DNA from: Candidatus Zixiibacteriota bacterium
GTDB taxonomy: Bacteria > Zixibacteria > MSB-5A5 > GN15 > FEB-12
NCBI GenBank assembly: GCA_029860345.1
Contig: JAOUBJ010000020.1
Coordinates: 1 to 64,000, forward strand
DNA: 64,000 nucleotides
Reading direction: 5' to 3'
Positions 1 through 64,000 of this stretch are shown here, one piece after another (position 1 is the first letter of the stretch; every line of letters begins with the position of its first letter). A model generated the notes under the pieces. The model was not told where the DNA came from and did no database searches. It saw nothing but the letters and a program-made list of their open reading frames with translations. The position numbers and the translations under genes are program-made.

Positions 1-126
1 ATTCCGATGCGATCATTCAATAACAAAAGCAGTGCCGAGAGAATCATATATGGACTAATAGCTTACGTACTAAACAACCCAACGGATATGCCAAATACAG
101 AATTTACACAAAACCCTTGACAGTAT

Positions 127-151
127 GGAGTTGCCCCCCCCCCACAACTCC
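127..151. other. Hairpin with a 10-C loop ahead of the glyA promoter
   Basis: The arms GGAGTTG (127-133) and CAACTCC (145-151) are perfect complements around a loop of ten C and one A. The hairpin ends three bases before the -35 box of the glyA promoter. It could terminate transcription from an upstream gene outside the window, or be a regulatory site. No T tract follows, so it is not a standard intrinsic terminator. The rest of bases 1-126 holds no gene that I can support. Confidence 0.45.
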
Positions 152-153
152 CA

Positions 154-182
154 TTGACCCCTCCCCAACAATTCCGTAAATT
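154..182 (+). promoter_or_regulatory. Sigma-70 type promoter of glyA
   Basis: TTGACC (154-159) and TAAATT (177-182) are separated by exactly 17 bases. Transcription would begin near 189, giving a leader of about 23 bases with an ACGGAG ribosome site before the ATG at 212. The same -10 hexamer and spacing occur in the tRNA-Gly promoter at 6525. Confidence 0.6.
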
Positions 183-211
183 CCGCAAAACGATTTAGAC
201 GGAGTTGCGAG

Positions 212-1462
212 ATGTCATACCTGAAAAATGCCGACCCGGAAATATACGACGCCATCACCAAAGAAACCGACCGTCAGTCCACCAAACTCGAACTGATAGC
301 ATCGGAAAACTTCGTGTCCGAAGCGGTGCTCGAAGCAATGGGCGGCGTCATGACAAACAAATACGCCGAAGGATACCCGGGCAAACGCTACTATGGCGGC
401 TGCGAGTATGTCGATATCGCCGAAGGCCTTGCGCGCGATAGGCTAAAGCAACTGTTTAATTGCGAGCATGCCAATGTCCAACCCCACTCCGGCTCGCAGG
501 CCAATATGGCGGCCTATTTCACCATGCTCAAACCGGGCGACAAAGTGATGGGGCTCGATCTCAACTGCGGCGGGCACCTGACCCACGGCCACCCGATCAA
601 TTTCTCAGGTTTCCTGTTCGATTTCAGCGGCTACGTGGTAGACAAAGTGACCGAGCAGGTCGATTACGATGAACTGTTGAAACAAGCCAAAGAAGTTCGT
701 CCGAAACTGATCGTGGCCGGCGCCTCGGCCTATCCACGCACCATTGACTTTGGAAGAATCCGCACCATCTGCGATGAGGTAGAGGCTTCGATGATGGTCG
801 ACATTGCGCACATCGCCGGACTTGTCGCGGCCGGATTGCATCCCTCGCCGGTGCCATACGCCGACTTTGTGACCTCGACCACGCACAAGACGTTGCGCGG
901 CCCGCGCGGTGGGATTGTCATGTGCAAAGAGCAATACGCCGCCGACCTCGACCGCATGGTCATGCCGGGTATTCAAGGTGGACCGTTGATGCACGTTATC
1001 GCAGCCAAAGCGGTCGCATTCAAGGAAGCGCTGACCGATGATTTCAAAACGTATCAGAAGCGAATTGTCGACAATGCTCAGGCGATGGCCGCCGCCCTTA
1101 TGGACAAAGGACACAGACTGGTATCCAACGGCACCGACACGCATTTGATGCTCATGTCGTTCATTGACGTCCCCAAAGTCACCGGCAAGAAAGTCGAGAA
1201 AGCGCTCGATAAAGCAGGCATCACGGCCAACAAAAACACAGTGCCGTTTGACCCGGAGAAACCGTTTGTGACTTCGGGCCTTCGCTTGGGCACACCGGCC
1301 GTGACGACGCGGGGGATGGGTACCGATGCCATGCGCACGATTGCCGACTTCATCGACCGAGCTATTACCAACCGTCGCAAAGATGAAATGCTGGCGGCAA
1401 TAGCTGACGAAGTCGCCGCGTTGTGTAAGGATTTTCCGCTCTACCCGGAGCGGCACCCATAA
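212..1462 (+). CDS. glyA: Serine hydroxymethyltransferase
   Basis: A cytosolic PLP enzyme that interconverts serine plus tetrahydrofolate and glycine plus methylene-tetrahydrofolate, feeding one-carbon and purine/thymidylate synthesis. The 416 residues match the family length. Visible landmarks are [10 protein letters not shown] near residue 25, the substrate loop [13 protein letters not shown] (51-63), [13 protein letters not shown] (196-208) and the PLP-lysine motif [14 protein letters not shown] with Lys226. The ATG at 212 has an ACGGAG ribosome site and follows a good sigma-70 promoter. Nothing in the active site looks abnormal. It appears to be a single-gene unit, because a repeat-bearing gap separates it from the next gene. 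Confidence 0.97.
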
Positions 1463-1645
1463 ATGGTTCTACGCGCTTCGCGCCTTGGGTAACCACCAGG
1501 CAGCGCCGTGAGCGGTATGAGCGCAGTGCGAGAAACAGGCTTGTCTCTTATAGCCACAGCCAGACCGTGTGCCATCCACGGCTTGACCCTGTGTCATTCC
1601 CGCGCAGGCGGGAATCCATCTTCTAACGAATCGGGAGTGTAATAG
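1463..1645. repeat. Intergenic dispersed repeats
   Basis: The gap holds a GCGCTTCGCGC palindrome (around 1471-1484) and an inverted repeat at 1593-1620 whose arms are ATTCCCGC and GCGGGAAT. Both motifs recur in other intergenic gaps of the window, for example the second at 3773-3800. No promoter or gene is apparent apart from a GGGAG ribosome site at about 1631 for the next gene. Confidence 0.6.
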
Positions 1646-3364
1646 TTGTTCGCCGTCTCCAAGGTCAGCCCCAACTTGGGCGACAGAATGTCCTTGTGGG
1701 CACGTTCCTGGCCGTACCTTGGATACCTGCTGTTCGTAACAGCCTACAGCCTGCTGTACCTGGCCGACGGTTTCAACGGCACCGATGAGGGATACCTCCA
1801 GTCGCTGGCCATGCGCATCCTCGGTGGTGAGTTGCCCTACACAGACTTCTACTTTCTCCGCCCGCCCCTTTCGTTGTACATGCAGGCCGGGCTGATCCGG
1901 GTGTTCGGCGATCAATACACCATACTTGCCGCGCGGTGGTTCTGGACCGGTGAGATGGCTCTATTAGTCATTATGCTCAGCAGCGTGTACCGAAGGCACG
2001 TCACGTCCATCGAACTATTTATCATGCTGGTCGCAAGCTGGATCGTGTCGACTTTATTGATCGCTTTCCCCTGGTACAGTTATGACGCTGTGTTCTTCGC
2101 CGTGGTTGCGTTGGTGATGATCCATAGACACTGGTTCGTCGCTGCCGGTCTTGCGATCATGCTGGCCGGAATGTGCAAACAGAACTATCTGATGACCTTG
2201 CCTGCCCTTATCTTCGTTTCAGTACTCATCCGATGGTGGAAGAAACCATGCGCAATGACCATGCGGCAAACGGGTGCGGTGGTTATTGGTTTTGTTGTCG
2301 CCGCGGTTGGCTATCTTTGGTATTGTCATGCTCTCGGGAGCGGGGTATATGCGTTTTTTCTAAACGTATTCGCGCTGCCCAGACTTACCAGCGAGATCGG
2401 AACAACCTTTGCGATTTTTCAGGACAATCCGACCGGCCTGCTCATCTCGTTGCCCACAATCGCTATGGTTGTGCTGTTGGTGTTCTTCGGCGGCCGCCAC
2501 CGAAACGTAGGCTACGCTGCTTTGCTTTGCGGGTTGGTCGCGGTCGGCCTATCGTTTTGGGACCACCGTTGGTTCATATATCAATTGGTATTCCTCAACT
2601 ACACGCTGCTGTTTGCCATGATCGTCCGATGCCTCATCGGTTCACGGACGGCCGACCAACCGTTGACGCACCGATTGATGCCGGTCGCTGTGATGGCGTT
2701 GTTGATTCAATACCTGGCCGGTTTCAACTACTCCGGCCTGGTGTTCAGCTACATGGGTGCCGCCCCAGGCTTGATGATTGGATACCTGATGATCCGTGAG
2801 ACGTGCAGGTCGGAGCATCGTCGCATGATGTGTACGGCGTTGTTGCTTGTGATGATCGGCATCGGTGTGTTCCACAAGTATGACTTTGTGGCCCGCGACG
2901 CCGGACGGAGCCAATTGGACACCGAGTTTGCTACGCCGAAACTGGCTGGTGTCTATTCTACCGAGCGAAACGTGAACCAGGTCGATGGTCTGGTTGCTGC
3001 GGTCGAGAAGTATACAGAGCCCGGCGATGACATTCTTGTCTTTCCCGACTTCCCTCTGCTTTATTATTTGACGGGACGAAAGAACCCGACTCGGGTTGGA
3101 TGGTACGCTCTGCGTGAGTTCAATCTTGAGATGCTCGACGAGTCGATAGCCGCCCTGCAAAGTCATCCGCCAAAACTGATCATGCTGCAGGAGTATCCCG
3201 AAGGCGACCATCGGCGGGTCGGCAGACCGATTGACTATGTTGCGATCAATCGTTTTCGACCGTTCGTCTTGTGGCTTTTTGCCAATTACAAAAAGTTGGA
3301 AACTGTCGGCGATGTGGCTATATTCGTTCCAGTAAGTCCGGGCGCAGATCAAGAAGGAGACTGA
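1646..3364 (+). CDS. Polytopic membrane glycosyltransferase, GT39/ArnT-like
   Basis: A 572-residue protein with many hydrophobic helices from residue about 24 to 430 and a soluble C-terminal part (about 440-560). The first luminal loop carries an acidic motif (GTDEGYLQSLAMRILGG) followed by YTDFYFLRPPLSLYMQ. That arrangement is typical of GT-C enzymes that use polyprenyl-phosphate sugars (PMT/ArnT/GT39 families). Substrate and acceptor cannot be read from sequence; lipid or protein glycosylation at the inner membrane is the inference. The TTG start at 1646 has a GGGAG site ten bases upstream. An ATG at 1688 would remove 14 residues and is a real alternative. Only three bases separate it from the thiamine-binding gene. 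Confidence 0.7.
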   Translation: MFAVSKVSPNLGDRMSLWARSWPYLGYLLFVTAYSLLYLADGFNGTDEGYLQSLAMRILGGELPYTDFYFLRPPLSLYMQAGLIRVFGDQYTILAARWFWTGEMALLVIMLSSVYRRHVTSIELFIMLVASWIVSTLLIAFPWYSYDAVFFAVVALVMIHRHWFVAAGLAIMLAGMCKQNYLMTLPALIFVSVLIRWWKKPCAMTMRQTGAVVIGFVVAAVGYLWYCHALGSGVYAFFLNVFALPRLTSEIGTTFAIFQDNPTGLLISLPTIAMVVLLVFFGGRHRNVGYAALLCGLVAVGLSFWDHRWFIYQLVFLNYTLLFAMIVRCLIGSRTADQPLTHRLMPVAVMALLIQYLAGFNYSGLVFSYMGAAPGLMIGYLMIRETCRSEHRRMMCTALLLVMIGIGVFHKYDFVARDAGRSQLDTEFATPKLAGVYSTERNVNQVDGLVAAVEKYTEPGDDILVFPDFPLLYYLTGRKNPTRVGWYALREFNLEMLDESIAALQSHPPKLIMLQEYPEGDHRRVGRPIDYVAINRFRPFVLWLFANYKKLETVGDVAIFVPVSPGADQEGD

Positions 3365-3367
3365 AAG

Positions 3368-3676
3368 ATGCTTTTCAATTTGACTATGTTTCCGACCAGT
3401 GGTCGTAAGGCTTCGATCTCGGCCGATGTAGCCCGCGTGATCGACCTGGTCGACAAATCCGGACTGCCGTACAAACTGTCACCGATGTCGACCGCTATCG
3501 AGGGTGATTGGGATTCGGTCATGACCCTGATCAACAAAGCGCGCCGCATGCTGCGCCGAAGTCACGACCGGATTTACATCCAGATTACTATCGATGACCG
3601 CAAGGGCGCCAAGAGCCGTCTCACCGGCAAAGTAGCATCGATTGAGAAACGGCTGAAACGTGTGGTTAGAAAGTGA
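3368..3676 (+). CDS. MTH1187/YkoF-family thiamine-binding protein
   Basis: A 102-residue protein of the MTH1187 (DUF77) fold, a small ferredoxin-like protein that in characterised relatives binds thiamine or its hydroxymethylpyrimidine moiety and forms tetramers. The match rests on overall pattern: an N-terminal beta strand (LFNLTMFPTSG), the central YKLSPMSTAIEGDWDSVM segment with the usual GTxxEG-like position, and the DRIYIQITIDDRKG strand. It starts three bases after the glycosyltransferase with a GGAGA ribosome site, so it is probably co-transcribed. No thiamine biosynthesis genes or riboswitch are nearby, so the cellular role is open. Confidence 0.75.
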   Translation: MLFNLTMFPTSGRKASISADVARVIDLVDKSGLPYKLSPMSTAIEGDWDSVMTLINKARRMLRRSHDRIYIQITIDDRKGAKSRLTGKVASIEKRLKRVVRK

Positions 3677-3854
3677 GTGGGAGCTCTTGTAGGTCGAAAC
3701 CCCTGGCCCGAAGGGACGCCGCTGGCGGGTTTCGACGGCGCGCGCTAAGCGAAAGACAGAGCTTGTCTCTGTGTCATTCCCGCGGAGGCGGGAATCCATC
3801 TTTCTCATGTCACCCTGAGCGCAGTCGAAGGGTGAATGAAGGAAACACCTGAAT
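3677..3854. repeat. Intergenic dispersed repeats before cutA
   Basis: Three repeat types are packed together. At about 3691-3737 a GTCGAAACCCC...GGGTTTCGAC inverted repeat relates to copies near 25313-25360 and 35887-35931. At 3773-3800 is the ATTCCCGC/GCGGGAAT element. At 3810-3834 is the TCACCCTGAGCG...GAAGGGTGA element. The last 15 bases provide a GAAGGAAA ribosome site for cutA. Confidence 0.6.
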
Positions 3855-4175
3855 ATGAGCACCGATATTAGAGCCGTACTCGTCACCATCCCGCGTGACA
3901 AGGCGCAGGAGTTGGCGTGCCTGATTGTCGAGAACCGCCTGGCTGCTTGTGTGAATATCGTGCCTCGGATCGAGTCTTTCTATTGGTGGGAGGGGAAGGT
4001 GCAATCCGACGACGAAGCGCTTCTGATCATCAAAACGACCAATGCTGGCTTCGATGCACTCCAACAATTCGTCCTCGACCACCATCCTTACGATCTCCCG
4101 GAGATTGTCGCCCTTCCCATCGACGCCGGGTTGGATGCCTATTTGAAGTGGGTGGTTGGGGAAGTTAGAAAGTGA
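3855..4175 (+). CDS. cutA: CutA-family divalent cation tolerance protein
   Basis: A 106-residue trimeric PII-like fold protein. The family signatures are clear: NRLAACVNIVP (about 28-38), ESFYWWEGKVQ (41-51), EALLIIKT, and HHPYDLPEIVALPI (about 76-89). Despite the name, CutA's molecular role in copper or other metal tolerance is unsettled. Length and motifs are standard. The ATG at 3855 is preceded by GAAGGAAA. It stops ten bases before nrdR, so the two are probably co-transcribed. The stop codon lies within a GTGATTTATCAC palindrome. Confidence 0.93.
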   Translation: MSTDIRAVLVTIPRDKAQELACLIVENRLAACVNIVPRIESFYWWEGKVQSDDEALLIIKTTNAGFDALQQFVLDHHPYDLPEIVALPIDAGLDAYLKWVVGEVRK

Positions 4176-4183
4176 TTTATCAC
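4172..4183. repeat. GTGATTTATCAC palindrome between cutA and nrdR
   Basis: A 12-base near-palindrome that includes the cutA stop and ends just before the nrdR start. Its reverse complement, GTGATAAATCAC, occurs in full at 6319-6330, 35393-35404 and 35677-35688. In those three places it precedes a GCGCTTCGCG element. Confidence 0.5.
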
Positions 4184-4185
4184 CC

Positions 4186-4635
4186 ATGAAATGCCCGCAC
4201 TGTGGACATGAGGAAGATAAAGTCGTTGATAGCCGACCCTCAAACGAAAACCGTGCTATCAGACGAAGGCGTGAATGTCTCGGCTGCAATGAACGATTCA
4301 CTACTTATGAGTACGTCGAGCAGTCCACTCTCACCGTTATCAAGTCGGACAACAGGCGCGAACCGTTCGACCGTACCAAACTGCTCCAGGGACTCAAACT
4401 GGCCTGCAACAAACGTCCGGTGTCGGCCAAACAGATCGAGAACCTGGCCGATCAAGTCGAGGGGGAGATCAATAGTCGCTCCAAAAGTGAGATTCTCAGT
4501 CAGGACATCGGTGAGATCGTGATGGATCGCTTGCGCGATGTCGACGAGATCGCCTACGTGCGGTTCGCATCGGTCTACCGCAAGTTCAAAGACAAGGAAG
4601 AGTTCCTCGAAGAGATGAAAAAGTTGCTGGAGTGA
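4186..4635 (+). CDS. nrdR: Transcriptional repressor NrdR
   Basis: A 149-residue repressor of ribonucleotide reductase genes that senses ATP/dATP. The N-terminal zinc ribbon has C3-x2-C6 and C31-x2-C34, followed by RFTTYEYVE and the ATP-cone (about 49-139, beginning VIKSDNRREPFDRTKLL). The ATG at 4186 puts the first zinc cysteine at residue 3, as usual. No convincing ribosome site precedes it, so translation may be coupled to cutA ten bases upstream. No nrd genes lie in the window. It converges with the outer-membrane gene on the other strand, with 26 bases between the stops. Confidence 0.95.
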   Translation: MKCPHCGHEEDKVVDSRPSNENRAIRRRRECLGCNERFTTYEYVEQSTLTVIKSDNRREPFDRTKLLQGLKLACNKRPVSAKQIENLADQVEGEINSRSKSEILSQDIGEIVMDRLRDVDEIAYVRFASVYRKFKDKEEFLEEMKKLLE

Positions 4636-4661
4636 CACGGTCTGCCGGCAGAGCGTTTGTA

Positions 4662-5345
4662 CTAACCGTCGTCGTTCAATGTCGACAACGGTATGGTAAC
4701 ACCGATGCTGTAGCTCAGATACCGCGCCGTCCGTCCGGTGCGCACTACCCCGACACCCTCCCGGTACTCGTCGACATGGTCGAGACTGAGGACGTGGTCG
4801 TAAGTGAAGTCGAAACTAAGTCCCCACTTGGTGACAAAGAACAAGTCGACCCCGGCCATTCCCCGCCAGCCGAGTTTCCATTGCGATTCGGTCTCATCCG
4901 ACAACGGCTCCTCAACATCCGGGATGGTCAGCACGGTCTCGGTCTGAAATCCGTAGACACCCGGTCCGAGCGCAACGCGGGGACGGAAGAAGCCGCGCCG
5001 GGTGTCCGCGCCTATCTGCAAACCGCCATGCAACGACACTGCGTATTCACTCACGCGCTGGTCGGCGCCGGCGAAATAGGGGTCGTCGATAATCTCGACA
5101 TAGGTTTCATCGGATGAAAAGTGGGAAAAGTTGCCGTCGACCCAGCCGGCCGCAAAGCCTAAGCCCGGCACTCGGAATGTCAGACGGAAGTTTCCGGTGA
5201 AACCAGGGTCGGCGAACTGGGCGTAATTTCCCTGCGGGAAAATCCCTCCGATCGATAGGTTCAACTCGCCGATGCCTCCGGCCGAAACCGGACCGCCGAC
5301 ACAGAGAACCAGGCCGATTAGAAATAGTATTGGTAGTGTTTTCAT
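4662..5345 (-). CDS. Predicted outer-membrane beta-barrel protein
   Basis: A 227-residue secreted protein with a signal peptide (MKTLPILFLIGLVLCVGGPVSA, split here as two segments: MKTLPILF and LIGLVLCVGGPVSA). It then shows alternating amphipathic strands such as GNFRLTFRVPGLGFAAG, YAVSLHGGLQIGADT and WGLSFDFTYDHVLS. It ends with a strand of barrel-like character near SYSIGVTIPL. This is the profile of a small eight-to-ten-strand barrel (OmpW/OmpA-like); function unknown. No ribosome site precedes the ATG. A consensus-quality sigma-70 promoter places the transcription start about two bases upstream of the start codon, so the mRNA is probably leaderless. It is divergent from tatC. Confidence 0.7.
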   Translation of the reverse strand: MKTLPILFLIGLVLCVGGPVSAGGIGELNLSIGGIFPQGNYAQFADPGFTGNFRLTFRVPGLGFAAGWVDGNFSHFSSDETYVEIIDDPYFAGADQRVSEYAVSLHGGLQIGADTRRGFFRPRVALGPGVYGFQTETVLTIPDVEEPLSDETESQWKLGWRGMAGVDLFFVTKWGLSFDFTYDHVLSLDHVDEYREGVGVVRTGRTARYLSYSIGVTIPLSTLNDDG

Positions 5346-5353
5346 AGTGCCAA

Positions 5354-5382
5354 AGATTATCCCAAGCGGTCGATGTTGTCAA
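5354..5382 (-). promoter_or_regulatory. Sigma-70 promoter of the outer-membrane gene
   Basis: On the minus strand, TTGACA (complement of 5377-5382) and TAATCT (complement of 5354-5359) are separated by 17 bases. The predicted start of transcription is near 5347, while the start codon is at 5345, implying a nearly leaderless transcript. Confidence 0.65.
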
Positions 5383-5406
5383 GCGATTATGTCCTCAACA
5401 TTCCGT

Positions 5407-5435
5407 TTGACTTTTGGACCGGCTTTGCCGAATCT
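5407..5435 (+). promoter_or_regulatory. Possible promoter of tatC
   Basis: TTGACT (5407-5412) and GAATCT (5430-5435) have 17-base spacing, ending eight bases before the tatC ATG at 5444. The -10 box is weak. The geometry repeats that of the divergent outer-membrane promoter, again with no ribosome site before the start codon. Confidence 0.4.
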
Positions 5436-5443
5436 TACCAGCT

Positions 5444-6232
5444 ATGATAGATGGACCTGACTCAGCGGAACAAGCCGACGAGCATCTGGACTCCGGTTCC
5501 AGCATGCCGTTTTTGACGCATCTTGAGGAGTTGCGATGGCGGCTGCTGAAGTCGATTCTTTCGATTGTAGTTTTGGCAGCCGCTGCTTTCTACTTTCGCA
5601 ATGTTCTCTTCGATTTTCTGATCCTGCCACTTGGCGACACCGAGCTTCACTTTACCGAAGTCACCGGTTCGTTCTATGCCTACATGAAGGTTGCGCTGAT
5701 TACCGGATTGCTGGCGGCGCTACCGTTTGTGTTCTACCAGTTTTGGTCATTCATTGCGCCCGGTCTTTACCAGACCGAGAAGGCTGCTGTGCTGCCGTTG
5801 GTGCTGGTCTCGACCATTCTGTTCTTGATCGGCGCCACTTTCTGCTACCTGACCGTTTTGCCGACGGCTTTGTGGTTTCTGATCCACTTCTCAGAAGTGT
5901 TGGTTCCGGTGATCACCGTGAATAGCTACATCAGTTTTTCCGGAATGCTCTTGGTGGCTTTCGGCTGCGGTTTTGAGTTGCCGGTTGTTTCGTATTTTCT
6001 CGGACGACTGGGTATTATCAACGCCAGATTGATGTCGAAGGTGCGGCGGTACGCTTTTGTGGCCATCCTGATTGTGGGGGCCATAATAACGCCGCCGGAC
6101 GTTCTCACGCAGGTGCTCCTGGCCGGACCGGTTTATCTGCTGTACGAGATTTCGATCATAATAGTCCGAATGACCGAACGAAAACGTGAGAAGGATCAGG
6201 CTACCGAAGAGGACGAAACGCCATCTGAGTAA
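5444..6232 (+). CDS. tatC: Sec-independent protein translocase TatC
   Basis: The polytopic inner-membrane core of the Tat pathway, which recognises twin-arginine signal peptides and moves folded proteins. After an acidic N-terminal tail come the signatures MPFLTHLEELRWRLL (about residues 21-35), FYQFWSFIAPGLYQTEK and GCGFELPVV, then six hydrophobic segments and a charged tail. The ATG at 5444 gives 262 residues, normal for the family. An in-frame TTG at 5414 would add ten residues that do not look conserved. No tatA or tatB is adjacent, so the pore-forming partner must be encoded elsewhere. Confidence 0.95.
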   Translation: MIDGPDSAEQADEHLDSGSSMPFLTHLEELRWRLLKSILSIVVLAAAAFYFRNVLFDFLILPLGDTELHFTEVTGSFYAYMKVALITGLLAALPFVFYQFWSFIAPGLYQTEKAAVLPLVLVSTILFLIGATFCYLTVLPTALWFLIHFSEVLVPVITVNSYISFSGMLLVAFGCGFELPVVSYFLGRLGIINARLMSKVRRYAFVAILIVGAIITPPDVLTQVLLAGPVYLLYEISIIIVRMTERKREKDQATEEDETPSE

Positions 6233-6524
6233 GGCTACCAGGCTTTACCTCGGTATCACGGCGCGTGGGCAGGGTGTTCAGTCGGGGAAGTTCATGGTTC
6301 AACTCCGCTCACCATGAGGTGATAAATCACTTCTTGCGCTTCGCGCCCTGTGACCCTGTCAAGCATTACCTGGAGTAGCACGCGCGCAGCGCGAAAAACA
6401 GGCTTGCCTGTCACCCTGAGCGGAGTCGAAGGGTGGATATATTTTGCTATCTACTGTCCCAAACAAGGTTTGAGACGGCCACCCGCCGCACCATCTGTTT
6501 GGCACAAAAGAGACGTCTGGCCGG
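6233..6524. repeat. Intergenic repeat cluster after tatC
   Basis: About 290 bases without a gene. It contains a TTCAACTCCGCTCACCATGA-type element (about 6293-6318), GTGATAAATCAC (6319-6330), a GCGCTTCGCGC palindrome (about 6336-6346), a TCACCCTGAGCG...GAAGGGTG element (6411-6434) and a GTTTGAGACGGCCACCC element (about 6467-6485). Each of these also occurs in other gaps of the window, in varying order. Confidence 0.65.
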
Positions 6525-6553
6525 TTGACATCCATGCCGGGGTCAGCTAAATT
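6525..6553 (+). promoter_or_regulatory. Sigma-70 promoter of tRNA-Gly
   Basis: TTGACA (6525-6530) and TAAATT (6548-6553) are spaced by 17 bases. Transcription would begin near 6560, about 14 bases before the mature tRNA 5' end. Confidence 0.7.
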
Positions 6554-6573
6554 GTCTAAGCTGAAAGATTTCG

Positions 6574-6645
6574 GCGGGCGTAATTCAGTGGTAGAATGTC
6601 AGCTTCCCAAGCTGGACGTCGTGGGTTCGAACCCCATCGCCCGCT
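6574..6645 (+). tRNA. tRNA-Gly (anticodon CCC)
   Basis: A full cloverleaf can be drawn. The acceptor arms GCGGGCG (6574-6580) and CGCCCGC pair perfectly, and the anticodon loop TTCCCAA gives CCC between stems TCAGC and GCTGG. The T loop is GGTTCGAACCC-like, and the discriminator is T, as usual for bacterial tRNA-Gly. CCA is not encoded. It lies 24 bases before the DUF512 gene, which may be read from the same promoter. Confidence 0.95.
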
Positions 6646-6669
6646 CTTTTTTTGTGGTTGAGATTTGAT

Positions 6670-7950
6670 ATGAAGGTCCGTGAAATTGACCCCACCTCGC
6701 CGCTGTTTGGGCATGTTCGTCCCGGCTACAGGCTGGTCTCGCTCAACGGTGTCAAAGTCGTCGATTCGTTGGATTTTCAGTTTCGAAGCGCCGATGAACA
6801 GGTACACCTGAAGTTTGCCGACGCCGCTGATCAGGTTCTCGAATTTGAGGTCGACGGACTGAACGACGATCTGGGACTGATGTGGGAAGAGGGCGACATA
6901 GGGCGTTGCAAGTGTCAATGTATCTTTTGTTTCGTTCATCAGCAGCCGAAAGGGATGCGTCGAACGCTCTATATCAAGGATGAAGATTACCGGCTGTCAT
7001 TTACTCACGGCAACTTCATCACTTTGTCAAATGTGTCCGACAGGGAGATCGAACGGATAATCGATCAGCGACTATCACCTCTCTACGTGTCGGTCCACAC
7101 CACCGACGACCGCTTGCGCCGCGAGATGCTGGGAAACCAAAAACTTGTTCCTATCAACGACCAATTGAAGCGCCTGACCGACGGCGGCATAGAACTCCAC
7201 ACCCAGGTGGTGTTATGTCCCGGCATCAACGACGGTGAGCATCTCGACAAGACCGTCCACGAGTTGGCTTCGCTACATCCAAAGTTGACTTCGCTGGCCG
7301 TGGTGCCGGTTGGGTTGACGCGATACCGCCAACGCCTGCCGCAACTTCGCACATATACAACCGTTGAGTCCGGCCAACTAATCGGCACCGTGCACCGGTG
7401 GCAAAGACAGTTTTTGAAATCGCTGGGCACCCGCTTTGTCTGGCCGGCCGATGAATTCTATGTAAGCGCCGGATGTAGTTTTCCCACCCATGCATCTTAT
7501 GAAGCGATGCCGCAGTTTGAGAACGGGGTCGGCATGGTCCGCGAGTTTGTCACCAGGTTCAATAGGCGACGTCGCCGACTCAGACAGTTGACCAGTCACA
7601 AGCGAGTCTTGTTCGTCACCGGCCGCTCAGCCTGGCCGGTGCTGAAGCATGAAATCTGGCCGTTTCTCACCGATGAGGTTGGCCTGGCGGCCACACTGCA
7701 TCCGGTAACCAATCGCTTCTGGGGCGACACGGTGACCGTTTCCGGTCTGCTGGTTGGCCGGGACTTAGAAGCCGAACTCATCAAGATGGCGCCCCAGTAC
7801 GACTGCATCGTTCTTCCGCCCAATTGCTTGAACGGCGACCGGCTATTTCTCGATGACCTGTCCTTCAAAGAACTCCAGAGTGCTCTCGGGTGTCCGGTGA
7901 TTGTCGGTAAGTATGACTTCGTCGAAACCATCATGGAGGTGTTTTCATGA
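6670..7950 (+). CDS. DUF512-family radical SAM/PDZ-like protein
   Basis: A 426-residue protein. The N-terminus (about 1-70) resembles a PDZ-like segment (PLFGHVRPGYRLVSLNG). Next is an iron-sulfur cysteine cluster (CKCQCIFCF, about 77-85), a radical-SAM-like barrel, and the C-terminal DUF512 part (GRSAWPVL... to VGKYDF). Members are widespread and often sit beside der, as here, but the reaction is not established. The ATG at 6670 is preferred over an upstream GTG because it gives the conserved KVREIDPxSP start. Its stop overlaps the der start by four bases (ATGA), so translation is coupled. Confidence 0.85.
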   Translation: MKVREIDPTSPLFGHVRPGYRLVSLNGVKVVDSLDFQFRSADEQVHLKFADAADQVLEFEVDGLNDDLGLMWEEGDIGRCKCQCIFCFVHQQPKGMRRTLYIKDEDYRLSFTHGNFITLSNVSDREIERIIDQRLSPLYVSVHTTDDRLRREMLGNQKLVPINDQLKRLTDGGIELHTQVVLCPGINDGEHLDKTVHELASLHPKLTSLAVVPVGLTRYRQRLPQLRTYTTVESGQLIGTVHRWQRQFLKSLGTRFVWPADEFYVSAGCSFPTHASYEAMPQFENGVGMVREFVTRFNRRRRRLRQLTSHKRVLFVTGRSAWPVLKHEIWPFLTDEVGLAATLHPVTNRFWGDTVTVSGLLVGRDLEAELIKMAPQYDCIVLPPNCLNGDRLFLDDLSFKELQSALGCPVIVGKYDFVETIMEVFS

Positions 7951-9257
7951 AGCTCCCGACGGTAGCCATTGTCGGTCGCCCCAATGTCGGCAAATCGTCT
8001 TTGTTCAATCGTTTCCTGCGTCGCCCGATTGCCGTTGTTGCGGAGCAGCCGGGGGTGACGCGCGATCGCAATTACGCCGTGTGCGATTGGAGTGGGCGCA
8101 GCTTCTATTTGATCGATACCGGCGGCATAGTGGCCGGTGCCGACGAGCTGATGGAAAAGCTGATAAGCGACCAAGCGGAATTTGCAATTGCCCAGGCCGA
8201 TGTCGTGTTGTTCGTGGTTGACACTCAAGTGGGTCCGGACCAAATGGAGGTGGCAATTGCGCGACGTATGAACAAAGCTGGGAAAAAGACCCTGTTAGTG
8301 GCCAACAAGGCCGATACCGATCAGTTGGAATTGCAGCGGTTTGAGTTCTACAAACTGGGTCTGGGTGATCCCATGGCCGTATCGGCCACGGGCGGACGTG
8401 GAGCGGGGGACCTGTTGGACAAGGTTGTGGAACTCCTGCCGCCACTCGATGCCGATAAGGTCGAGTCGCCGGTTATCCGAGTGGCGCTGGTCGGTAGACC
8501 CAACGTCGGCAAGTCCTCATACATTAACAAGCTCGTTGGCAAAGATCGACTGATCGTGACACCTACGGCGGGGACGACCCGTGACGCCGTGGATACGCCC
8601 TTTCATCAAAACGGACGTGACTACATGCTCATCGACACGGCCGGACTTCGAAAGTCATACAAAGTGCACGAGAACATCGAGTTCTACTCCAATCTCAGAA
8701 CCAACCGGGCTATCGCCGAGTGCGATGTTGCCATCGTGTTGGTGGATGCAACCAGTTCGGTGACGGCACAGGACAAACGTATCCTGGAGCAAGTGCTCGA
8801 AAACCGGCGTCCCGCTGTGCTGGCTGTAAACAAGTGGGACTTGATCGAGAAAGACAGTCACACGGCCGATGAGTTTACTCGTCAGATCAAAGACCTGTTG
8901 GCGCGGTTTTCCTACGTGCCGGTGATTTATACCTCGGCCCTCTCTGGACTGCGCGTGCCCAAAGTGCTGTCGCTGGTCAGCGCAGCATACGATGAAACCA
9001 AGAAACGAATCCCGACCGCCGAGTTGAACGAATTCCTACAACGGGTGATCAACCGCAAGCATCCGCCATCCCGGCAAGGGAAATACATCAAGTTCAATTA
9101 CGTCACTCAAAGTGAGGTCGCACCGCCGACTTTCATATTCTTCGTCAATCATCCCAAACTGATCGACAAGTCCTACCTCGGTTATCTGAGCAATCAGATA
9201 CGTCACGAGTACGGTTTCGAGGGAGTGCCTTTTCGGATGAAGTTTCGACGCAAGTAG
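7947..9257 (+). CDS. der: GTPase Der (EngA), ribosome assembly
   Basis: An essential double-GTPase needed for maturation of the 50S ribosomal subunit. Two tandem G domains are evident: GRPNVGKSSLFNRF near residue 9 with DTGGI, then GRPNVGKSSYINKL near residue 185 with DTAGLRK and NKWDLIEK. A KH-like C-terminal domain (about 350-436) ends in MKFRRK. The 436 residues match the family. It overlaps the DUF512 gene by four bases. An 86-base gap separates it from the chemotaxis operon, which has its own promoter. Confidence 0.97.
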   Translation: MKLPTVAIVGRPNVGKSSLFNRFLRRPIAVVAEQPGVTRDRNYAVCDWSGRSFYLIDTGGIVAGADELMEKLISDQAEFAIAQADVVLFVVDTQVGPDQMEVAIARRMNKAGKKTLLVANKADTDQLELQRFEFYKLGLGDPMAVSATGGRGAGDLLDKVVELLPPLDADKVESPVIRVALVGRPNVGKSSYINKLVGKDRLIVTPTAGTTRDAVDTPFHQNGRDYMLIDTAGLRKSYKVHENIEFYSNLRTNRAIAECDVAIVLVDATSSVTAQDKRILEQVLENRRPAVLAVNKWDLIEKDSHTADEFTRQIKDLLARFSYVPVIYTSALSGLRVPKVLSLVSAAYDETKKRIPTAELNEFLQRVINRKHPPSRQGKYIKFNYVTQSEVAPPTFIFFVNHPKLIDKSYLGYLSNQIRHEYGFEGVPFRMKFRRK

Positions 9258-9308
9258 TTCCGAATCCGGTTTTTCGGTTTCCTTTCATCCCCCAAACCCG
9301 TTACGACA

Positions 9309-9335
9309 TAAACTGATCTGCCGGCCTGCCGATAC
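9309..9335 (+). promoter_or_regulatory. Sigma-28 (FliA) promoter of the chemotaxis operon
   Basis: TAAACTGA (9309-9316), an 11-base spacer and GCCGATAC (9328-9335) closely match the FliA consensus TAAAGTTT-N11-GCCGATAA. The expected transcription start near 9342 lies two bases before the first ATG (9344), and no ribosome site is present. The first gene is therefore probably translated from a nearly leaderless mRNA. Confidence 0.75.
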
Positions 9336-9343
9336 AAATCAGT

Positions 9344-10636
9344 ATGAACGTGGTTGCCGGACAACGAAGTGCGATTAACGACCTTGAAGCACGACTTGAG
9401 GCCAAACGCGCCCAACTGCGCGACATGGCCACTATGGGGGCGGTGATCACGTCGATCCAGGAGATCAATGCCGTTTTGTCGGTAGTCATGGACATGGCTA
9501 TCAGGCTGGTCGACGGCGAGGTGGGGCTCATTATGCTCGAAACCGATGGGGTGTTGAAAGTCGAGATATCCTGGGGTGTCAACGAGGAATTCGCCAAGTC
9601 ACTGATGTACCTCGACGGCATGGATTTGCCCAGCTACTGCTTCAAAGTACGTGAAACCATAACATTGAATGAACTCGACCTAAAAGCCGAAGACGGGTTT
9701 GTGGTTCAGTCACTCGTATGTGCTCCTATTCAGACGTCGGAAAAATGTCACGGCGTGATGGTGATCGTGAACAAGTCGGACGCCTCGCTTTATGGCGATG
9801 AGGACAGAGAGATTCTTCAGATGCTCCTGAACTTTGTCGCCGTGGCCATCGACAATTCCAACTTGATAAGAGCCAGGCTGGACCAACAGAAGGTCGATCA
9901 GGAAATGGCCATCGCGCGACAAATCCAGGAAACCATCCTGCCCCAGGACATAGACAGTATCGACGGTGTCGACATAGGGGTAGCATACTATCCTGCGCAT
10001 GAGGTGGGCGGAGATTTCTATGATCTGATCCGGGTCGACGATTCCCGGTTCGTGGTCGTGCTCGGCGACGTTTCCAACAAGGGTGTCCCTGCGGCGCTGG
10101 TAATGTCGGCTGCAGCCGGTATTATCAAGTCGATAATCAAATCCGATACCGAAATATCGGTGTCAAAGCTGGCCGAATCGCTCAATGATATCCTGGCCAA
10201 TGAGATCATTAAGGATCGAGAGATGTTCGTCACTCTGTTTTTTTGCAAGTTTGATCTGGAGGCTCGTCGCTTGACCTACAGCAACGCCGGTCACATGCCG
10301 GGGCTGTTCTGGGATTCTGGCGAAAACTCTATATGTGAACTTGCCGAAGGTGGGCCTATAGTCGGGCAGTTTCCCGGCATCCCGTTCAAACAGGGTGAAC
10401 GAAAACTCCATCCGGGCGACCGGCTGTTCCTGTTTACAGATGGGCTGACCGAGGCAACCGACGCCGATGACAACCTGTTCGGACGAGAGCGAGCCGAGCA
10501 GGTATTCTCCGCGGAGACCGGTCTGGAGCCGAAAGAATTCTGTGTTCGGGTCAAAGAGTGGATCGACCGATTCAGCGAAGGAGCGGGCGAAGAAACCCAC
10601 GATGATTTTACCATCATGCAGGTGAAGGTCTCATGA
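9344..10636 (+). CDS. GAF-domain PP2C phosphatase, RsbU/SpoIIE-like
   Basis: A 430-residue serine phosphatase predicted to dephosphorylate the STAS antagonist encoded two genes downstream. A short coiled coil (1-35) leads into a GAF sensor domain (about 38-175), a helical linker (DQEMAIARQIQETILP, 185-200, typical of RsbU-type enzymes) and the PP2C domain. Metal-binding motifs are EVGGDFYDL (220-228), GDVSNKGVPAAL (241-252), TDGLTEATD and DDFTIMQ near the end. It is the first gene of the chemotaxis operon and ends in a four-base ATGA overlap with the anti-sigma-like kinase. The GAF ligand is unknown. Confidence 0.87.
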   Translation: MNVVAGQRSAINDLEARLEAKRAQLRDMATMGAVITSIQEINAVLSVVMDMAIRLVDGEVGLIMLETDGVLKVEISWGVNEEFAKSLMYLDGMDLPSYCFKVRETITLNELDLKAEDGFVVQSLVCAPIQTSEKCHGVMVIVNKSDASLYGDEDREILQMLLNFVAVAIDNSNLIRARLDQQKVDQEMAIARQIQETILPQDIDSIDGVDIGVAYYPAHEVGGDFYDLIRVDDSRFVVVLGDVSNKGVPAALVMSAAAGIIKSIIKSDTEISVSKLAESLNDILANEIIKDREMFVTLFFCKFDLEARRLTYSNAGHMPGLFWDSGENSICELAEGGPIVGQFPGIPFKQGERKLHPGDRLFLFTDGLTEATDADDNLFGRERAEQVFSAETGLEPKEFCVRVKEWIDRFSEGAGEETHDDFTIMQVKVS

Positions 10637-11061
10637 TGAGTGTTCACCTGGAACTCGAATATCCCTCCGAAATCGCTTCAGAGGCAAAACTTGTACAGCG
10701 CCTCAGGGAGCTGTTTGCGGCCAACCATGTGAGCAGTGATGAGCAAAGGGCTTTCACCCTGGCCGTTTCCGAGGCTTTCACCAATGCCCTGATCCACGGC
10801 AACCAGTTTGACCCCGACAAGACAATAAAGATATGCCTCGACATTAACGAGTCTTCGCTCCGTGCCGATATAATTGACCAGGGCCGGAACGGGCTCAGGG
10901 ATGTTAACCAGCCCCGGCAGACAGATCCTCTGGCCGATGGAGGCCGGGGTATCGGGTTGATGGAACGATATGTAAGCGAAGTTCAATTCGAACAAACCGG
11001 GGATGGGGGACTCAAGGTGTCGATAACGTTAGAACGTAAACAACTTACGAATATTGAATGA
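10633..11061 (+). CDS. RsbW-like serine kinase / anti-sigma factor
   Basis: A 142-residue GHKL ATPase of the anti-sigma-factor kinase type. The N box (SEAFTNALIHGNQ, about 46-58), an IIDQGRNGL segment for the G1 region and GGRGIGLMERYV for the lid/G2 region are present. Such kinases phosphorylate a STAS partner and, in the unphosphorylated state, sequester a sigma factor or another target. It overlaps the phosphatase stop codon (ATGA) and lies 28 bases before the STAS gene, making a complete partner-switching set. Which target it holds cannot be told from this window. Confidence 0.87.
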   Translation: MMSVHLELEYPSEIASEAKLVQRLRELFAANHVSSDEQRAFTLAVSEAFTNALIHGNQFDPDKTIKICLDINESSLRADIIDQGRNGLRDVNQPRQTDPLADGGRGIGLMERYVSEVQFEQTGDGGLKVSITLERKQLTNIE

Positions 11062-11089
11062 GAACTTTTTATAAACCACGGAGGACACC

Positions 11090-11440
11090 ATGGAAATCAG
11101 TGTGAAGGAATCCAACGGTGTTGCAATTCTCAATCTTCAGGGAAGACTGGATTTGTCCAGCGGTTCCTCGCTCAAGGAGCAGGTCAAACTGCTGTTCAAC
11201 GACGACAAGTCAAACGTTCATCTCAATCTGGCCGACGTGGAGTTCATCAACAGCTCCGGGTTGGGTTCGCTGGTCTCAATCATGAAAGAGACCAGATTGC
11301 GCAAAGGGCGACTGACCCTTTCCAACCTGGCCAGCTATGTACAGGAGATATTCGATATCACGCAACTGTCGCATATATTTGAGATTTACGCCACTCAGGA
11401 GGAAGCCTTGAATTCCTACCAGTCGATCAATGTCGGCTGA
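11090..11440 (+). CDS. STAS-domain anti-sigma factor antagonist, RsbV/SpoIIAA-like
   Basis: A 116-residue single STAS domain. The phosphorylation segment FINSSGLGSLV (residues 52-62, probable phosphoserine 56) is intact, and GRLDLSSGSSLKE fits the family's first strand and helix. When dephosphorylated by the RsbU-like enzyme it should bind the RsbW-like kinase and release that protein's target. Its ribosome site (GGAGGA) is strong. It sits inside the chemotaxis operon, 29 bases before the HEAT-repeat gene, so its output probably concerns motility or taxis. Confidence 0.9.
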   Translation: MEISVKESNGVAILNLQGRLDLSSGSSLKEQVKLLFNDDKSNVHLNLADVEFINSSGLGSLVSIMKETRLRKGRLTLSNLASYVQEIFDITQLSHIFEIYATQEEALNSYQSINVG

Positions 11441-11469
11441 TTTGTCGGGACAAGGAAAAAGGGGTTTGT

Positions 11470-13377
11470 ATGAATACTGCTGTTGATCAGATAGCCGAAC
11501 TGCTGGCGCGTTTGCAGTCGCCGGACTTCTACGAGAGAGAAGAGGCGGTTCGGAACCTGGGCTCATACGGCGAGGATGAGGCGGTGGCCGGCCTGGTGAT
11601 GGCTCTGGAAGATCCGGACATGGGCATCAGGGAACTGGCTGCCAACCTGCTCAGTCAGATGAAGGGCAATACAGCCTCTCAGCTACTGATCAGTTTCCTC
11701 GGCCACGCCGACATCGGCACCCGCAATCTGGCCGCCGAGATTCTGGTGAAGATCGGCGAAGAAGCCGTGGGGCCGCTGCTGGACGATATCGATAATGATG
11801 ACTACGACATACGCAAATTCATCGTCGATGTGCTTGGGCTCATCAAAGACCGGCGGTCGGTAGAGCAAATCTGTCGCAAACTGTATGATGAAAACTCCAA
11901 TGTGGCCTGCTCGGCCGCCGAAGCGCTCGGTGAAATAGGTTCCAAAGAAGCTGTGCCGGCGCTGATCGGGTCCTTTGAAAACGTCGAAGATGCCCGTCTT
12001 CAGGCCGCCGAAGCACTCGGAAAGATCGGTGATCCATCATCTTTGGACAAACTCTATGGCTTTGCAAAAACTGATGATCCGATGATACAGTATGTCGTTC
12101 TGGAGGCAATCGGGAATATTGGCAGAACCGAATCGATATCGCATTTGATGCCGCATCTCGATGACGAAGACAGCACCATAGCCGAAACCGCCTTGATGGC
12201 CATCATCAATATCAGCCTGAAAAACGATGGAAAGATAGAGTGCGACCTGCCTTTGGACAAATTCACTCATTTCCTGTTCGACGGTTTGAAGAACCACAAC
12301 CGAAAAATCACCGAATTCACCTTGAGCACGCTGAAGCACTGGTACGGGGAAGAAGTCTTGTCGCCACTGCTGGATACTTTGGATTCGGTCGAGGAAGAAG
12401 ATCGTTGTCGGATTTCGGACATTCTGGTCGAGGTCGGACCTTCGTCTGTTAGCTCGATGCTGGACCTGTTCGCCGACTCTTCGCTCGTTGCCAAACTGAC
12501 CATGCTGGATGTGATCAAGCAGTTCATTGATCCCAACACTGCCCAACGCTTGATTACGTTTGCCGAAGACCCTGAGCCGGACGTCAGACAGAAGATTGCT
12601 CACTTGCTGGGGATATCCGGATTCACCGGCGCTATTGAGCCCTTGAAAGTGTTAGCCGGCGATAAGATCGGACATGTTCGTTCAACGGCTTACGCGGCTT
12701 TGGGCTGGCTGGCCACGGAGAATGAAATCGACTTTCTGTTCGAAGGGTTGCAAGACTCTTATGCCGACGTTCGGCAGGCCGTGCTGGGCGCGCTTATCGT
12801 AATCGGCGCACCGCGAGTTGTCGAACGGTTCACCAGCGACCTTTATCATGATGATGTCGAACGACAGCGGTTGGCCGTGACTGCTCTCGGAATGATCGGT
12901 GACGCCGACGTGGTTGGACCGCTGCTGGGTGCCGTCAATCATCCCGATGCCTCAGTCAGAAAACTGGCGATAGCATCGTTGGGCAGAATTCAATCGGTAA
13001 CCGATGTGCAACCGTTGGTACTGGCATTGTCCGACGAGAGTGCGGCAGTTCGCAAGGCGGCGGTCTCGGCACTCCTGGAAGTAAAGGGCCAGGAAGCTGT
13101 CCACGACATCCGAGCTTTGTTGGAGGACGTTGATGTTTGGGTGCGCTACCATACGATAAATGCGATTGGTGAATTGGGTGTCGCCAGTTATGCAGACCAT
13201 ATATTGCCATACCTGGAAGATGACCAGGACATCATACGAATCGCCGCCGTCAAGGCCCTGGCCCTGATGGGCAGCCTGGAGGCCGTTCCCAAATTGCGCG
13301 AGCTCGGGTCGGACAAAAACGAAGATATCGTGCGAGCTGTCCAGTCGGCGGTGTCGGAACTGGAGGGAAGTGTCTGA
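11470..13377 (+). CDS. Large HEAT/PBS-lyase-type repeat protein
   Basis: A 635-residue all-helical protein made almost wholly of HEAT-like repeats of about 31 residues. They recur as units like VRxAAxxALGxIGDxxxVxxL, for example near residues 40, 134, 166, 197, 468 and 530. No catalytic domain, signal peptide or membrane segment is visible. HEAT arrays act as scaffolds for protein-protein contacts. Its position between the partner-switching genes and the response regulators, overlapping the next gene by one base, suggests it docks signalling proteins of this operon. Phycobilisome-lyase activity is unlikely because this is not a phototrophic context. Confidence 0.75.
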   Translation: MNTAVDQIAELLARLQSPDFYEREEAVRNLGSYGEDEAVAGLVMALEDPDMGIRELAANLLSQMKGNTASQLLISFLGHADIGTRNLAAEILVKIGEEAVGPLLDDIDNDDYDIRKFIVDVLGLIKDRRSVEQICRKLYDENSNVACSAAEALGEIGSKEAVPALIGSFENVEDARLQAAEALGKIGDPSSLDKLYGFAKTDDPMIQYVVLEAIGNIGRTESISHLMPHLDDEDSTIAETALMAIINISLKNDGKIECDLPLDKFTHFLFDGLKNHNRKITEFTLSTLKHWYGEEVLSPLLDTLDSVEEEDRCRISDILVEVGPSSVSSMLDLFADSSLVAKLTMLDVIKQFIDPNTAQRLITFAEDPEPDVRQKIAHLLGISGFTGAIEPLKVLAGDKIGHVRSTAYAALGWLATENEIDFLFEGLQDSYADVRQAVLGALIVIGAPRVVERFTSDLYHDDVERQRLAVTALGMIGDADVVGPLLGAVNHPDASVRKLAIASLGRIQSVTDVQPLVLALSDESAAVRKAAVSALLEVKGQEAVHDIRALLEDVDVWVRYHTINAIGELGVASYADHILPYLEDDQDIIRIAAVKALALMGSLEAVPKLRELGSDKNEDIVRAVQSAVSELEGSV

Positions 13378-13760
13378 TGGATAATCCGTCAATATTGGTG
13401 GTCGATGACGAACTGCTGATTAGAGACCTGTTGTATGACTTCTTTCACGATCAAGGTTGGGACATAACCGTGGCGGAAAGCGGCCAGAAAGCTCTCGACA
13501 TCATGCAGGAAAGACAATTCGATGTTCTCCTGACCGATTTGCGCATGCCGGCGATGGATGGAATGACCCTGACCAGCCAGGTGCAACAGGACTATCCGGA
13601 TGTTCCGGTGGTAATCATGACCGGATACCCGTCGGTCGATTCGGCCGTGGCGGCCTTGCGCACCAGGGTAGCCGACTACATAACCAAACCGTTCAACGTT
13701 AACGACCTCTTCAAGCGGGTGCTATCCCACCTGCCCAAAGAGGGTGAAGGAGCAGACTGA
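13377..13760 (+). CDS. Single-domain response regulator
   Basis: A 127-residue receiver domain without an output domain. The acidic pocket D10/D11, phospho-acceptor D54 (LLTDLRMPAMDG), the conserved Thr (IMTGYP) and Lys (DYITKPF) are all present. It overlaps the HEAT gene by one base and is followed two bases later by another receiver protein. The partner kinase could be CheA in the same operon or the kinase at 20082. Its MTGYPSVDSA pattern is more like NtrC-type receivers than CheY. Confidence 0.85.
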   Translation: MDNPSILVVDDELLIRDLLYDFFHDQGWDITVAESGQKALDIMQERQFDVLLTDLRMPAMDGMTLTSQVQQDYPDVPVVIMTGYPSVDSAVAALRTRVADYITKPFNVNDLFKRVLSHLPKEGEGAD

Positions 13761-13762
13761 TT

Positions 13763-14254
13763 ATGACGCTTCAAGACCAACAGCGCGTTTTGATAACCGA
13801 TGATGAAGCGGCCATCAGGGATGATCTGAGTGAGTATCTCACTAATCTGGGATATGTCGTCGATGCAGTTTCCGACGCAGCTACCACCGTGTCTTCGGTT
13901 ACAGATGCCGAATACAACGTTCTGCTGTTGGATCACATGCTGCCGGACAATACGGGCCTGGACATCCTGCCCGACCTGCTTGCAACTTGTCCCAAGTTGA
14001 GCGTCATTGTGATGACGGGTTATCCCACCGTGGACATGATTATCTCAGCCGTGCGACGGGGGGCGTGCGATGTTGTGGTCAAACCTTTCGAACTCAAAGA
14101 GCTGTCGCAGGCGGTTGAGCGGGCCTTGGCTCGCAATCATCGACTGATTGAGGGGATTGTCGACGGCGGGGATGCTATGACCGACGACCATGCAGCCGGT
14201 CCCAGTGCGGACGTATACAACCGGCCGAAAGCCAGGTCGACGGCCAATAGCTAA
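13763..14254 (+). CDS. Single-domain response regulator with short C-terminal tail
   Basis: A 163-residue protein. The receiver domain (about 7-125) has D13/D14, phospho-acceptor D57 (LLLDHMLPDNTG), MTGYPTVD and VVVKPFE. A 35-residue polar tail without recognisable output follows. The LLDHMLPDNTG motif lacks the usual MPxMDG. It is a paralogue-like neighbour of the preceding receiver, two bases away, and may pass or buffer phosphate inside the operon. Specific role unknown. Confidence 0.8.
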   Translation: MTLQDQQRVLITDDEAAIRDDLSEYLTNLGYVVDAVSDAATTVSSVTDAEYNVLLLDHMLPDNTGLDILPDLLATCPKLSVIVMTGYPTVDMIISAVRRGACDVVVKPFELKELSQAVERALARNHRLIEGIVDGGDAMTDDHAAGPSADVYNRPKARSTANS

Positions 14255-14286
14255 AAAGGGCGCTTGAATTCTCAAAAGGGTGGAAT

Positions 14287-15288
14287 ATGCTAACATCGTC
14301 CACGGCTGAACCGGAAATGACCGCTGAAGAATTCGTGATGATAAGAGATTTCATCCACGAAAAAAGCGGCATTTTCTTCGCTGAAAATAAAACATACCTG
14401 TTGAAAAACAGACTCATCAAGAGAATGAGTGATCTGGAAATCAAATCGTATCGCGACTACTTCTATCATGTCAAGTACGACACATCGCTCGTTGAGTTCA
14501 AGGAACTCATGAACCTGATAACGACCAACGAAACCAGTTTCTTCCGCAACGAACCCCAGTTGCTTTCCTTTTCCGACGAAGTGCTGCCCCTGATGGTTAA
14601 GACCAAGAAAGAGGGCGGGGGACCGAAAAGTATCAAAATATGGTCAGCCGGGTGTTCGACCGGAGAGGAGCCCTACACGCTGGCCATGATGATTATGGAA
14701 AAGCTGGGTAACCTGAGCGGGTGGAAAGTAGAGGTGATTGCCAACGACATCTCCGAACAAGTCCTTTCGCAGGCTCGCAAAGGAGAATACTCGGGCATTA
14801 CCTTGCGAAATGTAAAGCCGACCGTCCTCAATCGGTTCTTTGACAAAGTCGGAGACAGCTTTCGAGTGAAACCGGAGGTCAAGGCTTTGGTCAAGTTTTC
14901 GCACATCAACTTAAACGAGCCGCGCCAGATGTCGATGCACTCCGGGTTCGACACGATTTTCTGTCGTAACGTGATGATCTACTTCTCAGATGAAGTCAAG
15001 CGTCAGATTGTGCGAGGTTACTACAACAGCCTCCAGCCCGGCGGCTACTTCTATATCGGACACTCGGAAACGCTTCACGGTATTTCCAAGGCCTTCAAAT
15101 TGGTCTATTTCAAGAACGCCTTGGTCTATCAAAAGGAAGCTGTAGCGGCTGCATCCGGCTCCAAACCAGGCAGCATGTCGGCCTCGGCAACGGCCGGACC
15201 ATTGGCCGGGAAACCCAACGCAGCAGGCGGTGCGCGGCGCGCCATGGATCTATTGAGCAAAATAAAACCGATGACGGTGAATAGATAA
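14287..15288 (+). CDS. cheR: Chemotaxis protein methyltransferase CheR
   Basis: A SAM-dependent enzyme that methylates glutamates on chemoreceptors. The N-terminal helical domain (about 10-78) precedes TTNETSFFRN (79-88), the SAM site AGCSTGEEPYTLAM (121-134), the NDIS motif and FCRNVMIYFS. A 45-residue Ala/Gly/Ser-rich tail (about 285-333) replaces the beta-subdomain-to-C-terminus seen in shorter relatives. It belongs to the long chemotaxis operon with cheY, cheZ, cheA and cheB. No chemoreceptor gene is in the window. Confidence 0.95.
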   Translation: MLTSSTAEPEMTAEEFVMIRDFIHEKSGIFFAENKTYLLKNRLIKRMSDLEIKSYRDYFYHVKYDTSLVEFKELMNLITTNETSFFRNEPQLLSFSDEVLPLMVKTKKEGGGPKSIKIWSAGCSTGEEPYTLAMMIMEKLGNLSGWKVEVIANDISEQVLSQARKGEYSGITLRNVKPTVLNRFFDKVGDSFRVKPEVKALVKFSHINLNEPRQMSMHSGFDTIFCRNVMIYFSDEVKRQIVRGYYNSLQPGGYFYIGHSETLHGISKAFKLVYFKNALVYQKEAVAAASGSKPGSMSASATAGPLAGKPNAAGGARRAMDLLSKIKPMTVNR

Positions 15289-15319
15289 CGGCAAATGCCT
15301 CTACACGGGACAAGTACCT

Positions 15320-15709
15320 ATGGCACTCAAAATATTGGTAGTAGATGACTCACCGACCGTGGTGAAATTCGTGTCTTTCTCCCTTAAGAAAAGCGGATAC
15401 GAGGTTGTCACCGCCTGCGACGGGATGGATGCAATTGAGAAGATATCGAATCTGACCGAGCAGATCAGTCTGGTAATCACCGATCTCAACATGCCCAACC
15501 TGGACGGATATGGCTTGATCGAGGCCCTGCGTCAGAACCCCGAGCATGTCGGTACTCCGATAATCATACTCTCTTCGGAGGATGGCGAAGAAGATCGCAA
15601 GAAAGGTATCGAGGTAGGTGCCAGTTCATATCTGGTAAAGCCGTTCAAGGCCTCAGTCTTGATCGACGAAGTCTCACGATATTTGAATCAAGAAGAAAAA
15701 GTAAGTTGA
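15320..15709 (+). CDS. CheY-like response regulator (first)
   Basis: A 129-residue receiver protein with D9/D10, phospho-acceptor D55 (VITDLNMPNLDGYG), SSEDGEEDRKKG in place of the usual Thr-loop sequence, and YLVKPFK. The loop 'ILSSEDG' has Ser where CheY usually has Thr, resembling PatA/PilG-type or CheY-like adaptors. It lies 16 bases before a more orthodox CheY. It could be a phosphate sink or a second output for CheA. Confidence 0.85.
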   Translation: MALKILVVDDSPTVVKFVSFSLKKSGYEVVTACDGMDAIEKISNLTEQISLVITDLNMPNLDGYGLIEALRQNPEHVGTPIIILSSEDGEEDRKKGIEVGASSYLVKPFKASVLIDEVSRYLNQEEKVS

Positions 15710-15725
15710 GCAATAAGGAGGTTGC

Positions 15726-16100
15726 GTGGCAGATCTTAAAATTCTAGCGGTCGATGACAGCCCTACGATGCGGCGAATCATCATCAATACGCTCAAACGC
15801 GCCGGGTTCGAAGATGTTGTCGAAGCCAGTGACGGCCGGGATGCTCTGGCCAAGATGAAGGTTGAGAAGATCAACTTCATTATTACCGATTGGAACATGC
15901 CGGAGATGGATGGACTCTCGTTCGTAACTACTTTGCGCGGTATGGCCGAGTATAAAAGCCTGCCGATTCTCATGGTGACCACCCGTTCAGTCAAGGACGA
16001 TATCATGGAAGCCTTGAAGGCCGGAGTCAACAACTACATCGTGAAGCCGTTCACCCCGGAGACTCTAAAGGACAAAATCGAACAGGTTCTGGCCGGTTAA
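15726..16100 (+). CDS. cheY: Chemotaxis response regulator CheY
   Basis: A 124-residue receiver with the classic CheY set: D10/D11, M14-R region (SPTMRRI), D55 in FIITDWNMPEMDG, MVTTRS with the conserved Thr, and NYIVKPF. It should bind the flagellar switch (FliM, not in this window) when phosphorylated by CheA. The start is a GTG with a perfect AGGAGG five to ten bases upstream. Twenty-five bases separate it from the CheZ-like gene, its likely phosphatase. Confidence 0.93.
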   Translation: MADLKILAVDDSPTMRRIIINTLKRAGFEDVVEASDGRDALAKMKVEKINFIITDWNMPEMDGLSFVTTLRGMAEYKSLPILMVTTRSVKDDIMEALKAGVNNYIVKPFTPETLKDKIEQVLAG

Positions 16101-16125
16101 CGGCCTGTTTGAATAGGAGAATACG

Positions 16126-16716
16126 ATGTCGAATAACCAACCGCTACCAATGAAAATCCAGCAGGAGATAGAGGAACTGGCTTCTTCCATCAACGAGATA
16201 GTAGTCAAGTTCAAAGAGTTGCACCACCCCCTTCTCGAGTCCAGCGAGAAAGTTCCCAAGGCCACGGAACAACTCGACAAGATCAGCGAGCAAACTGAAG
16301 CAGCCACGCATCAGATGCTGGATCGGGTCGAAAAGATCGTGCAACACGTTGAAGATTCAAAATCCAGTCTGACGGAGATCAAAAGGTGTGTCACCGAAGA
16401 TCGCGTAGGCGAAATCGAAGGGTTGGCCGATGCCTTGATAGACAAAGCAAATGTCACCTGCAACGACGCCTATACCATAATGGATGCCCTTCAGTTTCAG
16501 GACATAACCGCCCAACAGATGAACCACGCTGCCGCTCTGTTGGAAGACATAGAAGCTAAACTCCAAAACATAATGGGTGCACTCAAAGGCAATCAGGATT
16601 CTCAATCCGAAACTGACTCAGACAAGAAGTCTCGCGTCTATGATCCGCACGCTGACCTCTTTGAGAAGAAGACTGATCAGTCGGCAATTGATGACATGTT
16701 TGCGCGAAAAACCTGA
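16126..16716 (+). CDS. cheZ: CheZ-like CheY-phosphate phosphatase
   Basis: A 196-residue, mostly helical protein. The motif ALQFQDITAQQM (about 121-132) corresponds to the catalytic region of CheZ (FQDLTGQ, with its essential Asp and Gln). The C-terminal end SAIDDMFARK resembles the CheY-binding tail. Together with its place between cheY and cheA this supports a CheZ role in terminating the CheY signal. The helical N-terminal half is poorly conserved, so the assignment leans on the motif and context. Confidence 0.78.
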   Translation: MSNNQPLPMKIQQEIEELASSINEIVVKFKELHHPLLESSEKVPKATEQLDKISEQTEAATHQMLDRVEKIVQHVEDSKSSLTEIKRCVTEDRVGEIEGLADALIDKANVTCNDAYTIMDALQFQDITAQQMNHAAALLEDIEAKLQNIMGALKGNQDSQSETDSDKKSRVYDPHADLFEKKTDQSAIDDMFARKT

Positions 16717-16736
16717 TTCATCCTGAGAGTTTCAAC

Positions 16737-18491
16737 ATGACTACCGACACCGACTTCGAACTGGATGAAATGCAGGAGATCATAGATGATTTCCTCATCG
16801 AAGCTGATGAGTTGATCGGCTCGCTCGACAACAACTTTGTCAAGCTCGAATCCTCGCCCAAGGATCTGGATCTGCTCAACGAGATATTTCGTGCCGTGCA
16901 CACTATTAAGGGTACCTCTAGTTTCCTGGGCTTTGACCAGGTCACGACTTTGTCGCATAAAATGGAGGACATTCTTAACAAACTGCGCAAGGCCGAAATG
17001 ACCGTATGTCCGGAAATCATGGATATCCTGCTTGAAGGTCTGGACCTGCTGAAAGTGCTTTTGGACAATGTCCGGAACAAGGTTACCGACGAGATCGATC
17101 TTGCCGACATTCTAAATCGGTTGCAGGTCAAGATCGATGGAGCAGCCGAAGTCCCGCCGGAGACTCCTGAAGAATCAGAACCGGTGTCAACGGTTGGCAA
17201 CCCACCTGCGCCGGCCGAGACAAAACCGATGCCCTCGGCGGCCGTTGCCGAAAAGGCAAAAACCAAAGCGTTAGCGCCAACTCAACGTAGTGGCGCTGAC
17301 CAGACAATTCGGGTCGACGTAGATCGACTTGACAGCCTGATGAACATGACCGGTGAATTGGTGCTCAGCCGCAACGGTCTCATGCAGACAGTTGGCAAGC
17401 TGGGAACCGAGCACGATGGTGAGTATCAGCTGGAGGACCTAAACCGTGCGGCCAAAGCGGTGAATTTCATCACGACAGAACTTCAGATGGCCGTGATGAA
17501 AATGCGCATGCAGCCGGTCGGCAAGGTGTTCAGTCGCTTCCCACGCCAGGTCCGTGATCTTGCCCGCGAATCAGGCAAACAGATTGAGTTGGTCATCTCC
17601 GGTGAACACACCGAGCTGGACAAATCGGTGATCGAGGAGATCGGAGATCCCTTGATGCACATTATTCGCAACTCCTGTGACCACGGATTGGAATCGGTGG
17701 AGGAAAGGCGCCAGAAAGGCAAGGCCGAAAAAGGCACCGTGAACCTCTCCGCAGCGCAGGAAGGCTCCAGTATTATCATCAAAGTATCCGATGACGGCCG
17801 TGGCTTCGACGTTGCTGCCATTCGCACCAAAGCGGTCGAACGAGGATTGGCTAGCCGGGATGAGATCGACCGCATGAGCGACCGCGAAGCCTTTGCCTTC
17901 ATCTTTGAAGCCGGCTTCTCAACCGCCCAGAAGATCACCGACGTTTCCGGTCGTGGTGTCGGTATGGACGTCGTTCGAACGAACATACAAAAGCTGAATG
18001 GCATTGTCGAGCTCGATTCCGCTAAGGACGTCGGCAGCACCATCAGCATCAAACTGCCTTTGACCTTGGCCATCATCCAGGGCCTCCTGGTCGAGAGTGA
18101 CAACGACATTTTCATATTGCCGCTGTCTTCAGTTCACGAGACCGTCAAAACCGAGGGATCGGAAATACATTATGTAAATCAGCACCCTGTGTTTAGACTG
18201 CGTGATGAGATAATCCCGCTGATAAACCTATCACACATTATCAACAACGACAGCAAAGGCTTCGAGATGACAGAGAAGCCATACATAGTAGTGGTAGGGC
18301 TGGCCGAGAAAAAGCTCGGAATGATGATTGATCGGTTCCTGGGGCAGGAGGAAGTGGTCATCAAGTCCATGGGTCAGTACCTGGGTTCCACTACCGGTGT
18401 CGCAGGTGCGACAATTCTGGGCGATGGCCGTATTCGACTCATCGTTGACCTGATAGGTTTGTTCAAACTGGCGCGCAAACTTGGCGGCTGA
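16737..18491 (+). CDS. cheA: Chemotaxis histidine kinase CheA
   Basis: A 584-residue kinase. The HPt domain (1-105) carries His55 in AVHTIKGTSSFLGF. A Pro/Ala-rich linker (about 140-185) stands where a P2 domain would be, so P2 seems absent. The dimerisation helices (about 190-260, DRLDSLMNMTGELV) are followed by the ATPase (HIIRNSCDHGLE, DDGRGFD, GRGVGMDVV) and a C-terminal CheW-like domain (about 445-584). It phosphorylates CheY and CheB. No cheW gene or receptor lies in the window. Its stop overlaps the start region of cheB. Confidence 0.96.
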   Translation: MTTDTDFELDEMQEIIDDFLIEADELIGSLDNNFVKLESSPKDLDLLNEIFRAVHTIKGTSSFLGFDQVTTLSHKMEDILNKLRKAEMTVCPEIMDILLEGLDLLKVLLDNVRNKVTDEIDLADILNRLQVKIDGAAEVPPETPEESEPVSTVGNPPAPAETKPMPSAAVAEKAKTKALAPTQRSGADQTIRVDVDRLDSLMNMTGELVLSRNGLMQTVGKLGTEHDGEYQLEDLNRAAKAVNFITTELQMAVMKMRMQPVGKVFSRFPRQVRDLARESGKQIELVISGEHTELDKSVIEEIGDPLMHIIRNSCDHGLESVEERRQKGKAEKGTVNLSAAQEGSSIIIKVSDDGRGFDVAAIRTKAVERGLASRDEIDRMSDREAFAFIFEAGFSTAQKITDVSGRGVGMDVVRTNIQKLNGIVELDSAKDVGSTISIKLPLTLAIIQGLLVESDNDIFILPLSSVHETVKTEGSEIHYVNQHPVFRLRDEIIPLINLSHIINNDSKGFEMTEKPYIVVVGLAEKKLGMMIDRFLGQEEVVIKSMGQYLGSTTGVAGATILGDGRIRLIVDLIGLFKLARKLGG

Positions 18492-18504
18492 CGAAAGGGT
18501 GTCT

Positions 18505-19623
18505 GTGGTCGTATCACAAAAGCAAATCAAAGTACTTGTGGTTGACGATTCCGCTTTCATGCGGAAGGCTTTATCGATGATGCTGGAGTCCGATCCCGGC
18601 ATCAAAGTCATCGGTACTGCGCGCGACGGGGAAGAGGGTATCGAAAAAGTTCGCAATCTCAAGCCCGACCTGGTCACGATAGATATCGAGATGCCGCGTA
18701 TGGACGGACTGGCGGCTTTGCGTGAAATCATGAACACCTGCCCACTGCCGGTAATGATGATTTCATCACTGACCACCGACGGCGCCAGCGCTACTCTTGA
18801 CGCTCTGGAAATGGGTGCGGTCGACTTCATCCCCAAGCAGTTATCGTTTGTCAGTCTTGACATCGTCAAGATCAAAGATGAACTCCTGGCCAAAATCAAA
18901 GACATCGCCCGCCGCAAAAACGTGCTCATGGCCTGCGCTCGACGAGCCAACTTCGCCCGGCTTACCGACACTCGCACAAAGCCGTCATCGACACGACCAT
19001 CTCGTCGGGTGGTCAGCCCTACTGTTCCGATCAAATCACTAAGAAAACGAAATCACCTCATCGGACTGGTAGCGGTCGGATCATCAACCGGTGGACCGCC
19101 GGCCTTGCAGAATATCATCCCGCGACTCCCGCGCAATCTGCCGGTCGGCATCGTGATTGCACAGCACATGCCGGCGACATTTACGACATCGTTGGCCGAA
19201 CGACTGGATAAACTGTCCAAGCTGTCGGTAAAGGAAGCAGAGGACGGCGACAAAATAGAACCGGGTACCGTGCTGGTTGCTCCCGGCGGAAGACAGATGA
19301 CGATAAAACGCAGTACGCGGGGAGCCAATGTCCACGTCGGCGACCAGCCGACCAGCGCTCTGTACAAACCGTGTGTAGATGTAATGATGAATTCGGTCGT
19401 TAACGCCTACGGCAGTTCGACCATGGGCGTGATCCTCACCGGGATGGGCAGCAATGGTGTGGCCGGACTGAAAAACGTCAAGTCCAAGGGGGGGGTAGTA
19501 CTCGCACAAAACGAAGAGACCTGTGTAGTCTACGGTATGCCACGGGCCGCTGTCGAAGCCGGTGTTACCGACCATATCGTTCCGATCGAAATCGTTGCCG
19601 ACGAAATCATGACATACTTCTGA
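18505..19623 (+). CDS. cheB: Chemotaxis receptor methylesterase CheB, Asp-to-Asn variant
   Basis: A receiver domain (phospho-acceptor in TIDIEMPRMDG) is joined by a basic linker to a methylesterase that removes receptor methyl groups. The serine (GSSTGGPPALQ) and histidine (IAQHMPATFT) of the catalytic triad are present. The third position, normally Asp in a GMGxDG motif, reads GMGSNG, so Asn replaces Asp. This may lower activity or be tolerated. The GTG at 18505 is chosen because AAAGGG lies five bases upstream. In-frame starts at 18481 and 18499 are possible and would overlap cheA. It is the last gene of the chemotaxis operon. Confidence 0.93.
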   Translation: MVVSQKQIKVLVVDDSAFMRKALSMMLESDPGIKVIGTARDGEEGIEKVRNLKPDLVTIDIEMPRMDGLAALREIMNTCPLPVMMISSLTTDGASATLDALEMGAVDFIPKQLSFVSLDIVKIKDELLAKIKDIARRKNVLMACARRANFARLTDTRTKPSSTRPSRRVVSPTVPIKSLRKRNHLIGLVAVGSSTGGPPALQNIIPRLPRNLPVGIVIAQHMPATFTTSLAERLDKLSKLSVKEAEDGDKIEPGTVLVAPGGRQMTIKRSTRGANVHVGDQPTSALYKPCVDVMMNSVVNAYGSSTMGVILTGMGSNGVAGLKNVKSKGGVVLAQNEETCVVYGMPRAAVEAGVTDHIVPIEIVADEIMTYF

Positions 19624-20081
19624 GTCGGTAATCCCTCGCCGGTATTCAATAACTCTATGTAGGGCGGGCCCGTCTTCGCCTGTGCGCCGCGGCGTGAACC
19701 GGCCGAAAGTGTTGTGCGTTTGTGGTGTCGTGGCGACCCGGCCCGACACCCGGCCACAGACCCACTGGCTGTCACGCGAGTCGCATGACAGCACCTGAAA
19801 CCGAAGTTCATGGTTCGACTCCGCTCACCATGAGGTTGTCGAAACCTCGTGCCTCGACTACGCTCGGCATGAAAGATTCTTGTGCCCGGCAAATGTCCAC
19901 ATCTGCCGTTGTCTTATGCCTCCAACTACGCTCGGCATGACAGGTTCCAGCAACGACGGCATATCCGCGAATTCCCCCGACCGGCCCCGAAACCGGATTC
20001 GGGCTAACATGTTTTAGTTGATTGCAATTGCCGTCTGGGCGTTTTTATCACCGAATTGCGTATTGTCACTGGAATGACGTC
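19624..20081. repeat. Intergenic repeat region between cheB and the kinase gene
   Basis: About 460 bases without a supportable gene. A GGCGTGAACC-type element at about 19660-19705 is the inverse of elements near 25258-25300 and 34009-34050. GTTCGACTCCGCTCACCATG (about 19812-19831) and two GACTACGCTCGGCATGA elements (near 19857 and 19925) also recur elsewhere. The last 80 bases are AT-richer and probably hold the promoter of the kinase gene, but I could not identify a convincing one. Confidence 0.55.
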
Positions 20082-21431
20082 ATGGATGACAAGGAAAGAA
20101 CAGCCGTACTGACAACCGAAGATACCGAGGATGTGTCTCGTTTCACCGAGTCGTATGCTTCGTTCAACCGCATCGTGAACTCCCTGCAGCGAAAATACAT
20201 TGAGTTGCAAAAGGAGTTCACCAATCAGAACGAGGAACTGGCCAAGGCCAATCGGCAGCTAATCAAGCTGAGCCGTGTTCAGGCAGATATCACCAGTTTT
20301 CTCAACAGCATTCTGGATTCACTGTCAGCCGGTGTTATTGCCGTTGATCAGTCCGGGCGAGTCACACACTTCAATCCAGTGGCTGCGAGAATTATGGAAA
20401 TCCCACATGACGTGCCATTGGGGAAACTGTACCGGGACTGTATCAATCCGGGTCATCCCTCTGAGGCCAACGCACTGCGGGCAGCCGAGACCGGCCGCGA
20501 AGTGTCGGCCCAGGAAAAAGAGATCGTAGTCTCCTCGGGCGCCACCCGGCAGTTGTCGGTTTCCACAACGATCTTGAGGGACCAGGATGGGCAGGCCAGC
20601 GGGGCTGTGGAACTGTTTCAGGATGTCACCAAAACGCGCAAGATGGAATCGGAACTGGCCAGATTGAACACTATGGCGGCGTTGGGTGAAATGGCCGCGA
20701 CTGTAGCGCACGAGGTCCGCAATCCGCTCTCGGCTATCGCCGGTTTTGCCGGATTGTTGAGTCGTGAGTTTGACGAAAACGATCCACGGAAGGCCACGGC
20801 CGGAAAAATCACACAAGGGGTCGAGCGGCTGAACCAGACGGTCGAGACACTCTTGAATTATAGTCGCTTTCAGGAGATTAGTCGACACGAGGTTGTGCAT
20901 CACGATTTTGTATTGTCGACGATTGAACAATACCGACGTGAAAACCAGAATCGCCTGCCTAATCTGCAGGTTCGCGTGGAAGAATTTGAACCTACAGAAG
21001 CGGCCCATACCATCACCAATCTGGACACCGTGCTCTACCGGCAGGTTCTCATAAATATACTCGACAATGCCGTCCAAGCCCTCAATGGCTCGGGCGAGGG
21101 CGAGATTAGGGTTCGGTCCCGCTTGTGGACGTCTGAAGAGGCGGCCCGGGTGTCCAGCCAGCATGTAGTGCTTGATGTCGATGAGACAATTTTGGAAACA
21201 ATCATCTCAGATAACGGTCCCGGGATTGATCCGGAGCATGTTGACAAGGTGCTTGCTCCGTTTTTCTCCACTCGTCCCGACGGGAACGGGCTCGGGCTGG
21301 CGATGGCCTGGAAGATAATGAAAACGCACGCGGGTGATATCCTGGTTCAATCGAGTTCTGTGGGGGGGGCGGCTTTCCACCTGTTGCTACCCACCAGAAT
21401 CAATCACCACAAGAGGGAGCAATCCAAATGA
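20082..21431 (+). CDS. PAS-containing sensor histidine kinase, FlgS/FlrB-like
   Basis: A soluble 449-residue kinase: coiled coil (about 22-65), PAS domain (about 70-185), HisKA with His210 in TVAHEVRNPLSAIAG, and a HATPase domain with ILDNAVQALN, DNGPGI and GNGLGLAMAWKI. No membrane segment is visible. It overlaps the sigma-54 activator gene by four bases, so the two form a cognate pair. Pairing, soluble form and neighbourhood make it a good candidate for the flagellar FlgS/FlrB kinase class. The ATG at 20082 was chosen over an upstream in-frame TTG because the extra 20 residues look non-coding. Confidence 0.88.
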   Translation: MDDKERTAVLTTEDTEDVSRFTESYASFNRIVNSLQRKYIELQKEFTNQNEELAKANRQLIKLSRVQADITSFLNSILDSLSAGVIAVDQSGRVTHFNPVAARIMEIPHDVPLGKLYRDCINPGHPSEANALRAAETGREVSAQEKEIVVSSGATRQLSVSTTILRDQDGQASGAVELFQDVTKTRKMESELARLNTMAALGEMAATVAHEVRNPLSAIAGFAGLLSREFDENDPRKATAGKITQGVERLNQTVETLLNYSRFQEISRHEVVHHDFVLSTIEQYRRENQNRLPNLQVRVEEFEPTEAAHTITNLDTVLYRQVLINILDNAVQALNGSGEGEIRVRSRLWTSEEAARVSSQHVVLDVDETILETIISDNGPGIDPEHVDKVLAPFFSTRPDGNGLGLAMAWKIMKTHAGDILVQSSSVGGAAFHLLLPTRINHHKREQSK

Positions 21432-22780
21432 AACACTCAGTGTTGGTTGTCGATGACGACAACCTGGTGAATGAACTTGTCTATGAAACGCTCAATCGGG
21501 CAGGGTATGATTGCCGCACAGCTCATTCGGCTGAAGAAGCGATGGCCGAGTTGAACGACCGCGAGGCCGACATCATTCTGTCGGATCTAAAAATGCCCGG
21601 TATGGATGGTATCGAACTGTTGAAATACGTCAAAAAGTCTTCCCCGGATGTAGTTGTTATCATGATCACAGCCTTTGGGACTATCGAGACAGCGGTTCGG
21701 GCCATCAAGTTGGGCGCCGATGATTTTCTTATCAAGCCGGTCGTCCCGGAAACAATCGAGCATATCACGGCGCGCGCTTCCGAGATGCTGGACCTGCGAC
21801 GCGAGAACGCTATCATGAAGCGCGACCTGACCCACAAATTCCAGAACCTGGTGGGTAAGTCGACCTTGATGAAGGAAATCTTCGATATGGTCGAGTCGGT
21901 CGCTGATGCTCGTTCGACTGTGATGATCACCGGCGAGTCCGGGACCGGCAAAGAACTGGTGGCGCGTGCGCTTCACTATACGTCGAACCGAAGCAGTGGT
22001 CCTTTCATCAAACTCAACTGCGCGGCACTGCCTGAGAACCTGGTCGAGGCTGAACTATTCGGCTACGAAAAAGGCGCTTTTACCGACGCCAAAAAGACCA
22101 ACCGGGGTCGCTTTGAATTGGCCGATGGCGGCACGCTGCTACTCGATGAAATCTCAGAGATGCCGTTGAATCTGCAATCCAAGCTGCTCAGAGTAATCCA
22201 GGAGCGTGAATTCGAGCGCGTCGGGTCCAGCTCGACAATAGCTGTAGATGTCCGTCTGATTGCTACTTCCAACCGCAATCTAAAGGAATACATTAATAAT
22301 GGTCGATTCCGCGAAGACCTCTTCTATCGCCTCAATGTAATCCCTATCGCCATCAGCCCATTGGATGAACGCAAGGAAGACATACCGCTCTTGGTCGAGC
22401 ATTTTATCGACAAGTACAACCGTGAGAATTCTCGCCAGATAATGGGCGTCGATTCGACTGCTCTGAAACTTCTCATGAAGTACCATTGGCCCGGCAATGT
22501 GCGTGAACTTGAAAACTTGATCGAGCGGGCGGTTGTAACCACTCGTGGCGACACGCTCACCGAGGATGATTTCCCGGCCGATTTGGCGCTGGGTCCGATT
22601 GCCGACGACCTGCCGTCTTTGCGGGTGCCGATGAAACTCGAAGAGGGCAGCAAGTATCTGATACTCAAGACGCTTGAGAAGTTCAACGGCAACAAAACCA
22701 AGGCAGCGGAAGCCCTGGGCATTACGACCCGTACCATACGCAACAAATTGGCCGAGTACCGCACCGAAGAAATGGTGTAA
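21428..22780 (+). CDS. Sigma-54-dependent response regulator, FlgR/FlrC-like
   Basis: A 450-residue NtrC-family activator: receiver (1-120, phospho-acceptor D53), AAA+ domain (about 140-375) with Walker A GESGTGKE (169-176) and GGTLLLDEISEMP as Walker B, then a Fis-type helix-turn-helix (about 420-447). The sigma-54 contact loop reads GAFTDA (216-221), not GAFTGA. It should activate the sigma-54 promoters seen at 27128 and 36394, which precede rod and basal-body operons. Coupled to the kinase gene by a four-base overlap. Confidence 0.92.
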   Translation: MKHSVLVVDDDNLVNELVYETLNRAGYDCRTAHSAEEAMAELNDREADIILSDLKMPGMDGIELLKYVKKSSPDVVVIMITAFGTIETAVRAIKLGADDFLIKPVVPETIEHITARASEMLDLRRENAIMKRDLTHKFQNLVGKSTLMKEIFDMVESVADARSTVMITGESGTGKELVARALHYTSNRSSGPFIKLNCAALPENLVEAELFGYEKGAFTDAKKTNRGRFELADGGTLLLDEISEMPLNLQSKLLRVIQEREFERVGSSSTIAVDVRLIATSNRNLKEYINNGRFREDLFYRLNVIPIAISPLDERKEDIPLLVEHFIDKYNRENSRQIMGVDSTALKLLMKYHWPGNVRELENLIERAVVTTRGDTLTEDDFPADLALGPIADDLPSLRVPMKLEEGSKYLILKTLEKFNGNKTKAAEALGITTRTIRNKLAEYRTEEMV

Positions 22781-23182
22781 GCAAGCTTACTTTTTTCGCG
22801 CTTCGCGCGCTTCCCCTGTCACCCCGAGCGGAGTCGAGGGACGTCGGGTGGCCGCCTCAAACCTTGTTTGGGGCGGGATATCTGTTGCGCAAGAACCACC
22901 CCCAAAGCGACTTTGAGGGTGCCACCCGGACCGTACAAATGGCTTTGTTTCCCGGAAAAAGTACTTTTCCGGCGGCTTGGGTTGGAGAGTCAGCAGGTTT
23001 ATTGGCTTTGTGGGGGTAGGCTGCAATTTGTTTTTCATTCGTGGGCATAGCATGGTCCTTTACCTACGGACCTGCCGTCAGTATTTGGGGGGAAGTTGTG
23101 GGGTTTTTGTGAAGTGGGGCTTTGTTCTTGGTAGAGGCAACTGGGGGGCTGGCCTGCAGTAATTGGCGCTAAGTCCGACGGA
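22781..23182. repeat. Intergenic repeats between the activator and the DUF4276 gene
   Basis: About 400 bases without a gene. Near 22797-22812 is a CGCGCTTCGCGCG palindrome after a T run (22791-22796). TCACCCCGAGCGGAGTCGAG lies at about 22819-22838, GGTGGCCGCCTCAAACC (inverse of the element at 6467) at about 22847-22863, and a CAAAGCGACTTTGAGGGTG element at about 22905-22923. The inverted pair CCGGAAAAAGTACTTTTCCGG lies near 22952-22972. The stretch 22980-23182 has no feature I can name. Confidence 0.5.
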
Positions 23183-23800
23183 TTACAGACCGGCCTCCTT
23201 TGCAAGTCGCAACATCTCATCCAGCATCTCTGCGAATCGAGGACACTTAGTCCGGACCGTTTCAGGATCGAGAACTCCAAACAACTCCACACCATGGGTT
23301 GTCTTTTTGTATGTGCGACGCGTTTTTTCACGATACAGTCGTTGAAGCAAAACACAGGGAGGTTCGTCGAAGTTCACGGTTTCAGGTGCTGCAACTCTAG
23401 CCGGTAAGCGCTTGCTGACCTCGCTGGGAAATATCTGTGGTTGGGCAAGAAGCCAGGCTTCGACCTCATGCACGGCAAAAAACTGGTGGAATTTCAAATG
23501 TCCGACTCTTTCCTCTATATGCTGTTTCCCCCAATCGTATCTTTCCTCCGATGAAGTTTTGTGACTTGGGTAGATAGTCGGTCCGTAGAGATCAAGAATG
23601 GCAATAACGGCTATTATATCTGGTTCCTTGAGTCGCAATTTAGCTTTCTTTTCTGCTTCTGAGTATAGATCGTTCCACCCTGTGAACTTTACAGGTTTGA
23701 TACCTACAGGTTTTGAGAGTCTCGGGTCCAACCAACGCTTCAGGAGTTTTGGCAAGCCCAATTTCTCTGTTTTACCCTCGCAAAACAGAAGGAACTTCAC
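23183..23800 (-). CDS. DUF4276-family (TOPRIM-like) protein, partner of the AAA ATPase
   Basis: A 205-residue protein. Its motifs fit DUF4276: CEGKTEKLGLPKLL (7-20) with E8 and E12, ILDLYGP (68-74) with D70, and VHEVEAWLLAQP (110-121). The first two match the Glu...Asp arrangement of a TOPRIM metal site, suggesting a nuclease, but activity is an inference. The start overlaps the end of the ATPase gene by four bases, so the two are translated together. Both run against the surrounding motility genes. Such ATPase/TOPRIM pairs are found in OLD-like and PARIS-type phage defence; a role here is unproven. Confidence 0.78.
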   Translation of the reverse strand: MKFLLFCEGKTEKLGLPKLLKRWLDPRLSKPVGIKPVKFTGWNDLYSEAEKKAKLRLKEPDIIAVIAILDLYGPTIYPSHKTSSEERYDWGKQHIEERVGHLKFHQFFAVHEVEAWLLAQPQIFPSEVSKRLPARVAAPETVNFDEPPCVLLQRLYREKTRRTYKKTTHGVELFGVLDPETVRTKCPRFAEMLDEMLRLAKEAGL

Positions 23801-24993
23801 GCCTCTTCCTCCAACTCACCAGATTGAAAGTAAGAACCTAGCGAGTATTCCTTTAGCCATTCTGCTAACTTGTCATCGTCAAAATTCCGTAAGCGTGTCT
23901 CGCCATTGTCCCACCTAACCACGGTTGTAACTGGCTGGGTAGTGCCAAAGGCGTCTAAGAACTGTGGGGAGTGCGTCGTCAATATGATTTGCGCGCGTTG
24001 TGACGCTTCGACGGCATATTCAGCCACGATGGGTAGCATAGATGGATGTAGCCCAGTCTCAGGTTCATCAATAGCTATCACAGGAGCTGGTGAAGGCGAA
24101 GCTAACACGGTAAGAAGGAAGAGGAATCTCAGCGTACCGTCCGAGAGATCAGAGGCCGATTGCGCACGCTTGAGGCTTTTCCACCGCACACGCAGCTCGA
24201 TTCGCTGATCCGAAGCGGGTGAAAACACAAGTTCTTCAAAATCGTCCCCAAAAGCCGCATTCATGGCTGAGTTTATGTCTTTCTTAAAGTCCCTGTCATC
24301 GGTGTAAAGCGTGTGGAGTACCGATATCAGGTTCTGCCCATCAGGTTCTACTCGCTTTTCGGGCCTTGACACCGATGGTTGGCGAATCATCGCATCTCGA
24401 TTAACGTGAATGTCGTGGTAGACACACCACGAAGCCAACTCCTCCTGAAACCTCGGAATCAGTTCGTTTACCGAAAATGGACCAGCGGCAAATGAGAGTA
24501 ACGTCTCTTGTTCTGGTACTTGATCTTCCGGGGCACTGAGCTTTTTCTCCTCAGGGTCGAAGACATGCGCGCGAAACTGATGCCGCTCCAAAAACTTAAA
24601 AGGCTGGTCTCTCTGGCCCAATTCTACCTCATAGAAGTTACCGAGAAGCTCATGATCGATGCGATACGCGCTACTTTGGCCAATTCTGCCCAATATCAAC
24701 TCATAGGTCAGTGATTTCCTTTCAGAGTCGCCGTACTTGTCCAAGGACGAGCCCTTTACTCTCACACAGATTTGGTCGTCAATACCGTCCCAGACCAGCG
24801 GCTCCATGCCACCGGATCTTTGAACATGTTTTCCCAATCGACCCTGAGCAGACACCGCCATAAGCTCAAGCAGCCTCAAAAGATTTGACTTGCCGGTGGC
24901 GTTCGGTCCAATCAGTACGTTTAGATTGCCCGGCTCCCATCTGATGTCGCGAAGCGATCTGAATCCCTTTACATCAAGTCCAATTATCTTCAT
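23797..24993 (-). CDS. RecF/SMC-like AAA ATPase (AAA_21 type)
   Basis: A 398-residue ABC/SMC-family ATPase. Walker A is GPNATGKS (29-36), the signature LSDGTLRFL (283-291), Walker B VIAIDEPETGLH (305-316) and the switch His in TTHSPQFLDAFG (His341). A helical insertion (about 110-245) separates the lobes. No C-terminal TOPRIM domain is fused, which leaves that role to the DUF4276 neighbour. The ribosome site is GGAG. Base composition appears less GC-rich than in flanking genes, and orientation is opposite, consistent with horizontal acquisition. A general DNA-repair role cannot be excluded. Confidence 0.85.
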   Translation of the reverse strand: MKIIGLDVKGFRSLRDIRWEPGNLNVLIGPNATGKSNLLRLLELMAVSAQGRLGKHVQRSGGMEPLVWDGIDDQICVRVKGSSLDKYGDSERKSLTYELILGRIGQSSAYRIDHELLGNFYEVELGQRDQPFKFLERHQFRAHVFDPEEKKLSAPEDQVPEQETLLSFAAGPFSVNELIPRFQEELASWCVYHDIHVNRDAMIRQPSVSRPEKRVEPDGQNLISVLHTLYTDDRDFKKDINSAMNAAFGDDFEELVFSPASDQRIELRVRWKSLKRAQSASDLSDGTLRFLFLLTVLASPSPAPVIAIDEPETGLHPSMLPIVAEYAVEASQRAQIILTTHSPQFLDAFGTTQPVTTVVRWDNGETRLRNFDDDKLAEWLKEYSLGSYFQSGELEEEA

Positions 24994-25208
24994 GTCTATC
25001 TCCAGTCAGCGCGTCTTCAATTCAAATACTCCAAGGCAATACCCTCCGAACCCAAGAGGTCGTAGGGTCTGTCTTTGTAACGCCACTACTATAGCTTATG
25101 GCAAAGATTCACAATCTCCCCATAATAGCAAGCAAAAACCCCGCAGTACACCCGTACACCGTTGTATGTGCGTCATCGGCTCGCCTCTCCCAACCCGCAG
25201 CTTTTCCC

Positions 25209-25235
25209 TTCAAATCCGCACAATCCTGCCGATAT
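25209..25235 (+). promoter_or_regulatory. Sigma-28-like promoter candidate, distal copy before motA
   Basis: TTCAAATC, 11 bases and GCCGATAT (25228-25235). The -10 element matches FliA well, but the -35 element is weak (TTCAAATC against TAAAGTTT). It is nearly the same as the copy ending at 25395. Confidence 0.4.
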
Positions 25236-25368
25236 ACTCAAGAAGAGGCTGAATCCGGTTGGCGGGTTCACGCCGCGGCACGCAGGCGAAGACGGAACCG
25301 CCCTACAAGAATTGTCGAAACCTCGCTTCGCGACCCCTTCGGGGCAGGGGTTTCGACCTACATTTCCC

Positions 25369-25395
25369 TTCAAAACAGCCGAATCCTGCCGATAT
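25369..25395 (+). promoter_or_regulatory. Sigma-28-like promoter candidate, proximal copy before motA
   Basis: TTCAAAAC, 11 bases and GCCGATAT (25388-25395), lying about 94 bases before the motA ATG. Like the distal copy it has a good -10 and a poor -35 element for FliA. Confidence 0.45.
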
Positions 25396-25488
25396 ACTCA
25401 AGAGGAAGCTGATTTGGGCAATAGCAGTTTTTGGCCAATGCCCAGCCGCTGAAATAGGTCGCTATACGTAAGAGGACGACGTTAGCAG

Positions 25489-26253
25489 ATGGATATAGCA
25501 ACTCTGATGGGATTGGTTCTGGCCGTCGGTGCAATCGGCGGCGCATACTTGCTCGAAGGCGGCAATCCGGACGCAGTGTTTCTCACCGCGCCGATCCTAA
25601 TCGTGCTCGGCGGCACCATCGGTGCAACCACGATTACAACCTCAATACGTACCGTACTCCAGGTGCCGACTTTTCTCAGGTTGGCCTTTTTCGGCAGTTC
25701 GCATCCGTCCAATTTTACTATCGAGAGAATCGTCAAGCTGGCCGAGAAAGCTCGCCGCGACGGTATCTTAGGGTTGGAGCGAATGTTGTCGGAAATCAGC
25801 AACCCGTTTTTTCGCAAGGCGGTCCAACTGGTGGTCGATGGTACCGAAGTGACCGTACTTAGAGAGATTCTTGAAACTGAGATTGCGTATATTGAAGATC
25901 GTCACCGTAAAGGGATCGCCTTTTTCAAGAAGGCCGGTGGTTTCTCGCCAACTATGGGTATCCTCGGCACCGTGCTGGGATTGATTCAAGCACTCAGCGA
26001 CACCTCCGATGCGTCGCGCATGGCCGGCTCGATTGCCGTCGCTTTTATCGCCACGTTGTGGGGAGTCGGTCTGGCCAACTTGTTTTTTCTGCCCATTTCC
26101 GACAAGTTACAGATGCGTCACGAAGAAGAACTGGCCCATCTGGAACTGATCCTGGAGGGTGTAATCGCGCTTCAGTCCGGTGACACGCCGCGCAATGTCC
26201 GCACTCGTCTGATCGGTTTCGTGGCTCCGCGCCATCGTTATCAAGAGGTGTAA
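25489..26253 (+). CDS. motA: Flagellar motor stator protein MotA
   Basis: A 254-residue inner-membrane protein with four hydrophobic helices (about 4-22, 30-50, 150-172, 180-200). The MotA/ExbB signature GFSPTMGILGTVLGLIQAL (about 157-175) includes the conserved channel prolines, and a cytoplasmic loop carries charged residues that meet FliG. With MotB it forms the ion-driven stator. Its ATG has an AAGAGGACG ribosome site. MotB follows after two bases. Proton or sodium use cannot be decided by eye. Confidence 0.95.
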   Translation: MDIATLMGLVLAVGAIGGAYLLEGGNPDAVFLTAPILIVLGGTIGATTITTSIRTVLQVPTFLRLAFFGSSHPSNFTIERIVKLAEKARRDGILGLERMLSEISNPFFRKAVQLVVDGTEVTVLREILETEIAYIEDRHRKGIAFFKKAGGFSPTMGILGTVLGLIQALSDTSDASRMAGSIAVAFIATLWGVGLANLFFLPISDKLQMRHEEELAHLELILEGVIALQSGDTPRNVRTRLIGFVAPRHRYQEV

Positions 26254-26255
26254 GA

Positions 26256-27005
26256 ATGCCTCGTCTTCGCCGTAAGAAATCCAGTGATGACCAGGAAAAC
26301 CACGAACGCTGGCTTTTGACCTACGCCGACATGATCACGCTTTTGTTGGCGTTGTTCATAGTGATGTATTCGATGTCTCAGATAGATGCCAAGCGATTCG
26401 GCAAAATGGCCGAGGCGCTCAACGGCATACTCAAAGGTGGGCAGACCATTATCAACCAATCTGGGGAGGACCAGTTCAAGACCGGCCATGGTGTGCTCAA
26501 ACTGGGCGACCTGCGCATGATCCAGCGTCAGGTTGAGGAGCAGACCGAAGTTAAGGGGCGTTCAGAAGAGGTACTGACCGAAATAACCGAGCGCGGCCTG
26601 GTCGTGCATATTGTCGAGTCGGCGGTGTTCCAACCTGGCTCGGCTGACCTGCAACCTGCGGCCATGCAGTTGTTGGACCTGGTCTACGAGACGATCCGAG
26701 GTACGCCCAACCACATTCGGGTCGAGGGTCACACTGATGACGCGCAGATAAAGTCGACTCGTTATCCATCCAACTGGGAGCTGTCGGCGGCTCGGGCCAC
26801 TGAAGTAGTGCGTTACTTCGTAAGCAATTACAATATCGATGAAGGTCGCATCTCGGCGCTTGGCTACGGCGAGTTTCGGCCTATCCGACCCAACAACTCG
26901 ATTGAGAACCGTGCCCTCAATCGCCGCGTGGATATCGTGGTGCTGACCCGCGAGTTGTCGCAAAAAGAACCGTCCTCGCAATTGTACGGCGAGGCGGATC
27001 AATAG
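26256..27005 (+). CDS. motB: Flagellar motor stator protein MotB
   Basis: A 249-residue stator partner. One membrane helix near the N-terminus (WLLTYADMITLLLALFIVMY) carries the essential ion-binding Asp in TYADM. A plug/linker follows, then a C-terminal OmpA-like peptidoglycan-binding domain (about 125-240) with RVEGHTDD, NWELSAARATEVVRYF and ALGYGEFRP. It follows motA by two bases and ends before a 170-base gap that holds the flgB promoter. Confidence 0.95.
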   Translation: MPRLRRKKSSDDQENHERWLLTYADMITLLLALFIVMYSMSQIDAKRFGKMAEALNGILKGGQTIINQSGEDQFKTGHGVLKLGDLRMIQRQVEEQTEVKGRSEEVLTEITERGLVVHIVESAVFQPGSADLQPAAMQLLDLVYETIRGTPNHIRVEGHTDDAQIKSTRYPSNWELSAARATEVVRYFVSNYNIDEGRISALGYGEFRPIRPNNSIENRALNRRVDIVVLTRELSQKEPSSQLYGEADQ

Positions 27006-27127
27006 CAAAAACTTCCGCCGTCAGGCGGCAATCGTTTCCCATTCAAATAGACAAACGTACCGCGTCGCGTTCACGATTGAGTCGTAACCGCCCGCAATAC
27101 ATGGAAATAGGGAAGAGGCGCCGCTTT

Positions 27128-27143
27128 TGGCATTAACCTTGCT
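27128..27143 (+). promoter_or_regulatory. Sigma-54 promoter of the flgB-fliJ operon
   Basis: TGGCATTAACCTTGCT matches the sigma-54 consensus TGGCAYRNNNNTTGCW at every core position, with GG and GC ten bases apart. Transcription would start near 27154, and the flgB ATG is at 27181. The activator is probably the NtrC-family protein at 21428. Confidence 0.8.
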
Positions 27144-27180
27144 CAATAGCCATGCGAAGAAAAACGTATGAGTGATTTGC

Positions 27181-27594
27181 ATGGTAAACAAGACAGCTAG
27201 TTTCGTGTTCAACCGAGTCGGAGTTCCCAAGTTCGAGAAATACCTCGACCTGGCTTCGTTTCGTCACAAACTGGTCGGCGGCAATGTGGCCAATGTATCG
27301 ACGCCCGGCTATCGCACCCGCGATATCGACTTCAACGCCGAGTTCGCCCGTTTGACCAAAGAGACCGATAATCTGGCCGGACTGACCACGAACAATGCAC
27401 ACCTACCGCTCGGCTTTCACTCCGAACGACCGCCGGAGCCTGATGAGGTGAAGGTTTCCGAAGGTGAGATGAACTCAGTCGACATCGACAAAGAGATATC
27501 GAACCTGGCTCAAAACGAGTTGGTGTTTACCGTTGCGGCCAGACTGCTCAAACAGAAATTTGACGGTCTGCGCAAGGCAATAACGAGCAGATAA
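27181..27594 (+). CDS. flgB: Flagellar proximal rod protein FlgB
   Basis: A 137-residue rod subunit exported by the flagellar type III apparatus. The rod-family signature is present near the N-terminus (LVGGNVANVSTPGYRTRDIDF), and the C-terminal helix ends in VAARLLKQKFDGLRKAI. The ATG at 27181 is preferred to the GTG at 27172. No good ribosome site precedes either. It leads a sigma-54 operon that continues with flgC, an unknown gene and fliE to fliJ. Confidence 0.93.
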   Translation: MVNKTASFVFNRVGVPKFEKYLDLASFRHKLVGGNVANVSTPGYRTRDIDFNAEFARLTKETDNLAGLTTNNAHLPLGFHSERPPEPDEVKVSEGEMNSVDIDKEISNLAQNELVFTVAARLLKQKFDGLRKAITSR

Positions 27595-27604
27595 AGGAAA
27601 ACAG

Positions 27605-28099
27605 ATGGCCGGTATACTCAACGCTATCGAGGTATCATCGCAGGGTCTCTCCATTCAGCGTGCCCGGATGAATACCGTGGCCCGCAACATCGCTAACGCC
27701 GAAACCACGCGCACCGAAGAAGGCGGGCCCTACCGTCGTCGTCGCGTACTGGTGGAAGAAGAGAAAGTCCGGACCGGATTTCGTAATTTGATCAAACATG
27801 CCGGTACCCAGCTTTCGCGCACAAGTAAGAAACATATACCGGCGCACTCGAATTTGGTGACGCGCAATGTTGAAACGCCTACGGTCGACTTCGATGAAGC
27901 CGTCGATACCGAGTCGAACTTCAAGATAGTGCATGATCCGTCTCATCCCGATGCCGACGCTGAAGGATACGTCGAGATGCCGGATGTTGAAATTGTTACC
28001 GAGATGGTAGACATGATGGCCGCCACGCGTGCCTATGAGGCCAACACGGTGGCTATATCGGCGGCCAAGAAGATGGCCGAGTCTGCAATGGATATCTAA
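27605..28099 (+). CDS. flgC: Flagellar rod protein FlgC
   Basis: A 164-residue rod protein. The N-terminal motif RMNTVARNIANAETTRTEEGG and the C-terminal TEMVDMMAATRAYEANTVAI are the standard paired helices of rod/hook proteins. It assembles with FlgB and FlgF in the proximal rod. It starts ten bases after flgB with a weak AAGGAAA site, and the next gene begins 19 bases downstream. Confidence 0.95.
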   Translation: MAGILNAIEVSSQGLSIQRARMNTVARNIANAETTRTEEGGPYRRRRVLVEEEKVRTGFRNLIKHAGTQLSRTSKKHIPAHSNLVTRNVETPTVDFDEAVDTESNFKIVHDPSHPDADAEGYVEMPDVEIVTEMVDMMAATRAYEANTVAISAAKKMAESAMDI

Positions 28100-28118
28100 G
28101 TTCAGGAAGGAATAGAAA

Positions 28119-28445
28119 ATGCAAGTTAATCCCGTAGGCGTACAGTCCTATCAACAACTCAACCGTCAGGATAAAGCAGCCGGCGGCGCCGACGAGTCCG
28201 GTCAATCGACCGAGTCGACCAAAGTAACGATTAATCCGACCGATCAAGCCGGTGAATCTCGCCTGGCCGTGAAAGTTCCGCGCGGCAGTTATGCCGACAA
28301 TTTGTCCGGAGCCGAGATGCGTGCCCTGGACCTTTTGTTCAATCGTTTTACCGACGCCACCAGGTTCGGTGCCGGCTATGCCGATGATGCCGACAGCGAC
28401 GTTGCCGAGGCCGGCATGGGTAAAGTAATCGATATGAAAGCATAG
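28119..28445 (+). CDS. Unknown small protein between flgC and fliE
   Basis: A 108-residue polar protein I do not recognise. There is no signal peptide, cysteine or membrane segment. The first 60 residues are rich in Gln, Ser, Asp and Glu and look disordered. Residues about 63-84 (LSGAEMRALDLLFNRFTDA) may form an amphipathic helix, and the end is acidic then MGKVIDMKA. It has a GGAAGG ribosome site, and spacings of 19 and 8 bases to its neighbours put it firmly in the operon. An accessory rod, export or anti-misassembly factor is conceivable, but no function can be assigned. Confidence 0.7.
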   Translation: MQVNPVGVQSYQQLNRQDKAAGGADESGQSTESTKVTINPTDQAGESRLAVKVPRGSYADNLSGAEMRALDLLFNRFTDATRFGAGYADDADSDVAEAGMGKVIDMKA

Positions 28446-28453
28446 GCTTCGGA

Positions 28454-28774
28454 ATGGGCATAGGCATCAACAACACTCAGCGGCTTGTCCCCGGTCTCAT
28501 CGAGCGTCCCGGCGGCAAAATTGTCGACCTGCCGAAAGATGAAACTGTCAAGCAGGCCAATTTCACCGAGATGCTGAGTGGATTGGTGAATAACGTCAAT
28601 GAGCTGCACGACGAATCGGGCCGGATTCAACAGGCCTTCCTGGCCGGTGAGCCGGTCGAGTTGCACCAGATCATGATCAAGGCCGAACAGGCCGGTATTG
28701 CCACCGACCTGCTTTTGGAGATACGAAACAAGTTAATGACCGCTTACAATGAAATAATGCGCATGCCACTGTAG
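28454..28774 (+). CDS. fliE: Flagellar hook-basal body protein FliE
   Basis: A 106-residue export-apparatus/rod junction protein that joins the MS ring to the rod. The family's C-terminal half is clear: FTEMLSGLVNNVNELH, then AGEPVELHQIMIKAEQAGIATDLLLEIRNKLMTAYNEIMRMPL, here seen as several motifs around residues 60-106. It is eight bases after the unknown gene and 64 bases before fliF. Confidence 0.93.
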   Translation: MGIGINNTQRLVPGLIERPGGKIVDLPKDETVKQANFTEMLSGLVNNVNELHDESGRIQQAFLAGEPVELHQIMIKAEQAGIATDLLLEIRNKLMTAYNEIMRMPL

Positions 28775-28838
28775 GCAGCAGGCGTTGAGCCCGGTCGACC
28801 ACGGATGGTCTAAGCACCGGAACCGATAGGAATGGTTT

Positions 28839-30386
28839 ATGGAGGCTCTGAAAGAATACTTAAAGAACATATCAGGATTTGTCGGCCGCATGTCGCCCAG
28901 CCAGGTGATGATGCTTTTGGGTGTCATCACCGGCACACTTGTCGGCGTCGTGTTCCTGGTCGGCTGGCTTAACACCGTCACCTACGAACCACTGTACTCG
29001 GACCTTGATGAGGCCGAAGCAGGGGAGGTGGTGGCGTACCTGGGCCAAAACAACATCGACTACCAACTGACCAGTGGTGGACGCACAATCGAGGTGCCGT
29101 CATCCGATGTCTATCAGGCCCGAATCGGTCTGGCCACGCAGGGGCTGCCGCGCTCGGGAAGCATCGGGTACTCGCTGTTTGATGAGAACAACCTGGGTAT
29201 GACCGACTTTCTGCAAAACCTGAACTTCCGGCGTGCGCTGGAAGGTGAGTTGACTCGCACTATTATGCAATTGCGTGAGGTCGACGCCGCCCGCGTGCAC
29301 ATCGTGATTCCCAAGGATCGACTGTTCAAGGAAGATCAGAAGGAAGCCACGGCCTCCGTAGTGTTGAAACTCAGAGGTAGCGGGCTTGGGAAACCACAGG
29401 TGGCAGGTATCTCGCACCTGGTGGCATCCTCGGTTGAAGGACTGTCGCCGGACAATATTACGATAGTCGACTACAACGGTAACCTCCTGTCGTCCGGACA
29501 ACAGAATGACGCTTTGGCCGGTTTGACCGCCTCGCAGATGGAGGTGGGTCAGAATGTTGAGAAGCATTTGGAGTCTAAAGCGCAAACAATGCTTGACGAA
29601 GTGTTGGGTGTCAAGAAGTCGGTGGTGAGAGTTACGGCCGAGCTGAATTTCCAGCAGTTGGAACGAACCTCCGAGATATTTGATCCCAACGCACCATCGA
29701 TTCGTAGCGAACAACGGACCCAGAATTCCGGATCGGTTACCGACCGCAACGAAGAGAACGCCGAGAGCTCAGAAGAGGATGCTCAGGAAACGGTGATCAC
29801 TAATTATGAACTCAACCGAACCATGGACCATATCGTTAACGCCGTCGGAACGATTGAGCGTTTGTCGGTAGCGGTGTTGGTTGACGGCAACTACTCTGAA
29901 GTGGAAAACGCAGACGGTGTTGTGGAGACTGTTTACGAACCGCGTTCACCAGAAGAACTGGACCGTCTTGAGGCGATCGTCAAGAACGCTATCGGATATG
30001 ACTCCGAACGCAACGATCAGGTTGAAATGTTGAATCTATCTTTTGACCGCAAGAATCTCGATACCGACCGTGAGGCACTCGATGCCATGTACGTTCGAGA
30101 ATTCTATCTGGAGATTGCCAAGAAAGTTGGATACGTTCTGTTGATAGCCTTCCTGCTTTTATATCTGAAGAAAAAGTCCCGGAAGCTCTTTGGCGCCCTG
30201 TCGGGATTAATGCCACCGCCACCGCCGCCGCGCACCCAGGCGGTGACCCCGGAGCCGGTGGAGGAAGAGCCGATAGAGATAATTCCGGAAACACGAAAAC
30301 CGAGGCTGGTCGATAAGATGCAGGAGACAGCCAAGAAGGAACCGGAAGAGATTGCCAAAGTCATCAAAACCATGATGATTGAGTAG
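28839..30386 (+). CDS. fliF: Flagellar MS-ring protein FliF
   Basis: A 515-residue inner-membrane ring protein. One membrane helix near the N-terminus (about 24-45) and one near 430 bracket the periplasmic ring-building motifs (YEPLYSDLDEAEAGEVV, GSIGYSLFD, LEGELTRTI, ARVHIVIPKD). The cytoplasmic tail is Pro-rich (PPPPPPR) and ends in KKEPEEIAKVIKTMM, the FliG-binding segment. The fliG coding region begins just after the stop. Confidence 0.96.
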   Translation: MEALKEYLKNISGFVGRMSPSQVMMLLGVITGTLVGVVFLVGWLNTVTYEPLYSDLDEAEAGEVVAYLGQNNIDYQLTSGGRTIEVPSSDVYQARIGLATQGLPRSGSIGYSLFDENNLGMTDFLQNLNFRRALEGELTRTIMQLREVDAARVHIVIPKDRLFKEDQKEATASVVLKLRGSGLGKPQVAGISHLVASSVEGLSPDNITIVDYNGNLLSSGQQNDALAGLTASQMEVGQNVEKHLESKAQTMLDEVLGVKKSVVRVTAELNFQQLERTSEIFDPNAPSIRSEQRTQNSGSVTDRNEENAESSEEDAQETVITNYELNRTMDHIVNAVGTIERLSVAVLVDGNYSEVENADGVVETVYEPRSPEELDRLEAIVKNAIGYDSERNDQVEMLNLSFDRKNLDTDREALDAMYVREFYLEIAKKVGYVLLIAFLLLYLKKKSRKLFGALSGLMPPPPPPRTQAVTPEPVEEEPIEIIPETRKPRLVDKMQETAKKEPEEIAKVIKTMMIE

Positions 30387-30393
30387 ACCGACT

Positions 30394-31404
30394 ATGAACT
30401 ACGAAGATATGCAACCGATGCAAAAAGCCGCTGTGGCTTTGGTCGCATTTGGTCCCGAAGTATCGGCCCTGGTGCTCAAAGGTATGTCCGAACAAGACCT
30501 CGAAAGGATCACCGTTGAGATTGCCAACCTGCGCGACGTGCCCGCAGAGATCGAAGAAAAAGTGATCAGTGAATGTCATCAGATTTTTATGGCGCGCCAC
30601 TACATCTCACAGGGTGGTGTTGACTTTGCCCGCAGCATACTGGAAAAAGCTGTCGGAACCGGCAAGGCCAAGGAAATTATGCACCGGCTGGAGTCGACCA
30701 TCAAGTCAAGTGGCTTTTCACTGTTGAAAGACATCGATCCCAAACAGCTGACGGGTTTCCTGCAAAACGAACATCCGCAGACTATCGCTTTGATTCTGAC
30801 TCAGTTGACTTCGCAACATGCCGCTGCCGTATTGGCCGAGTTGTCACCGGAGTTACAGGGTGAAGTGTCCTTCCGGATCGCCACCATGGAAAAGATCGCA
30901 CCGGATATTTTGCGCGAAATCGAGCAGACGCTGGAAGGTCACTTTGAACAGTCGGCCGGTGGTGAGATGTCGACATCCGGCGGCGCGAAAGCACTTGCCG
31001 AAATCCTCAACCTTATCGATACCTCGGCTGAGAAGAACGTCCTGCAGTCTATGGAAGCGGGAGACCCCGACCTGGCCGCGGAAATCAAAAACATGATGTT
31101 CGTGTTCGACGATATCGTTCTGCTGGATGATCGTTCGGTGCAGAGGCTGCTTAAGGAAGTTGAGACCAAGGACCTGTCGCTGGCCCTCAAGGCCGCTTCG
31201 GACGAAGTCAAGGCCAAGATCTTCTCGAATGTCTCCGAGCGTGTCTCGGTGATGATCAAAGAAGAGATGGAGTTCATGGGTCCTACACGTCTCTCCGATG
31301 TGGAAGCGGCTCAGACGCGCATCGTAGAAGCCATCCGTCGACTGGAGGAAGAAGGCCAGATCATCATCTCCGGTCGTGGCGGCAAAGAGGATGTCATTGT
31401 CTAA
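30394..31404 (+). CDS. fliG: Flagellar motor switch protein FliG
   Basis: A 336-residue rotor protein that transmits torque from MotA. The N-terminal FliF-binding domain (KAAVALVAFGPEVSALVLKG, about 9-30), the middle domain with EHPQTIALILT (about 125-137), and the C-terminal torque helix (DDIVLLDDRSVQRLLKEVET, with charged residues) are all recognisable. The ATG at 30394 is chosen. An in-frame TTG at 30379 overlaps fliF and adds five unlikely residues. It overlaps fliH by 14 bases. Confidence 0.96.
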   Translation: MNYEDMQPMQKAAVALVAFGPEVSALVLKGMSEQDLERITVEIANLRDVPAEIEEKVISECHQIFMARHYISQGGVDFARSILEKAVGTGKAKEIMHRLESTIKSSGFSLLKDIDPKQLTGFLQNEHPQTIALILTQLTSQHAAAVLAELSPELQGEVSFRIATMEKIAPDILREIEQTLEGHFEQSAGGEMSTSGGAKALAEILNLIDTSAEKNVLQSMEAGDPDLAAEIKNMMFVFDDIVLLDDRSVQRLLKEVETKDLSLALKAASDEVKAKIFSNVSERVSVMIKEEMEFMGPTRLSDVEAAQTRIVEAIRRLEEEGQIIISGRGGKEDVIV

Positions 31405-32110
31405 AATAATCCGCCAAGTTCAGAAGGCGCCGGTCGTGTACATCGGCGAGAAACATCTTGATCGTGACAAGGAAATCCTGGCCGAACGAAAGCTGGGAGA
31501 GCTTCTTCCTGAAGTGGTGGTGCTTACCGACCCCGACGGAGCCAAGTTAATCCCGGTGCAGGAAGTCGACAAAGTAGAGCGCTATCTGAACGATCGGGTG
31601 CAGAAGGCAACTCAAATCAGTCTTCAGGACGGACAGAAGGCCGGGTACGACCGAGGATTGAATGAGGGCCTGGCCAAAGCAAGCGAAGTGTTGAATCAAC
31701 TCGATGCGGCAATCAAGGATGCCGTCAACCAACGCGAATCGCTTCTTCTTGAAGCCAAGCAAAAGATACTCGATTTGGTCATACAGATCAGCCGAAAAGT
31801 AACATACGACGCGGTCAAGGCAGACCCGGAACTCACCCTGGGGATGATCAGTGGAGTCATCGACAGTTTGGTGGATCGTTCCCGCCTCAAGATCAAGGTC
31901 CATCCGGATCATCTGCCGATCATCGAGCAAAACATAGAGTCCTTTCTCAAAGGCTCTACCACCATCAAGGAAATCTCTATCGAATCCGATCCTCGCGTTC
32001 GCTACGGCGGCTGTTTCATCGAAACACCGACCGGCGACATCGATGCTCGTTTGGAATCTCAATTTGAAGTCATAGAAGAGACCATACTTGCCGGCGAGGA
32101 AAGGTTGTGA
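31391..32110 (+). CDS. fliH: Flagellar export apparatus protein FliH
   Basis: A 239-residue regulator of the FliI ATPase. It has a charged coiled-coil middle (about 65-135), an EILAERKLGELLPEV segment near the start, and a C-terminal FliH/YscL domain (about 140-239) with VHPDHLPIIEQN and DPRVRYGGCFIETPTGDIDARLE. The ATG at 31391 lies inside the end of fliG. The gene ends in a GTGA overlap with fliI. Confidence 0.9.
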   Translation: MSLSKIIRQVQKAPVVYIGEKHLDRDKEILAERKLGELLPEVVVLTDPDGAKLIPVQEVDKVERYLNDRVQKATQISLQDGQKAGYDRGLNEGLAKASEVLNQLDAAIKDAVNQRESLLLEAKQKILDLVIQISRKVTYDAVKADPELTLGMISGVIDSLVDRSRLKIKVHPDHLPIIEQNIESFLKGSTTIKEISIESDPRVRYGGCFIETPTGDIDARLESQFEVIEETILAGEERL

Positions 32111-33423
32111 CGCACGTTGCCTACGATGTTTATGCAGAACGGATAGCAGCGGCCTCTCCGGTTAGACACTTCGGTAAAGTAACCAAGGTGATCGGTCTGG
32201 TAATTGAATCGGCCGGGCCGGCGGTGTCGGTGGGTCGTTTGTGCCACATTGAAAACTATGATACCGGGAGCCGAATCAAAGCCGAGGTGGTTGGATTTCG
32301 TGATGACCGGATTTTGCTGATGCCGTTGGGGCCTATCTCGGGTATCACCCCGGGCGCAATTGTCACCTCCACTTTCGAACAACTGCGCATCCCGGTGGGA
32401 GATCAACTTATCGGTCGCATACTGGGCGGGTTGGGTCAGCCGATTGATGACAACGGTCCGCTGATAAGCACCATGATGAGACCAATCCACGCTGAGCCAA
32501 TTCCCGCCTTGAAACGCCGTCGCATAGAAGAACCATTGCGCACAGGTATCCGGTCCATGGACATGACCTGCGCCGTGGGCAAAGGTCAGCGCATGGGTAT
32601 ATTCTCCGGTTCCGGCGTCGGGAAGTCTGTCCTTTTGGGCATGATGGCGCGGGGATCATCGGCCGATGTCAACGTCATCGCGCTGGTGGGCGAGAGGGGC
32701 CGCGAAGTGCGCGAGTTTATCGAACGCGATCTCGGCGAGGAAGGGATGAAGAACACGGTGGTCGTTGCTGTGACTTCGGATCAACCATCGCTCATCCGGG
32801 TCAAAGGCGCCATGGTTGCAACAACTATCGCCGAGCACTTCCGTGACCAGGGTCGCGATGTCATGCTCTTGATGGATTCGCTTACGCGCATAGCCATGGC
32901 CCAACGAGAGATCGGAATCGCGGTGGGGGAACCTCCGACAACCAAAGGTTACACTCCTTCGGTGTTTGCTCTATTGCCGAAACTTCTGGAGCGGGCCGGA
33001 CAGAGCGAAAAAGGGTCTGTGACCGGGATCTACACGGTATTGGTCGAGGGAGATGATTTCAACGAGCCGGTATCCGACGCCGTCCGTTCAATTTTGGACG
33101 GGCATGTCTCTCTGTCGCGACGGCTGGCATCGCGCAACCAGTTTCCCGCGGTGGATGTGCCCGATTCGATCAGCCGTTTGGCCAAGGATGTCACCACCGA
33201 CTCAGAACAGGCGCTGGCCGGGGAGGTGCGGGAGTTGTTGTCGGTATATCGTGAAGCCGAAGACCTGATCAACATAGGCGCCTACGTCAAAGGGTCCAAC
33301 CCCGGAATCGATCGCGCTATCGATAAGCATGAGCCACTGAACAATTTCTTCCGTCAGGCAATCATGGAACTGGCCGATCATGCACAATCGGTACAGAGAC
33401 TCAAAGAAATACTCGCTGACTGA
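32107..33423 (+). CDS. fliI: Flagellum-specific ATP synthase FliI
   Basis: A 438-residue hexameric export ATPase related to F1-beta. The Walker A loop is SGSGVGKSVLLGMMARG (about 159-175). DVMLLMDSLTRIAMAQREIG includes Walker B and the family signature (about 255-274), and GEPPTTKGYTPSVFALLPKLLERAG follows. The start is GTG, overlapping the fliH stop by four bases (GTGA), so translation is coupled. FliJ begins 15 bases after the stop. Confidence 0.97.
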   Translation: MTHVAYDVYAERIAAASPVRHFGKVTKVIGLVIESAGPAVSVGRLCHIENYDTGSRIKAEVVGFRDDRILLMPLGPISGITPGAIVTSTFEQLRIPVGDQLIGRILGGLGQPIDDNGPLISTMMRPIHAEPIPALKRRRIEEPLRTGIRSMDMTCAVGKGQRMGIFSGSGVGKSVLLGMMARGSSADVNVIALVGERGREVREFIERDLGEEGMKNTVVVAVTSDQPSLIRVKGAMVATTIAEHFRDQGRDVMLLMDSLTRIAMAQREIGIAVGEPPTTKGYTPSVFALLPKLLERAGQSEKGSVTGIYTVLVEGDDFNEPVSDAVRSILDGHVSLSRRLASRNQFPAVDVPDSISRLAKDVTTDSEQALAGEVRELLSVYREAEDLINIGAYVKGSNPGIDRAIDKHEPLNNFFRQAIMELADHAQSVQRLKEILAD

Positions 33424-33437
33424 CGCGGGGCACCGCC

Positions 33438-33887
33438 ATGAAGAAATTCAAGTACCGCCTTCAGGCTCTCTTGAGGGTCAAAGAACATATCGAGAAAGAG
33501 CGTCAAAAGGTTCACGCCGTAGCCGTGCAAAAGGTGCATCAACAGACAGACGAACTTGATCGAATTCATGACTCCCGCCAGGAAAACCTGTCTTCACAGC
33601 GTCGGCAGATGACACAACATGTTTCGGTGGCCGAGATGCTCGTCTACTCGCGTTACCTGACCCGTCTCAAACGAGAACAGTTGGCCGGGACGGAACTGTT
33701 GAATGTTTTGAAGGGTGAGGCGGAAGAGAAGCGAGTCGAACTGGTAGCTGCTGCCAAAGACCGACGGGTTCTTGAAAAACTCAAAGAAAAACAATCGACC
33801 AAGCACCATGCCGAGATCGATCAGGCGATGACGAAAGAAAACGACGAGATAGCTCTAATCTGTCATCGCCGCAAAGAAGAGGGTTGA
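33438..33887 (+). CDS. fliJ: Flagellar export protein FliJ
   Basis: A 149-residue, highly charged coiled-coil protein. The FliJ-family beginning MKKFKYRLQALLRVKEHIEKER and the long antiparallel helices match. It acts with FliI/FliH as the central stalk of the export ATPase and escorts chaperones. It is the last gene of this operon. The usual next genes (fliK, flgD, flgE) do not follow. Confidence 0.88.
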   Translation: MKKFKYRLQALLRVKEHIEKERQKVHAVAVQKVHQQTDELDRIHDSRQENLSSQRRQMTQHVSVAEMLVYSRYLTRLKREQLAGTELLNVLKGEAEEKRVELVAAAKDRRVLEKLKEKQSTKHHAEIDQAMTKENDEIALICHRRKEEG

Positions 33888-34118
33888 GTTTCTGGCAGGT
33901 GCAGTCAGGCGACTCGCCTGGTGGCAAGCCACTCTTTCGCGCTTCGCGCGCACTGCCCAGATTATTGCCTGGTAGGTCAAGATTCCAGTGATTCTCACAG
34001 CTTGGCGGGTTCACGCCGCGGCGCGCAGGCGAAGACGGACCCGCGCTACAATCGCTTGATAGAGTCACAACTCGCAAAGCGCAAGAGGGCCGTTTAAGGC
34101 TGAATTATCACCCCGCTG
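33888..34118. repeat. Intergenic repeats after fliJ
   Basis: The gap holds a perfect palindrome CAGGCGACTCGCCTG (33906-33920), a GTGGCAAGCCAC element also seen near 35364-35375, a CGCGCTTCGCGCG palindrome (about 33935-33947) and a GGCGGGTTCACGCCGCGGCG element (about 34003-34022) shared with 25260. The palindrome at 33906 may act as a weak terminator for the fliE-J operon, although no T run follows. Confidence 0.5.
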
Positions 34119-34877
34119 CTAGTAGCAAGGCGGGGGAGGGGGGCCGCTCTGGAACATGAAGTCTACCAGATATACCAGATCACTGATATCAATCACTTCG
34201 AGCGGATCGGCGTCGAGATTGGCTTCGCCGATGCAGACCGGTCCGGGACCACTGAGGAACATGAAATCAATCAAGTATACCAAGTCGGAAATGTCGACGA
34301 TGTCGTCGGGGCTGTTGTCGATGTTGCCCCGATCACCCAGGCAACATCCACCGGCCTGAATGTCCAGGTATCCACTGATTACTTGTGGGGCGAAAGGCTC
34401 GTGGAAGTCGTCGGAGAATACTGTGCCGTACTCAACCTGGGGGGCTGTCAACGTGGCCGTATCTACCGTAACCAATTGGGGGTCGATGGTTGACAGGTAA
34501 CCGAAGTGTATAGTGCCCAGTAGTCCTTCGCCGGGCGGGACCAGATTCTCAAAAGCGATAAAATAAACCGACAGCCCGGAGTCAATCGGCGCCCAACCGG
34601 TTGCAGAGTATCCGGCCAGCCGACCCCCGACGAATGAAAAGGAATCGACTGTCACGTCCGGTGAATCCCAACCGATCGTCACCTCGATGCCCGACAATGG
34701 TTCATCGTTGACGAAGGTGATCGGCAATTCGCCACTACCACCGGCGAAAGCAGTCGATGTGTCAATCCTGAGCGTGTCTGGTACGCCCGGGTCTTCGGCA
34801 TATACCGTTCCGATGGTTAGATTCAGCCCTAACGCTATGGCGGCGATGGCAAGGTAAGATTTCATTCTGTCACACAT
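34119..34877 (-). CDS. Secreted protein with cohesin-like and dockerin-like regions
   Basis: A 252-residue exported protein. A signal peptide spans about residues 5-27 (LAIAAIALGLNLTIGTVYA). A beta-sandwich (about 30-175) follows with cohesin-like features: LPITFVNDEPLSGIEVTIGW and LLGTIHFGY. Then come two dockerin-like calcium repeats, each ending DISDLVYLxDFMF (about 188-203 and 228-243), and a Pro-rich Cys-terminated tail. The ATG at 34877 has an AAAGGA ribosome site; residue 5 is a second Met. It may bind other cell-surface proteins through the cohesin/dockerin pair. It is reverse-strand and interrupts the flagellar cluster. Confidence 0.75.
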   Translation of the reverse strand: MCDRMKSYLAIAAIALGLNLTIGTVYAEDPGVPDTLRIDTSTAFAGGSGELPITFVNDEPLSGIEVTIGWDSPDVTVDSFSFVGGRLAGYSATGWAPIDSGLSVYFIAFENLVPPGEGLLGTIHFGYLSTIDPQLVTVDTATLTAPQVEYGTVFSDDFHEPFAPQVISGYLDIQAGGCCLGDRGNIDNSPDDIVDISDLVYLIDFMFLSGPGPVCIGEANLDADPLEVIDISDLVYLVDFMFQSGPPPPPCY

Positions 34878-35113
34878 GCTAATTCCTTTGTCCTTATACT
34901 ATCTGTCCTGTAGCAAAAACAATGCAAATTAGCAAGAATTCGATATGTATTAGTACTCGCGTAAGTAGTTGTACCGGTGCTTACTCGGTTCTCTGCAAAT
35001 ATACGCAAAATCGGCTTTTCTGGCAACGGTTTTCTGGCTTCAGAAGACTGCAAGAGGCTTCATAATCTGAGCCTTTTGTGGTGTCGTGGGCGCCTGTTTT
35101 GGTGCGCCGTGGT

Positions 35114-35140
35114 TCAATTATCCATCAATCCTGCCGATGC
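35114..35140 (+). promoter_or_regulatory. Sigma-28-like promoter candidate before the cysteine-rich gene
   Basis: TTCAATTA lies 12 bases before GCCGATGC (35133-35140), preceded by the same AATCCT bases as the two motA upstream copies. The start codon at 35148 is seven bases beyond the -10 element, and no ribosome site is present, again suggesting a leaderless transcript. The rest of the gap 34878-35113 shows no other feature. Confidence 0.4.
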
Positions 35141-35147
35141 ATCTATT

Positions 35148-35354
35148 ATGGCTACTAAGAACCCAATCCGTCAGGTCGGTCGGTGCGCCTATATCAAGGC
35201 CTGCTACCTGGCCGAAGAATTGAAGTGTTTTGGTTACAAGACCGATTGCCCGTTGTACCAGAAATCCAACGGCGAATACTTCGATGAGGGCAGGTTCAAT
35301 ACTGCTATGGACAAGCTAATCAACAAGACAATCGCCAAGTACGAAGTGCCATAG
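35148..35354 (+). CDS. Small cysteine-rich protein of unknown function
   Basis: A 68-residue protein with four cysteines in the first half (GRCAYIKACYLAEELKCFG, then TDCPLY), at residues of about 13, 18, 26 and 33. The spacing C-x4-C-x7-C-x6-C could bind zinc or an iron-sulfur cluster. The C-terminus is a basic amphipathic helix. There is no signal peptide, so it is likely cytoplasmic. The ATG at 35148 fits the promoter-like element just upstream; the longer in-frame extension to 34977 looks non-coding. Function unknown, but the motif resembles small conserved proteins seen with signalling genes. Confidence 0.6.
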   Translation: MATKNPIRQVGRCAYIKACYLAEELKCFGYKTDCPLYQKSNGEYFDEGRFNTAMDKLINKTIAKYEVP

Positions 35355-36393
35355 GCAAGCCGGGTGGCAAGCCACCTCAATTGCGCTTCGCGGTGATAAA
35401 TCACTTTTTGGCGCTTCGCGCGCCCCTTCTGTCATCCCGGACTTGATCCGGGATCCATCTTTGTTAACATGACCAATTTTTGGTATGCTACACGCGGACC
35501 ATGGGTTACGAACAATTGGGTTCGTTTTGGGTACTTTCAAGTTTGCATATTATCATCTCCCCCTATTTTGCGTGGACACACGCGCCATTACAGACTTATC
35601 CAGTCTACCTGTGAGACTGGTATTTTGCGCGAGATCGATAGGGTTTTTGTCATGCTGGACTTGATCCAGCACCCAGGTGATAAATCACTTTTTGGCGCTT
35701 CGCGCGCTTGTAACCATATTCTGAGCACCAATGAACGTCACCCTGAGCGGTGGGTGGCTCATTCTGTTCTCCGCCCCAAACAAGGTTTGAGACGGCCACC
35801 CAGTCGAAGAAAGAAGATTCATGCTTTGACTCCGCTCGGGGTGAGGTTGTGGCGGGGAGCAAAGGGGGCCTGACCTGCGAAGATTGTCGAAACCTGCCTT
35901 CGGCAGTCCTTCGGACCAGGGGTTTCGACCTACAAGACTGACCTACGGATGAAAATCTCGCCCCTCGACTCCGCTCGGGGTGAGGCTGTGTCAGGACCGC
36001 TGGAAACCCGGGGCAAACCCACGGGTCACCCATCGACACAAATGGCAGGTCTCTAAGAGAAGAGAGACCTGCCCTACAAGAGAAGATGGACCCCGGCCTT
36101 CGCCGGGGTGACAGATCAGAGACGCGGGTCTCGCAATGACGACTGGATTCTGGCCTCCGCCAGAATGACAGAGCGAAGAGGTCCATTGTCGCCTAGGCAC
36201 CCTCCTCACCCTTCGACTGCGCTCAGGGTGACATGAGCAGGGCGCGAAGCGCATAAAGCCATTTATGGCCGGAAAAATACTCCAAACGTCAAGAGTAAAC
36301 CGTTCCCGGTTATAGCGCGTGAGCAGCAGGGGAGACCTTGGCGCGCAGGTCCAAGCGCCTACCATTCAGCAGTTTATCCACGTAAGGCAGGTT
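35355..36393. repeat. 1-kb mosaic of dispersed repeats
   Basis: No gene can be supported here. In order: GTGGCAAGCCAC (about 35364), GCGCTTCGCG, GTGATAAATCAC (35393), a CGCGCTTCGCGCG-type element, an inverted repeat ATCCCGG/CCGGGAT (35434-35454), a similar GCTGGACT/ATCCAGC pair (35653-35670), GTGATAAATCAC again (35677), CACCCTGAGCGG (about 35739), GTTTGAGACGGCCACCC (about 35785), GACTCCGCTCGGGGTGAGG twice (about 35828 and 35957), GTCGAAACC...GGTTTCGACC (35887-35931), GGCAGGTCTCT/AGAGACCTGCC arms (36044-36073), two CC(G/A)...TGACAG elements (36082-36113 and 36137-36171) and TCACCCTTCGAC...CAGGGTGA (36206-36231). The mosaic splits the flagellar gene cluster. Confidence 0.65.
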
Positions 36394-36409
36394 TGGCATG
36401 GAGGCTGCT
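36394..36409 (+). promoter_or_regulatory. Sigma-54 promoter of the flgF operon
   Basis: TGGCATGGAGGCTGCT matches the sigma-54 consensus except for C in place of the first T of TTGC; GG and GC have the correct ten-base spacing. Transcription should begin near 36420, about 11 bases before the flgF ATG at 36431, with an AGGAGG at about 36413-36418 and a GGAG just after. Confidence 0.75.
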
Positions 36410-36430
36410 AATAGGAGGACGGAGAAATAT

Positions 36431-37162
36431 ATGATTAAAGGACTTTTTACATCCGCCTCCGGCATGGTGCCTCACATCAAGAGGCAGGAAGTGTCGGCCA
36501 ACAATATCGCCAACGCCGGGACACCTGGGTTCAAAAAAGACATGGTCTTCACCCAGGAGATGTCGCGCGCTCAGAAGAAATTCGTGCCGCGTCGATCCGA
36601 CTGGGAACAACCGATGATCGAAGATGTCTACACCGATTACGCTCCCGGTAACATGGATAAGACCGGAAACACCCTTGATCTGGCTATCGAAGGAGATGGT
36701 TTCTTCGTGCTTGAAGCTCCTGATGGAACCAGGTTGCTGACCCGTTCCGGCAGCTTCAACGTCGACGCCGATGGCTTCCTTGTGTTTTCCGACGGCTTCA
36801 AAGTTCTCGGCGAGGGCGGACCCATCGAAGTCGGCGACGGTCTGGTGTCGGTCGCTCAGACCGGTGAGATTCAGTCCGACGGCGCAATCGTGGGTCGGAT
36901 AGTGCCCGGCGCTGTGACCGATATCAGCCAGTTGCAGAAGATCGGTGATTCACTCTTTGCGCTTCCCGAGGGCACCGAGTTGATCGCGGTTGAACGATTC
37001 AACATCAGGCAGGGGTTTATCGAAACATCCAATGTCGATATCGTCCGTGAGATGATCGACATGATGGTATCGTTCCGCGCCTATGAAGCCAACTCGAAGG
37101 CTGTCCGTTCTCAGGATGAGTCGTTGGGGCATCTGTTCCAGCGGGTCGGCGGCAGTGGATAG
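36431..37162 (+). CDS. flgF: Flagellar proximal rod protein FlgF
   Basis: A 243-residue rod protein. The N-terminus has the family motif SANNIANAGTPGFKKDMVF (about 24-42). The middle has LDLAIEGDGFFVLEAPDGT and TRSGSFNVDADGFLVFSDGF, and the C-terminus IVREMIDMMVSFRAYEANSKAV. FlgF and FlgG are close paralogues; order and length fit FlgF. The ATG at 36431 is just downstream of the predicted sigma-54 promoter and ribosome site. FlgG starts 26 bases later. Confidence 0.92.
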   Translation: MIKGLFTSASGMVPHIKRQEVSANNIANAGTPGFKKDMVFTQEMSRAQKKFVPRRSDWEQPMIEDVYTDYAPGNMDKTGNTLDLAIEGDGFFVLEAPDGTRLLTRSGSFNVDADGFLVFSDGFKVLGEGGPIEVGDGLVSVAQTGEIQSDGAIVGRIVPGAVTDISQLQKIGDSLFALPEGTELIAVERFNIRQGFIETSNVDIVREMIDMMVSFRAYEANSKAVRSQDESLGHLFQRVGGSG

Positions 37163-37188
37163 ATAAATAGTAAACAAAGGAGTCGAGA

Positions 37189-37977
37189 ATGATAAAAGCG
37201 ATGCGCACCGCAGCCTCCGGCATGGTCTCGCAGCAGATGAATGTCGACAACATCGCCAACAACCTGGCCAACATGAATACAACCGGTTTCAAGAAAAGCC
37301 GCATTGAATTTCAGGACGTTCTTTACCAAAAGTATCGCCGCGCCGGAATGGCTTCGGCAGTTGGCAGCAGGGTACCGGCCGAATTGGCCATCGGCTACGG
37401 CACCAAACCGGTTGCGACCGTGCGTCAGTACAGCGTAGGTGATTTGATGCAGACCGGCAACCCGCTGGATTTGGCCATTACCGGCTCCGGCTTCTTTCAG
37501 TTGCAGCATCCCGACGGCGGTACCGTCTACACCCGTGACGGCGGTTTCAAACTATCCGCCGATGGCCGCTTGGTCAATAGCGATGGATACATACTGCTTC
37601 CCGAAATAAGCATTCCCGAAGATGCTACCTCGATAGCCATCGGCAAAGACGGCTCTATCCAGGTGATGCAGGTTGGATCGGACACACCTACTGAAGTCGG
37701 TCAGTTGGAGCTGGCTCGTTTCATTAATCCGGCCGGTCTCTCAGCCATAGGTCGCAACATGCTTGAGCTGACTTCGGCTTCGGGCGATCCGATTACCGAT
37801 ATAGCCGCGCAGAACGGCATGGGGGAGATCGACCAGGGATACCTCGAGATGTCCAACGTCAAAGTGGTCGATGAGATGGTCAACATGATTGTCGCCCAGC
37901 GTGCTTACGAAATGAACTCGAAGGCTATCCAGACGGCCGATGATATGGCCTCGATCGCCAATAGCCTCAAGAGATAG
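37189..37977 (+). CDS. flgG: Flagellar distal rod protein FlgG
   Basis: A 262-residue distal rod protein. The diagnostic motifs are MRTAASGMVSQQMNVDNIANNLANMNTTGFKKSR (shown here in two parts, residues 5-18 and 19-38), LDLAITGSGFFQLQHPDG (about 98-115) and EMVNMIVAQRAYEMNSKAIQTAD near the C-terminus. It has a good AAGGAG site. Its stop codon abuts the flgA start, so the two are tightly coupled. Confidence 0.96.
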   Translation: MIKAMRTAASGMVSQQMNVDNIANNLANMNTTGFKKSRIEFQDVLYQKYRRAGMASAVGSRVPAELAIGYGTKPVATVRQYSVGDLMQTGNPLDLAITGSGFFQLQHPDGGTVYTRDGGFKLSADGRLVNSDGYILLPEISIPEDATSIAIGKDGSIQVMQVGSDTPTEVGQLELARFINPAGLSAIGRNMLELTSASGDPITDIAAQNGMGEIDQGYLEMSNVKVVDEMVNMIVAQRAYEMNSKAIQTADDMASIANSLKR

Positions 37978-38673
37978 ATGAACATGAAAAAGTCACTAAC
38001 CACATTGTTTGCCTGCCTGATTCTGATGTTCATAGTGTCGTCAGTGTCGGCTTTGGACGCGGATGAAACTATCCGGACAAAGTTTGCGGCCATGTACGGA
38101 CTGGATACAGCCACGTACACGATAGATATCCTGTCCAACAATCTAAAGAGCGCCGATGTAAGCGCTGAGCAACTGACGCTCAGGCCGCTGTCGCAGAAGG
38201 AGCCGCTGGGGCTTTTTTCGATGATGGCCGATGTGAAAAACGAGGGCGAATTGTTGGAGAGTGCGCAGATTAGGCTGAAGATCAGAAAGTTCGCTGATGT
38301 CTTGGTGTTGCTGGACAATGTGCGTCGCTCCAAGAGTATCGCACCCGAGCAACTGCTTCTGAAGCGCATGGAAGTCACCAATCTCAGGCAGCGTCCACTG
38401 GTTGAACTGTCCGAACTTGAGGGGGTACGCGCCGGTCGCAATCTGAAGCGCGGCGCTATTCTGACAGCCGATGATCTGGAGCTTATTCCGGATGTGGAAA
38501 ACGGTCGCGACGTGTCTATCGTTTATACCGAAGGGATGTGTCGAATCTCAGCCGATGGACGCGCGCTGCAGGCCGGCCTGGCCGGTGACTATATCAAGGT
38601 CAAAAACAAATCGTCGGGCAAAATCATTTTGGCCCGGGTGGTCGATGCGACCGCTGTTGCCGTCGATCCGTAA
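37978..38673 (+). CDS. flgA: Flagellar P-ring assembly chaperone FlgA
   Basis: A 231-residue periplasmic chaperone for FlgI. A signal peptide (KKSLTTLFACLILMFIVSSVSA in parts, cut near residue 25) is followed by an N-terminal domain and a C-terminal SAF-type domain (about 125-231) with AGRNLKRGAILTADDLELIP and ALQAGLAGDYIKVKNKSSGKI, the usual conserved end. It begins directly at the flgG stop, and flgH follows. There are two possible Met starts, residues 1 and 3. Confidence 0.9.
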   Translation: MNMKKSLTTLFACLILMFIVSSVSALDADETIRTKFAAMYGLDTATYTIDILSNNLKSADVSAEQLTLRPLSQKEPLGLFSMMADVKNEGELLESAQIRLKIRKFADVLVLLDNVRRSKSIAPEQLLLKRMEVTNLRQRPLVELSELEGVRAGRNLKRGAILTADDLELIPDVENGRDVSIVYTEGMCRISADGRALQAGLAGDYIKVKNKSSGKIILARVVDATAVAVDP

Positions 38674-38700
38674 CCTTATGTGATCATGGAGAGAACTGAA

Positions 38701-39288
38701 ATGAACTATCGGAAGGTTCTGTTGATACTCGCGGTTTTGTTGCTTCTCCCGTTTGCGCTCAAGCTGCGCGCAGAGGACTTTGGGAGAAACCAATCTTTGT
38801 TCACCGACATTAAGGCTCATGCTGTCGGTGACATACTGACAGTACACATTTTCGAACAAAGCCGCGCTTCATCGCAGGTTGAAACCAAGAACGAAAAGAG
38901 CGCCAACTACTCGACCCAGGGCGGTCCCGGAATCGGTCCTCTTGATTTTGTGCCTTTGTTTGGAGTCAATGCCGACGCCAAAACCACGCACGACGGAAAA
39001 GGGGAGAACCTGCGCAACGGAAGTTTGCGGGCCAAGATGTCGGTGACGGTTATTGGCCTGAAGCCGAACGGCGATCTCATTATTGAAGGCTCCCGCACCG
39101 TCGGCATCTCCGGCGATCGTGAGGTGCTTACTCTTACCGGCGTGGTGCGTTCCAAAGACGTCACGGCCGAGAATACTGTGCCATCGCATCTGATTGCCGA
39201 TGCAGAGATACATTACACCGGAAAGGGACCGTCCAGCACGGCCGCCCGGCCCGGTTTCGTCACCCGTTTTATCAACTGGCTTTTCTAG
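38701..39288 (+). CDS. flgH: Flagellar L-ring protein FlgH (no lipobox cysteine)
   Basis: A 195-residue L-ring subunit. An N-terminal hydrophobic signal (KVLLILAVLLLLPFALKLRA) is followed by conserved FlgH motifs: HAVGDILTVHIFEQSRAS, NGSLRAKMSVTVIGLKPNGDLIIEG and GVVRSKDVTAENTVPSHLIADAEI, each read over several segments. Unlike the enterobacterial protein it has no cysteine anywhere, so it cannot be a lipoprotein in the usual way. The ATG at 38701 has GGAGAG nine bases upstream; earlier in-frame starts at 38680 and 38686 would lack it. Confidence 0.93.
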   Translation: MNYRKVLLILAVLLLLPFALKLRAEDFGRNQSLFTDIKAHAVGDILTVHIFEQSRASSQVETKNEKSANYSTQGGPGIGPLDFVPLFGVNADAKTTHDGKGENLRNGSLRAKMSVTVIGLKPNGDLIIEGSRTVGISGDREVLTLTGVVRSKDVTAENTVPSHLIADAEIHYTGKGPSSTAARPGFVTRFINWLF

Positions 39289-39297
39289 GAGGAATCC

Positions 39298-40434
39298 ATG
39301 TTGACTGCATTATATGCGCGACTGGCGACGCCCACAGGATTGGTGATGGTGCTGGTGATTATTATGAGTTTTTGGCAACCGGCCGAAGGGGCCAAAGTGC
39401 GTATCAAGGATATCTCGGCCTTTCAGAATACGCAGGAGGTCGATCTGATCGGCTACGGTCTGATTATCGGTCTGGACGGCACCGGCGATGGTAGCGGCAC
39501 ACAGTTTACTATTCGCTCGCTGACCAATATGATGGAGCGGATGGGGCTCACTGTCGACGCCCGCAAGGTGAAAGTGAAAAACGTGGCGGCAGTGATGATC
39601 TCCGGGCGGATATCGGGCCACCAGACCGAAGGGACATATTTTGATGTCACCGTATCATCGGTCGGCGACGCCTCTTCGCTACAGGGTGGAACTCTCCTGA
39701 TGACTCCACTGACCTCGTCCGACGGTACCGTGTACGCAGTTGCCCAGGGTCCGGTCTCTATCGGTGGTTTTAATGTCCAGGTGGATGACGGCAACAAGAT
39801 CGTGAATAACTACACCCTGGTGGGACGGATTCCCAATGGGGGGAAGATAACCAAACCGGTGGAGGCAGAACCACAACTTAAACGTGAGTTCTTCCTGTCA
39901 TTGCACAATCCGGATTTCACCACCTCAAGCAGGATTGCCGAACGCATCAACATCAAGTACGGGCTGACGTCGGTAGCCGTCGACGCCGGCACGGTTAAGG
40001 TGATGATTCCGGACTCGCTGTCTTATCCTTCACTTCGTGCAACCTTCGTTTCGGACATCGGACTCCTGCAAGTGGTGCCCGACAACACGGCCCGTGTTGT
40101 GATCAACGAAAAGACCGGCACGATAGTAGCCGGGCGACATGTGACCATCGAACCGGTAGCCATCGCGCACGGCACGATCACCGTCAATATCGAATCTTCG
40201 CCGGTGATCTCACAACCGGAGCCGTTCTCCTCAGGTGAGACGATTGTGACACAGTCACCGCGGCTGGGCGTCGATGACCAAAAAGCGCGCGTTGTTCATC
40301 TGAAGGGGGCGGTTTACCTGTCACAGGTGGCCAAGGCGCTGAACAAGATCGGCGCTACGCCGCGCGATATCATATCGATTTTCCAGGCCCTCAAACAAGC
40401 GGGAGCACTACGTGCCGACTTAGTGATTCTCTGA
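39298..40434 (+). CDS. flgI: Flagellar P-ring protein FlgI
   Basis: A 378-residue periplasmic ring protein that forms the bushing around the rod. A signal peptide (to about residue 33) is followed by the near-invariant VDLIGYGLIIGLDGTGDG (about 43-60), SLQGGTLLMTPLTSSDG (about 125-140), and VVINEKTGTIVAGRHVTI (about 265-282). The C-terminus (IISIFQALKQAGALRADLVIL) is also typical. Its ribosome site is AGGAGGA. The stop overlaps the flgJ start by one base (TGATG). Confidence 0.97.
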   Translation: MLTALYARLATPTGLVMVLVIIMSFWQPAEGAKVRIKDISAFQNTQEVDLIGYGLIIGLDGTGDGSGTQFTIRSLTNMMERMGLTVDARKVKVKNVAAVMISGRISGHQTEGTYFDVTVSSVGDASSLQGGTLLMTPLTSSDGTVYAVAQGPVSIGGFNVQVDDGNKIVNNYTLVGRIPNGGKITKPVEAEPQLKREFFLSLHNPDFTTSSRIAERINIKYGLTSVAVDAGTVKVMIPDSLSYPSLRATFVSDIGLLQVVPDNTARVVINEKTGTIVAGRHVTIEPVAIAHGTITVNIESSPVISQPEPFSSGETIVTQSPRLGVDDQKARVVHLKGAVYLSQVAKALNKIGATPRDIISIFQALKQAGALRADLVIL

Positions 40435-41411
40435 TGAGTGCGATTAGTCCCAAAGTTGCCCTGACCGACTTTCCGTCGACCGGTATCGAGCGGCTCAAGG
40501 GCGTACAAGCCAAAGGGGTCGAGGCCGAGAAGGCTCGACTGCGCAAAGCGACCAAGGAATTTGAGTCGTTTTTCAACTACTACATGTTGAAAACGATGCG
40601 TAAGACTATCCCCAAGGGTGAGTCCGGTCAGGGGCTTCTGTCCAGTGACAATAGCAAAGACATTTTTTCAGATATTTTCGATAATGAACTGGCCCGTATG
40701 ATGTCGGGCGGACGCAATGGTTCCATCGCCGACATGTTGTACGCGTCGATGGAAAAACTAATCGATGCGGGTTACACTCAGGCGGAGAAAAAGCTGCCGA
40801 TCAAAGATCTTGGCGCGGTAAGGCCGTCGATGGATCTCGGTCAACCGACGTTTCGGAAGATATCCGGCGACCCTTCACCGGCCAAACTGAAACACGAAAA
40901 ATCAGAACCGATATCACTGAATCGTAGGCCGACCGAGGGCGCTCGTTCTACAGATGAGATAATGCGGAAATACGGTCGTCACATTGAACAGGCGGCTCGG
41001 GTTCACGCGCTGGACCCGGCTCTACTGGCCTCGGTCATTCGAGCCGAGTCCAATGGAGATGCCAACGCCGTTTCCCCGGCGGGAGCCAAAGGACTTATGC
41101 AGTTGATAGACTCAACCGCCGCCGACCAGGGTGTCAAGCGTGTCTTTGACCCGGGCGAGAATATATCGGGCGGAGCGCGATACCTGAGGCAATTGTTGGA
41201 TCGCTTTGGCGACACAAAACTCGCCTTAGCCGCTTACAATGCGGGTCCCGGCAACGTAATTAAATACAGAGGGGTACCGCCATTTGAAGAAACGCGGTCG
41301 TATGTAACCAAAGTTCTGGACAGTCTCCAGACAATGCGTGACCGCGCACCTTCACACGATACTAAAGCGCCAAATCAAACTGTCGATAAGATAGATACAC
41401 AGAAACCGTGA
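40434..41411 (+). CDS. flgJ: FlgJ-like rod-binding protein fused to an SLT transglycosylase
   Basis: A 325-residue rod-assembly muramidase. The N-terminal rod-binding domain (about 38-112) has EFESFFNYYMLKTMRKTIPK and DNELARMMSGG. A linker (about 115-175) leads to a C-terminal lytic transglycosylase (about 176-300) with catalytic Glu205 in SVIRAESNGDANAVS, AKGLMQLI and LALAAYNAGPGNVIKYRG. Enterobacterial FlgJ carries a different glucosaminidase domain, so this is the alternative SLT-type architecture for opening the peptidoglycan. It lacks an obvious signal peptide and is presumably exported through the flagellar apparatus. It shares one base with flgI. Confidence 0.9.
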   Translation: MSAISPKVALTDFPSTGIERLKGVQAKGVEAEKARLRKATKEFESFFNYYMLKTMRKTIPKGESGQGLLSSDNSKDIFSDIFDNELARMMSGGRNGSIADMLYASMEKLIDAGYTQAEKKLPIKDLGAVRPSMDLGQPTFRKISGDPSPAKLKHEKSEPISLNRRPTEGARSTDEIMRKYGRHIEQAARVHALDPALLASVIRAESNGDANAVSPAGAKGLMQLIDSTAADQGVKRVFDPGENISGGARYLRQLLDRFGDTKLALAAYNAGPGNVIKYRGVPPFEETRSYVTKVLDSLQTMRDRAPSHDTKAPNQTVDKIDTQKP

Positions 41412-41421
41412 GCAATTGGAT

Positions 41422-41907
41422 ATGATAAATCGGTTGATTGACATTATTGGCAGGGAAGCCTCCCTCTTCGAATCTTTTCTCACACTGTTTGAGAAGCAAC
41501 AGGACATGCTGGTGACAAACGACGCCGACGGTCTGCACGAAGTCACCGAGCGGTTGCGCGAGAAAGTCATCGAAAGTCGCCAGCTGAACAAACAGCGCGA
41601 AGAGTTGGTCGAACGAATCAGACTCGATAACCAGATCGAGGGTGACTTGAATGTGACCCGACTGCTTGAGATAGTAGACGACGAGCAGGCCACGCAGTTG
41701 ATTCGTTTGCGCGAATTGATCACGAGCCTCAACGATAAGATTGCCACCACGCGCAACCAGAATGCGGTGCTGCTGAATCAGTCGCGTGAGTATATCAACA
41801 AGATGATGGGCATGCTGTCAAAACTGAGCCATCCGGAACCGGCCTATAGTTCGACCGGCAGCGGCGACCAACAAGCATATAATGTGGCGCTGGACAGGAG
41901 AGCCTGA
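41422..41907 (+). CDS. flgN: FlgN-like chaperone for hook-associated proteins
   Basis: A 161-residue helical coiled-coil protein. Length, predicted long antiparallel helices (LFESFLTLFEKQQDML, RLRELITSLNDKIATT) and position directly before flgK support a FlgN role in delivering FlgK and FlgL to the export gate. The sequence itself is weakly conserved, as is usual for FlgN. The ATG at 41422 is chosen over an upstream TTG at 41416. Its stop overlaps the flgK start by one base. Confidence 0.8.
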   Translation: MINRLIDIIGREASLFESFLTLFEKQQDMLVTNDADGLHEVTERLREKVIESRQLNKQREELVERIRLDNQIEGDLNVTRLLEIVDDEQATQLIRLRELITSLNDKIATTRNQNAVLLNQSREYINKMMGMLSKLSHPEPAYSSTGSGDQQAYNVALDRRA

Positions 41908-43304
41908 TGCCGGGACTATTTCAAGGACTTGAGCTGGGCAAACGGGCGCTGTTGACCCACCAGTTGTCGCTTCAGACAACCGGCCACAATATAGCCAATG
42001 TCAACACCCCGGGCTATCGCCGCCAACGTGTTGGTGTGAAGACGACAATCCCGGAATTGCAAACATACGGTTCCATCGGCACCGGAATCAAAGCAACCGA
42101 TGTCAGACATATTCGTGACCTCTTTCTCGGTAACCAGTTTCGGCAGAATAGTAAGTCGCTGGGCCAGTGGTCTTATAATTCCAAGACATTGTCGCAAGTG
42201 GAAGCGCTTTTCAACGAGCCGGGTGACAATACTCTGGGGAACCTGATCACAGAGTTTTGGAATGGATGGTCGGAACTGTCGGTCACGGCGGGCAATATCA
42301 ACTTCAGAGAAAACGTGCTTTCCGATGCCAACAAGCTGGTCAACGGCCTGCATGACATGGCCCGGCAATTGACCGATCTTCAGGACTCGGTTGACCGCGA
42401 CATGGTAAACCTCACGGCCGATGTGAATCGACTGTCGACGGAGATCGCCCGGCTCAATCATGAAATCGAAAGATCGGAACTCGATGGTGTGGTGGCCAAC
42501 GATTTGCGTGACAGCCGCGATCTGCTGATAGACAACCTTTCGGTGATTGTCGACGTGAATACTTCCCAGAATGAAGATGGTGATATGATTGTGTATATCG
42601 GTGCGATGGCTTTGGTCGATGGCGACAAGGCGCTGTCTATCGGTACCGAAACGGTTAATGAAAACGGGTCAGTCAAGCACAACCTGGTTTGGGAGGGAAC
42701 CAAGATATCTTTCAAGAATCTCAACGGCCAGATCAAGGGTCTTTTGGATTCTCGGGACAAAATAATCCCGGACTATCTTTCCCGGCTCGACGACATCGCC
42801 AAAACATTAGTCGACGAGGTGAACGCCTTGCACACTACCGGTTACGGTTTGAACAATTACACCGGTTATGAGTTTTTTGACAGCCGTTTCACGACGGCCG
42901 CTACTATTCAGATCAATCAGGAGGTGGCTACCGATCCCGAGAAGATCGCGGCAGCCACGCAGATGGATTCGCAGAGCGACAACACCATGGCTTTAGCCAT
43001 CTTCGATCTGAGCGATCAACTCCTTATGAAAGATAATTCGATGACCATAAACGACTTCTACAACAGCCTGGTAGGGACACTGGGTGTTGAGACTCATGAA
43101 GCGGGGTCGTTTACGGACAACTATGAAATCCTCGGACAACAGATCCACAACGCTCGCCAGTCGGTGGAGGGTGTGTCGTTGGACGAGGAGATGGCCAACA
43201 TGATAAAGTTTCAACACGCGTATGACGCAGCCGCCCGTGTGATCACCACCGTCGACCAGGCGCTGGATACGGTCATTAATCGCATGGGAATCGTCGGACG
43301 CTAA
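41907..43304 (+). CDS. flgK: Flagellar hook-associated protein 1, FlgK
   Basis: A 465-residue hook-filament junction protein. The N-terminus has TGHNIANVNTPGYRRQRV (about 28-45), the middle has LNHEIERSELDG and DLRDSRDLLIDNLS, and the C-terminus DEEMANMIKFQHAYDAAARVITTVDQALDTVI, in the classic D0 form. The length is near the family average. It starts on the flgN stop, and csrA begins 46 bases downstream. Confidence 0.96.
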   Translation: MPGLFQGLELGKRALLTHQLSLQTTGHNIANVNTPGYRRQRVGVKTTIPELQTYGSIGTGIKATDVRHIRDLFLGNQFRQNSKSLGQWSYNSKTLSQVEALFNEPGDNTLGNLITEFWNGWSELSVTAGNINFRENVLSDANKLVNGLHDMARQLTDLQDSVDRDMVNLTADVNRLSTEIARLNHEIERSELDGVVANDLRDSRDLLIDNLSVIVDVNTSQNEDGDMIVYIGAMALVDGDKALSIGTETVNENGSVKHNLVWEGTKISFKNLNGQIKGLLDSRDKIIPDYLSRLDDIAKTLVDEVNALHTTGYGLNNYTGYEFFDSRFTTAATIQINQEVATDPEKIAAATQMDSQSDNTMALAIFDLSDQLLMKDNSMTINDFYNSLVGTLGVETHEAGSFTDNYEILGQQIHNARQSVEGVSLDEEMANMIKFQHAYDAAARVITTVDQALDTVINRMGIVGR

Positions 43305-43349
43305 ACAAGGACGTTGTTGCCGGTGAACGGCAGCACCACGGAGGGTTGA

Positions 43350-43694
43350 GTGTTAATACTAACAAGGAAGTTAGGAGAATCCATCACCATCGGTGATGAT
43401 ATCAAAGTTTCGGTCCTGGGTATACACGGACGCCAGGTCAGACTGGGTATCGACGCGCCGAGTGAAGTGGTGGTGCATCGCGAGGAAGTCTATGTCAAGA
43501 TTCAGGCGGAGAACCGTCGGGCTTCCAAGTCGATCAAGAGTGATCTGCTCGGTATGATGAGTGCGATCAAGGGAAAAATCAGAGGTAAAGAGGCGGACAA
43601 TGTCAAGACGCCCAGGATTGACTACAAATCGGTCAATCGCCAGAAGCGAAGACCTCGCAAACCCGGAGGATCCGGCAAGTCTGCTGATTCATAG
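43350..43694 (+). CDS. csrA: Translational regulator CsrA with extended basic tail
   Basis: A 114-residue RNA-binding protein. Residues 1-60 are a typical CsrA ([47 protein letters not shown]). After about residue 61 there is an unusual 50-residue Lys/Arg-rich extension ending GGSGKSADS. CsrA normally stops near 60-75. The start is GTG. It lies between flgK and flgL, with fliW downstream, so it most likely controls flagellin translation and is antagonised by FliW. The tail might add RNA or protein binding. Confidence 0.95.
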
Positions 43695-43718
43695 GCAGTC
43701 CGGCTGAGGAGCAATACA

Positions 43719-45659
43719 GTGCGTGTATCTAACAATATGCTGGCCGACCGAGTGGTATTCAATATGCAACGTTCACTCAGGCGGTTTTTTGAGTTGCAGA
43801 CTCAGATGTCGACGGGGCGACGGATCAACAAACCGTCGGACGACCCGCTGGGCACGTTGAGGGACCTGGACTATCGTAAAGAACTGGCCAGGATCGAACA
43901 GTATCGCTCCAATGTCGATACCGGTCTCAACTGGCAGGCCAATTACGACAGCGCTCTGGCCGACCTGGGTACCAAGATGTCGGATGCCTATGTACTTGCC
44001 GATGCTATGGGCAACGACACCATGGATGCCGGGGAACGTGAAGCCGCTGCTATCCAGATCGATGATATCATAGAGAGCTTTCTCCAAATCGCCAACAGTG
44101 ATCTCGGCAACGAGAGTATTTTCGCCGGATTCAAGACCGACAGGAATGCTTTCGATTCTTACTCCGACGGGATTGTCTACCGTGGTGACTACGGGCAAAT
44201 CGAATTTGATATCGAATCGTCCTCCCGCTTGCAGGTCAACCTGATCGGGGCCGACGTATTCCTCAGAGATTTGAGTATCCTGGGCGCCGATGCCGACTTG
44301 AACATAGGGATTCTGGGCGGCAGCCTGCTCACCTCGATGAACAACGGCAACGGTGTCGACCTGACGACCGGCGGCACACCCGGTACGATAGTCCTGAGCG
44401 ACCGCAACCTGGGCATTGATTCCACCATCGATATCTCGGCGGCTGTAACCATCGACGATGTCATCAACACGATCAACGCCCAACTGACAGCCGACGGTAT
44501 CAATGACGTCACGGCGACGCTCGGGCCCAACAACAACGAGATTATGTTCGATACTACCGCCTCCGGAGAAATCAGCGCTGTCACATCGTTGGGCGTGATA
44601 AACGACGGGCACGGAATGGATATGCAGCCCGGCAAGCTGGTTGTTTCAGACGGCGGCGGCATAAGTGTCGAAGTGGATTTGTCGTCAGCGGCCACGATCG
44701 GTGACGTGATTACTCAATTCAACGCCGCCATGGCTGCTGCAGCGCCGCCTGAGATGGCCAACGTTTCTATCGGATTGAATGCCACCAACACCGGACTTGA
44801 AATCACGGACGCCAATGGGGTCCCGTTGGGTTTGACTATCTCGGAGTTTGATACGACAGACAGTACCGCCGCCGATCTTGGTATCGCCGGTGCGATTGAT
44901 CCTGTTCTCACCGGTAGAGACTTGAACCCCTCGGTCAGTTTTGAAATCACCGAGACGACCGGCACAACCGCCGCCGACCTGGGAATATTGGGAACCTTCT
45001 TCAACGATTTTTCAGGGGCTGATCTTGACCCGATCTTGCTGGCCACGACCAATCTGAGCCAACTCAACAACAACAACAGTTTTGCGGGAAATGAAATCGT
45101 GATTCATCACGGCGAGGCCACCCGTACTATCGATCTGTCCGATCCGGCTCTGGTTACGGTTCAAGACCTTCTCGATGCCGTCAACAATTCCGGGCTGGAT
45201 ATTATAGCCTCGATTAATGCTGACGCGAGGGGGATTCAGATCGCCAACAACGACCCTACTCGGTCGCTGGTTATCGAGGATAGCGACGGCGGCCGGCTCA
45301 CCAAGGATATGGGCATCTATGGTTCCAGCGACATGGTGGGGTCGCTTATTGCGCTGTCCAACGCTTTGCACAGCAATGACGCCGACGGGATCAGGTCTCT
45401 CATTGGCAATATGACCGACTCGATCAGCCAACTCCTGAACAGCAGAGCCAAGGCCGGCGCCCGGGCCATGAGGCTTGAGTCTACGGCCTCGCGTCTTCAG
45501 GACTCGGAGATCGGCTACACCCAGCTTCTGGCCAATGTGGAAGATGCGGACATGAGCAAGCTAATAACGGACCTTGCCACATTCGAGAACAATTATCAGG
45601 CTTCGCTTATGGCCGTGGCCAAGATTATACAGCCAAGCCTGTTGAACTTTTTGCAATAG
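43719..45659 (+). CDS. flgL: Flagellar hook-associated protein 3, FlgL (expanded)
   Basis: A 646-residue junction protein, about twice the usual length. The N-terminal flagellin-like D0/D1 region (VSNNMLADRVVFNMQRSL, TQMSTGRRINKPSDDPLG) and the C-terminal helix (EDADMSKLITDLATFENNYQASL) are conserved. Between about 195 and 555 lie several beta-rich repeats with 'IN' motifs (TIDDVINTINAQL, TIGDVITQFNAAM, TVQDLLDAVNNSG) and two TAADLGI segments. The extra domain would face the medium at the hook-filament junction. It follows csrA by 24 bases and precedes fliW by 21. Confidence 0.92.
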   Translation: MRVSNNMLADRVVFNMQRSLRRFFELQTQMSTGRRINKPSDDPLGTLRDLDYRKELARIEQYRSNVDTGLNWQANYDSALADLGTKMSDAYVLADAMGNDTMDAGEREAAAIQIDDIIESFLQIANSDLGNESIFAGFKTDRNAFDSYSDGIVYRGDYGQIEFDIESSSRLQVNLIGADVFLRDLSILGADADLNIGILGGSLLTSMNNGNGVDLTTGGTPGTIVLSDRNLGIDSTIDISAAVTIDDVINTINAQLTADGINDVTATLGPNNNEIMFDTTASGEISAVTSLGVINDGHGMDMQPGKLVVSDGGGISVEVDLSSAATIGDVITQFNAAMAAAAPPEMANVSIGLNATNTGLEITDANGVPLGLTISEFDTTDSTAADLGIAGAIDPVLTGRDLNPSVSFEITETTGTTAADLGILGTFFNDFSGADLDPILLATTNLSQLNNNNSFAGNEIVIHHGEATRTIDLSDPALVTVQDLLDAVNNSGLDIIASINADARGIQIANNDPTRSLVIEDSDGGRLTKDMGIYGSSDMVGSLIALSNALHSNDADGIRSLIGNMTDSISQLLNSRAKAGARAMRLESTASRLQDSEIGYTQLLANVEDADMSKLITDLATFENNYQASLMAVAKIIQPSLLNFLQ

Positions 45660-45680
45660 GCTCAATCAAGGATAGGATTT

Positions 45681-46157
45681 ATGATTATTGACAGTGTCAG
45701 ATTCGGTCGGTTGGAGATTCCCGACGACAAAGTCATCACCATGCAGCGACCAATTCTCGGTTTCGAACACCTTGCGCAGTTCTGTTTGATACAACGCGAG
45801 GAGATGGCCCCGTTTCATTGGCTCCATTCCACGAAAGATCCATCGGTCGCGTTTATCGTACTCAATCCGGCGATCTTTTTCGAGGATTATCGCATTGAGG
45901 TCAACCCGAAGGAAATCGCCGAGCTGGAGATCGATGACTTGAAGTCGGTCGAGACCTATGCAATCGTAACCGTGCCTGAAGACCCCAAAGAAACGTCCGT
46001 GAACCTTCAGGGTCCTATTCTGATCAACACCGAAAACGGTTTCGCCAAGCAACTGGTCTTGGTCAACTCGGACTACCGAGTGAAGCATCTGATTGCCGAT
46101 GAGTTGGCATTCGATGATGTCGCGATCACCCCGGAACAGGAATTGGTCGAGATCTAG
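45681..46157 (+). CDS. fliW: Flagellar assembly factor FliW
   Basis: A 158-residue protein that binds flagellin and CsrA. Recognisable features are FGRLEIPDDKVITMQRPILGFE (in parts, about 6-27), FHWLHSTKDPSVAFIVLNP (about 47-65) and DYRIEVNPKEI. In Bacillus and Campylobacter, FliW sequesters CsrA until flagellin uses it up, releasing the block on flagellin translation. Here csrA, flgL and fliW are consecutive, and flagellin lies 3 kb downstream, so the same homeostatic loop is expected. Confidence 0.95.
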   Translation: MIIDSVRFGRLEIPDDKVITMQRPILGFEHLAQFCLIQREEMAPFHWLHSTKDPSVAFIVLNPAIFFEDYRIEVNPKEIAELEIDDLKSVETYAIVTVPEDPKETSVNLQGPILINTENGFAKQLVLVNSDYRVKHLIADELAFDDVAITPEQELVEI

Positions 46158-46244
46158 CGGCGACAGGCAGGGAACGGGACCGGCAGGACTCGCGCCGGTT
46201 TCGTGACGAAATGCCGGTACGATTCGCTCTCGCTCCGTCAGACT

Positions 46245-48944
46245 ATGTCCAAAGCAAAAAAGAAAAAGGCTTCGGGTGCCAAGAAGAGACCGGCCGGTAA
46301 GCAACGGCGTACTATCGTTAAGGGTCAAGTCGGTAAACCTTTGGACAGTCTCCTGACAGCCGTCCGCACCCATCCCGACGACATTGCGGCTCGACTGGAA
46401 CTGGCCGAGTATTACCTTAACAACAATCAAACTCAGAACATCGTGGCGGCGATTGAAGGTCTGCAAAAGTGGTATCCATTTGCCGATCGCAGACAGCGGG
46501 GAAGATACAATTTCCTGGCAGGTTTCGGTCATTTACATCACAAGAATCTGGTGGCAGCGGAGAAAGCGGGCCGGCGGGGGCTCAAGGAATTCCCACAGGC
46601 GCTGGACTTTGTTTATCTGCTGACCGAGGTGCATCTTTGCATGCGTGAGTATGACAATGCTATTGAGTACGCATCAATGTTCATTGAACAGTGCGAGAAG
46701 GCCGGGGGAGAGCTTTCAGGCGCTGATTATTGCACCAAGGCCGGCCAGGTAGCGTGCGTGTATGACTTCCTCGGGACTGCTTACAGAGAGACCGGGCAAT
46801 CAGAACAGGCCGAAAAGAACTATCGCCGGGCCATAGAATCAGACGGCGGAGACCACTTGCCCTACCTGAACCTGGTCAGATTGCTCAAGGCCAAAGGAAA
46901 CACCGAGAAAGCAGAAAGCATAGTCGATCAGGGGATGTCTGCTTGTCGGCAAGTGTTGGAGTTGCGCATGTTGAAATCGTCGTTCAGAAAACGGGCGACT
47001 ATCTCCGCCTGTCTGATGGTCAAGAACGAGGAAGAACTGCTGCCCGGCTGTCTTGAGTCCGTTCGCGACTGGGTCGACGAGATCATTGTGGTCGACACCG
47101 GTTCGACAGATAGAACAGTTGAGATTGCAGACTCCTATGGCGCTGTAATCCACCACCAAGCCTGGGAAGGGGATTTTTCAAAACACCGCAATTACACCCT
47201 GGAATTGGCCACATCGGACTGGGTGTTTATCATCGATGCCGACGAGCGTTTTGATACCAGGGACGTTCCTGTGCTGCTGGAGTTGATCGGCAGTGGTGAG
47301 CACAGTATTATCTCTATCGGAGTGTTCAATGGTTTCAAAGGCGCTAACCACACGGTCACTTTCACCAACTCGGTGCGTTCCTGGCGCCGCGAGCTCGACC
47401 TGCGATACGAGGGGATCGTGCACAATGTTCTGAAGATTCCTGATGACGTTCTGATATGTCGAGCGCCGATCAAAATGGAACATCTTGGCTATGATCTTTC
47501 GCCTGAGAAGCTGGAGGCCAAATTTGATCGGACGATGGAACTCCTTCACAAGCAAGTTGCGTCCAAGCCCGACGACGGATTTGCCTGGTTTAACATAGCC
47601 CAGGCTCTTCGCGGTCGGCTTGATAAGCCTGATCCGGAACTCAGACGGCAAGCGATCGGCGCAGCCGAGAAGGCGGTAGAATACAACAAATCCGATATAC
47701 CCACCGAGTTTCCTCAGCACATAATGGCGCTCAACCATGTTGCCGCTATCAGTTTTATCGAGGGGAAACTCGAACGGGCCGAAGACTATGCCAGGCGTGC
47801 TCTACGGCTCAAACCGGACTACCTGGATCCACTGATGCTGCTGGGCATGATCTGCAATCGGCAGGAGCATTACCAGCAGGCCATCGACGCATATCAGACT
47901 TATCTTGATTCGCAGGCGCTCTTTTCGGAGCACGAGGAAGCTTCATCCATGATCCTCTACTATTCGGATTCTCGTGACGCCGCTCTGTATGGAATGGGGC
48001 AAGCCGCTTTTGCTCTCGGCGATCCACAAGAAGCCCAGAAATACTACCGAAGGGTGCTTGAGCAAACACCTGACTACGCCGACACGGCCCTGCAACTGGG
48101 TAACCTTTACCTGGTGGAAAGCCGACTATCCGAGGCCTGCGAACAGTTCCGGAATCAGTTAGATGGGTCCAATCCGCTGGCCATGGCTGCGGCCGGCTTG
48201 GGCTACATCAGTGTCTTGCAGGGGGACACCCAGGAAGCGCTCCGACGGTATCAACAGGCTGTCGATCTGGAGCCGGACAACCCGGTGGTCCTCGGCAACT
48301 GCGGTGTTTTTTACCGAGAGATCAATGAGCCGGACAGGGCCATCGAGTACATTGAAAAATCGCTGGCCATAAACAGCGACCAGGTTGTCCTTAAGCGCCA
48401 CCTGGGTGAGTTGCGTTTCTCTGCAGGCTTGTATGCAGAGGCTGCCGAGCATTTTCGACAAGTCCTGGTCTCGGTCGGGGATGACCCGGAGATTCTCAGC
48501 GAACTGGGTAACTGTTGTTTCAGAATGAATGACTTCAAGGCTGCCGAAAAACACTACCATAAGGCAACTCAATGCCCTGAGCCGCCATCGTTTGTGTTTC
48601 GCAATCTCGCCTTAGCATTAGCCGGGCAGGGCAAGAACGAAGAGGCGGTGAAACCGCTGTTGACCTACACAGCGATGGAGCGTGAGGATATGGGGGCGGT
48701 TTGTCTCTTGGGGGATATCTACTTCGAGCTCGGCAGGCACCAGATGGCCCTTGAGCGGTATGAGAAGTTTCTGACTGCCTGTCCTCACGATGTGCTCGGA
48801 GTCTACAAGCTCTCGGAGTGCTATCGTGTTATGGGACATGGGGATTCGGCAGTTTTGGGGTTTCGGCGGGCGCTTGAATTGGACCCGGAGTTTACCCCTG
48901 CGCGGGAAAAATTGACAAGTTTGACCGCCTCGGTAGCAACTTAG
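46245..48944 (+). CDS. TPR-family 2 glycosyltransferase protein, candidate flagellin glycosyltransferase
   Basis: An 899-residue cytosolic protein. A Lys-rich start (MSKAKKKKASGAKKRPAGK) and TPR repeats (about 35-240) precede a GT2 domain (about 250-470) with MVKNEEELLPGCLES, VVDTGSTDRT and FIIDADERFD, the nucleotide-sugar binding motifs. About 400 residues of further TPR repeats follow. The TPRs probably capture a protein acceptor. Position between fliW and the flagellin gene suggests flagellin or hook-protein glycosylation, similar in concept to Caulobacter FlmG, though unproven. The ATG at 46245 is preferred. No clear ribosome site precedes it. Confidence 0.78.
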   Translation: MSKAKKKKASGAKKRPAGKQRRTIVKGQVGKPLDSLLTAVRTHPDDIAARLELAEYYLNNNQTQNIVAAIEGLQKWYPFADRRQRGRYNFLAGFGHLHHKNLVAAEKAGRRGLKEFPQALDFVYLLTEVHLCMREYDNAIEYASMFIEQCEKAGGELSGADYCTKAGQVACVYDFLGTAYRETGQSEQAEKNYRRAIESDGGDHLPYLNLVRLLKAKGNTEKAESIVDQGMSACRQVLELRMLKSSFRKRATISACLMVKNEEELLPGCLESVRDWVDEIIVVDTGSTDRTVEIADSYGAVIHHQAWEGDFSKHRNYTLELATSDWVFIIDADERFDTRDVPVLLELIGSGEHSIISIGVFNGFKGANHTVTFTNSVRSWRRELDLRYEGIVHNVLKIPDDVLICRAPIKMEHLGYDLSPEKLEAKFDRTMELLHKQVASKPDDGFAWFNIAQALRGRLDKPDPELRRQAIGAAEKAVEYNKSDIPTEFPQHIMALNHVAAISFIEGKLERAEDYARRALRLKPDYLDPLMLLGMICNRQEHYQQAIDAYQTYLDSQALFSEHEEASSMILYYSDSRDAALYGMGQAAFALGDPQEAQKYYRRVLEQTPDYADTALQLGNLYLVESRLSEACEQFRNQLDGSNPLAMAAAGLGYISVLQGDTQEALRRYQQAVDLEPDNPVVLGNCGVFYREINEPDRAIEYIEKSLAINSDQVVLKRHLGELRFSAGLYAEAAEHFRQVLVSVGDDPEILSELGNCCFRMNDFKAAEKHYHKATQCPEPPSFVFRNLALALAGQGKNEEAVKPLLTYTAMEREDMGAVCLLGDIYFELGRHQMALERYEKFLTACPHDVLGVYKLSECYRVMGHGDSAVLGFRRALELDPEFTPAREKLTSLTASVAT

Positions 48945-49256
48945 ACTTTCGGGCCGGGCTGAGAGGGGGAAATTCCTTCGAGAAAAGTGGCAAACTGTTG
49001 GAGAAATCCCATAAAGTTGTTCAAGCATTTGCCGATTATCAAGTTAAGAAAGCTATTGAACTCAGAAAAGGGTAATAACAGGATGGGTCCCGGAAAGGAG
49101 AAAAGAAGACAGGTTCTTTGTAGGGCAGGGAAGGTTATCTCGGACGATAACTCTGGCAATGAAGACATCGGAAGTGACTTTGTATTGAATACAAACCAAT
49201 CTAATAAACTGAAAGAGGGGTAAGGACGCCCCCAACGTTTCAAGGAGGATTGACAC
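48945..49256 (+). promoter_or_regulatory. Flagellin promoter region and long leader
   Basis: A near-consensus sigma-28 promoter is at 49012-49038. Transcription would begin near 49044, leaving a leader of about 212 bases. The leader has AAGGA motifs at 49095-49099, 49222-49226 and 49242-49246, the last overlapping the flagellin ribosome site. This is the expected arrangement for CsrA repression of flagellin. An apparent small open frame in this region begins upstream of the transcription start and is not considered real. Confidence 0.55.
49012..49038 (+). promoter_or_regulatory. Sigma-28 (FliA) promoter of flagellin
   Basis: TAAAGTTG (49012-49019), 11 bases and GCCGATTA (49031-49038). Fourteen of the 16 consensus bases of TAAAGTTT-N11-GCCGATAA are present, with the standard spacer. 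Confidence 0.85.
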
Positions 49257-51470
49257 ATGTCACTTCGCATTAATCACAACCTGGCGGCTTTGAACGCGCA
49301 CCGCAACCTGGTCAACACTACCAATTCGTTGTCCAGTTCGATGCAGAAGCTGTCGTCCGGTTACCGGATCAACAAAGGTTCCGATGATCCTGCTGGTTTG
49401 GTGATCAGTGAACAATTCCGTGCGCAGATTGCCGGTCTTAACCGCGCGATCGGAAACTCGGAAGGTAGCATCAGCATGATTCAGACTGCTGAAGGTGCTC
49501 TTACCGAGATGAACTCTCTGCTCGTGAGCATGAGAGAACTGGCCATCCACGCGGCCAACGAAGGCTTCAACGATGCCGACCAGTTGGCTGCCGACCAGGC
49601 GGAGATTCGTAACGCTCTGGCTACGATCGACCGTATCGCTGCCAACACCCAGTTCGGTACCAAGAACCTGTTGGACGGCACCAAGGAAAACGTCGCCACT
49701 ATCACCAGTGGTAACACCTCCCTGGCTACGCTGACCAACTCCAACCTGCGCACCGGCACCTACTCGATCGCGGCCACCAAGACCGCCGATCCGACAGCAG
49801 CCTTGAATACCACTTCACTGGGTATCTCGCTGAACTACACCGACGGTAATCCGACCAACCTGGCCGAAGGCGTGCACAACCTCGATGTCGTGCAGGCTTC
49901 CGACGTGGCCAAGCGGACCTCCAACAGTGTGGATATCACCGATGCCTGGGGTAATGGTCTGGAAATTGCGAATGGTGTTCTCGATGCCGCCGCCACCGCG
50001 ACTCTGACTTCAGTTGCCGCCGGAACCACGGCTGTTGCCGCCAACGCCGGTAGCTACACCGTTCTGGTCAGCTACCAGGAAAACGGTGGGACCCCGGTCA
50101 CCAACAAGGCCATCCAATTCGACGTGGCCGATACCGATAGCTGGGCAACTATCGAAGCTGCCCTGCAGACTGCTCTTGACAACGACACCGATTTGGCCGG
50201 CAAGGTCAACTCGCAGTTGAGCACCGCCGATGGTGGCGCCAGCTACTCCATGCAGTTAGTGGCTGCCAACAAGGGTGCTCAGTACTCGATCCGCACTGAG
50301 GCTTCTTCGTCAACAGCCACCACCGCAATTCTGTCGTTCGCGCAGGGTGATGACCGTGGCGTTTCCGATGCCAACCTGACCTTCACCACTGTTACCGATC
50401 AGCAGGGTACGTTGACGGCCGAGAACATCCAGATTGCCGATGCCACCTACAGTGACATGGCTACTTTGGTCACAGCATTCAACACCGCTATTGCCGCTGC
50501 CACCTATGCCAGCGCCACCAGTGACATTAAGGCTGTTCTGGACGGTACCGACAAGATCCAGATTCAGTCCGTTGATGAAGGCTCTGACTATTCGATCGCT
50601 CACGTGACCGTTGGCGCCGACACCGAAGAACTCCAGAATGTTCTGGGCTTTGGTGGAAGCGACACTCTCGCTGCGTCCGGTGTTGATGCCATCATCAACT
50701 TCAACGACTATGCGAACACGATCACCTCGATCAAGGCCGATGACGGCGGAACTCAGCAGACGTTCACTCTTGAAACGGCTGCCCTGGGTGACGCTTCCCG
50801 CGCCACTCTGGATATCCAGTATGCCGAGGCTACCCAGAGCGGAACGGAAACCGGAATCAACACCGGCGCCATGCTTCTGACTGCTACGGCGACTAAGTTC
50901 TCGGTCCAGCTCAACGGCGGACCGGCGACTATCGCCACGGCCGGCCAGGACGCCACCATCTACAATGGCGACCGCACCGAGCATATCACAGTCAACTATG
51001 GTCTGACATCCGCCGGTGGTAACGAGACCATCAGCAACACCGATCAATCACTGGTCTTCCAGATCGGTGGTAACGTCGGCCAGACCGCCAACATTTCACT
51101 GCGCAATATGGCAGCTACTGCTCTCGGAACCAACAATGACGGGAACATGTTTGCCAACCTGTCGCTGATCGATGTGACTACTTCGGCCGGCGCCCAGGAT
51201 GCGCAGAGACTTATCGACCAGGCTATTAATGAAGTGTCCACGACTCGTGGTACTCTCGGTAGCTTCCAGAAGAACACTCTGGAATCCAACCTGAGAAACC
51301 TGCGTGTTGCCGCTCAGAACCTCACGGCTTCCGAGTCGCAGATTCGTGACACCGATATGGCCAAAGAGATGTCCGAATTCACCAAGAACCAGATCCTGAT
51401 GCAGGCCGGCACGGCCATGCTTGCTCAGGCTAACCAGGTTCCGCAGGTGGTTCTGTCACTCTTCGGTTAA
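49257..51470 (+). CDS. fliC: Flagellin, large with expanded central domain
   Basis: A 737-residue filament protein. The N-terminal D0/D1 helices (RINHNLAALNAHRNL, SSSMQKLSSGYRINKGSDDPAG) span 1-165 and the C-terminal helices (about 640-737) include LRVAAQNLTASESQIRDTDMA and MLAQANQVPQVVLSLFG. Between lies a variable surface region of about 470 residues, rich in Thr, Ala and Asp. No cysteine or tryptophan cluster suggests enzymatic activity. It has a strong AAGGAGGA site. The variable region could be glycosylated by the neighbouring TPR-glycosyltransferase. It is the only flagellin in the window. Confidence 0.97.
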   Translation: MSLRINHNLAALNAHRNLVNTTNSLSSSMQKLSSGYRINKGSDDPAGLVISEQFRAQIAGLNRAIGNSEGSISMIQTAEGALTEMNSLLVSMRELAIHAANEGFNDADQLAADQAEIRNALATIDRIAANTQFGTKNLLDGTKENVATITSGNTSLATLTNSNLRTGTYSIAATKTADPTAALNTTSLGISLNYTDGNPTNLAEGVHNLDVVQASDVAKRTSNSVDITDAWGNGLEIANGVLDAAATATLTSVAAGTTAVAANAGSYTVLVSYQENGGTPVTNKAIQFDVADTDSWATIEAALQTALDNDTDLAGKVNSQLSTADGGASYSMQLVAANKGAQYSIRTEASSSTATTAILSFAQGDDRGVSDANLTFTTVTDQQGTLTAENIQIADATYSDMATLVTAFNTAIAAATYASATSDIKAVLDGTDKIQIQSVDEGSDYSIAHVTVGADTEELQNVLGFGGSDTLAASGVDAIINFNDYANTITSIKADDGGTQQTFTLETAALGDASRATLDIQYAEATQSGTETGINTGAMLLTATATKFSVQLNGGPATIATAGQDATIYNGDRTEHITVNYGLTSAGGNETISNTDQSLVFQIGGNVGQTANISLRNMAATALGTNNDGNMFANLSLIDVTTSAGAQDAQRLIDQAINEVSTTRGTLGSFQKNTLESNLRNLRVAAQNLTASESQIRDTDMAKEMSEFTKNQILMQAGTAMLAQANQVPQVVLSLFG

Positions 51471-51495
51471 TAGGTTAGTACATAGGAACTTTACA

Positions 51496-51525
51496 TTCCG
51501 GGGGGGAGGGTTCTTCCCCCCGGAA
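51496..51525. terminator. Strong hairpin after flagellin
   Basis: TTCCGGGGGG (51496-51505) and CCCCCCGGAA (51516-51525) form a perfect 10-base-pair stem. There is no T run, so it is more likely to stabilise the flagellin mRNA 3' end or partly attenuate read-through into fliD than to terminate fully. Confidence 0.5.
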
Positions 51526-51585
51526 ATCGATTATGCAAATGCTACCGGAATATGACATTGAAGTCGGAAGGTACAGGAGGTAACA

Positions 51586-53922
51586 ATGCCGGGCACACAG
51601 TCTATCGCGGGAATCAACTCCGGGCTTGATACCAACGCCATCGTCGATGCAATGATCGAATTCGGGCGTGCCAATGCGTATGTCCTCGAAGCCCAACAAG
51701 CCGAAAAAGGGAATATCATTACCGCCCTCAAGGCGCTTGAGGCTAAGATCCTCGGCCTTAAGGCGCAAATCTCGCAGTTGAACCGCAGTTCGACATTTGA
51801 AAAAACCTCAGTAACAGTATCCGACTCGGCCTATCTGACGGCGTCGGGCTTTGGCAAGGTCGGCACCGGGCAGTATGATCTTCAGATTCTTTCGTTGGCT
51901 CGCAACCATCAGATGGCCAGCCAGGGATTCGATGACCAAACCTCCGACGATATGGGCACAGGGACAATTGATATCCAGGTCGGGAACGGATCGGTGCGAA
52001 CGATCACCATCGACAATACCAACAACTCTCTGATGGGAATCAAGAATGCCATTAATGAGGCCGATATCGGCGTCACCGCTACCATCATAAATGACGGCTC
52101 CGACACCAATGCAAATCGCCTGGTCCTGAGCGGCGACCTGACCGGTCGCGAGAACAGTATTGAAATCACCTCCAACCTAACCGGTGGCCTCAACCTGAAC
52201 TACACTGATAGCATATTCGACGTTCCGGAAACAATTACATCCGCCACCGGCAGTTCCTCGACGATTTCGCTTGGCGCCAGCGCTGATTTCACCGGCGCCG
52301 AACACAAAACTTACACCTTTACCGTCCAGGGTACAGGCGAACAGACGATCGGCTCCGGCACGATTACTGTCGACTGGACGGATGGTACCAATTCCGGCTC
52401 TATCGATGTGGACGCAGCCGGGCAGGTGCAACTGACAGGCGCAGGCGCCGACGGACTTTGGGTGGACTTCGGCGCCGGCATTCTCACCGCCGGTGATGAA
52501 TTCTCGGTGTCGACATTCACACCAACGCTGCAAGAGGCTTCCGATGCCAAAGTGTCATTGGGTTCGGCGGGTGGGTCCGGTTCTCCGATTACCGTTACCT
52601 CCACCACCAATACCATCAGCGACCTCATTGCCGGAGTGACCCTGAATCTCAAAAAGGTAACCGACCCCGGCGACAGCGTCGGAATCGAGGCCAAGCTTGA
52701 CACCACTTCGGTCAAGTCCCAGATCAAGAGTTTCATAACTGCCTACAACGATGTCATCGGATTCATCGACCAACAGAACGAATATGACGCAGATACCGGC
52801 TCGACCGGCGTGCTCTTCACTGACTCCAGTGTATGGACGATGCAGCGTTCCTTACGCGCGGCTGTCGGTCGGGGTGTAGCCGGTCTTGGTGGAGAGTTCA
52901 ACCAGCTCTTTTCTATAGGCATCCGGACCAATGCCTCGGGCGAATTGGCGATTGTGGACGCCTCCAGGCTCGATGCGGCTTTAGAAAACAATATTGACGA
53001 AGTCGTCCGGTTGTTCACAGCCGGCGGCGACTCCACTAACTCTCTGATAGAATTCGTAGCGGCTGATGCGCAGACCCAAACCGGCTACAGTTACCTGGTG
53101 GACATCACCAATGCAGCCGAGAAAGGCACCTATGTCGGCACCAGCCTGGCTGATCCGGCCACCACCGGCATAACGATAACATCCACCGACGACGAACTGA
53201 GGTTGAAAGTCGACGGTGTTATCTCCGGGACTCTTCAACTGGCACATGCCACCTACAATTCATCAACCGCCCTGGTAGACGAAATTCAAAAACAGATAGA
53301 CGCCGATTCGGTGCTTAAAGGGCGCGGCGTGACCGTCGAATGGATCGACACCGGTGGCAACGGATACCTTAAGTTCACCAGCGGTACTTACGGTTCCGAG
53401 TCGAAAATCGACATTGATACCGGCTTGAACAATCCGGCTGACGCAGTCCTTGGCCTTCAGAATGGAACGGCCACTGACGGCGAGGACGTGGCCGGGACCA
53501 TCAACGGTGAAACAGCCGAAGGCAAGGGTCAGGAACTGACCGGCGTCGAGGGTAACGAGTTCACCGCCGGACTCAAACTTAGAATCAACCTCACCAGTGC
53601 GCACGTGGGCGCCGGGGCTGAAGGTTTTGTAACACCAACCAAAGGAATTGCCGCCAAAACCAACGATCTGCTGACCAGCTTGACCAGAGCGGTCGACGGA
53701 ACTTTCGCCAGACAGATATCGAACTATGAAAAGCAGGTTGAAGTTCTTGCCGATCGTATCTCCGATATCGACGAGCGACTGGCTGTACGGCGGGACACTC
53801 TTTTGCTTCAGTTCTTCCAAATGGAAACAGCTTTGGGTCAGTTGAATTCGCAGCGAGATTTCCTCAACCGGCAACTGGCCGGTATAAACAACAACTGGGG
53901 ACTTATACAGAAAGATAACTAG
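51586..53922 (+). CDS. fliD: Flagellar filament cap protein FliD (expanded)
   Basis: A 778-residue cap protein that helps flagellin polymerise at the tip. The N-terminal signature GINSGLDTNAIVDAMIEFGR (about 6-25) and the C-terminal region (RDTLLLQFFQMETALGQL) are typical. An IN-type motif (MGIKNAINEADIGVTATI) lies near residue 150. FliD is usually about 450-480 residues; the central part here is enlarged, as in FlgL and flagellin. An AGGAGGTAAC site sits before the ATG. FliS starts 15 bases downstream. Confidence 0.95.
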   Translation: MPGTQSIAGINSGLDTNAIVDAMIEFGRANAYVLEAQQAEKGNIITALKALEAKILGLKAQISQLNRSSTFEKTSVTVSDSAYLTASGFGKVGTGQYDLQILSLARNHQMASQGFDDQTSDDMGTGTIDIQVGNGSVRTITIDNTNNSLMGIKNAINEADIGVTATIINDGSDTNANRLVLSGDLTGRENSIEITSNLTGGLNLNYTDSIFDVPETITSATGSSSTISLGASADFTGAEHKTYTFTVQGTGEQTIGSGTITVDWTDGTNSGSIDVDAAGQVQLTGAGADGLWVDFGAGILTAGDEFSVSTFTPTLQEASDAKVSLGSAGGSGSPITVTSTTNTISDLIAGVTLNLKKVTDPGDSVGIEAKLDTTSVKSQIKSFITAYNDVIGFIDQQNEYDADTGSTGVLFTDSSVWTMQRSLRAAVGRGVAGLGGEFNQLFSIGIRTNASGELAIVDASRLDAALENNIDEVVRLFTAGGDSTNSLIEFVAADAQTQTGYSYLVDITNAAEKGTYVGTSLADPATTGITITSTDDELRLKVDGVISGTLQLAHATYNSSTALVDEIQKQIDADSVLKGRGVTVEWIDTGGNGYLKFTSGTYGSESKIDIDTGLNNPADAVLGLQNGTATDGEDVAGTINGETAEGKGQELTGVEGNEFTAGLKLRINLTSAHVGAGAEGFVTPTKGIAAKTNDLLTSLTRAVDGTFARQISNYEKQVEVLADRISDIDERLAVRRDTLLLQFFQMETALGQLNSQRDFLNRQLAGINNNWGLIQKDN

Positions 53923-53937
53923 ATAGGAAAGTACAGA

Positions 53938-54369
53938 ATGGATGGAACCTTACGGTCGTATGAAGCTGTCGACACGCTCGGCAAAACTCAAGTTGAACTG
54001 GTAATCAAAGTCTATGACGGTGCTTTGGCCTCTTTTCGTGCGGCCCAGGCAAGCTACACCGACCAACAGTATCAGGCAGGTTACGAACACCTCGAGAAAG
54101 CCAAGAGTTTCGTGGTGCATCTGTATACCACTCTCGACCTGGAACAAGGGGGCGAGGTTGCCGCCAATCTGGCCAAAATATACAGTTACGTTGTCAGTCG
54201 GATCGACGCCGTGGAGGCGACCAAAGATTTGTCCGAAATTGACGATATCATAACTGTATTGACCAACCTGAAATCAGGCTGGACGGAATTGAAACAACAA
54301 GAAGCCAAATCCACCCTGCCGGTTCCGACCCCGCCACCGGCCGGCGGTGGTTTCGCGACATCCGGATAG
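53938..54369 (+). CDS. fliS: Flagellin export chaperone FliS
   Basis: A 143-residue helical bundle that binds unfolded flagellin before export. It shows the family's pattern: KTQVELVIKVYDGALASFRAAQ (in parts, about 16-40), YEHLEKAKSFVVHLYTTLD (about 47-65) and GEVAANLAKIYSYVVSRI (about 71-88). The tail (about 122-143) is Pro/Gly-rich. It is 15 bases after fliD and two bases before the next chaperone. Confidence 0.93.
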   Translation: MDGTLRSYEAVDTLGKTQVELVIKVYDGALASFRAAQASYTDQQYQAGYEHLEKAKSFVVHLYTTLDLEQGGEVAANLAKIYSYVVSRIDAVEATKDLSEIDDIITVLTNLKSGWTELKQQEAKSTLPVPTPPPAGGGFATSG

Positions 54370-54371
54370 AC

Positions 54372-54833
54372 ATGGACAGCTTGGATTATAATGCCATCAG
54401 TCGACTGGAACGAGAATTGATCTTCGTTCTCAAAGAAGAATACTCATTCTATCAGTCACTCTATATCACGATGGATAAGCAGCGTGATTCGATCAAGTTC
54501 GATCAGGATGAGCACCTGCTGGACCTCTTTGCCGAAATCGAACGTTGTCACCGACGCATCAAGACATCCGAAGACAAAGTTGTCACGCTGAAAGCCAAAC
54601 ATCCGCAGATGTTCCGCGTGGCCGCGGCCAAGCCGGAGGTCAAGAAACTGGTGAACAGTATTGCCACCATGGTCAAGAAGAATATGACCCTGGTCGCTGA
54701 GAGCGAAGAGTATCTCAGGAAGCGTTACGAACGCATAAGATCGGAATTGGGAGAACTCAAGAACAGTCGCAAGATTCTTCAGTATATGAGCGAGGGCGAC
54801 CATGCCCCGCAGTTTGTCGATGGTAAGAACTGA
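54372..54833 (+). CDS. FliT/FlgN-like flagellar chaperone
   Basis: A 153-residue coiled-coil protein with the general features of FliT/FlgN chaperones: predicted helices YNAISRLERELIFVLKEEYSFYQSL and IERCHRRIKTSEDK, and a basic C-terminus. It lies directly after fliS, where fliT usually stands. Sequence similarity to known FliT or FlgN is low, so the exact partner (FliD, FlgK or FlgL) cannot be fixed. Two bases separate it from fliS. Confidence 0.7.
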   Translation: MDSLDYNAISRLERELIFVLKEEYSFYQSLYITMDKQRDSIKFDQDEHLLDLFAEIERCHRRIKTSEDKVVTLKAKHPQMFRVAAAKPEVKKLVNSIATMVKKNMTLVAESEEYLRKRYERIRSELGELKNSRKILQYMSEGDHAPQFVDGKN

Positions 54834-54909
54834 AGTTGTGTGGCTGGTATAGATCGTGGATGACCACAAAGATGATCGTCACCGAAATAGGAAGGTAGAT
54901 GGTGATGCT

Positions 54910-55332
54910 ATGAAAATCGGACCAAGTCAAGATCAACCGGCGTTGAACGAACCGATCAAAAAAGCGGTCGACAACGCCCGGGAATCGTCGGGCGGCACCA
55001 GCGCGGAAGAACAGTCGAAGGAGACCAGGAGTCCCAATCAGGCCGGCCTGACCGAGGACACCGTGCAACTGTCTAAGGCCCAAGGAACGCAGATCGATCC
55101 GGTTGGCTACGACAGTCAGGAGCTGCGTGACCAGTTGGCGGCGGCCAGGGCTCGGGGCAATGATCAAGTGTCGACGACCGGGGCCAAGAAGGAAGCCGCT
55201 AGCACAAAACTCGAAGCTGTGCGCCAACGGATCGACAGCGGGTTCTACTTCTCGAAGGAAGTGAAAGAGAAAATCGCCGACATACTCGCCGCTGAGTTTA
55301 TCGGCAAATTACCAGAGCAGGAAGACCTGTAA
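54910..55332 (+). CDS. flgM: Anti-sigma-28 factor FlgM
   Basis: A 140-residue protein with a disordered, Glu/Ser/Gln-rich N-terminal half. Its C-terminal half fits FlgM: LTEDTVQLSKAQ, then TKLEAVRQRIDSGFYFSKEVKEKIADILAAEF, seen in parts from about residue 107. The ATG at 54910 is preferred because AGGAAGG lies upstream; an in-frame GTG at 54856 would add 18 basic residues. FlgM would hold sigma-28 until the hook is complete and then be secreted. It is followed by the HDOD gene after six bases. Confidence 0.75.
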   Translation: MKIGPSQDQPALNEPIKKAVDNARESSGGTSAEEQSKETRSPNQAGLTEDTVQLSKAQGTQIDPVGYDSQELRDQLAAARARGNDQVSTTGAKKEAASTKLEAVRQRIDSGFYFSKEVKEKIADILAAEFIGKLPEQEDL

Positions 55333-55338
55333 GACAAC

Positions 55339-56226
55339 ATGGAAACAGCCACGATTGACAACAAAGTAAAGCAGGTGATCTCGAATATTCGGAATCTGCC
55401 GACGCCTCCGATTGTATTTCACCAGATTCAAAAGGTGATCTCCGACCCCAACTCATCGGCCGGGCAGGTTGCCTCGGTGTTGGCCGAAGATCCGGCCATG
55501 TCGGTCAAAGTGCTGAAACTGACCAACTCGGCATTCTACGGCCTGGCCCGCGAGATCGAGTCGGTCAAACATGCGGTTATGATTGTGGGCATGGAGGCTA
55601 TCAAGAACCTGGTCTTGTCGGCCTCGGTGCTCGATATGTTCAAGAGTTCAGATATCGACCAGGAGTTTCAGGAAGCGTTCTGGCGTCATTCATTGGCCAC
55701 GGCTTTCTGTGGGCGCTTGTTGGCGCGTCGACTTAACGCGCACGGCATGGTCGACCCCGATACCGCGTTTTCATCCGGTCTGCTGCACGATGTGGGTAAA
55801 CTGATAATCTCCTGTTTCCTGCCTGAAGAAAACGCCAAGTTCCAGGAGGCCCGCAAGGACGACGAGGAGTCTCCGGATTTTGAAGTCGAGGAACGGGCAC
55901 TTGGATTTAACCATGCTCAGGTCGGGGGCTTTTTGGCCACTCAATGGAAACTGCCCAAACGTCTGGCCGACTCAATCAGCTATCATCACCGCCCGCAATT
56001 GAGCGAAGATGAACTCCCCGTTGCCTACCTGGTACATTTGGGCGACCATATCGCCCGGAAGACTTTCCTGGACCCCAAGCGCGGAGACATTATCGGCAGC
56101 CTGGAAGATGGGGTCATGGAGTTTCTGCAGATCACCGACGATGACATGATGACATTCGTGGCCTTGTTGCGCGAAGAGTATGTCAAAGCCGAGACTTTCA
56201 TGCAGATGGCCGGCATGTCGTCGTAG
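55339..56226 (+). CDS. HDOD-domain signalling protein
   Basis: A 295-residue cytosolic protein consisting of one HDOD domain (about 15-215). The non-catalytic HD motif has LLHDVGKLIIS (about 150-160), where HD survives, and SYHHRPQLS further on. HDOD proteins are regulatory relatives of HD phosphohydrolases, often found in motility or cyclic-nucleotide pathways. Being the last gene of the flagellin-FlgM operon, it could modulate flagellar output. Its ligand and partner are unknown. Confidence 0.87.
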   Translation: METATIDNKVKQVISNIRNLPTPPIVFHQIQKVISDPNSSAGQVASVLAEDPAMSVKVLKLTNSAFYGLAREIESVKHAVMIVGMEAIKNLVLSASVLDMFKSSDIDQEFQEAFWRHSLATAFCGRLLARRLNAHGMVDPDTAFSSGLLHDVGKLIISCFLPEENAKFQEARKDDEESPDFEVEERALGFNHAQVGGFLATQWKLPKRLADSISYHHRPQLSEDELPVAYLVHLGDHIARKTFLDPKRGDIIGSLEDGVMEFLQITDDDMMTFVALLREEYVKAETFMQMAGMSS

Positions 56227-56510
56227 TCATTCCATAACCAAATCCACCTACGTCATTCTGGCGAAGGCTAGAATCCAGTCTTCACCCCTTGGCACAAAGC
56301 AATTGCAATAGTAGGGCAGGATCCCTGTGATCCTGCCGATTTCGGCGGCATCGCAGGGATGCCGCCCTACTAAGAGAAGATTATTGATAAATCGAAGAGA
56401 GTTTTGTATCTTTTTGCGCTTGCTGGTAAAAGACCCATCGATTCAATGGTAGGATATCCAAAGGGGTCTCATGCGGGCGCAGGCCGGGATCAATGTATTG
56501 AGGATGAAGA
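56227..56510. repeat. Intergenic palindromes upstream of the TIR gene
   Basis: A GTCATTCTGGCG...TAGAATCCAG element (56252-56277) is followed by a 62-base imperfect palindrome (56310-56371). Its two arms of about 29 bases differ at only a few compensated positions; both begin or end with GTAGGGC or GCCCTAC. The palindrome contains the string ATCCTGCCGAT. A weak promoter-like pair (TTGTAT, 17 bases, TAAAAG, about 56405-56433) lies downstream, and a GAGGA ribosome site precedes the ATG at 56511. Confidence 0.5.
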
Positions 56511-59500
56511 ATGGCAGATGGCTTCAAGTATGACGTATTCCTGAGCTACAACTCGAAAGACAAACCACGGGTGCTGCGGCTCGCGACACAGCTGAAGAAA
56601 GCGGGGCTGCGGGTGTGGTTCGATAAATGGGTGGTCAAACCTGGCGACGATATCTACCTCGCCATCGAGCGCGGAATCGAAACCACACGTACGCTACTCC
56701 TCTGTATGACCCCGAACGCACTTGCCTCCGACTGGGTGGCTCTGGAACGGAGCAGCGCCATCCATCGCGATCCGGCCAACGAAGGGCGCCGCTTCATCCC
56801 ACTGCTGCTGGCCGACTGCAAACTGCCGGACACGCTGAGGCGCTACAAGTATGTGGATTTCCGGGAGGAGTCGGACGAGGAGGCAGCGTTTGCCGAACTG
56901 CTGAGCGTCTGCCAGCCCGATGCGGTTGATGCGCCGCTCATGGCCAAGCCCGCGCCGAAGAAGAAGATACTGAAGAAGAAGCCACCTCCAAAGAAGCCGA
57001 GGCCAAAGACACCGCCGGAAGAGACCGAGCCGCTGGCGGTTCTGGAACGCAAGCTCACCGGGCACAAGGGCTGGGTCTGGAGCGTGGCCGTCAGCCCGGA
57101 TGGGACATGGGCGGCGTCCGGCTTACTAGACAGTACGGTCCAGATTTGGGATATGGAGACTAGTGAGTGCCGGGCGACGCTGAAAGGGCATACGGACCAC
57201 GTGAACTCCGTTGCGATTACGCCGGATGGGAAACGAATTCTGTCGGGTTCGGCTGACCATTCCGTTCGTGTTTGGAATGCAAGCTCGGGACGGAGACTGG
57301 CGATGTTGAAGGGTCACACGCATCACGTCCGCTCGGTGGTCGCCTTGCAGGACAACGCCCGCGCGCTTTCTGGCGGATCGGACAACATGCTCAGGTTGTG
57401 GGACCTCTCATCGCGTTCATGCCTCAAGACCATAGATTGCGGGCCGAACGGCGGCGACAACATTTTCACCTGCGCCGTCAATCGGGCGGGGACACATGCG
57501 CTGTCGGGGCATCGGGACGGACGAATTCGACACTGGGATCTGGAAGCGGGCGAGTGCCTCGCGACCCTGAAGGGCCACTCGTCCATTGTGAAGTCAGTCC
57601 AGATCATGCCGGACGGACGGTTCGCTGTTTCGGGTTCGGACGACAAGACGGTCAAAGTCTGGGACCTGGAAGCGGGGTCTTGTGTCGGGACATTGGAGGG
57701 CCATCAGAACAAAGTGCATTCGGTCGCCATCCCCCCCGACTTCAGCTTGATCGCCTCCACGGGATTCCAGGACAAAACAGTCCGGCTCTGGGATTGGAAA
57801 TCGGGGGCCAGCTTGCAAGTGATCGAGTATGAGTTGGCTGTGTCTCCGATTTCCGTCACCTTCAGCCCCGATGGTTCGCGGCTTGTGGTGGGCACTGCCC
57901 TGGGTCCCATCTACGTCTATCGCCTCACCGACGTCCGCGCGGCGCCGCCGGCCGAGGCAACGCGTCGCTACGTGAACGCTAAGGTTGTGTTGATCGGCGA
58001 GAGCACGGTCGGCAAGACGACATTGGCCCATCGGCTAGTCAAGGATCGATACGTAAAAACCGATTCGACGCATGGAATGAATGTCTGGCGGCTGGATTTG
58101 CCCCCTGCAACTGATGAAACAGATGAGCGCGAAGCTTTGCTTTGGGACTTTGCTGGCCAATTGAGCTACCGCGAGATTCACCAACTCTATTTGGATCAGA
58201 CAGCTTTGGCACTGCTGCTCATCAATCCGCAGAAGGACGATCCCTTTGCCGAGGCTGGCGATTGGATCAAGGCGCTAGAATCAGCAGCAGCCCAACACGA
58301 CACAAATCCCGAAGTTCCCAAGGTGCTGATTACGACGAGAAGCGATGTCGGTGGGGTAATGGTCAGCGAGAGAAAAATCAAAAGGTTCTTGCAGGAGTAC
58401 GATTTCAAGGCTTGGCTCTCCACGGGAGCGAAAAAAGGCGAGAATTGCTCGGACAAGAAGAACGGCGGCCAGCCCTCGAAGCTGAAACAATTGATCGCCG
58501 AAAACATTCCGTGGGACAAGCTGGAGTGGACAAGCACGCCGCGCCTTCTGGCCGAATTGAAGAAGGCTGTGATGGCCATGCGCGACGAGTCGGACATTCG
58601 GCTGCTCCGTTTCGCCGAACTGGCGCAACGGCTGGAGCAGGCGCTGCCGGTGGAGAAATTCGGCGCGTCCGATGTGCGCACGGCGGTGACACTGCTGGCC
58701 AATCACGGTCTGGCTCGCCCCTTGAAATTCGGCGACCTGGTGCTTTTGCAACCGGAACTTATCAACGGCTACGCCGGGGCGATCATCCGCGCCGCCCGCG
58801 CTCACACCGATGAGATCGGTTGCGTACCGGAGGCAGACATCTACCAGCCCGGTTTCGATTTCACCGGCGTCGAACGGTTGAAGAATCGCCCCGATGAAGA
58901 ACTGCTTCTGCGGGCGCTGGTTCAGACCTTTCTTGACCACTCGCTCTGTATCGCCGAGGAGACGCCGCAGGGGCGGCACCTGGTCTTTCCCTCACAATAC
59001 CGCCGGGAAAAGGACATTCCGCATGAACCGGACATCTTCGTATCCTACACATTCAGTGGCGAATGGCAAACGGTGTGGACCACGCTGGTGGTGCGGCTGT
59101 GGTACAGCAATGAGTTCGAGCACCGCGAGTTGTGGCGCAACGCGGCGGAGTTCGCCTTCTCAGACCTCACGCTCGGTCTGAAGATCGGCAACCAGCCGGG
59201 CGAAGGCACGGGGACAATCAGCCTTTATTTCGACAAGGAGGTGCCGGACGAACTGAGGGTAATCTTTATCGAGTATGTCCATCGCCACTTGGCCAAGTAC
59301 GGCTGCGAGGTGACGCGCGACCGTCGCTACGTGTGCCAGGACTGTGGCAAACCGGTGAAGGATCTGGACGCGGTGCGGCGGCGGATGGAAAGGAAGAAGG
59401 ATTTCATAACCTGCCAGGAATGCGACGAGCAAGTGCCGTTCATCGACTTTATCGAGCAGCGCCTCAAGAGCGATCCGGTGGCGCGAAAAATCCTGGCCAT

Positions 59501-60002
59501 GGACGAGACGGCCACGCGCCAACTCGACACCCAAGCGCTTGAGCAAATCCTGATCGGCCACATGATGGCCATCGCCGGCGACGCGAATCAGATCTTCCGT
59601 CCCGTGACAATGTTCGAGTACGGTATCGACGGGGAAGTGGAGTTCAGAGACAACGACGGCAAGGCCAGTGGGAAGAAAATCTGCGTGCAACTCAAGAGCG
59701 GCGACTCTTACCTGCGCACTCGGAAGGCCGATGGCAACGAGGTCTTCGATGTGAAGAATGATCGACACCTCGAGTATTGGCTGAGCCTCCCCGTGGATGT
59801 GTATCTGGTCATTCGCCAGACAGACGGCACGACCGACGGGCAGGTCATCCGATGGATGAACGTGACGCGTTACCTGAAGGCGCGGAAAGACAAGAAGAAC
59901 CGTCAGATTGTTTTCCAAGGCGTGAAGCTGGACATGGAGGCGGTGTGGAAGGTGCGGGATGAGTTCTTTGGGCAGGCGTCCAGTAAGAAGCGGAAGCGAT
60001 AG
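56511..60002 (+). CDS. TIR-WD40-Roc/COR-zinc ribbon-DUF4365 multidomain protein
   Basis: A 1163-residue protein with five joined modules. A TIR domain (about 6-135) has catalytic-type Glu79 in SDWVALERS. A Lys/Pro hinge (145-172) follows, then WD40 repeats (about 180-475, with GHxxxVxSV...VWD units). A Roc GTPase (488-640) carries GESTVGKT (496-503) and DFAGQ (546-550). A COR-like region (about 660-930) precedes two CxxC pairs (942/945 and 968/971). The C-terminal DUF4365 domain (about 1000-1150) has the restriction-enzyme-like set E1036, D1040, Q1060 and K1062. A plausible reading is a sensor-switch-effector immune protein with NADase and nuclease ends. It stands alone between repeat-rich gaps. 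Confidence 0.85.
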   Translation: MADGFKYDVFLSYNSKDKPRVLRLATQLKKAGLRVWFDKWVVKPGDDIYLAIERGIETTRTLLLCMTPNALASDWVALERSSAIHRDPANEGRRFIPLLLADCKLPDTLRRYKYVDFREESDEEAAFAELLSVCQPDAVDAPLMAKPAPKKKILKKKPPPKKPRPKTPPEETEPLAVLERKLTGHKGWVWSVAVSPDGTWAASGLLDSTVQIWDMETSECRATLKGHTDHVNSVAITPDGKRILSGSADHSVRVWNASSGRRLAMLKGHTHHVRSVVALQDNARALSGGSDNMLRLWDLSSRSCLKTIDCGPNGGDNIFTCAVNRAGTHALSGHRDGRIRHWDLEAGECLATLKGHSSIVKSVQIMPDGRFAVSGSDDKTVKVWDLEAGSCVGTLEGHQNKVHSVAIPPDFSLIASTGFQDKTVRLWDWKSGASLQVIEYELAVSPISVTFSPDGSRLVVGTALGPIYVYRLTDVRAAPPAEATRRYVNAKVVLIGESTVGKTTLAHRLVKDRYVKTDSTHGMNVWRLDLPPATDETDEREALLWDFAGQLSYREIHQLYLDQTALALLLINPQKDDPFAEAGDWIKALESAAAQHDTNPEVPKVLITTRSDVGGVMVSERKIKRFLQEYDFKAWLSTGAKKGENCSDKKNGGQPSKLKQLIAENIPWDKLEWTSTPRLLAELKKAVMAMRDESDIRLLRFAELAQRLEQALPVEKFGASDVRTAVTLLANHGLARPLKFGDLVLLQPELINGYAGAIIRAARAHTDEIGCVPEADIYQPGFDFTGVERLKNRPDEELLLRALVQTFLDHSLCIAEETPQGRHLVFPSQYRREKDIPHEPDIFVSYTFSGEWQTVWTTLVVRLWYSNEFEHRELWRNAAEFAFSDLTLGLKIGNQPGEGTGTISLYFDKEVPDELRVIFIEYVHRHLAKYGCEVTRDRRYVCQDCGKPVKDLDAVRRRMERKKDFITCQECDEQVPFIDFIEQRLKSDPVARKILAMDETATRQLDTQALEQILIGHMMAIAGDANQIFRPVTMFEYGIDGEVEFRDNDGKASGKKICVQLKSGDSYLRTRKADGNEVFDVKNDRHLEYWLSLPVDVYLVIRQTDGTTDGQVIRWMNVTRYLKARKDKKNRQIVFQGVKLDMEAVWKVRDEFFGQASSKKRKR

Positions 60003-60265
60003 ACAAACCGGAGTCACTGAGCGTTGGGCGCCGTCTGATCCGTATCGAAGATGGATTCCGGGTCAAAGCCCGGAATGACAGACTTTAGACCCCAAACAGT
60101 ATTGGCGGGTTCGAAGACGAACCCACCCTACATTCGAGACTTTTGAGGGTGCCACCCGCAATGAAGAGAATCGGCTTCGCCGATGTCAGGTCTCTGAGAG
60201 AAGAGAGACCTGACCTACTGTTAAGAGGCCCAAGCCTAATTCAATATGCCCGTCCAATTTAGGCC
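60003..60265. repeat. Intergenic repeats after the TIR gene
   Basis: The gap includes a GGATTCCGGG...CCCGGAATGA inverted element (about 60053-60079), a TTTGAGGGTGCCACCC element (about 60142-60157, shared with about 22914), and the arms GTCAGGTCTCT/AGAGACCTGAC (60185-60213), which match the element at 36044-36073. No gene or convincing promoter is seen before 60266. Confidence 0.55.
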
Positions 60266-60294
60266 TTGACAAAAAACCCGACTAAGACTATTTT
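60266..60294 (+). promoter_or_regulatory. Sigma-70 promoter of tRNA-Val and the thrS operon
   Basis: TTGACA (60266-60271) and TATTTT (60289-60294) are 17 bases apart. Transcription should begin near 60301. A GTAGTGT/ACACTAC hairpin (60311-60336) lies in the leader just before the tRNA. Confidence 0.7.
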
Positions 60295-60353
60295 CGAAAG
60301 CCGTGCGTAGGTAGTGTAGTCTTTGACCGACACTACATAAAAGTAAATGAGTT

Positions 60354-60430
60354 GGGCGATTAGCTCAGATGGTTAGAGTACTTGCTTGACATGCAAGGGG
60401 TCACTGGTTCAATTCCAGTATCGCCCACCA
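60354..60430 (+). tRNA. tRNA-Val (anticodon GAC)
   Basis: Acceptor arms GGGCGAT (60354-60360) and ATCGCCC (60420-60426) pair fully, with discriminator A and an encoded CCA. The anticodon loop TTGACAT between CTTGC and GCAAG gives GAC. The D arm (TAGCTCAGATGGTTAGAG) and T arm (GGTTCAATTCC) are standard. It precedes thrS by about 83 bases, so processing from the thrS transcript is possible. Confidence 0.95.
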
Positions 60431-60513
60431 TATAGATGACAACAGCGGACATCGGCTGGATAGAACCGCCGAACCTCCGCTTTTCGTTTTGTGATAGGTT
60501 AGAGAGTTTTAAG

Positions 60514-62442
60514 ATGCCGCAGCTACAGTTGACAATGCCCGACGGTTCGGTCAAGGCTTATGACCGTGGCGCTACTGGTTTGGATGTGGCGCTATCAATC
60601 TCGCCGCGACTGGCCAAAGCAGCCCTGGCCGTGAAAGTAAATGGGCAGGTGATGGACCTAACCGCCGGTATCGATATCGACGCACCTATCGAGATTCTGA
60701 CTTTTGATCAGCCCGAAGGTAAGCAGGTGTTCTGGCACTCCAGCGCACATATAATGGCCCAGGCGGTTCAGGAACTGTTCCCCGGCGTTAAGCTGGCTAT
60801 CGGACCGGCTATCGACGTAGGTTGGTATTACGATTTCGATGTCCCGGAACCGTTCTCGCCTGCAGACCTCGAGCGTATCGAAAAGAAAATGAAAGAGATC
60901 ATCGCCGAAAACGCAGTGTTCAGTCGTTCCGAGCGCCCTCGCGCGGAAGCTCTCGCAAAATGCAAGGCTGAGGGTGACGTTTACAAGGCGGAAATCTTAG
61001 AAGAGCTCGAAGACGACACGGTTTCGTTTTACAACCATTCCCGGTTCGAAGACCTCTGTCGCGGCCCACACCTGCCGAAGACGGGCTTGGTGAAAGCTTT
61101 CAAATTGACTTCGAGTTCCGGCGCATACTGGCGTGGGGATGAGAGACGGCCGATGCTTCAGCGTATCTATGGTGTCGCCTATCCCAAAAAAGGGATGCTC
61201 GACGAGTATCTGGAACGACTCGAAGAAGCCAAGAAACGCGACCACCGTCTGATCGGCAAGCAGCTGGAGTTGTTTACGATAAACGAGGAAGTCGGTGGCG
61301 GGCTGGTGCTCTGGCTGCCCAACGGCGCTCGTATCCGCAACGAGATCGAAGACTTCTGGCGGCAGGAACACACCAGGGCCGGCTACGAAATCGTGTTTTC
61401 GCCGCACATAGCCAATCTCGAACTTTGGGACAAGTCCGGACACACCGATTTCTATAAAGACGACATGTACAGCCCATTCGAGGCCGAGGGCCGCGCCTTC
61501 CAGCTAAGACCGATGAACTGTCCGTTCCATATTTCGATGTACAAGTCGCGCCGCTGGTCCTACCGCGACCTGCCGCTTCGCTGGGCCGAACTGGGGACGG
61601 TCTACCGGTTTGAGCGGGGTGGCGTTTTGCACGGATTAATGCGGGTGCGCGGATTTACCCAGGACGACGCCCACCATTTCGTCACTCAGGAGGGGATGGA
61701 GGACGAGTTGGTCTGGCTGCTGGATTTCTGTGTCAACCTGCTGAAGGCTTTCGGTTTCTCGAATTATGACATATTTCTGTCCACCCGACCGGAGAAGGCC
61801 ATCGGTGATCCGGCCGATTGGGATCGTGCTCAGGACGGCCTTAGGTCCGTTTTGGATAAATCCGGCCTTGAATACCAGGTCGATGAGGGTGGTGGCGCTT
61901 TTTACGGTCCTAAAATCGATATAAAAATCAAAGACGCTCTGAACCGGAGCTGGCAGTGCTCGACTATCCAGTTCGATTTTTCCTTGCCGGAACGGTTCGA
62001 TCTTCATTATATTGCAGCCGATGGTCAACAGCGGCGACCGTTTATGATTCACCGGGCGCTGCTGGGTTCGATCGAACGCTTCTTTGGTGTTTTGATTGAA
62101 CACTATGCCGGTAATTTCCCTTTGTGGCTGGCCCCATGCCAGGTAAGGGTGCTACCGATAACTGACGATCTTAACGAGTACGCAGCTGCTGTCGTCGAGC
62201 GCTTGAAAAATCGCGACATCAGAGCCAAGCTTGATTCTCGGTCGGAGAAGATCGGCGCTAAGATTCGTGACGCCGAAATGCTCAAAGTGCCGTATATGTT
62301 TGTTGTCGGCAAGCGAGAAGTCCAGGAGGACTCGGTCGCGGTGCGCAAGCACGTAGTCGGCGACATTGGCGTGAAAACAATTGATGCGGCAGTTGAAATG
62401 CTGCTGGAAGAAGTTGCTACGAAAGGACTAAATGCGAGTTGA
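60514..62442 (+). CDS. thrS: Threonine-tRNA ligase
   Basis: A 642-residue class II synthetase that charges tRNA-Thr. It has an N-terminal TGS domain (about 1-62, LTMPDGSVKAYDRGATGLD), the editing/second-additional domain (HSSAHIMAQAVQELFPG, near 75), the catalytic core (motif 2 FRNE-like region around GTVYRFERGGVLHGLMRVRGFTQDDAH), zinc-binding MNCPFH, and a C-terminal anticodon domain. The ATG at 60514 follows TTAGAGAG. It heads the thrS-infC-rpmI-rplT-pheS group, a common bacterial order. Confidence 0.97.
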   Translation: MPQLQLTMPDGSVKAYDRGATGLDVALSISPRLAKAALAVKVNGQVMDLTAGIDIDAPIEILTFDQPEGKQVFWHSSAHIMAQAVQELFPGVKLAIGPAIDVGWYYDFDVPEPFSPADLERIEKKMKEIIAENAVFSRSERPRAEALAKCKAEGDVYKAEILEELEDDTVSFYNHSRFEDLCRGPHLPKTGLVKAFKLTSSSGAYWRGDERRPMLQRIYGVAYPKKGMLDEYLERLEEAKKRDHRLIGKQLELFTINEEVGGGLVLWLPNGARIRNEIEDFWRQEHTRAGYEIVFSPHIANLELWDKSGHTDFYKDDMYSPFEAEGRAFQLRPMNCPFHISMYKSRRWSYRDLPLRWAELGTVYRFERGGVLHGLMRVRGFTQDDAHHFVTQEGMEDELVWLLDFCVNLLKAFGFSNYDIFLSTRPEKAIGDPADWDRAQDGLRSVLDKSGLEYQVDEGGGAFYGPKIDIKIKDALNRSWQCSTIQFDFSLPERFDLHYIAADGQQRRPFMIHRALLGSIERFFGVLIEHYAGNFPLWLAPCQVRVLPITDDLNEYAAAVVERLKNRDIRAKLDSRSEKIGAKIRDAEMLKVPYMFVVGKREVQEDSVAVRKHVVGDIGVKTIDAAVEMLLEEVATKGLNAS

Positions 62443-62466
62443 ACTGATGATTAACAGGAGGGTTTC

Positions 62467-63129
62467 ATAAGCAGCAAAGAGCTTCGGGTCAACACCCGAA
62501 TCAAAGCCACGCCGGTTAGACTGATCGGTGACGACGGCCAACAGTTGGGCATTGTACCCATCAATGAGGCCCTTGACAAGGCTCGGGATGTTGAGCTTGA
62601 TTTGGTGGAAGTATCTCCCAACAGTCGGCCGCCGGTTTGTCGAATTCTTGATTATGGCAAGTTCAAGTACGAGCAGGCAAAGAAGGAGAAGATCGCCAGG
62701 AAGCGTCAGCACAGCTACCAGATGAAGGAAATGCGCTTTCGCCCCAAGATCGACGATCATGATTACAATTTCAAGTGTAAGCATGTTCGTGAGTTTCTGG
62801 AATCGGGCAGCAAAGTTCGCGCCTATGTCATGTTTCGCGGTCGAGAATTGGCCTACACCGAGCGCGGTCGCGAGTTGCTGTTGCGGGTGGCCGAAGACAT
62901 GGTCAATATTGCCGTGGTTGACGTCGAGATTAAGCGCGAAGGGCGCAACATGAGCATGATCTTAGGACCCAACGCCGAGACCCTTAAGCGGCTGAAAGAA
63001 AGTACGCGCACAGCATCGCCCAAAGAGGCTGAAACCGTCGAAGTGGCTGAAAAGCCTGAGGCCGATGCAGAAAGCAGTGAAGAAGAAACTCCGGTGGAGA
63101 CAGAAGCGACCAACACCGGGTCAGAATAG
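62467..63129 (+). CDS. infC: Translation initiation factor IF-3, probable AUA start
   Basis: A two-domain factor that checks start codons and keeps ribosomal subunits apart. From 62467 the frame reads SSKELRVNTRIKATPVRLIG, then QLGIVPINEALDKARDVELDLVEVSP and the usual PPVCRILDYGKFKYEQAKK. A C-terminal acidic tail is rich in Glu and Thr. There is no ATG, GTG or TTG in frame before the family N-terminus. AGGAGGG lies four bases upstream of an ATA at 62467, making AUA the likely start and consistent with IF-3 autocontrol through a rare start codon. A TTG at 62545 would cut off conserved residues. Confidence 0.93.
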   Translation: MSSKELRVNTRIKATPVRLIGDDGQQLGIVPINEALDKARDVELDLVEVSPNSRPPVCRILDYGKFKYEQAKKEKIARKRQHSYQMKEMRFRPKIDDHDYNFKCKHVREFLESGSKVRAYVMFRGRELAYTERGRELLLRVAEDMVNIAVVDVEIKREGRNMSMILGPNAETLKRLKESTRTASPKEAETVEVAEKPEADAESSEEETPVETEATNTGSE

Positions 63130-63168
63130 ACCGAACATATAGCACAGCCAACAACGAGGATACGCTCG

Positions 63169-63366
63169 ATGCCGAAAATTAAAACGGTGCGAGGAGCCGC
63201 CAAACGATTTCGCAAGACGGCTTCCGGAAAACTGAAAAGACATCACGCTTTTAAGACTCATATTTTGAACAAGATGAGTCCGAAGCGCAGACGTCAATTG
63301 CGCAAAAGTGCTTTGATATCAAAAGCCGACATGCCGCGCGTAAGTCGTATGCTGCCGAACCTGTAA
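63169..63366 (+). CDS. rpmI: Ribosomal protein bL35
   Basis: A 65-residue basic protein of the large subunit. The sequence fits bL35 throughout: [40 protein letters not shown] and [10 protein letters not shown]. It lies 39 bases after infC and 26 bases before rplT. Confidence 0.97.
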
Positions 63367-63392
63367 GACGGCTGAACCTCAAGGAGAAGACA

Positions 63393-63743
63393 ATGCCACG
63401 CTCGAAGAATAACGTAGCCGCCCACCGCCGCCATAAGAAGGTGCTCAAGAAAGCACGCGGCAACTACGGCGCCCGCAGCAAGCTCTATCGAACCGCCCTG
63501 GAGACGGTCAACAAGGGCATGAAGTACGCCTACCGTGACCGTCGCGCCAAAAAGCGGACTTTCCGCGGTCTTTGGATTGCCCGTATCTCGGCGGGAGCCA
63601 AAATGTGTGATACCAATTATTCAACTTTCATGCACGGCCTCAAAAAGGCAGGTGTGAACCTAAATCGCAAGGTCCTGGCCGATATCGCTGCTCGCGACAT
63701 GGCCACATTCACCAACCTGGCAAAAATCGCCGCCGGCAACTAA
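63393..63743 (+). CDS. rplT: Ribosomal protein bL20
   Basis: A 116-residue large-subunit protein that is important for early 50S assembly. Signatures are AHRRHKKVLKKARGNYGARSK (in parts), KKRTFRGLWIARISAGAK and SYSTFMHGLKKAG-like NYSTFMHGLKKAGVNLNRKVL. It has an AAGGAGA ribosome site. In many bacteria L20 represses this operon; a binding site was not identified here. Confidence 0.97.
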   Translation: MPRSKNNVAAHRRHKKVLKKARGNYGARSKLYRTALETVNKGMKYAYRDRRAKKRTFRGLWIARISAGAKMCDTNYSTFMHGLKKAGVNLNRKVLADIAARDMATFTNLAKIAAGN

Positions 63744-63761
63744 CTAAAAGCGAGCTCGATA

Positions 63762-64000
63762 ATGTCGCTTTTGGAGGAAGTTGCCCGTCTAAGTTTACAG
63801 GCGCGAGAGCGGATCAGCACGGCTGATTCGCTCGCTTCGCTTAAAGAGGCTCGTGTCCACTACCTCGGACGCAAAGGTCCTCTTACGGCCATTCTAAAAG
63901 GTCTGAAAGACCTCTCCGTAGACGAACGCAAACAGGTCGGGGCCGAAGCCAACAAGTGCCGGGTCCAGCTTGAATCTGAATTCGATGCCGCCGAAGTAAA
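63762..64000 (+). CDS. pheS: Phenylalanine-tRNA ligase alpha subunit, 5' part
   Basis: The frame from the ATG at 63762 runs off the window after 79 codons. It shows the helical N-terminus of PheS, including RVHYLGRKGPLTAILKGLKD (about residues 31-50) and SVDERKQVGAEAN. The gene starts 19 bases after rplT, in the usual operon order. The catalytic part lies outside the window. Confidence 0.93.
   Translation, partial: MSLLEEVARLSLQARERISTADSLASLKEARVHYLGRKGPLTAILKGLKDLSVDERKQVGAEANKCRVQLESEFDAAEV

Follow-up and report, generated by a model that had tools for sequence, protein, structure and literature searches.

A split OLD-like ATPase/DUF4276 gene pair, a candidate defence module of the HEC-01 type, in a flagellar gene cluster of a Zixibacteria genome

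The gene pair and its site in a chemotaxis/flagellar cluster

Two overlapping genes on the reverse strand are found in the window analysed here (the whole stretch of 64,000 nucleotides from a contig of a Candidatus Zixiibacteriota bacterium), flanked by the gene of a sigma-54 response regulator and by motA within a chemotaxis/flagellar cluster. The genes on either side lie on the plus strand, with CheA, CheB, an HK and the sigma-54 response regulator on one flank and MotA, MotB, a FlgB-like gene, a flagellar rod protein, FliF and FliG on the other. The features of the locus are as follows:

22781..23182, no strand assigned: left spacer of the insertion with an ~85-bp dispersed repeat inside (by genome comparison)
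23183..23800, minus strand: DUF4276 protein, HEC-01B-like, 205 aa, GTG start, predicted TOPRIM-like nuclease and proposed effector
23797..23800, minus strand: stop/start codon overlap of 4 nt (from the ORF coordinates), with translational coupling expected
23797..24993, minus strand: OLD/SMC-type ABC ATPase (AAA_21), HEC-01A-like, 398 aa, ATG start, proposed sensor/regulator
24994..25140, minus strand: region upstream of the pair, in a block conserved with the congener copy, probably carrying the promoter
25203-25252 and 25363-25412 (within 25203..25412), plus strand: two sigma-28-like motA promoter copies

An earlier note on this DNA had described a reverse-strand pair overlapping by four bases and running against its neighbours, and the ORFs lie exactly where it had placed them; the same 4-nt overlap recurs in most intact homologous pairs. 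The ATPase matches Pfam AAA_21 (PF13304, E=1.6e-32) over the entire profile, and the effector matches DUF4276 (PF14103, E=8.5e-29) over nearly all of the 192 profile positions. The complete set of ABC motifs that had been read in the ATPase is borne out: Walker A GPNATGKS (K35), signature LSDGT (283-287), Walker B VIAIDEPE and H-loop TTHS (H341) are all present, with their key residues invariant or nearly so among 17 homologues, and no fused or hidden TOPRIM domain was found in its 398 residues. The ATPase model (AF2, pLDDT 89.8) gave Foldseek matches to SMC/Rad50 heads, GajA, OLD and PtuA. Against the copy in the congener G001, dN lies far below dS for the ATPase (0.093 and 1.27, NG86) as well as the effector (0.177 and 2.21), so that both genes are real and evolving under purifying selection; as dS is near saturation for both, the resulting dN/dS of about 0.1 or lower is approximate.

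Comparison of the insertion site shows the pair to be present at this place in the window genome and in G001 only, where the copy (L002) has the same reverse orientation. The regulator and motA are adjacent, separated by a short spacer only, in 24 relatives including the closest congener, G002, and a position conserved throughout the phylum can thus be set aside; G003 is uninformative, its contig beginning just before motA. The conserved block, window 23179-25140, has 76.6% nucleotide identity to L002 and the flanks have 73.8%, so that by nucleotide identity the pair and its flanks are about equally diverged, and the pair has been resident in the genus long enough to diverge like its surroundings. 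In a tree of the flanking proteins the window genome and G002 form a group (support 94) outside which G001 falls. The simplest reading is that the pair was inserted once in an ancestor and later lost from G002, two insertions at one site being less likely. The genus thereby offers a natural comparison of presence and absence at a single chromosomal site.

The repeat-rich gaps around the pair had been taken as a sign of an island, a suggestion that does not hold, since the repeats belong to families dispersed genome-wide, with ~45-50 detected places each in the window genome. The hairpin-containing, intergenic ~85-bp repeat of the left spacer (about 22842-22928) occurs at ~50 places in its own genome, and was not found in the G002 spacer. 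On the other side, the motA promoter motif (TCAAA-N13-GCCGATA) is present in duplicate, and a dispersed repeat of ~50 bp separates the two copies, while the G002 spacer carries one copy of this sigma-28-like promoter. The pair itself is a solitary two-gene insertion. Among the 97 ORFs flanking 11 relatives, most PADLOC matches were generic, to kinases and the like, with a few candidate hits besides, and no clear defence island was found with the PADLOC models. With so few specific defence genes in the relatives' flanks, guilt by association is weak, and a defence-island context was rejected.

Fold and candidate active site of the DUF4276 protein

The TOPRIM-like fold proposed in the earlier note for the 205-residue protein is predicted with high confidence (AF2, mean pLDDT 91.8, pTM 0.88), with a helical part after a beta-alpha core. 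In Foldseek, two chains of the Burkholderia pseudomallei OLD C-terminal region (6nk8; prob 1.00 and 0.99, TM 0.50 and 0.45) rank first among the PDB matches, GajA is among the weaker ones, and an RloB-like protein (prob 1.00) leads the viral matches. Because the Foldseek E-value is modest (1.8e-3) and lumazine synthase folds come next, with lower query TM, the fold assignment leans on the motifs too, and the fold evidence for a TOPRIM-like effector should be regarded as good, not overwhelming alone. Sequence searches, including a profile search at E<=10, found no solved structure for the effector. When DUF4276 and same-phylum OLD TOPRIM domains were compared as profiles (prob 83.6, E 8e-6), motif 1 (VEG-TE) and the D70 region aligned, and one family member from this phylum (L057), 36% identical, scores above the Pfam cut-off for DUF4276 as well as that for OLD-like_TOPRIM.

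The acidic motifs EGKTE (E8/E12), DLYGP (D70) and HEVEAW (E112/E114), pointed out in the earlier note, are present and conserved; across 23 members with identities down to ~13%, D70 and E114 never vary and E8 and W116 hardly do. The spacing of the motifs, E8-x3-E12, D70 and E112-x-E114, mirrors the two-metal ligands of Bp OLD, E400-x3-E404, D455 and T506-x-E508 (PMC6755086), in a mapping made by motif order and secondary-structure position, not by residue-level superposition. Throughout the close subfamily Tyr (Y72, giving DLY) stands in place of the second Asp of the DxD motif of TOPRIM domains, an Asp that several divergent DUF4276 members keep; with this substitution, catalysis in the subfamily cannot be taken as certain. 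D70-L-Y-G is invariant in 11 homologues, those other than the window protein being 53-75% identical to it, and this invariance together with the low dN/dS of the pair argues that the DLY motif is under selection.

Relation to catalogued systems and distribution of the pair

Both proteins match the models of a candidate antiviral system that is already catalogued, though little studied. The ATPase is hit by HEC-01A (1.2e-63, residues 22-394) and the adjacent, overlapping gene by HEC-01B (1.4e-16, residues 3-200), and the assignment of the pair as an instance of HEC-01, not as a new kind of system, is well supported by these PADLOC-DB v2 profile matches to two adjacent genes. As there are many, divergent HEC-01B models and the effector matches the best of them moderately, the pair looks like a distinct sub-branch of HEC-01. 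The system is named for its Hma embedding, whereas the window pair is not in an Hma locus, its neighbours being chemotaxis and flagellar genes; embedding in Hma appears to have been the route of discovery and not a requirement for membership. In the literature searched, the term DUF4276 was not found, and HEC-01 in connection with phage appeared in a single paper, and there as a prediction only. HEC stands for Hma-embedded candidate, from a guilt-by-embedding preprint (10.1101/2024.01.29.577857) cited in PMC12988326, which states that several HECs, HEC-06 among them, have been shown to be antiviral.

Compared with better-known systems, the pair is OLD-like but does not belong to PARIS, Gabija, AbiL or MADS. 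The effector model agrees with the superfamily in its TOPRIM-like fold and conserved Glu/Asp residues (E8, D70, E114), and departs from it in the second Asp of DxD, D70-L-Y72 standing in its place in the close subfamily. With class 2 OLD proteins and GajA it appears to share the TOPRIM and helical domains and the E-x3-E, D and x-E metal ligands; however, the ATPase and nuclease of the window are encoded in separate ORFs and no UvrD-like helicase GajB lies beside them, and membership in Gabija was rejected. PARIS likewise has separate genes for an OLD-type ATPase and a TOPRIM nuclease (AriA/AriB), and the window ATPase matches an AriA model (PADLOC, 1e-32), but the effector matches DUF4276/HEC-01B and not AriB in PADLOC, and AriB is absent among the 50 structural matches listed; as the effector is not AriB-type, PARIS membership was rejected too. 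Of the original proposal of an OLD/PARIS-like split pair, the OLD-like split and the TOPRIM fold are thus supported, whereas assignment to PARIS or Gabija is not, and the pair was already catalogued as HEC-01. Of the three outcomes that the earlier note would have counted against its reading, namely lack of a TOPRIM-like fold, genes often apart in relatives and a position kept throughout the phylum, none was seen. AbiL/RloA-RloB is again a two-gene system of ATPase and TOPRIM-like effector (AbiLi model 2.2e-20 in PADLOC, with the RloB-like protein as top viral structural match), but the effector here is DUF4276, with no RloB Pfam match at E<=1 and only a weak RloB profile comparison, and is not of the RloB family. 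The ATPase is also related to MAD3 (PADLOC 2.9e-28); its NCBIfam score of 99.8 bits lies below the equivalog cut-off of 420 bits, and the scanned neighbours are chemotaxis and flagellar, not mad genes, so that MADS was rejected as well.

The two genes are kept together across distant taxa. The genome contigs scanned contain 12 relatives of the effector from several phyla: the congener copy, and others in records named as Betaproteobacteria, Methylococcaceae, Desulfobulbus, Syntrophobacteraceae, Geobacteraceae, Armatimonadetes, Abditibacteriaceae, Planctomycetota and Paraliomyxa. In 11 of the 12, which are all the intact ones, the ATPase gene lies directly upstream. Within its own phylum DUF4276 was detected in 12 of 133 genomes (15 hits), and in two of the seven genomes of the genus, with an ATPase homologue adjacent in 14 of 14 assessable hits; the fifteenth (L015) was left out of this count, being near a contig end. 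It is a second, distant DUF4276 gene of G001, on contig C74. The twelfth relative from the contig scan, a truncated DUF4276 gene (L012:7965-8405), matches residues 68-201 only, lacks the first catalytic Glu and an ATPase, and is a decayed system. At the sensitivity of the searches, viral contigs, phage records and plasmids yielded no relatives.

In a tree of the pair the genus copies group together, the remaining close copies belong to other phyla, and the one further copy from the phylum is much more divergent; several internal branches are weakly supported. This placement of the closest copies outside the genus points to horizontal transfer of the pair.

Possible function of the pair

We consider it probable, on the analysis as a whole, that the locus is a HEC-01-type defence module of two genes that was acquired horizontally, an OLD-like system in split form in which a DUF4276 nuclease would be triggered by its ATPase. 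The ABC ATPase would act as both sensor and restraint, dimerising or oligomerising on ATP; on recognising an infection cue, it would license or release the TOPRIM nuclease, which could then cut nucleic acid by a two-metal mechanism with E8 and D70 binding metal A and E12 and E114 binding metal B. Abortive infection would be the most likely outcome. In PARIS, the AriA ATPase senses a phage protein and activates the TOPRIM tRNase AriB (PMC12409363, PMC12839542), and AAA proteins neutralise toxic TOPRIM partners in related split systems (PMC10440598); by analogy with these, the most likely role of the ATPase is to hold the nuclease back and then to license it. The effector model leans structurally towards OLD/GajA, whose members cut DNA (PMC10568477), and DNA therefore seems a reasonable first candidate substrate, with tRNA second. 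What we infer is the antiphage role, the trigger, the formation of a complex between ATPase and effector, and the choice of DNA or tRNA as substrate.

The same architecture could also serve a selfish module of the toxin-antitoxin kind, in which a toxic TOPRIM protein and a neutralising ATPase are kept mainly by addiction and not by protection from phage. A two-gene operon, a neutral intergenic insertion site and patchy presence would all suit such a module, for which the AAA-neutralised TOPRIM toxins of related systems provide a precedent (PMC10440598). We nevertheless regard it as unlikely: PARIS and AbiL, with this architecture, are defence systems (PMC12409363, PMC10440598), and the inferred clean loss in G002 is unlike strong addiction, although the idea overlaps with the defence reading. 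Somewhat less probable again is a housekeeping nuclease pair for DNA repair or the cell cycle, comparable to RecF or to OLD class 5, which functions in the cell cycle and not in defence (PMC12796447). Persistence in the genus under purifying selection could be read in this way, but the pair has empty sites elsewhere and is sparse in both phylum and genus, its closest relatives are in other phyla, and the models that match best in PADLOC are those of candidate defence systems.

Decay into an inactive remnant, with the nuclease dead by its DLY motif, would accord with the change of Asp to Tyr in the whole close subfamily and with the truncated copy in L012, and is very improbable given the invariant D70-L-Y-G and the constraint on both genes. 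A regulator coupled to the surrounding flagellar cluster, as the insertion between the sigma-54 regulator and the motA promoter and the same placement in G001 might suggest, is the least credible reading of all, as the pair lies on the opposite strand and the regulator and motA adjoin each other without it in the 24 relatives.

Returning to the defence module, the locus offers a specific case, intact and maintained by selection, of a candidate defence pair that is widespread and whose effector family still goes by the name of a domain of unknown function; to this the present analysis adds a TOPRIM assignment of DUF4276 with candidate metal ligands, statistics on the pairing, and evidence from empty sites. 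More tentatively, and with the balance of our judgement against it at present, DUF4276 could represent a distinct class of TOPRIM effectors with a DLY(G) active site, cutting a specific host RNA or DNA once the ATPase has detected infection. If so, it would form a separate OLD class (split, DUF4276-type) with a trigger and substrate of its own, spread over several phyla and without biochemical characterisation in the literature searched. The genus also holds a different effector of the split ATPase/TOPRIM type, an RloB-family gene in the congener G006 (L073).
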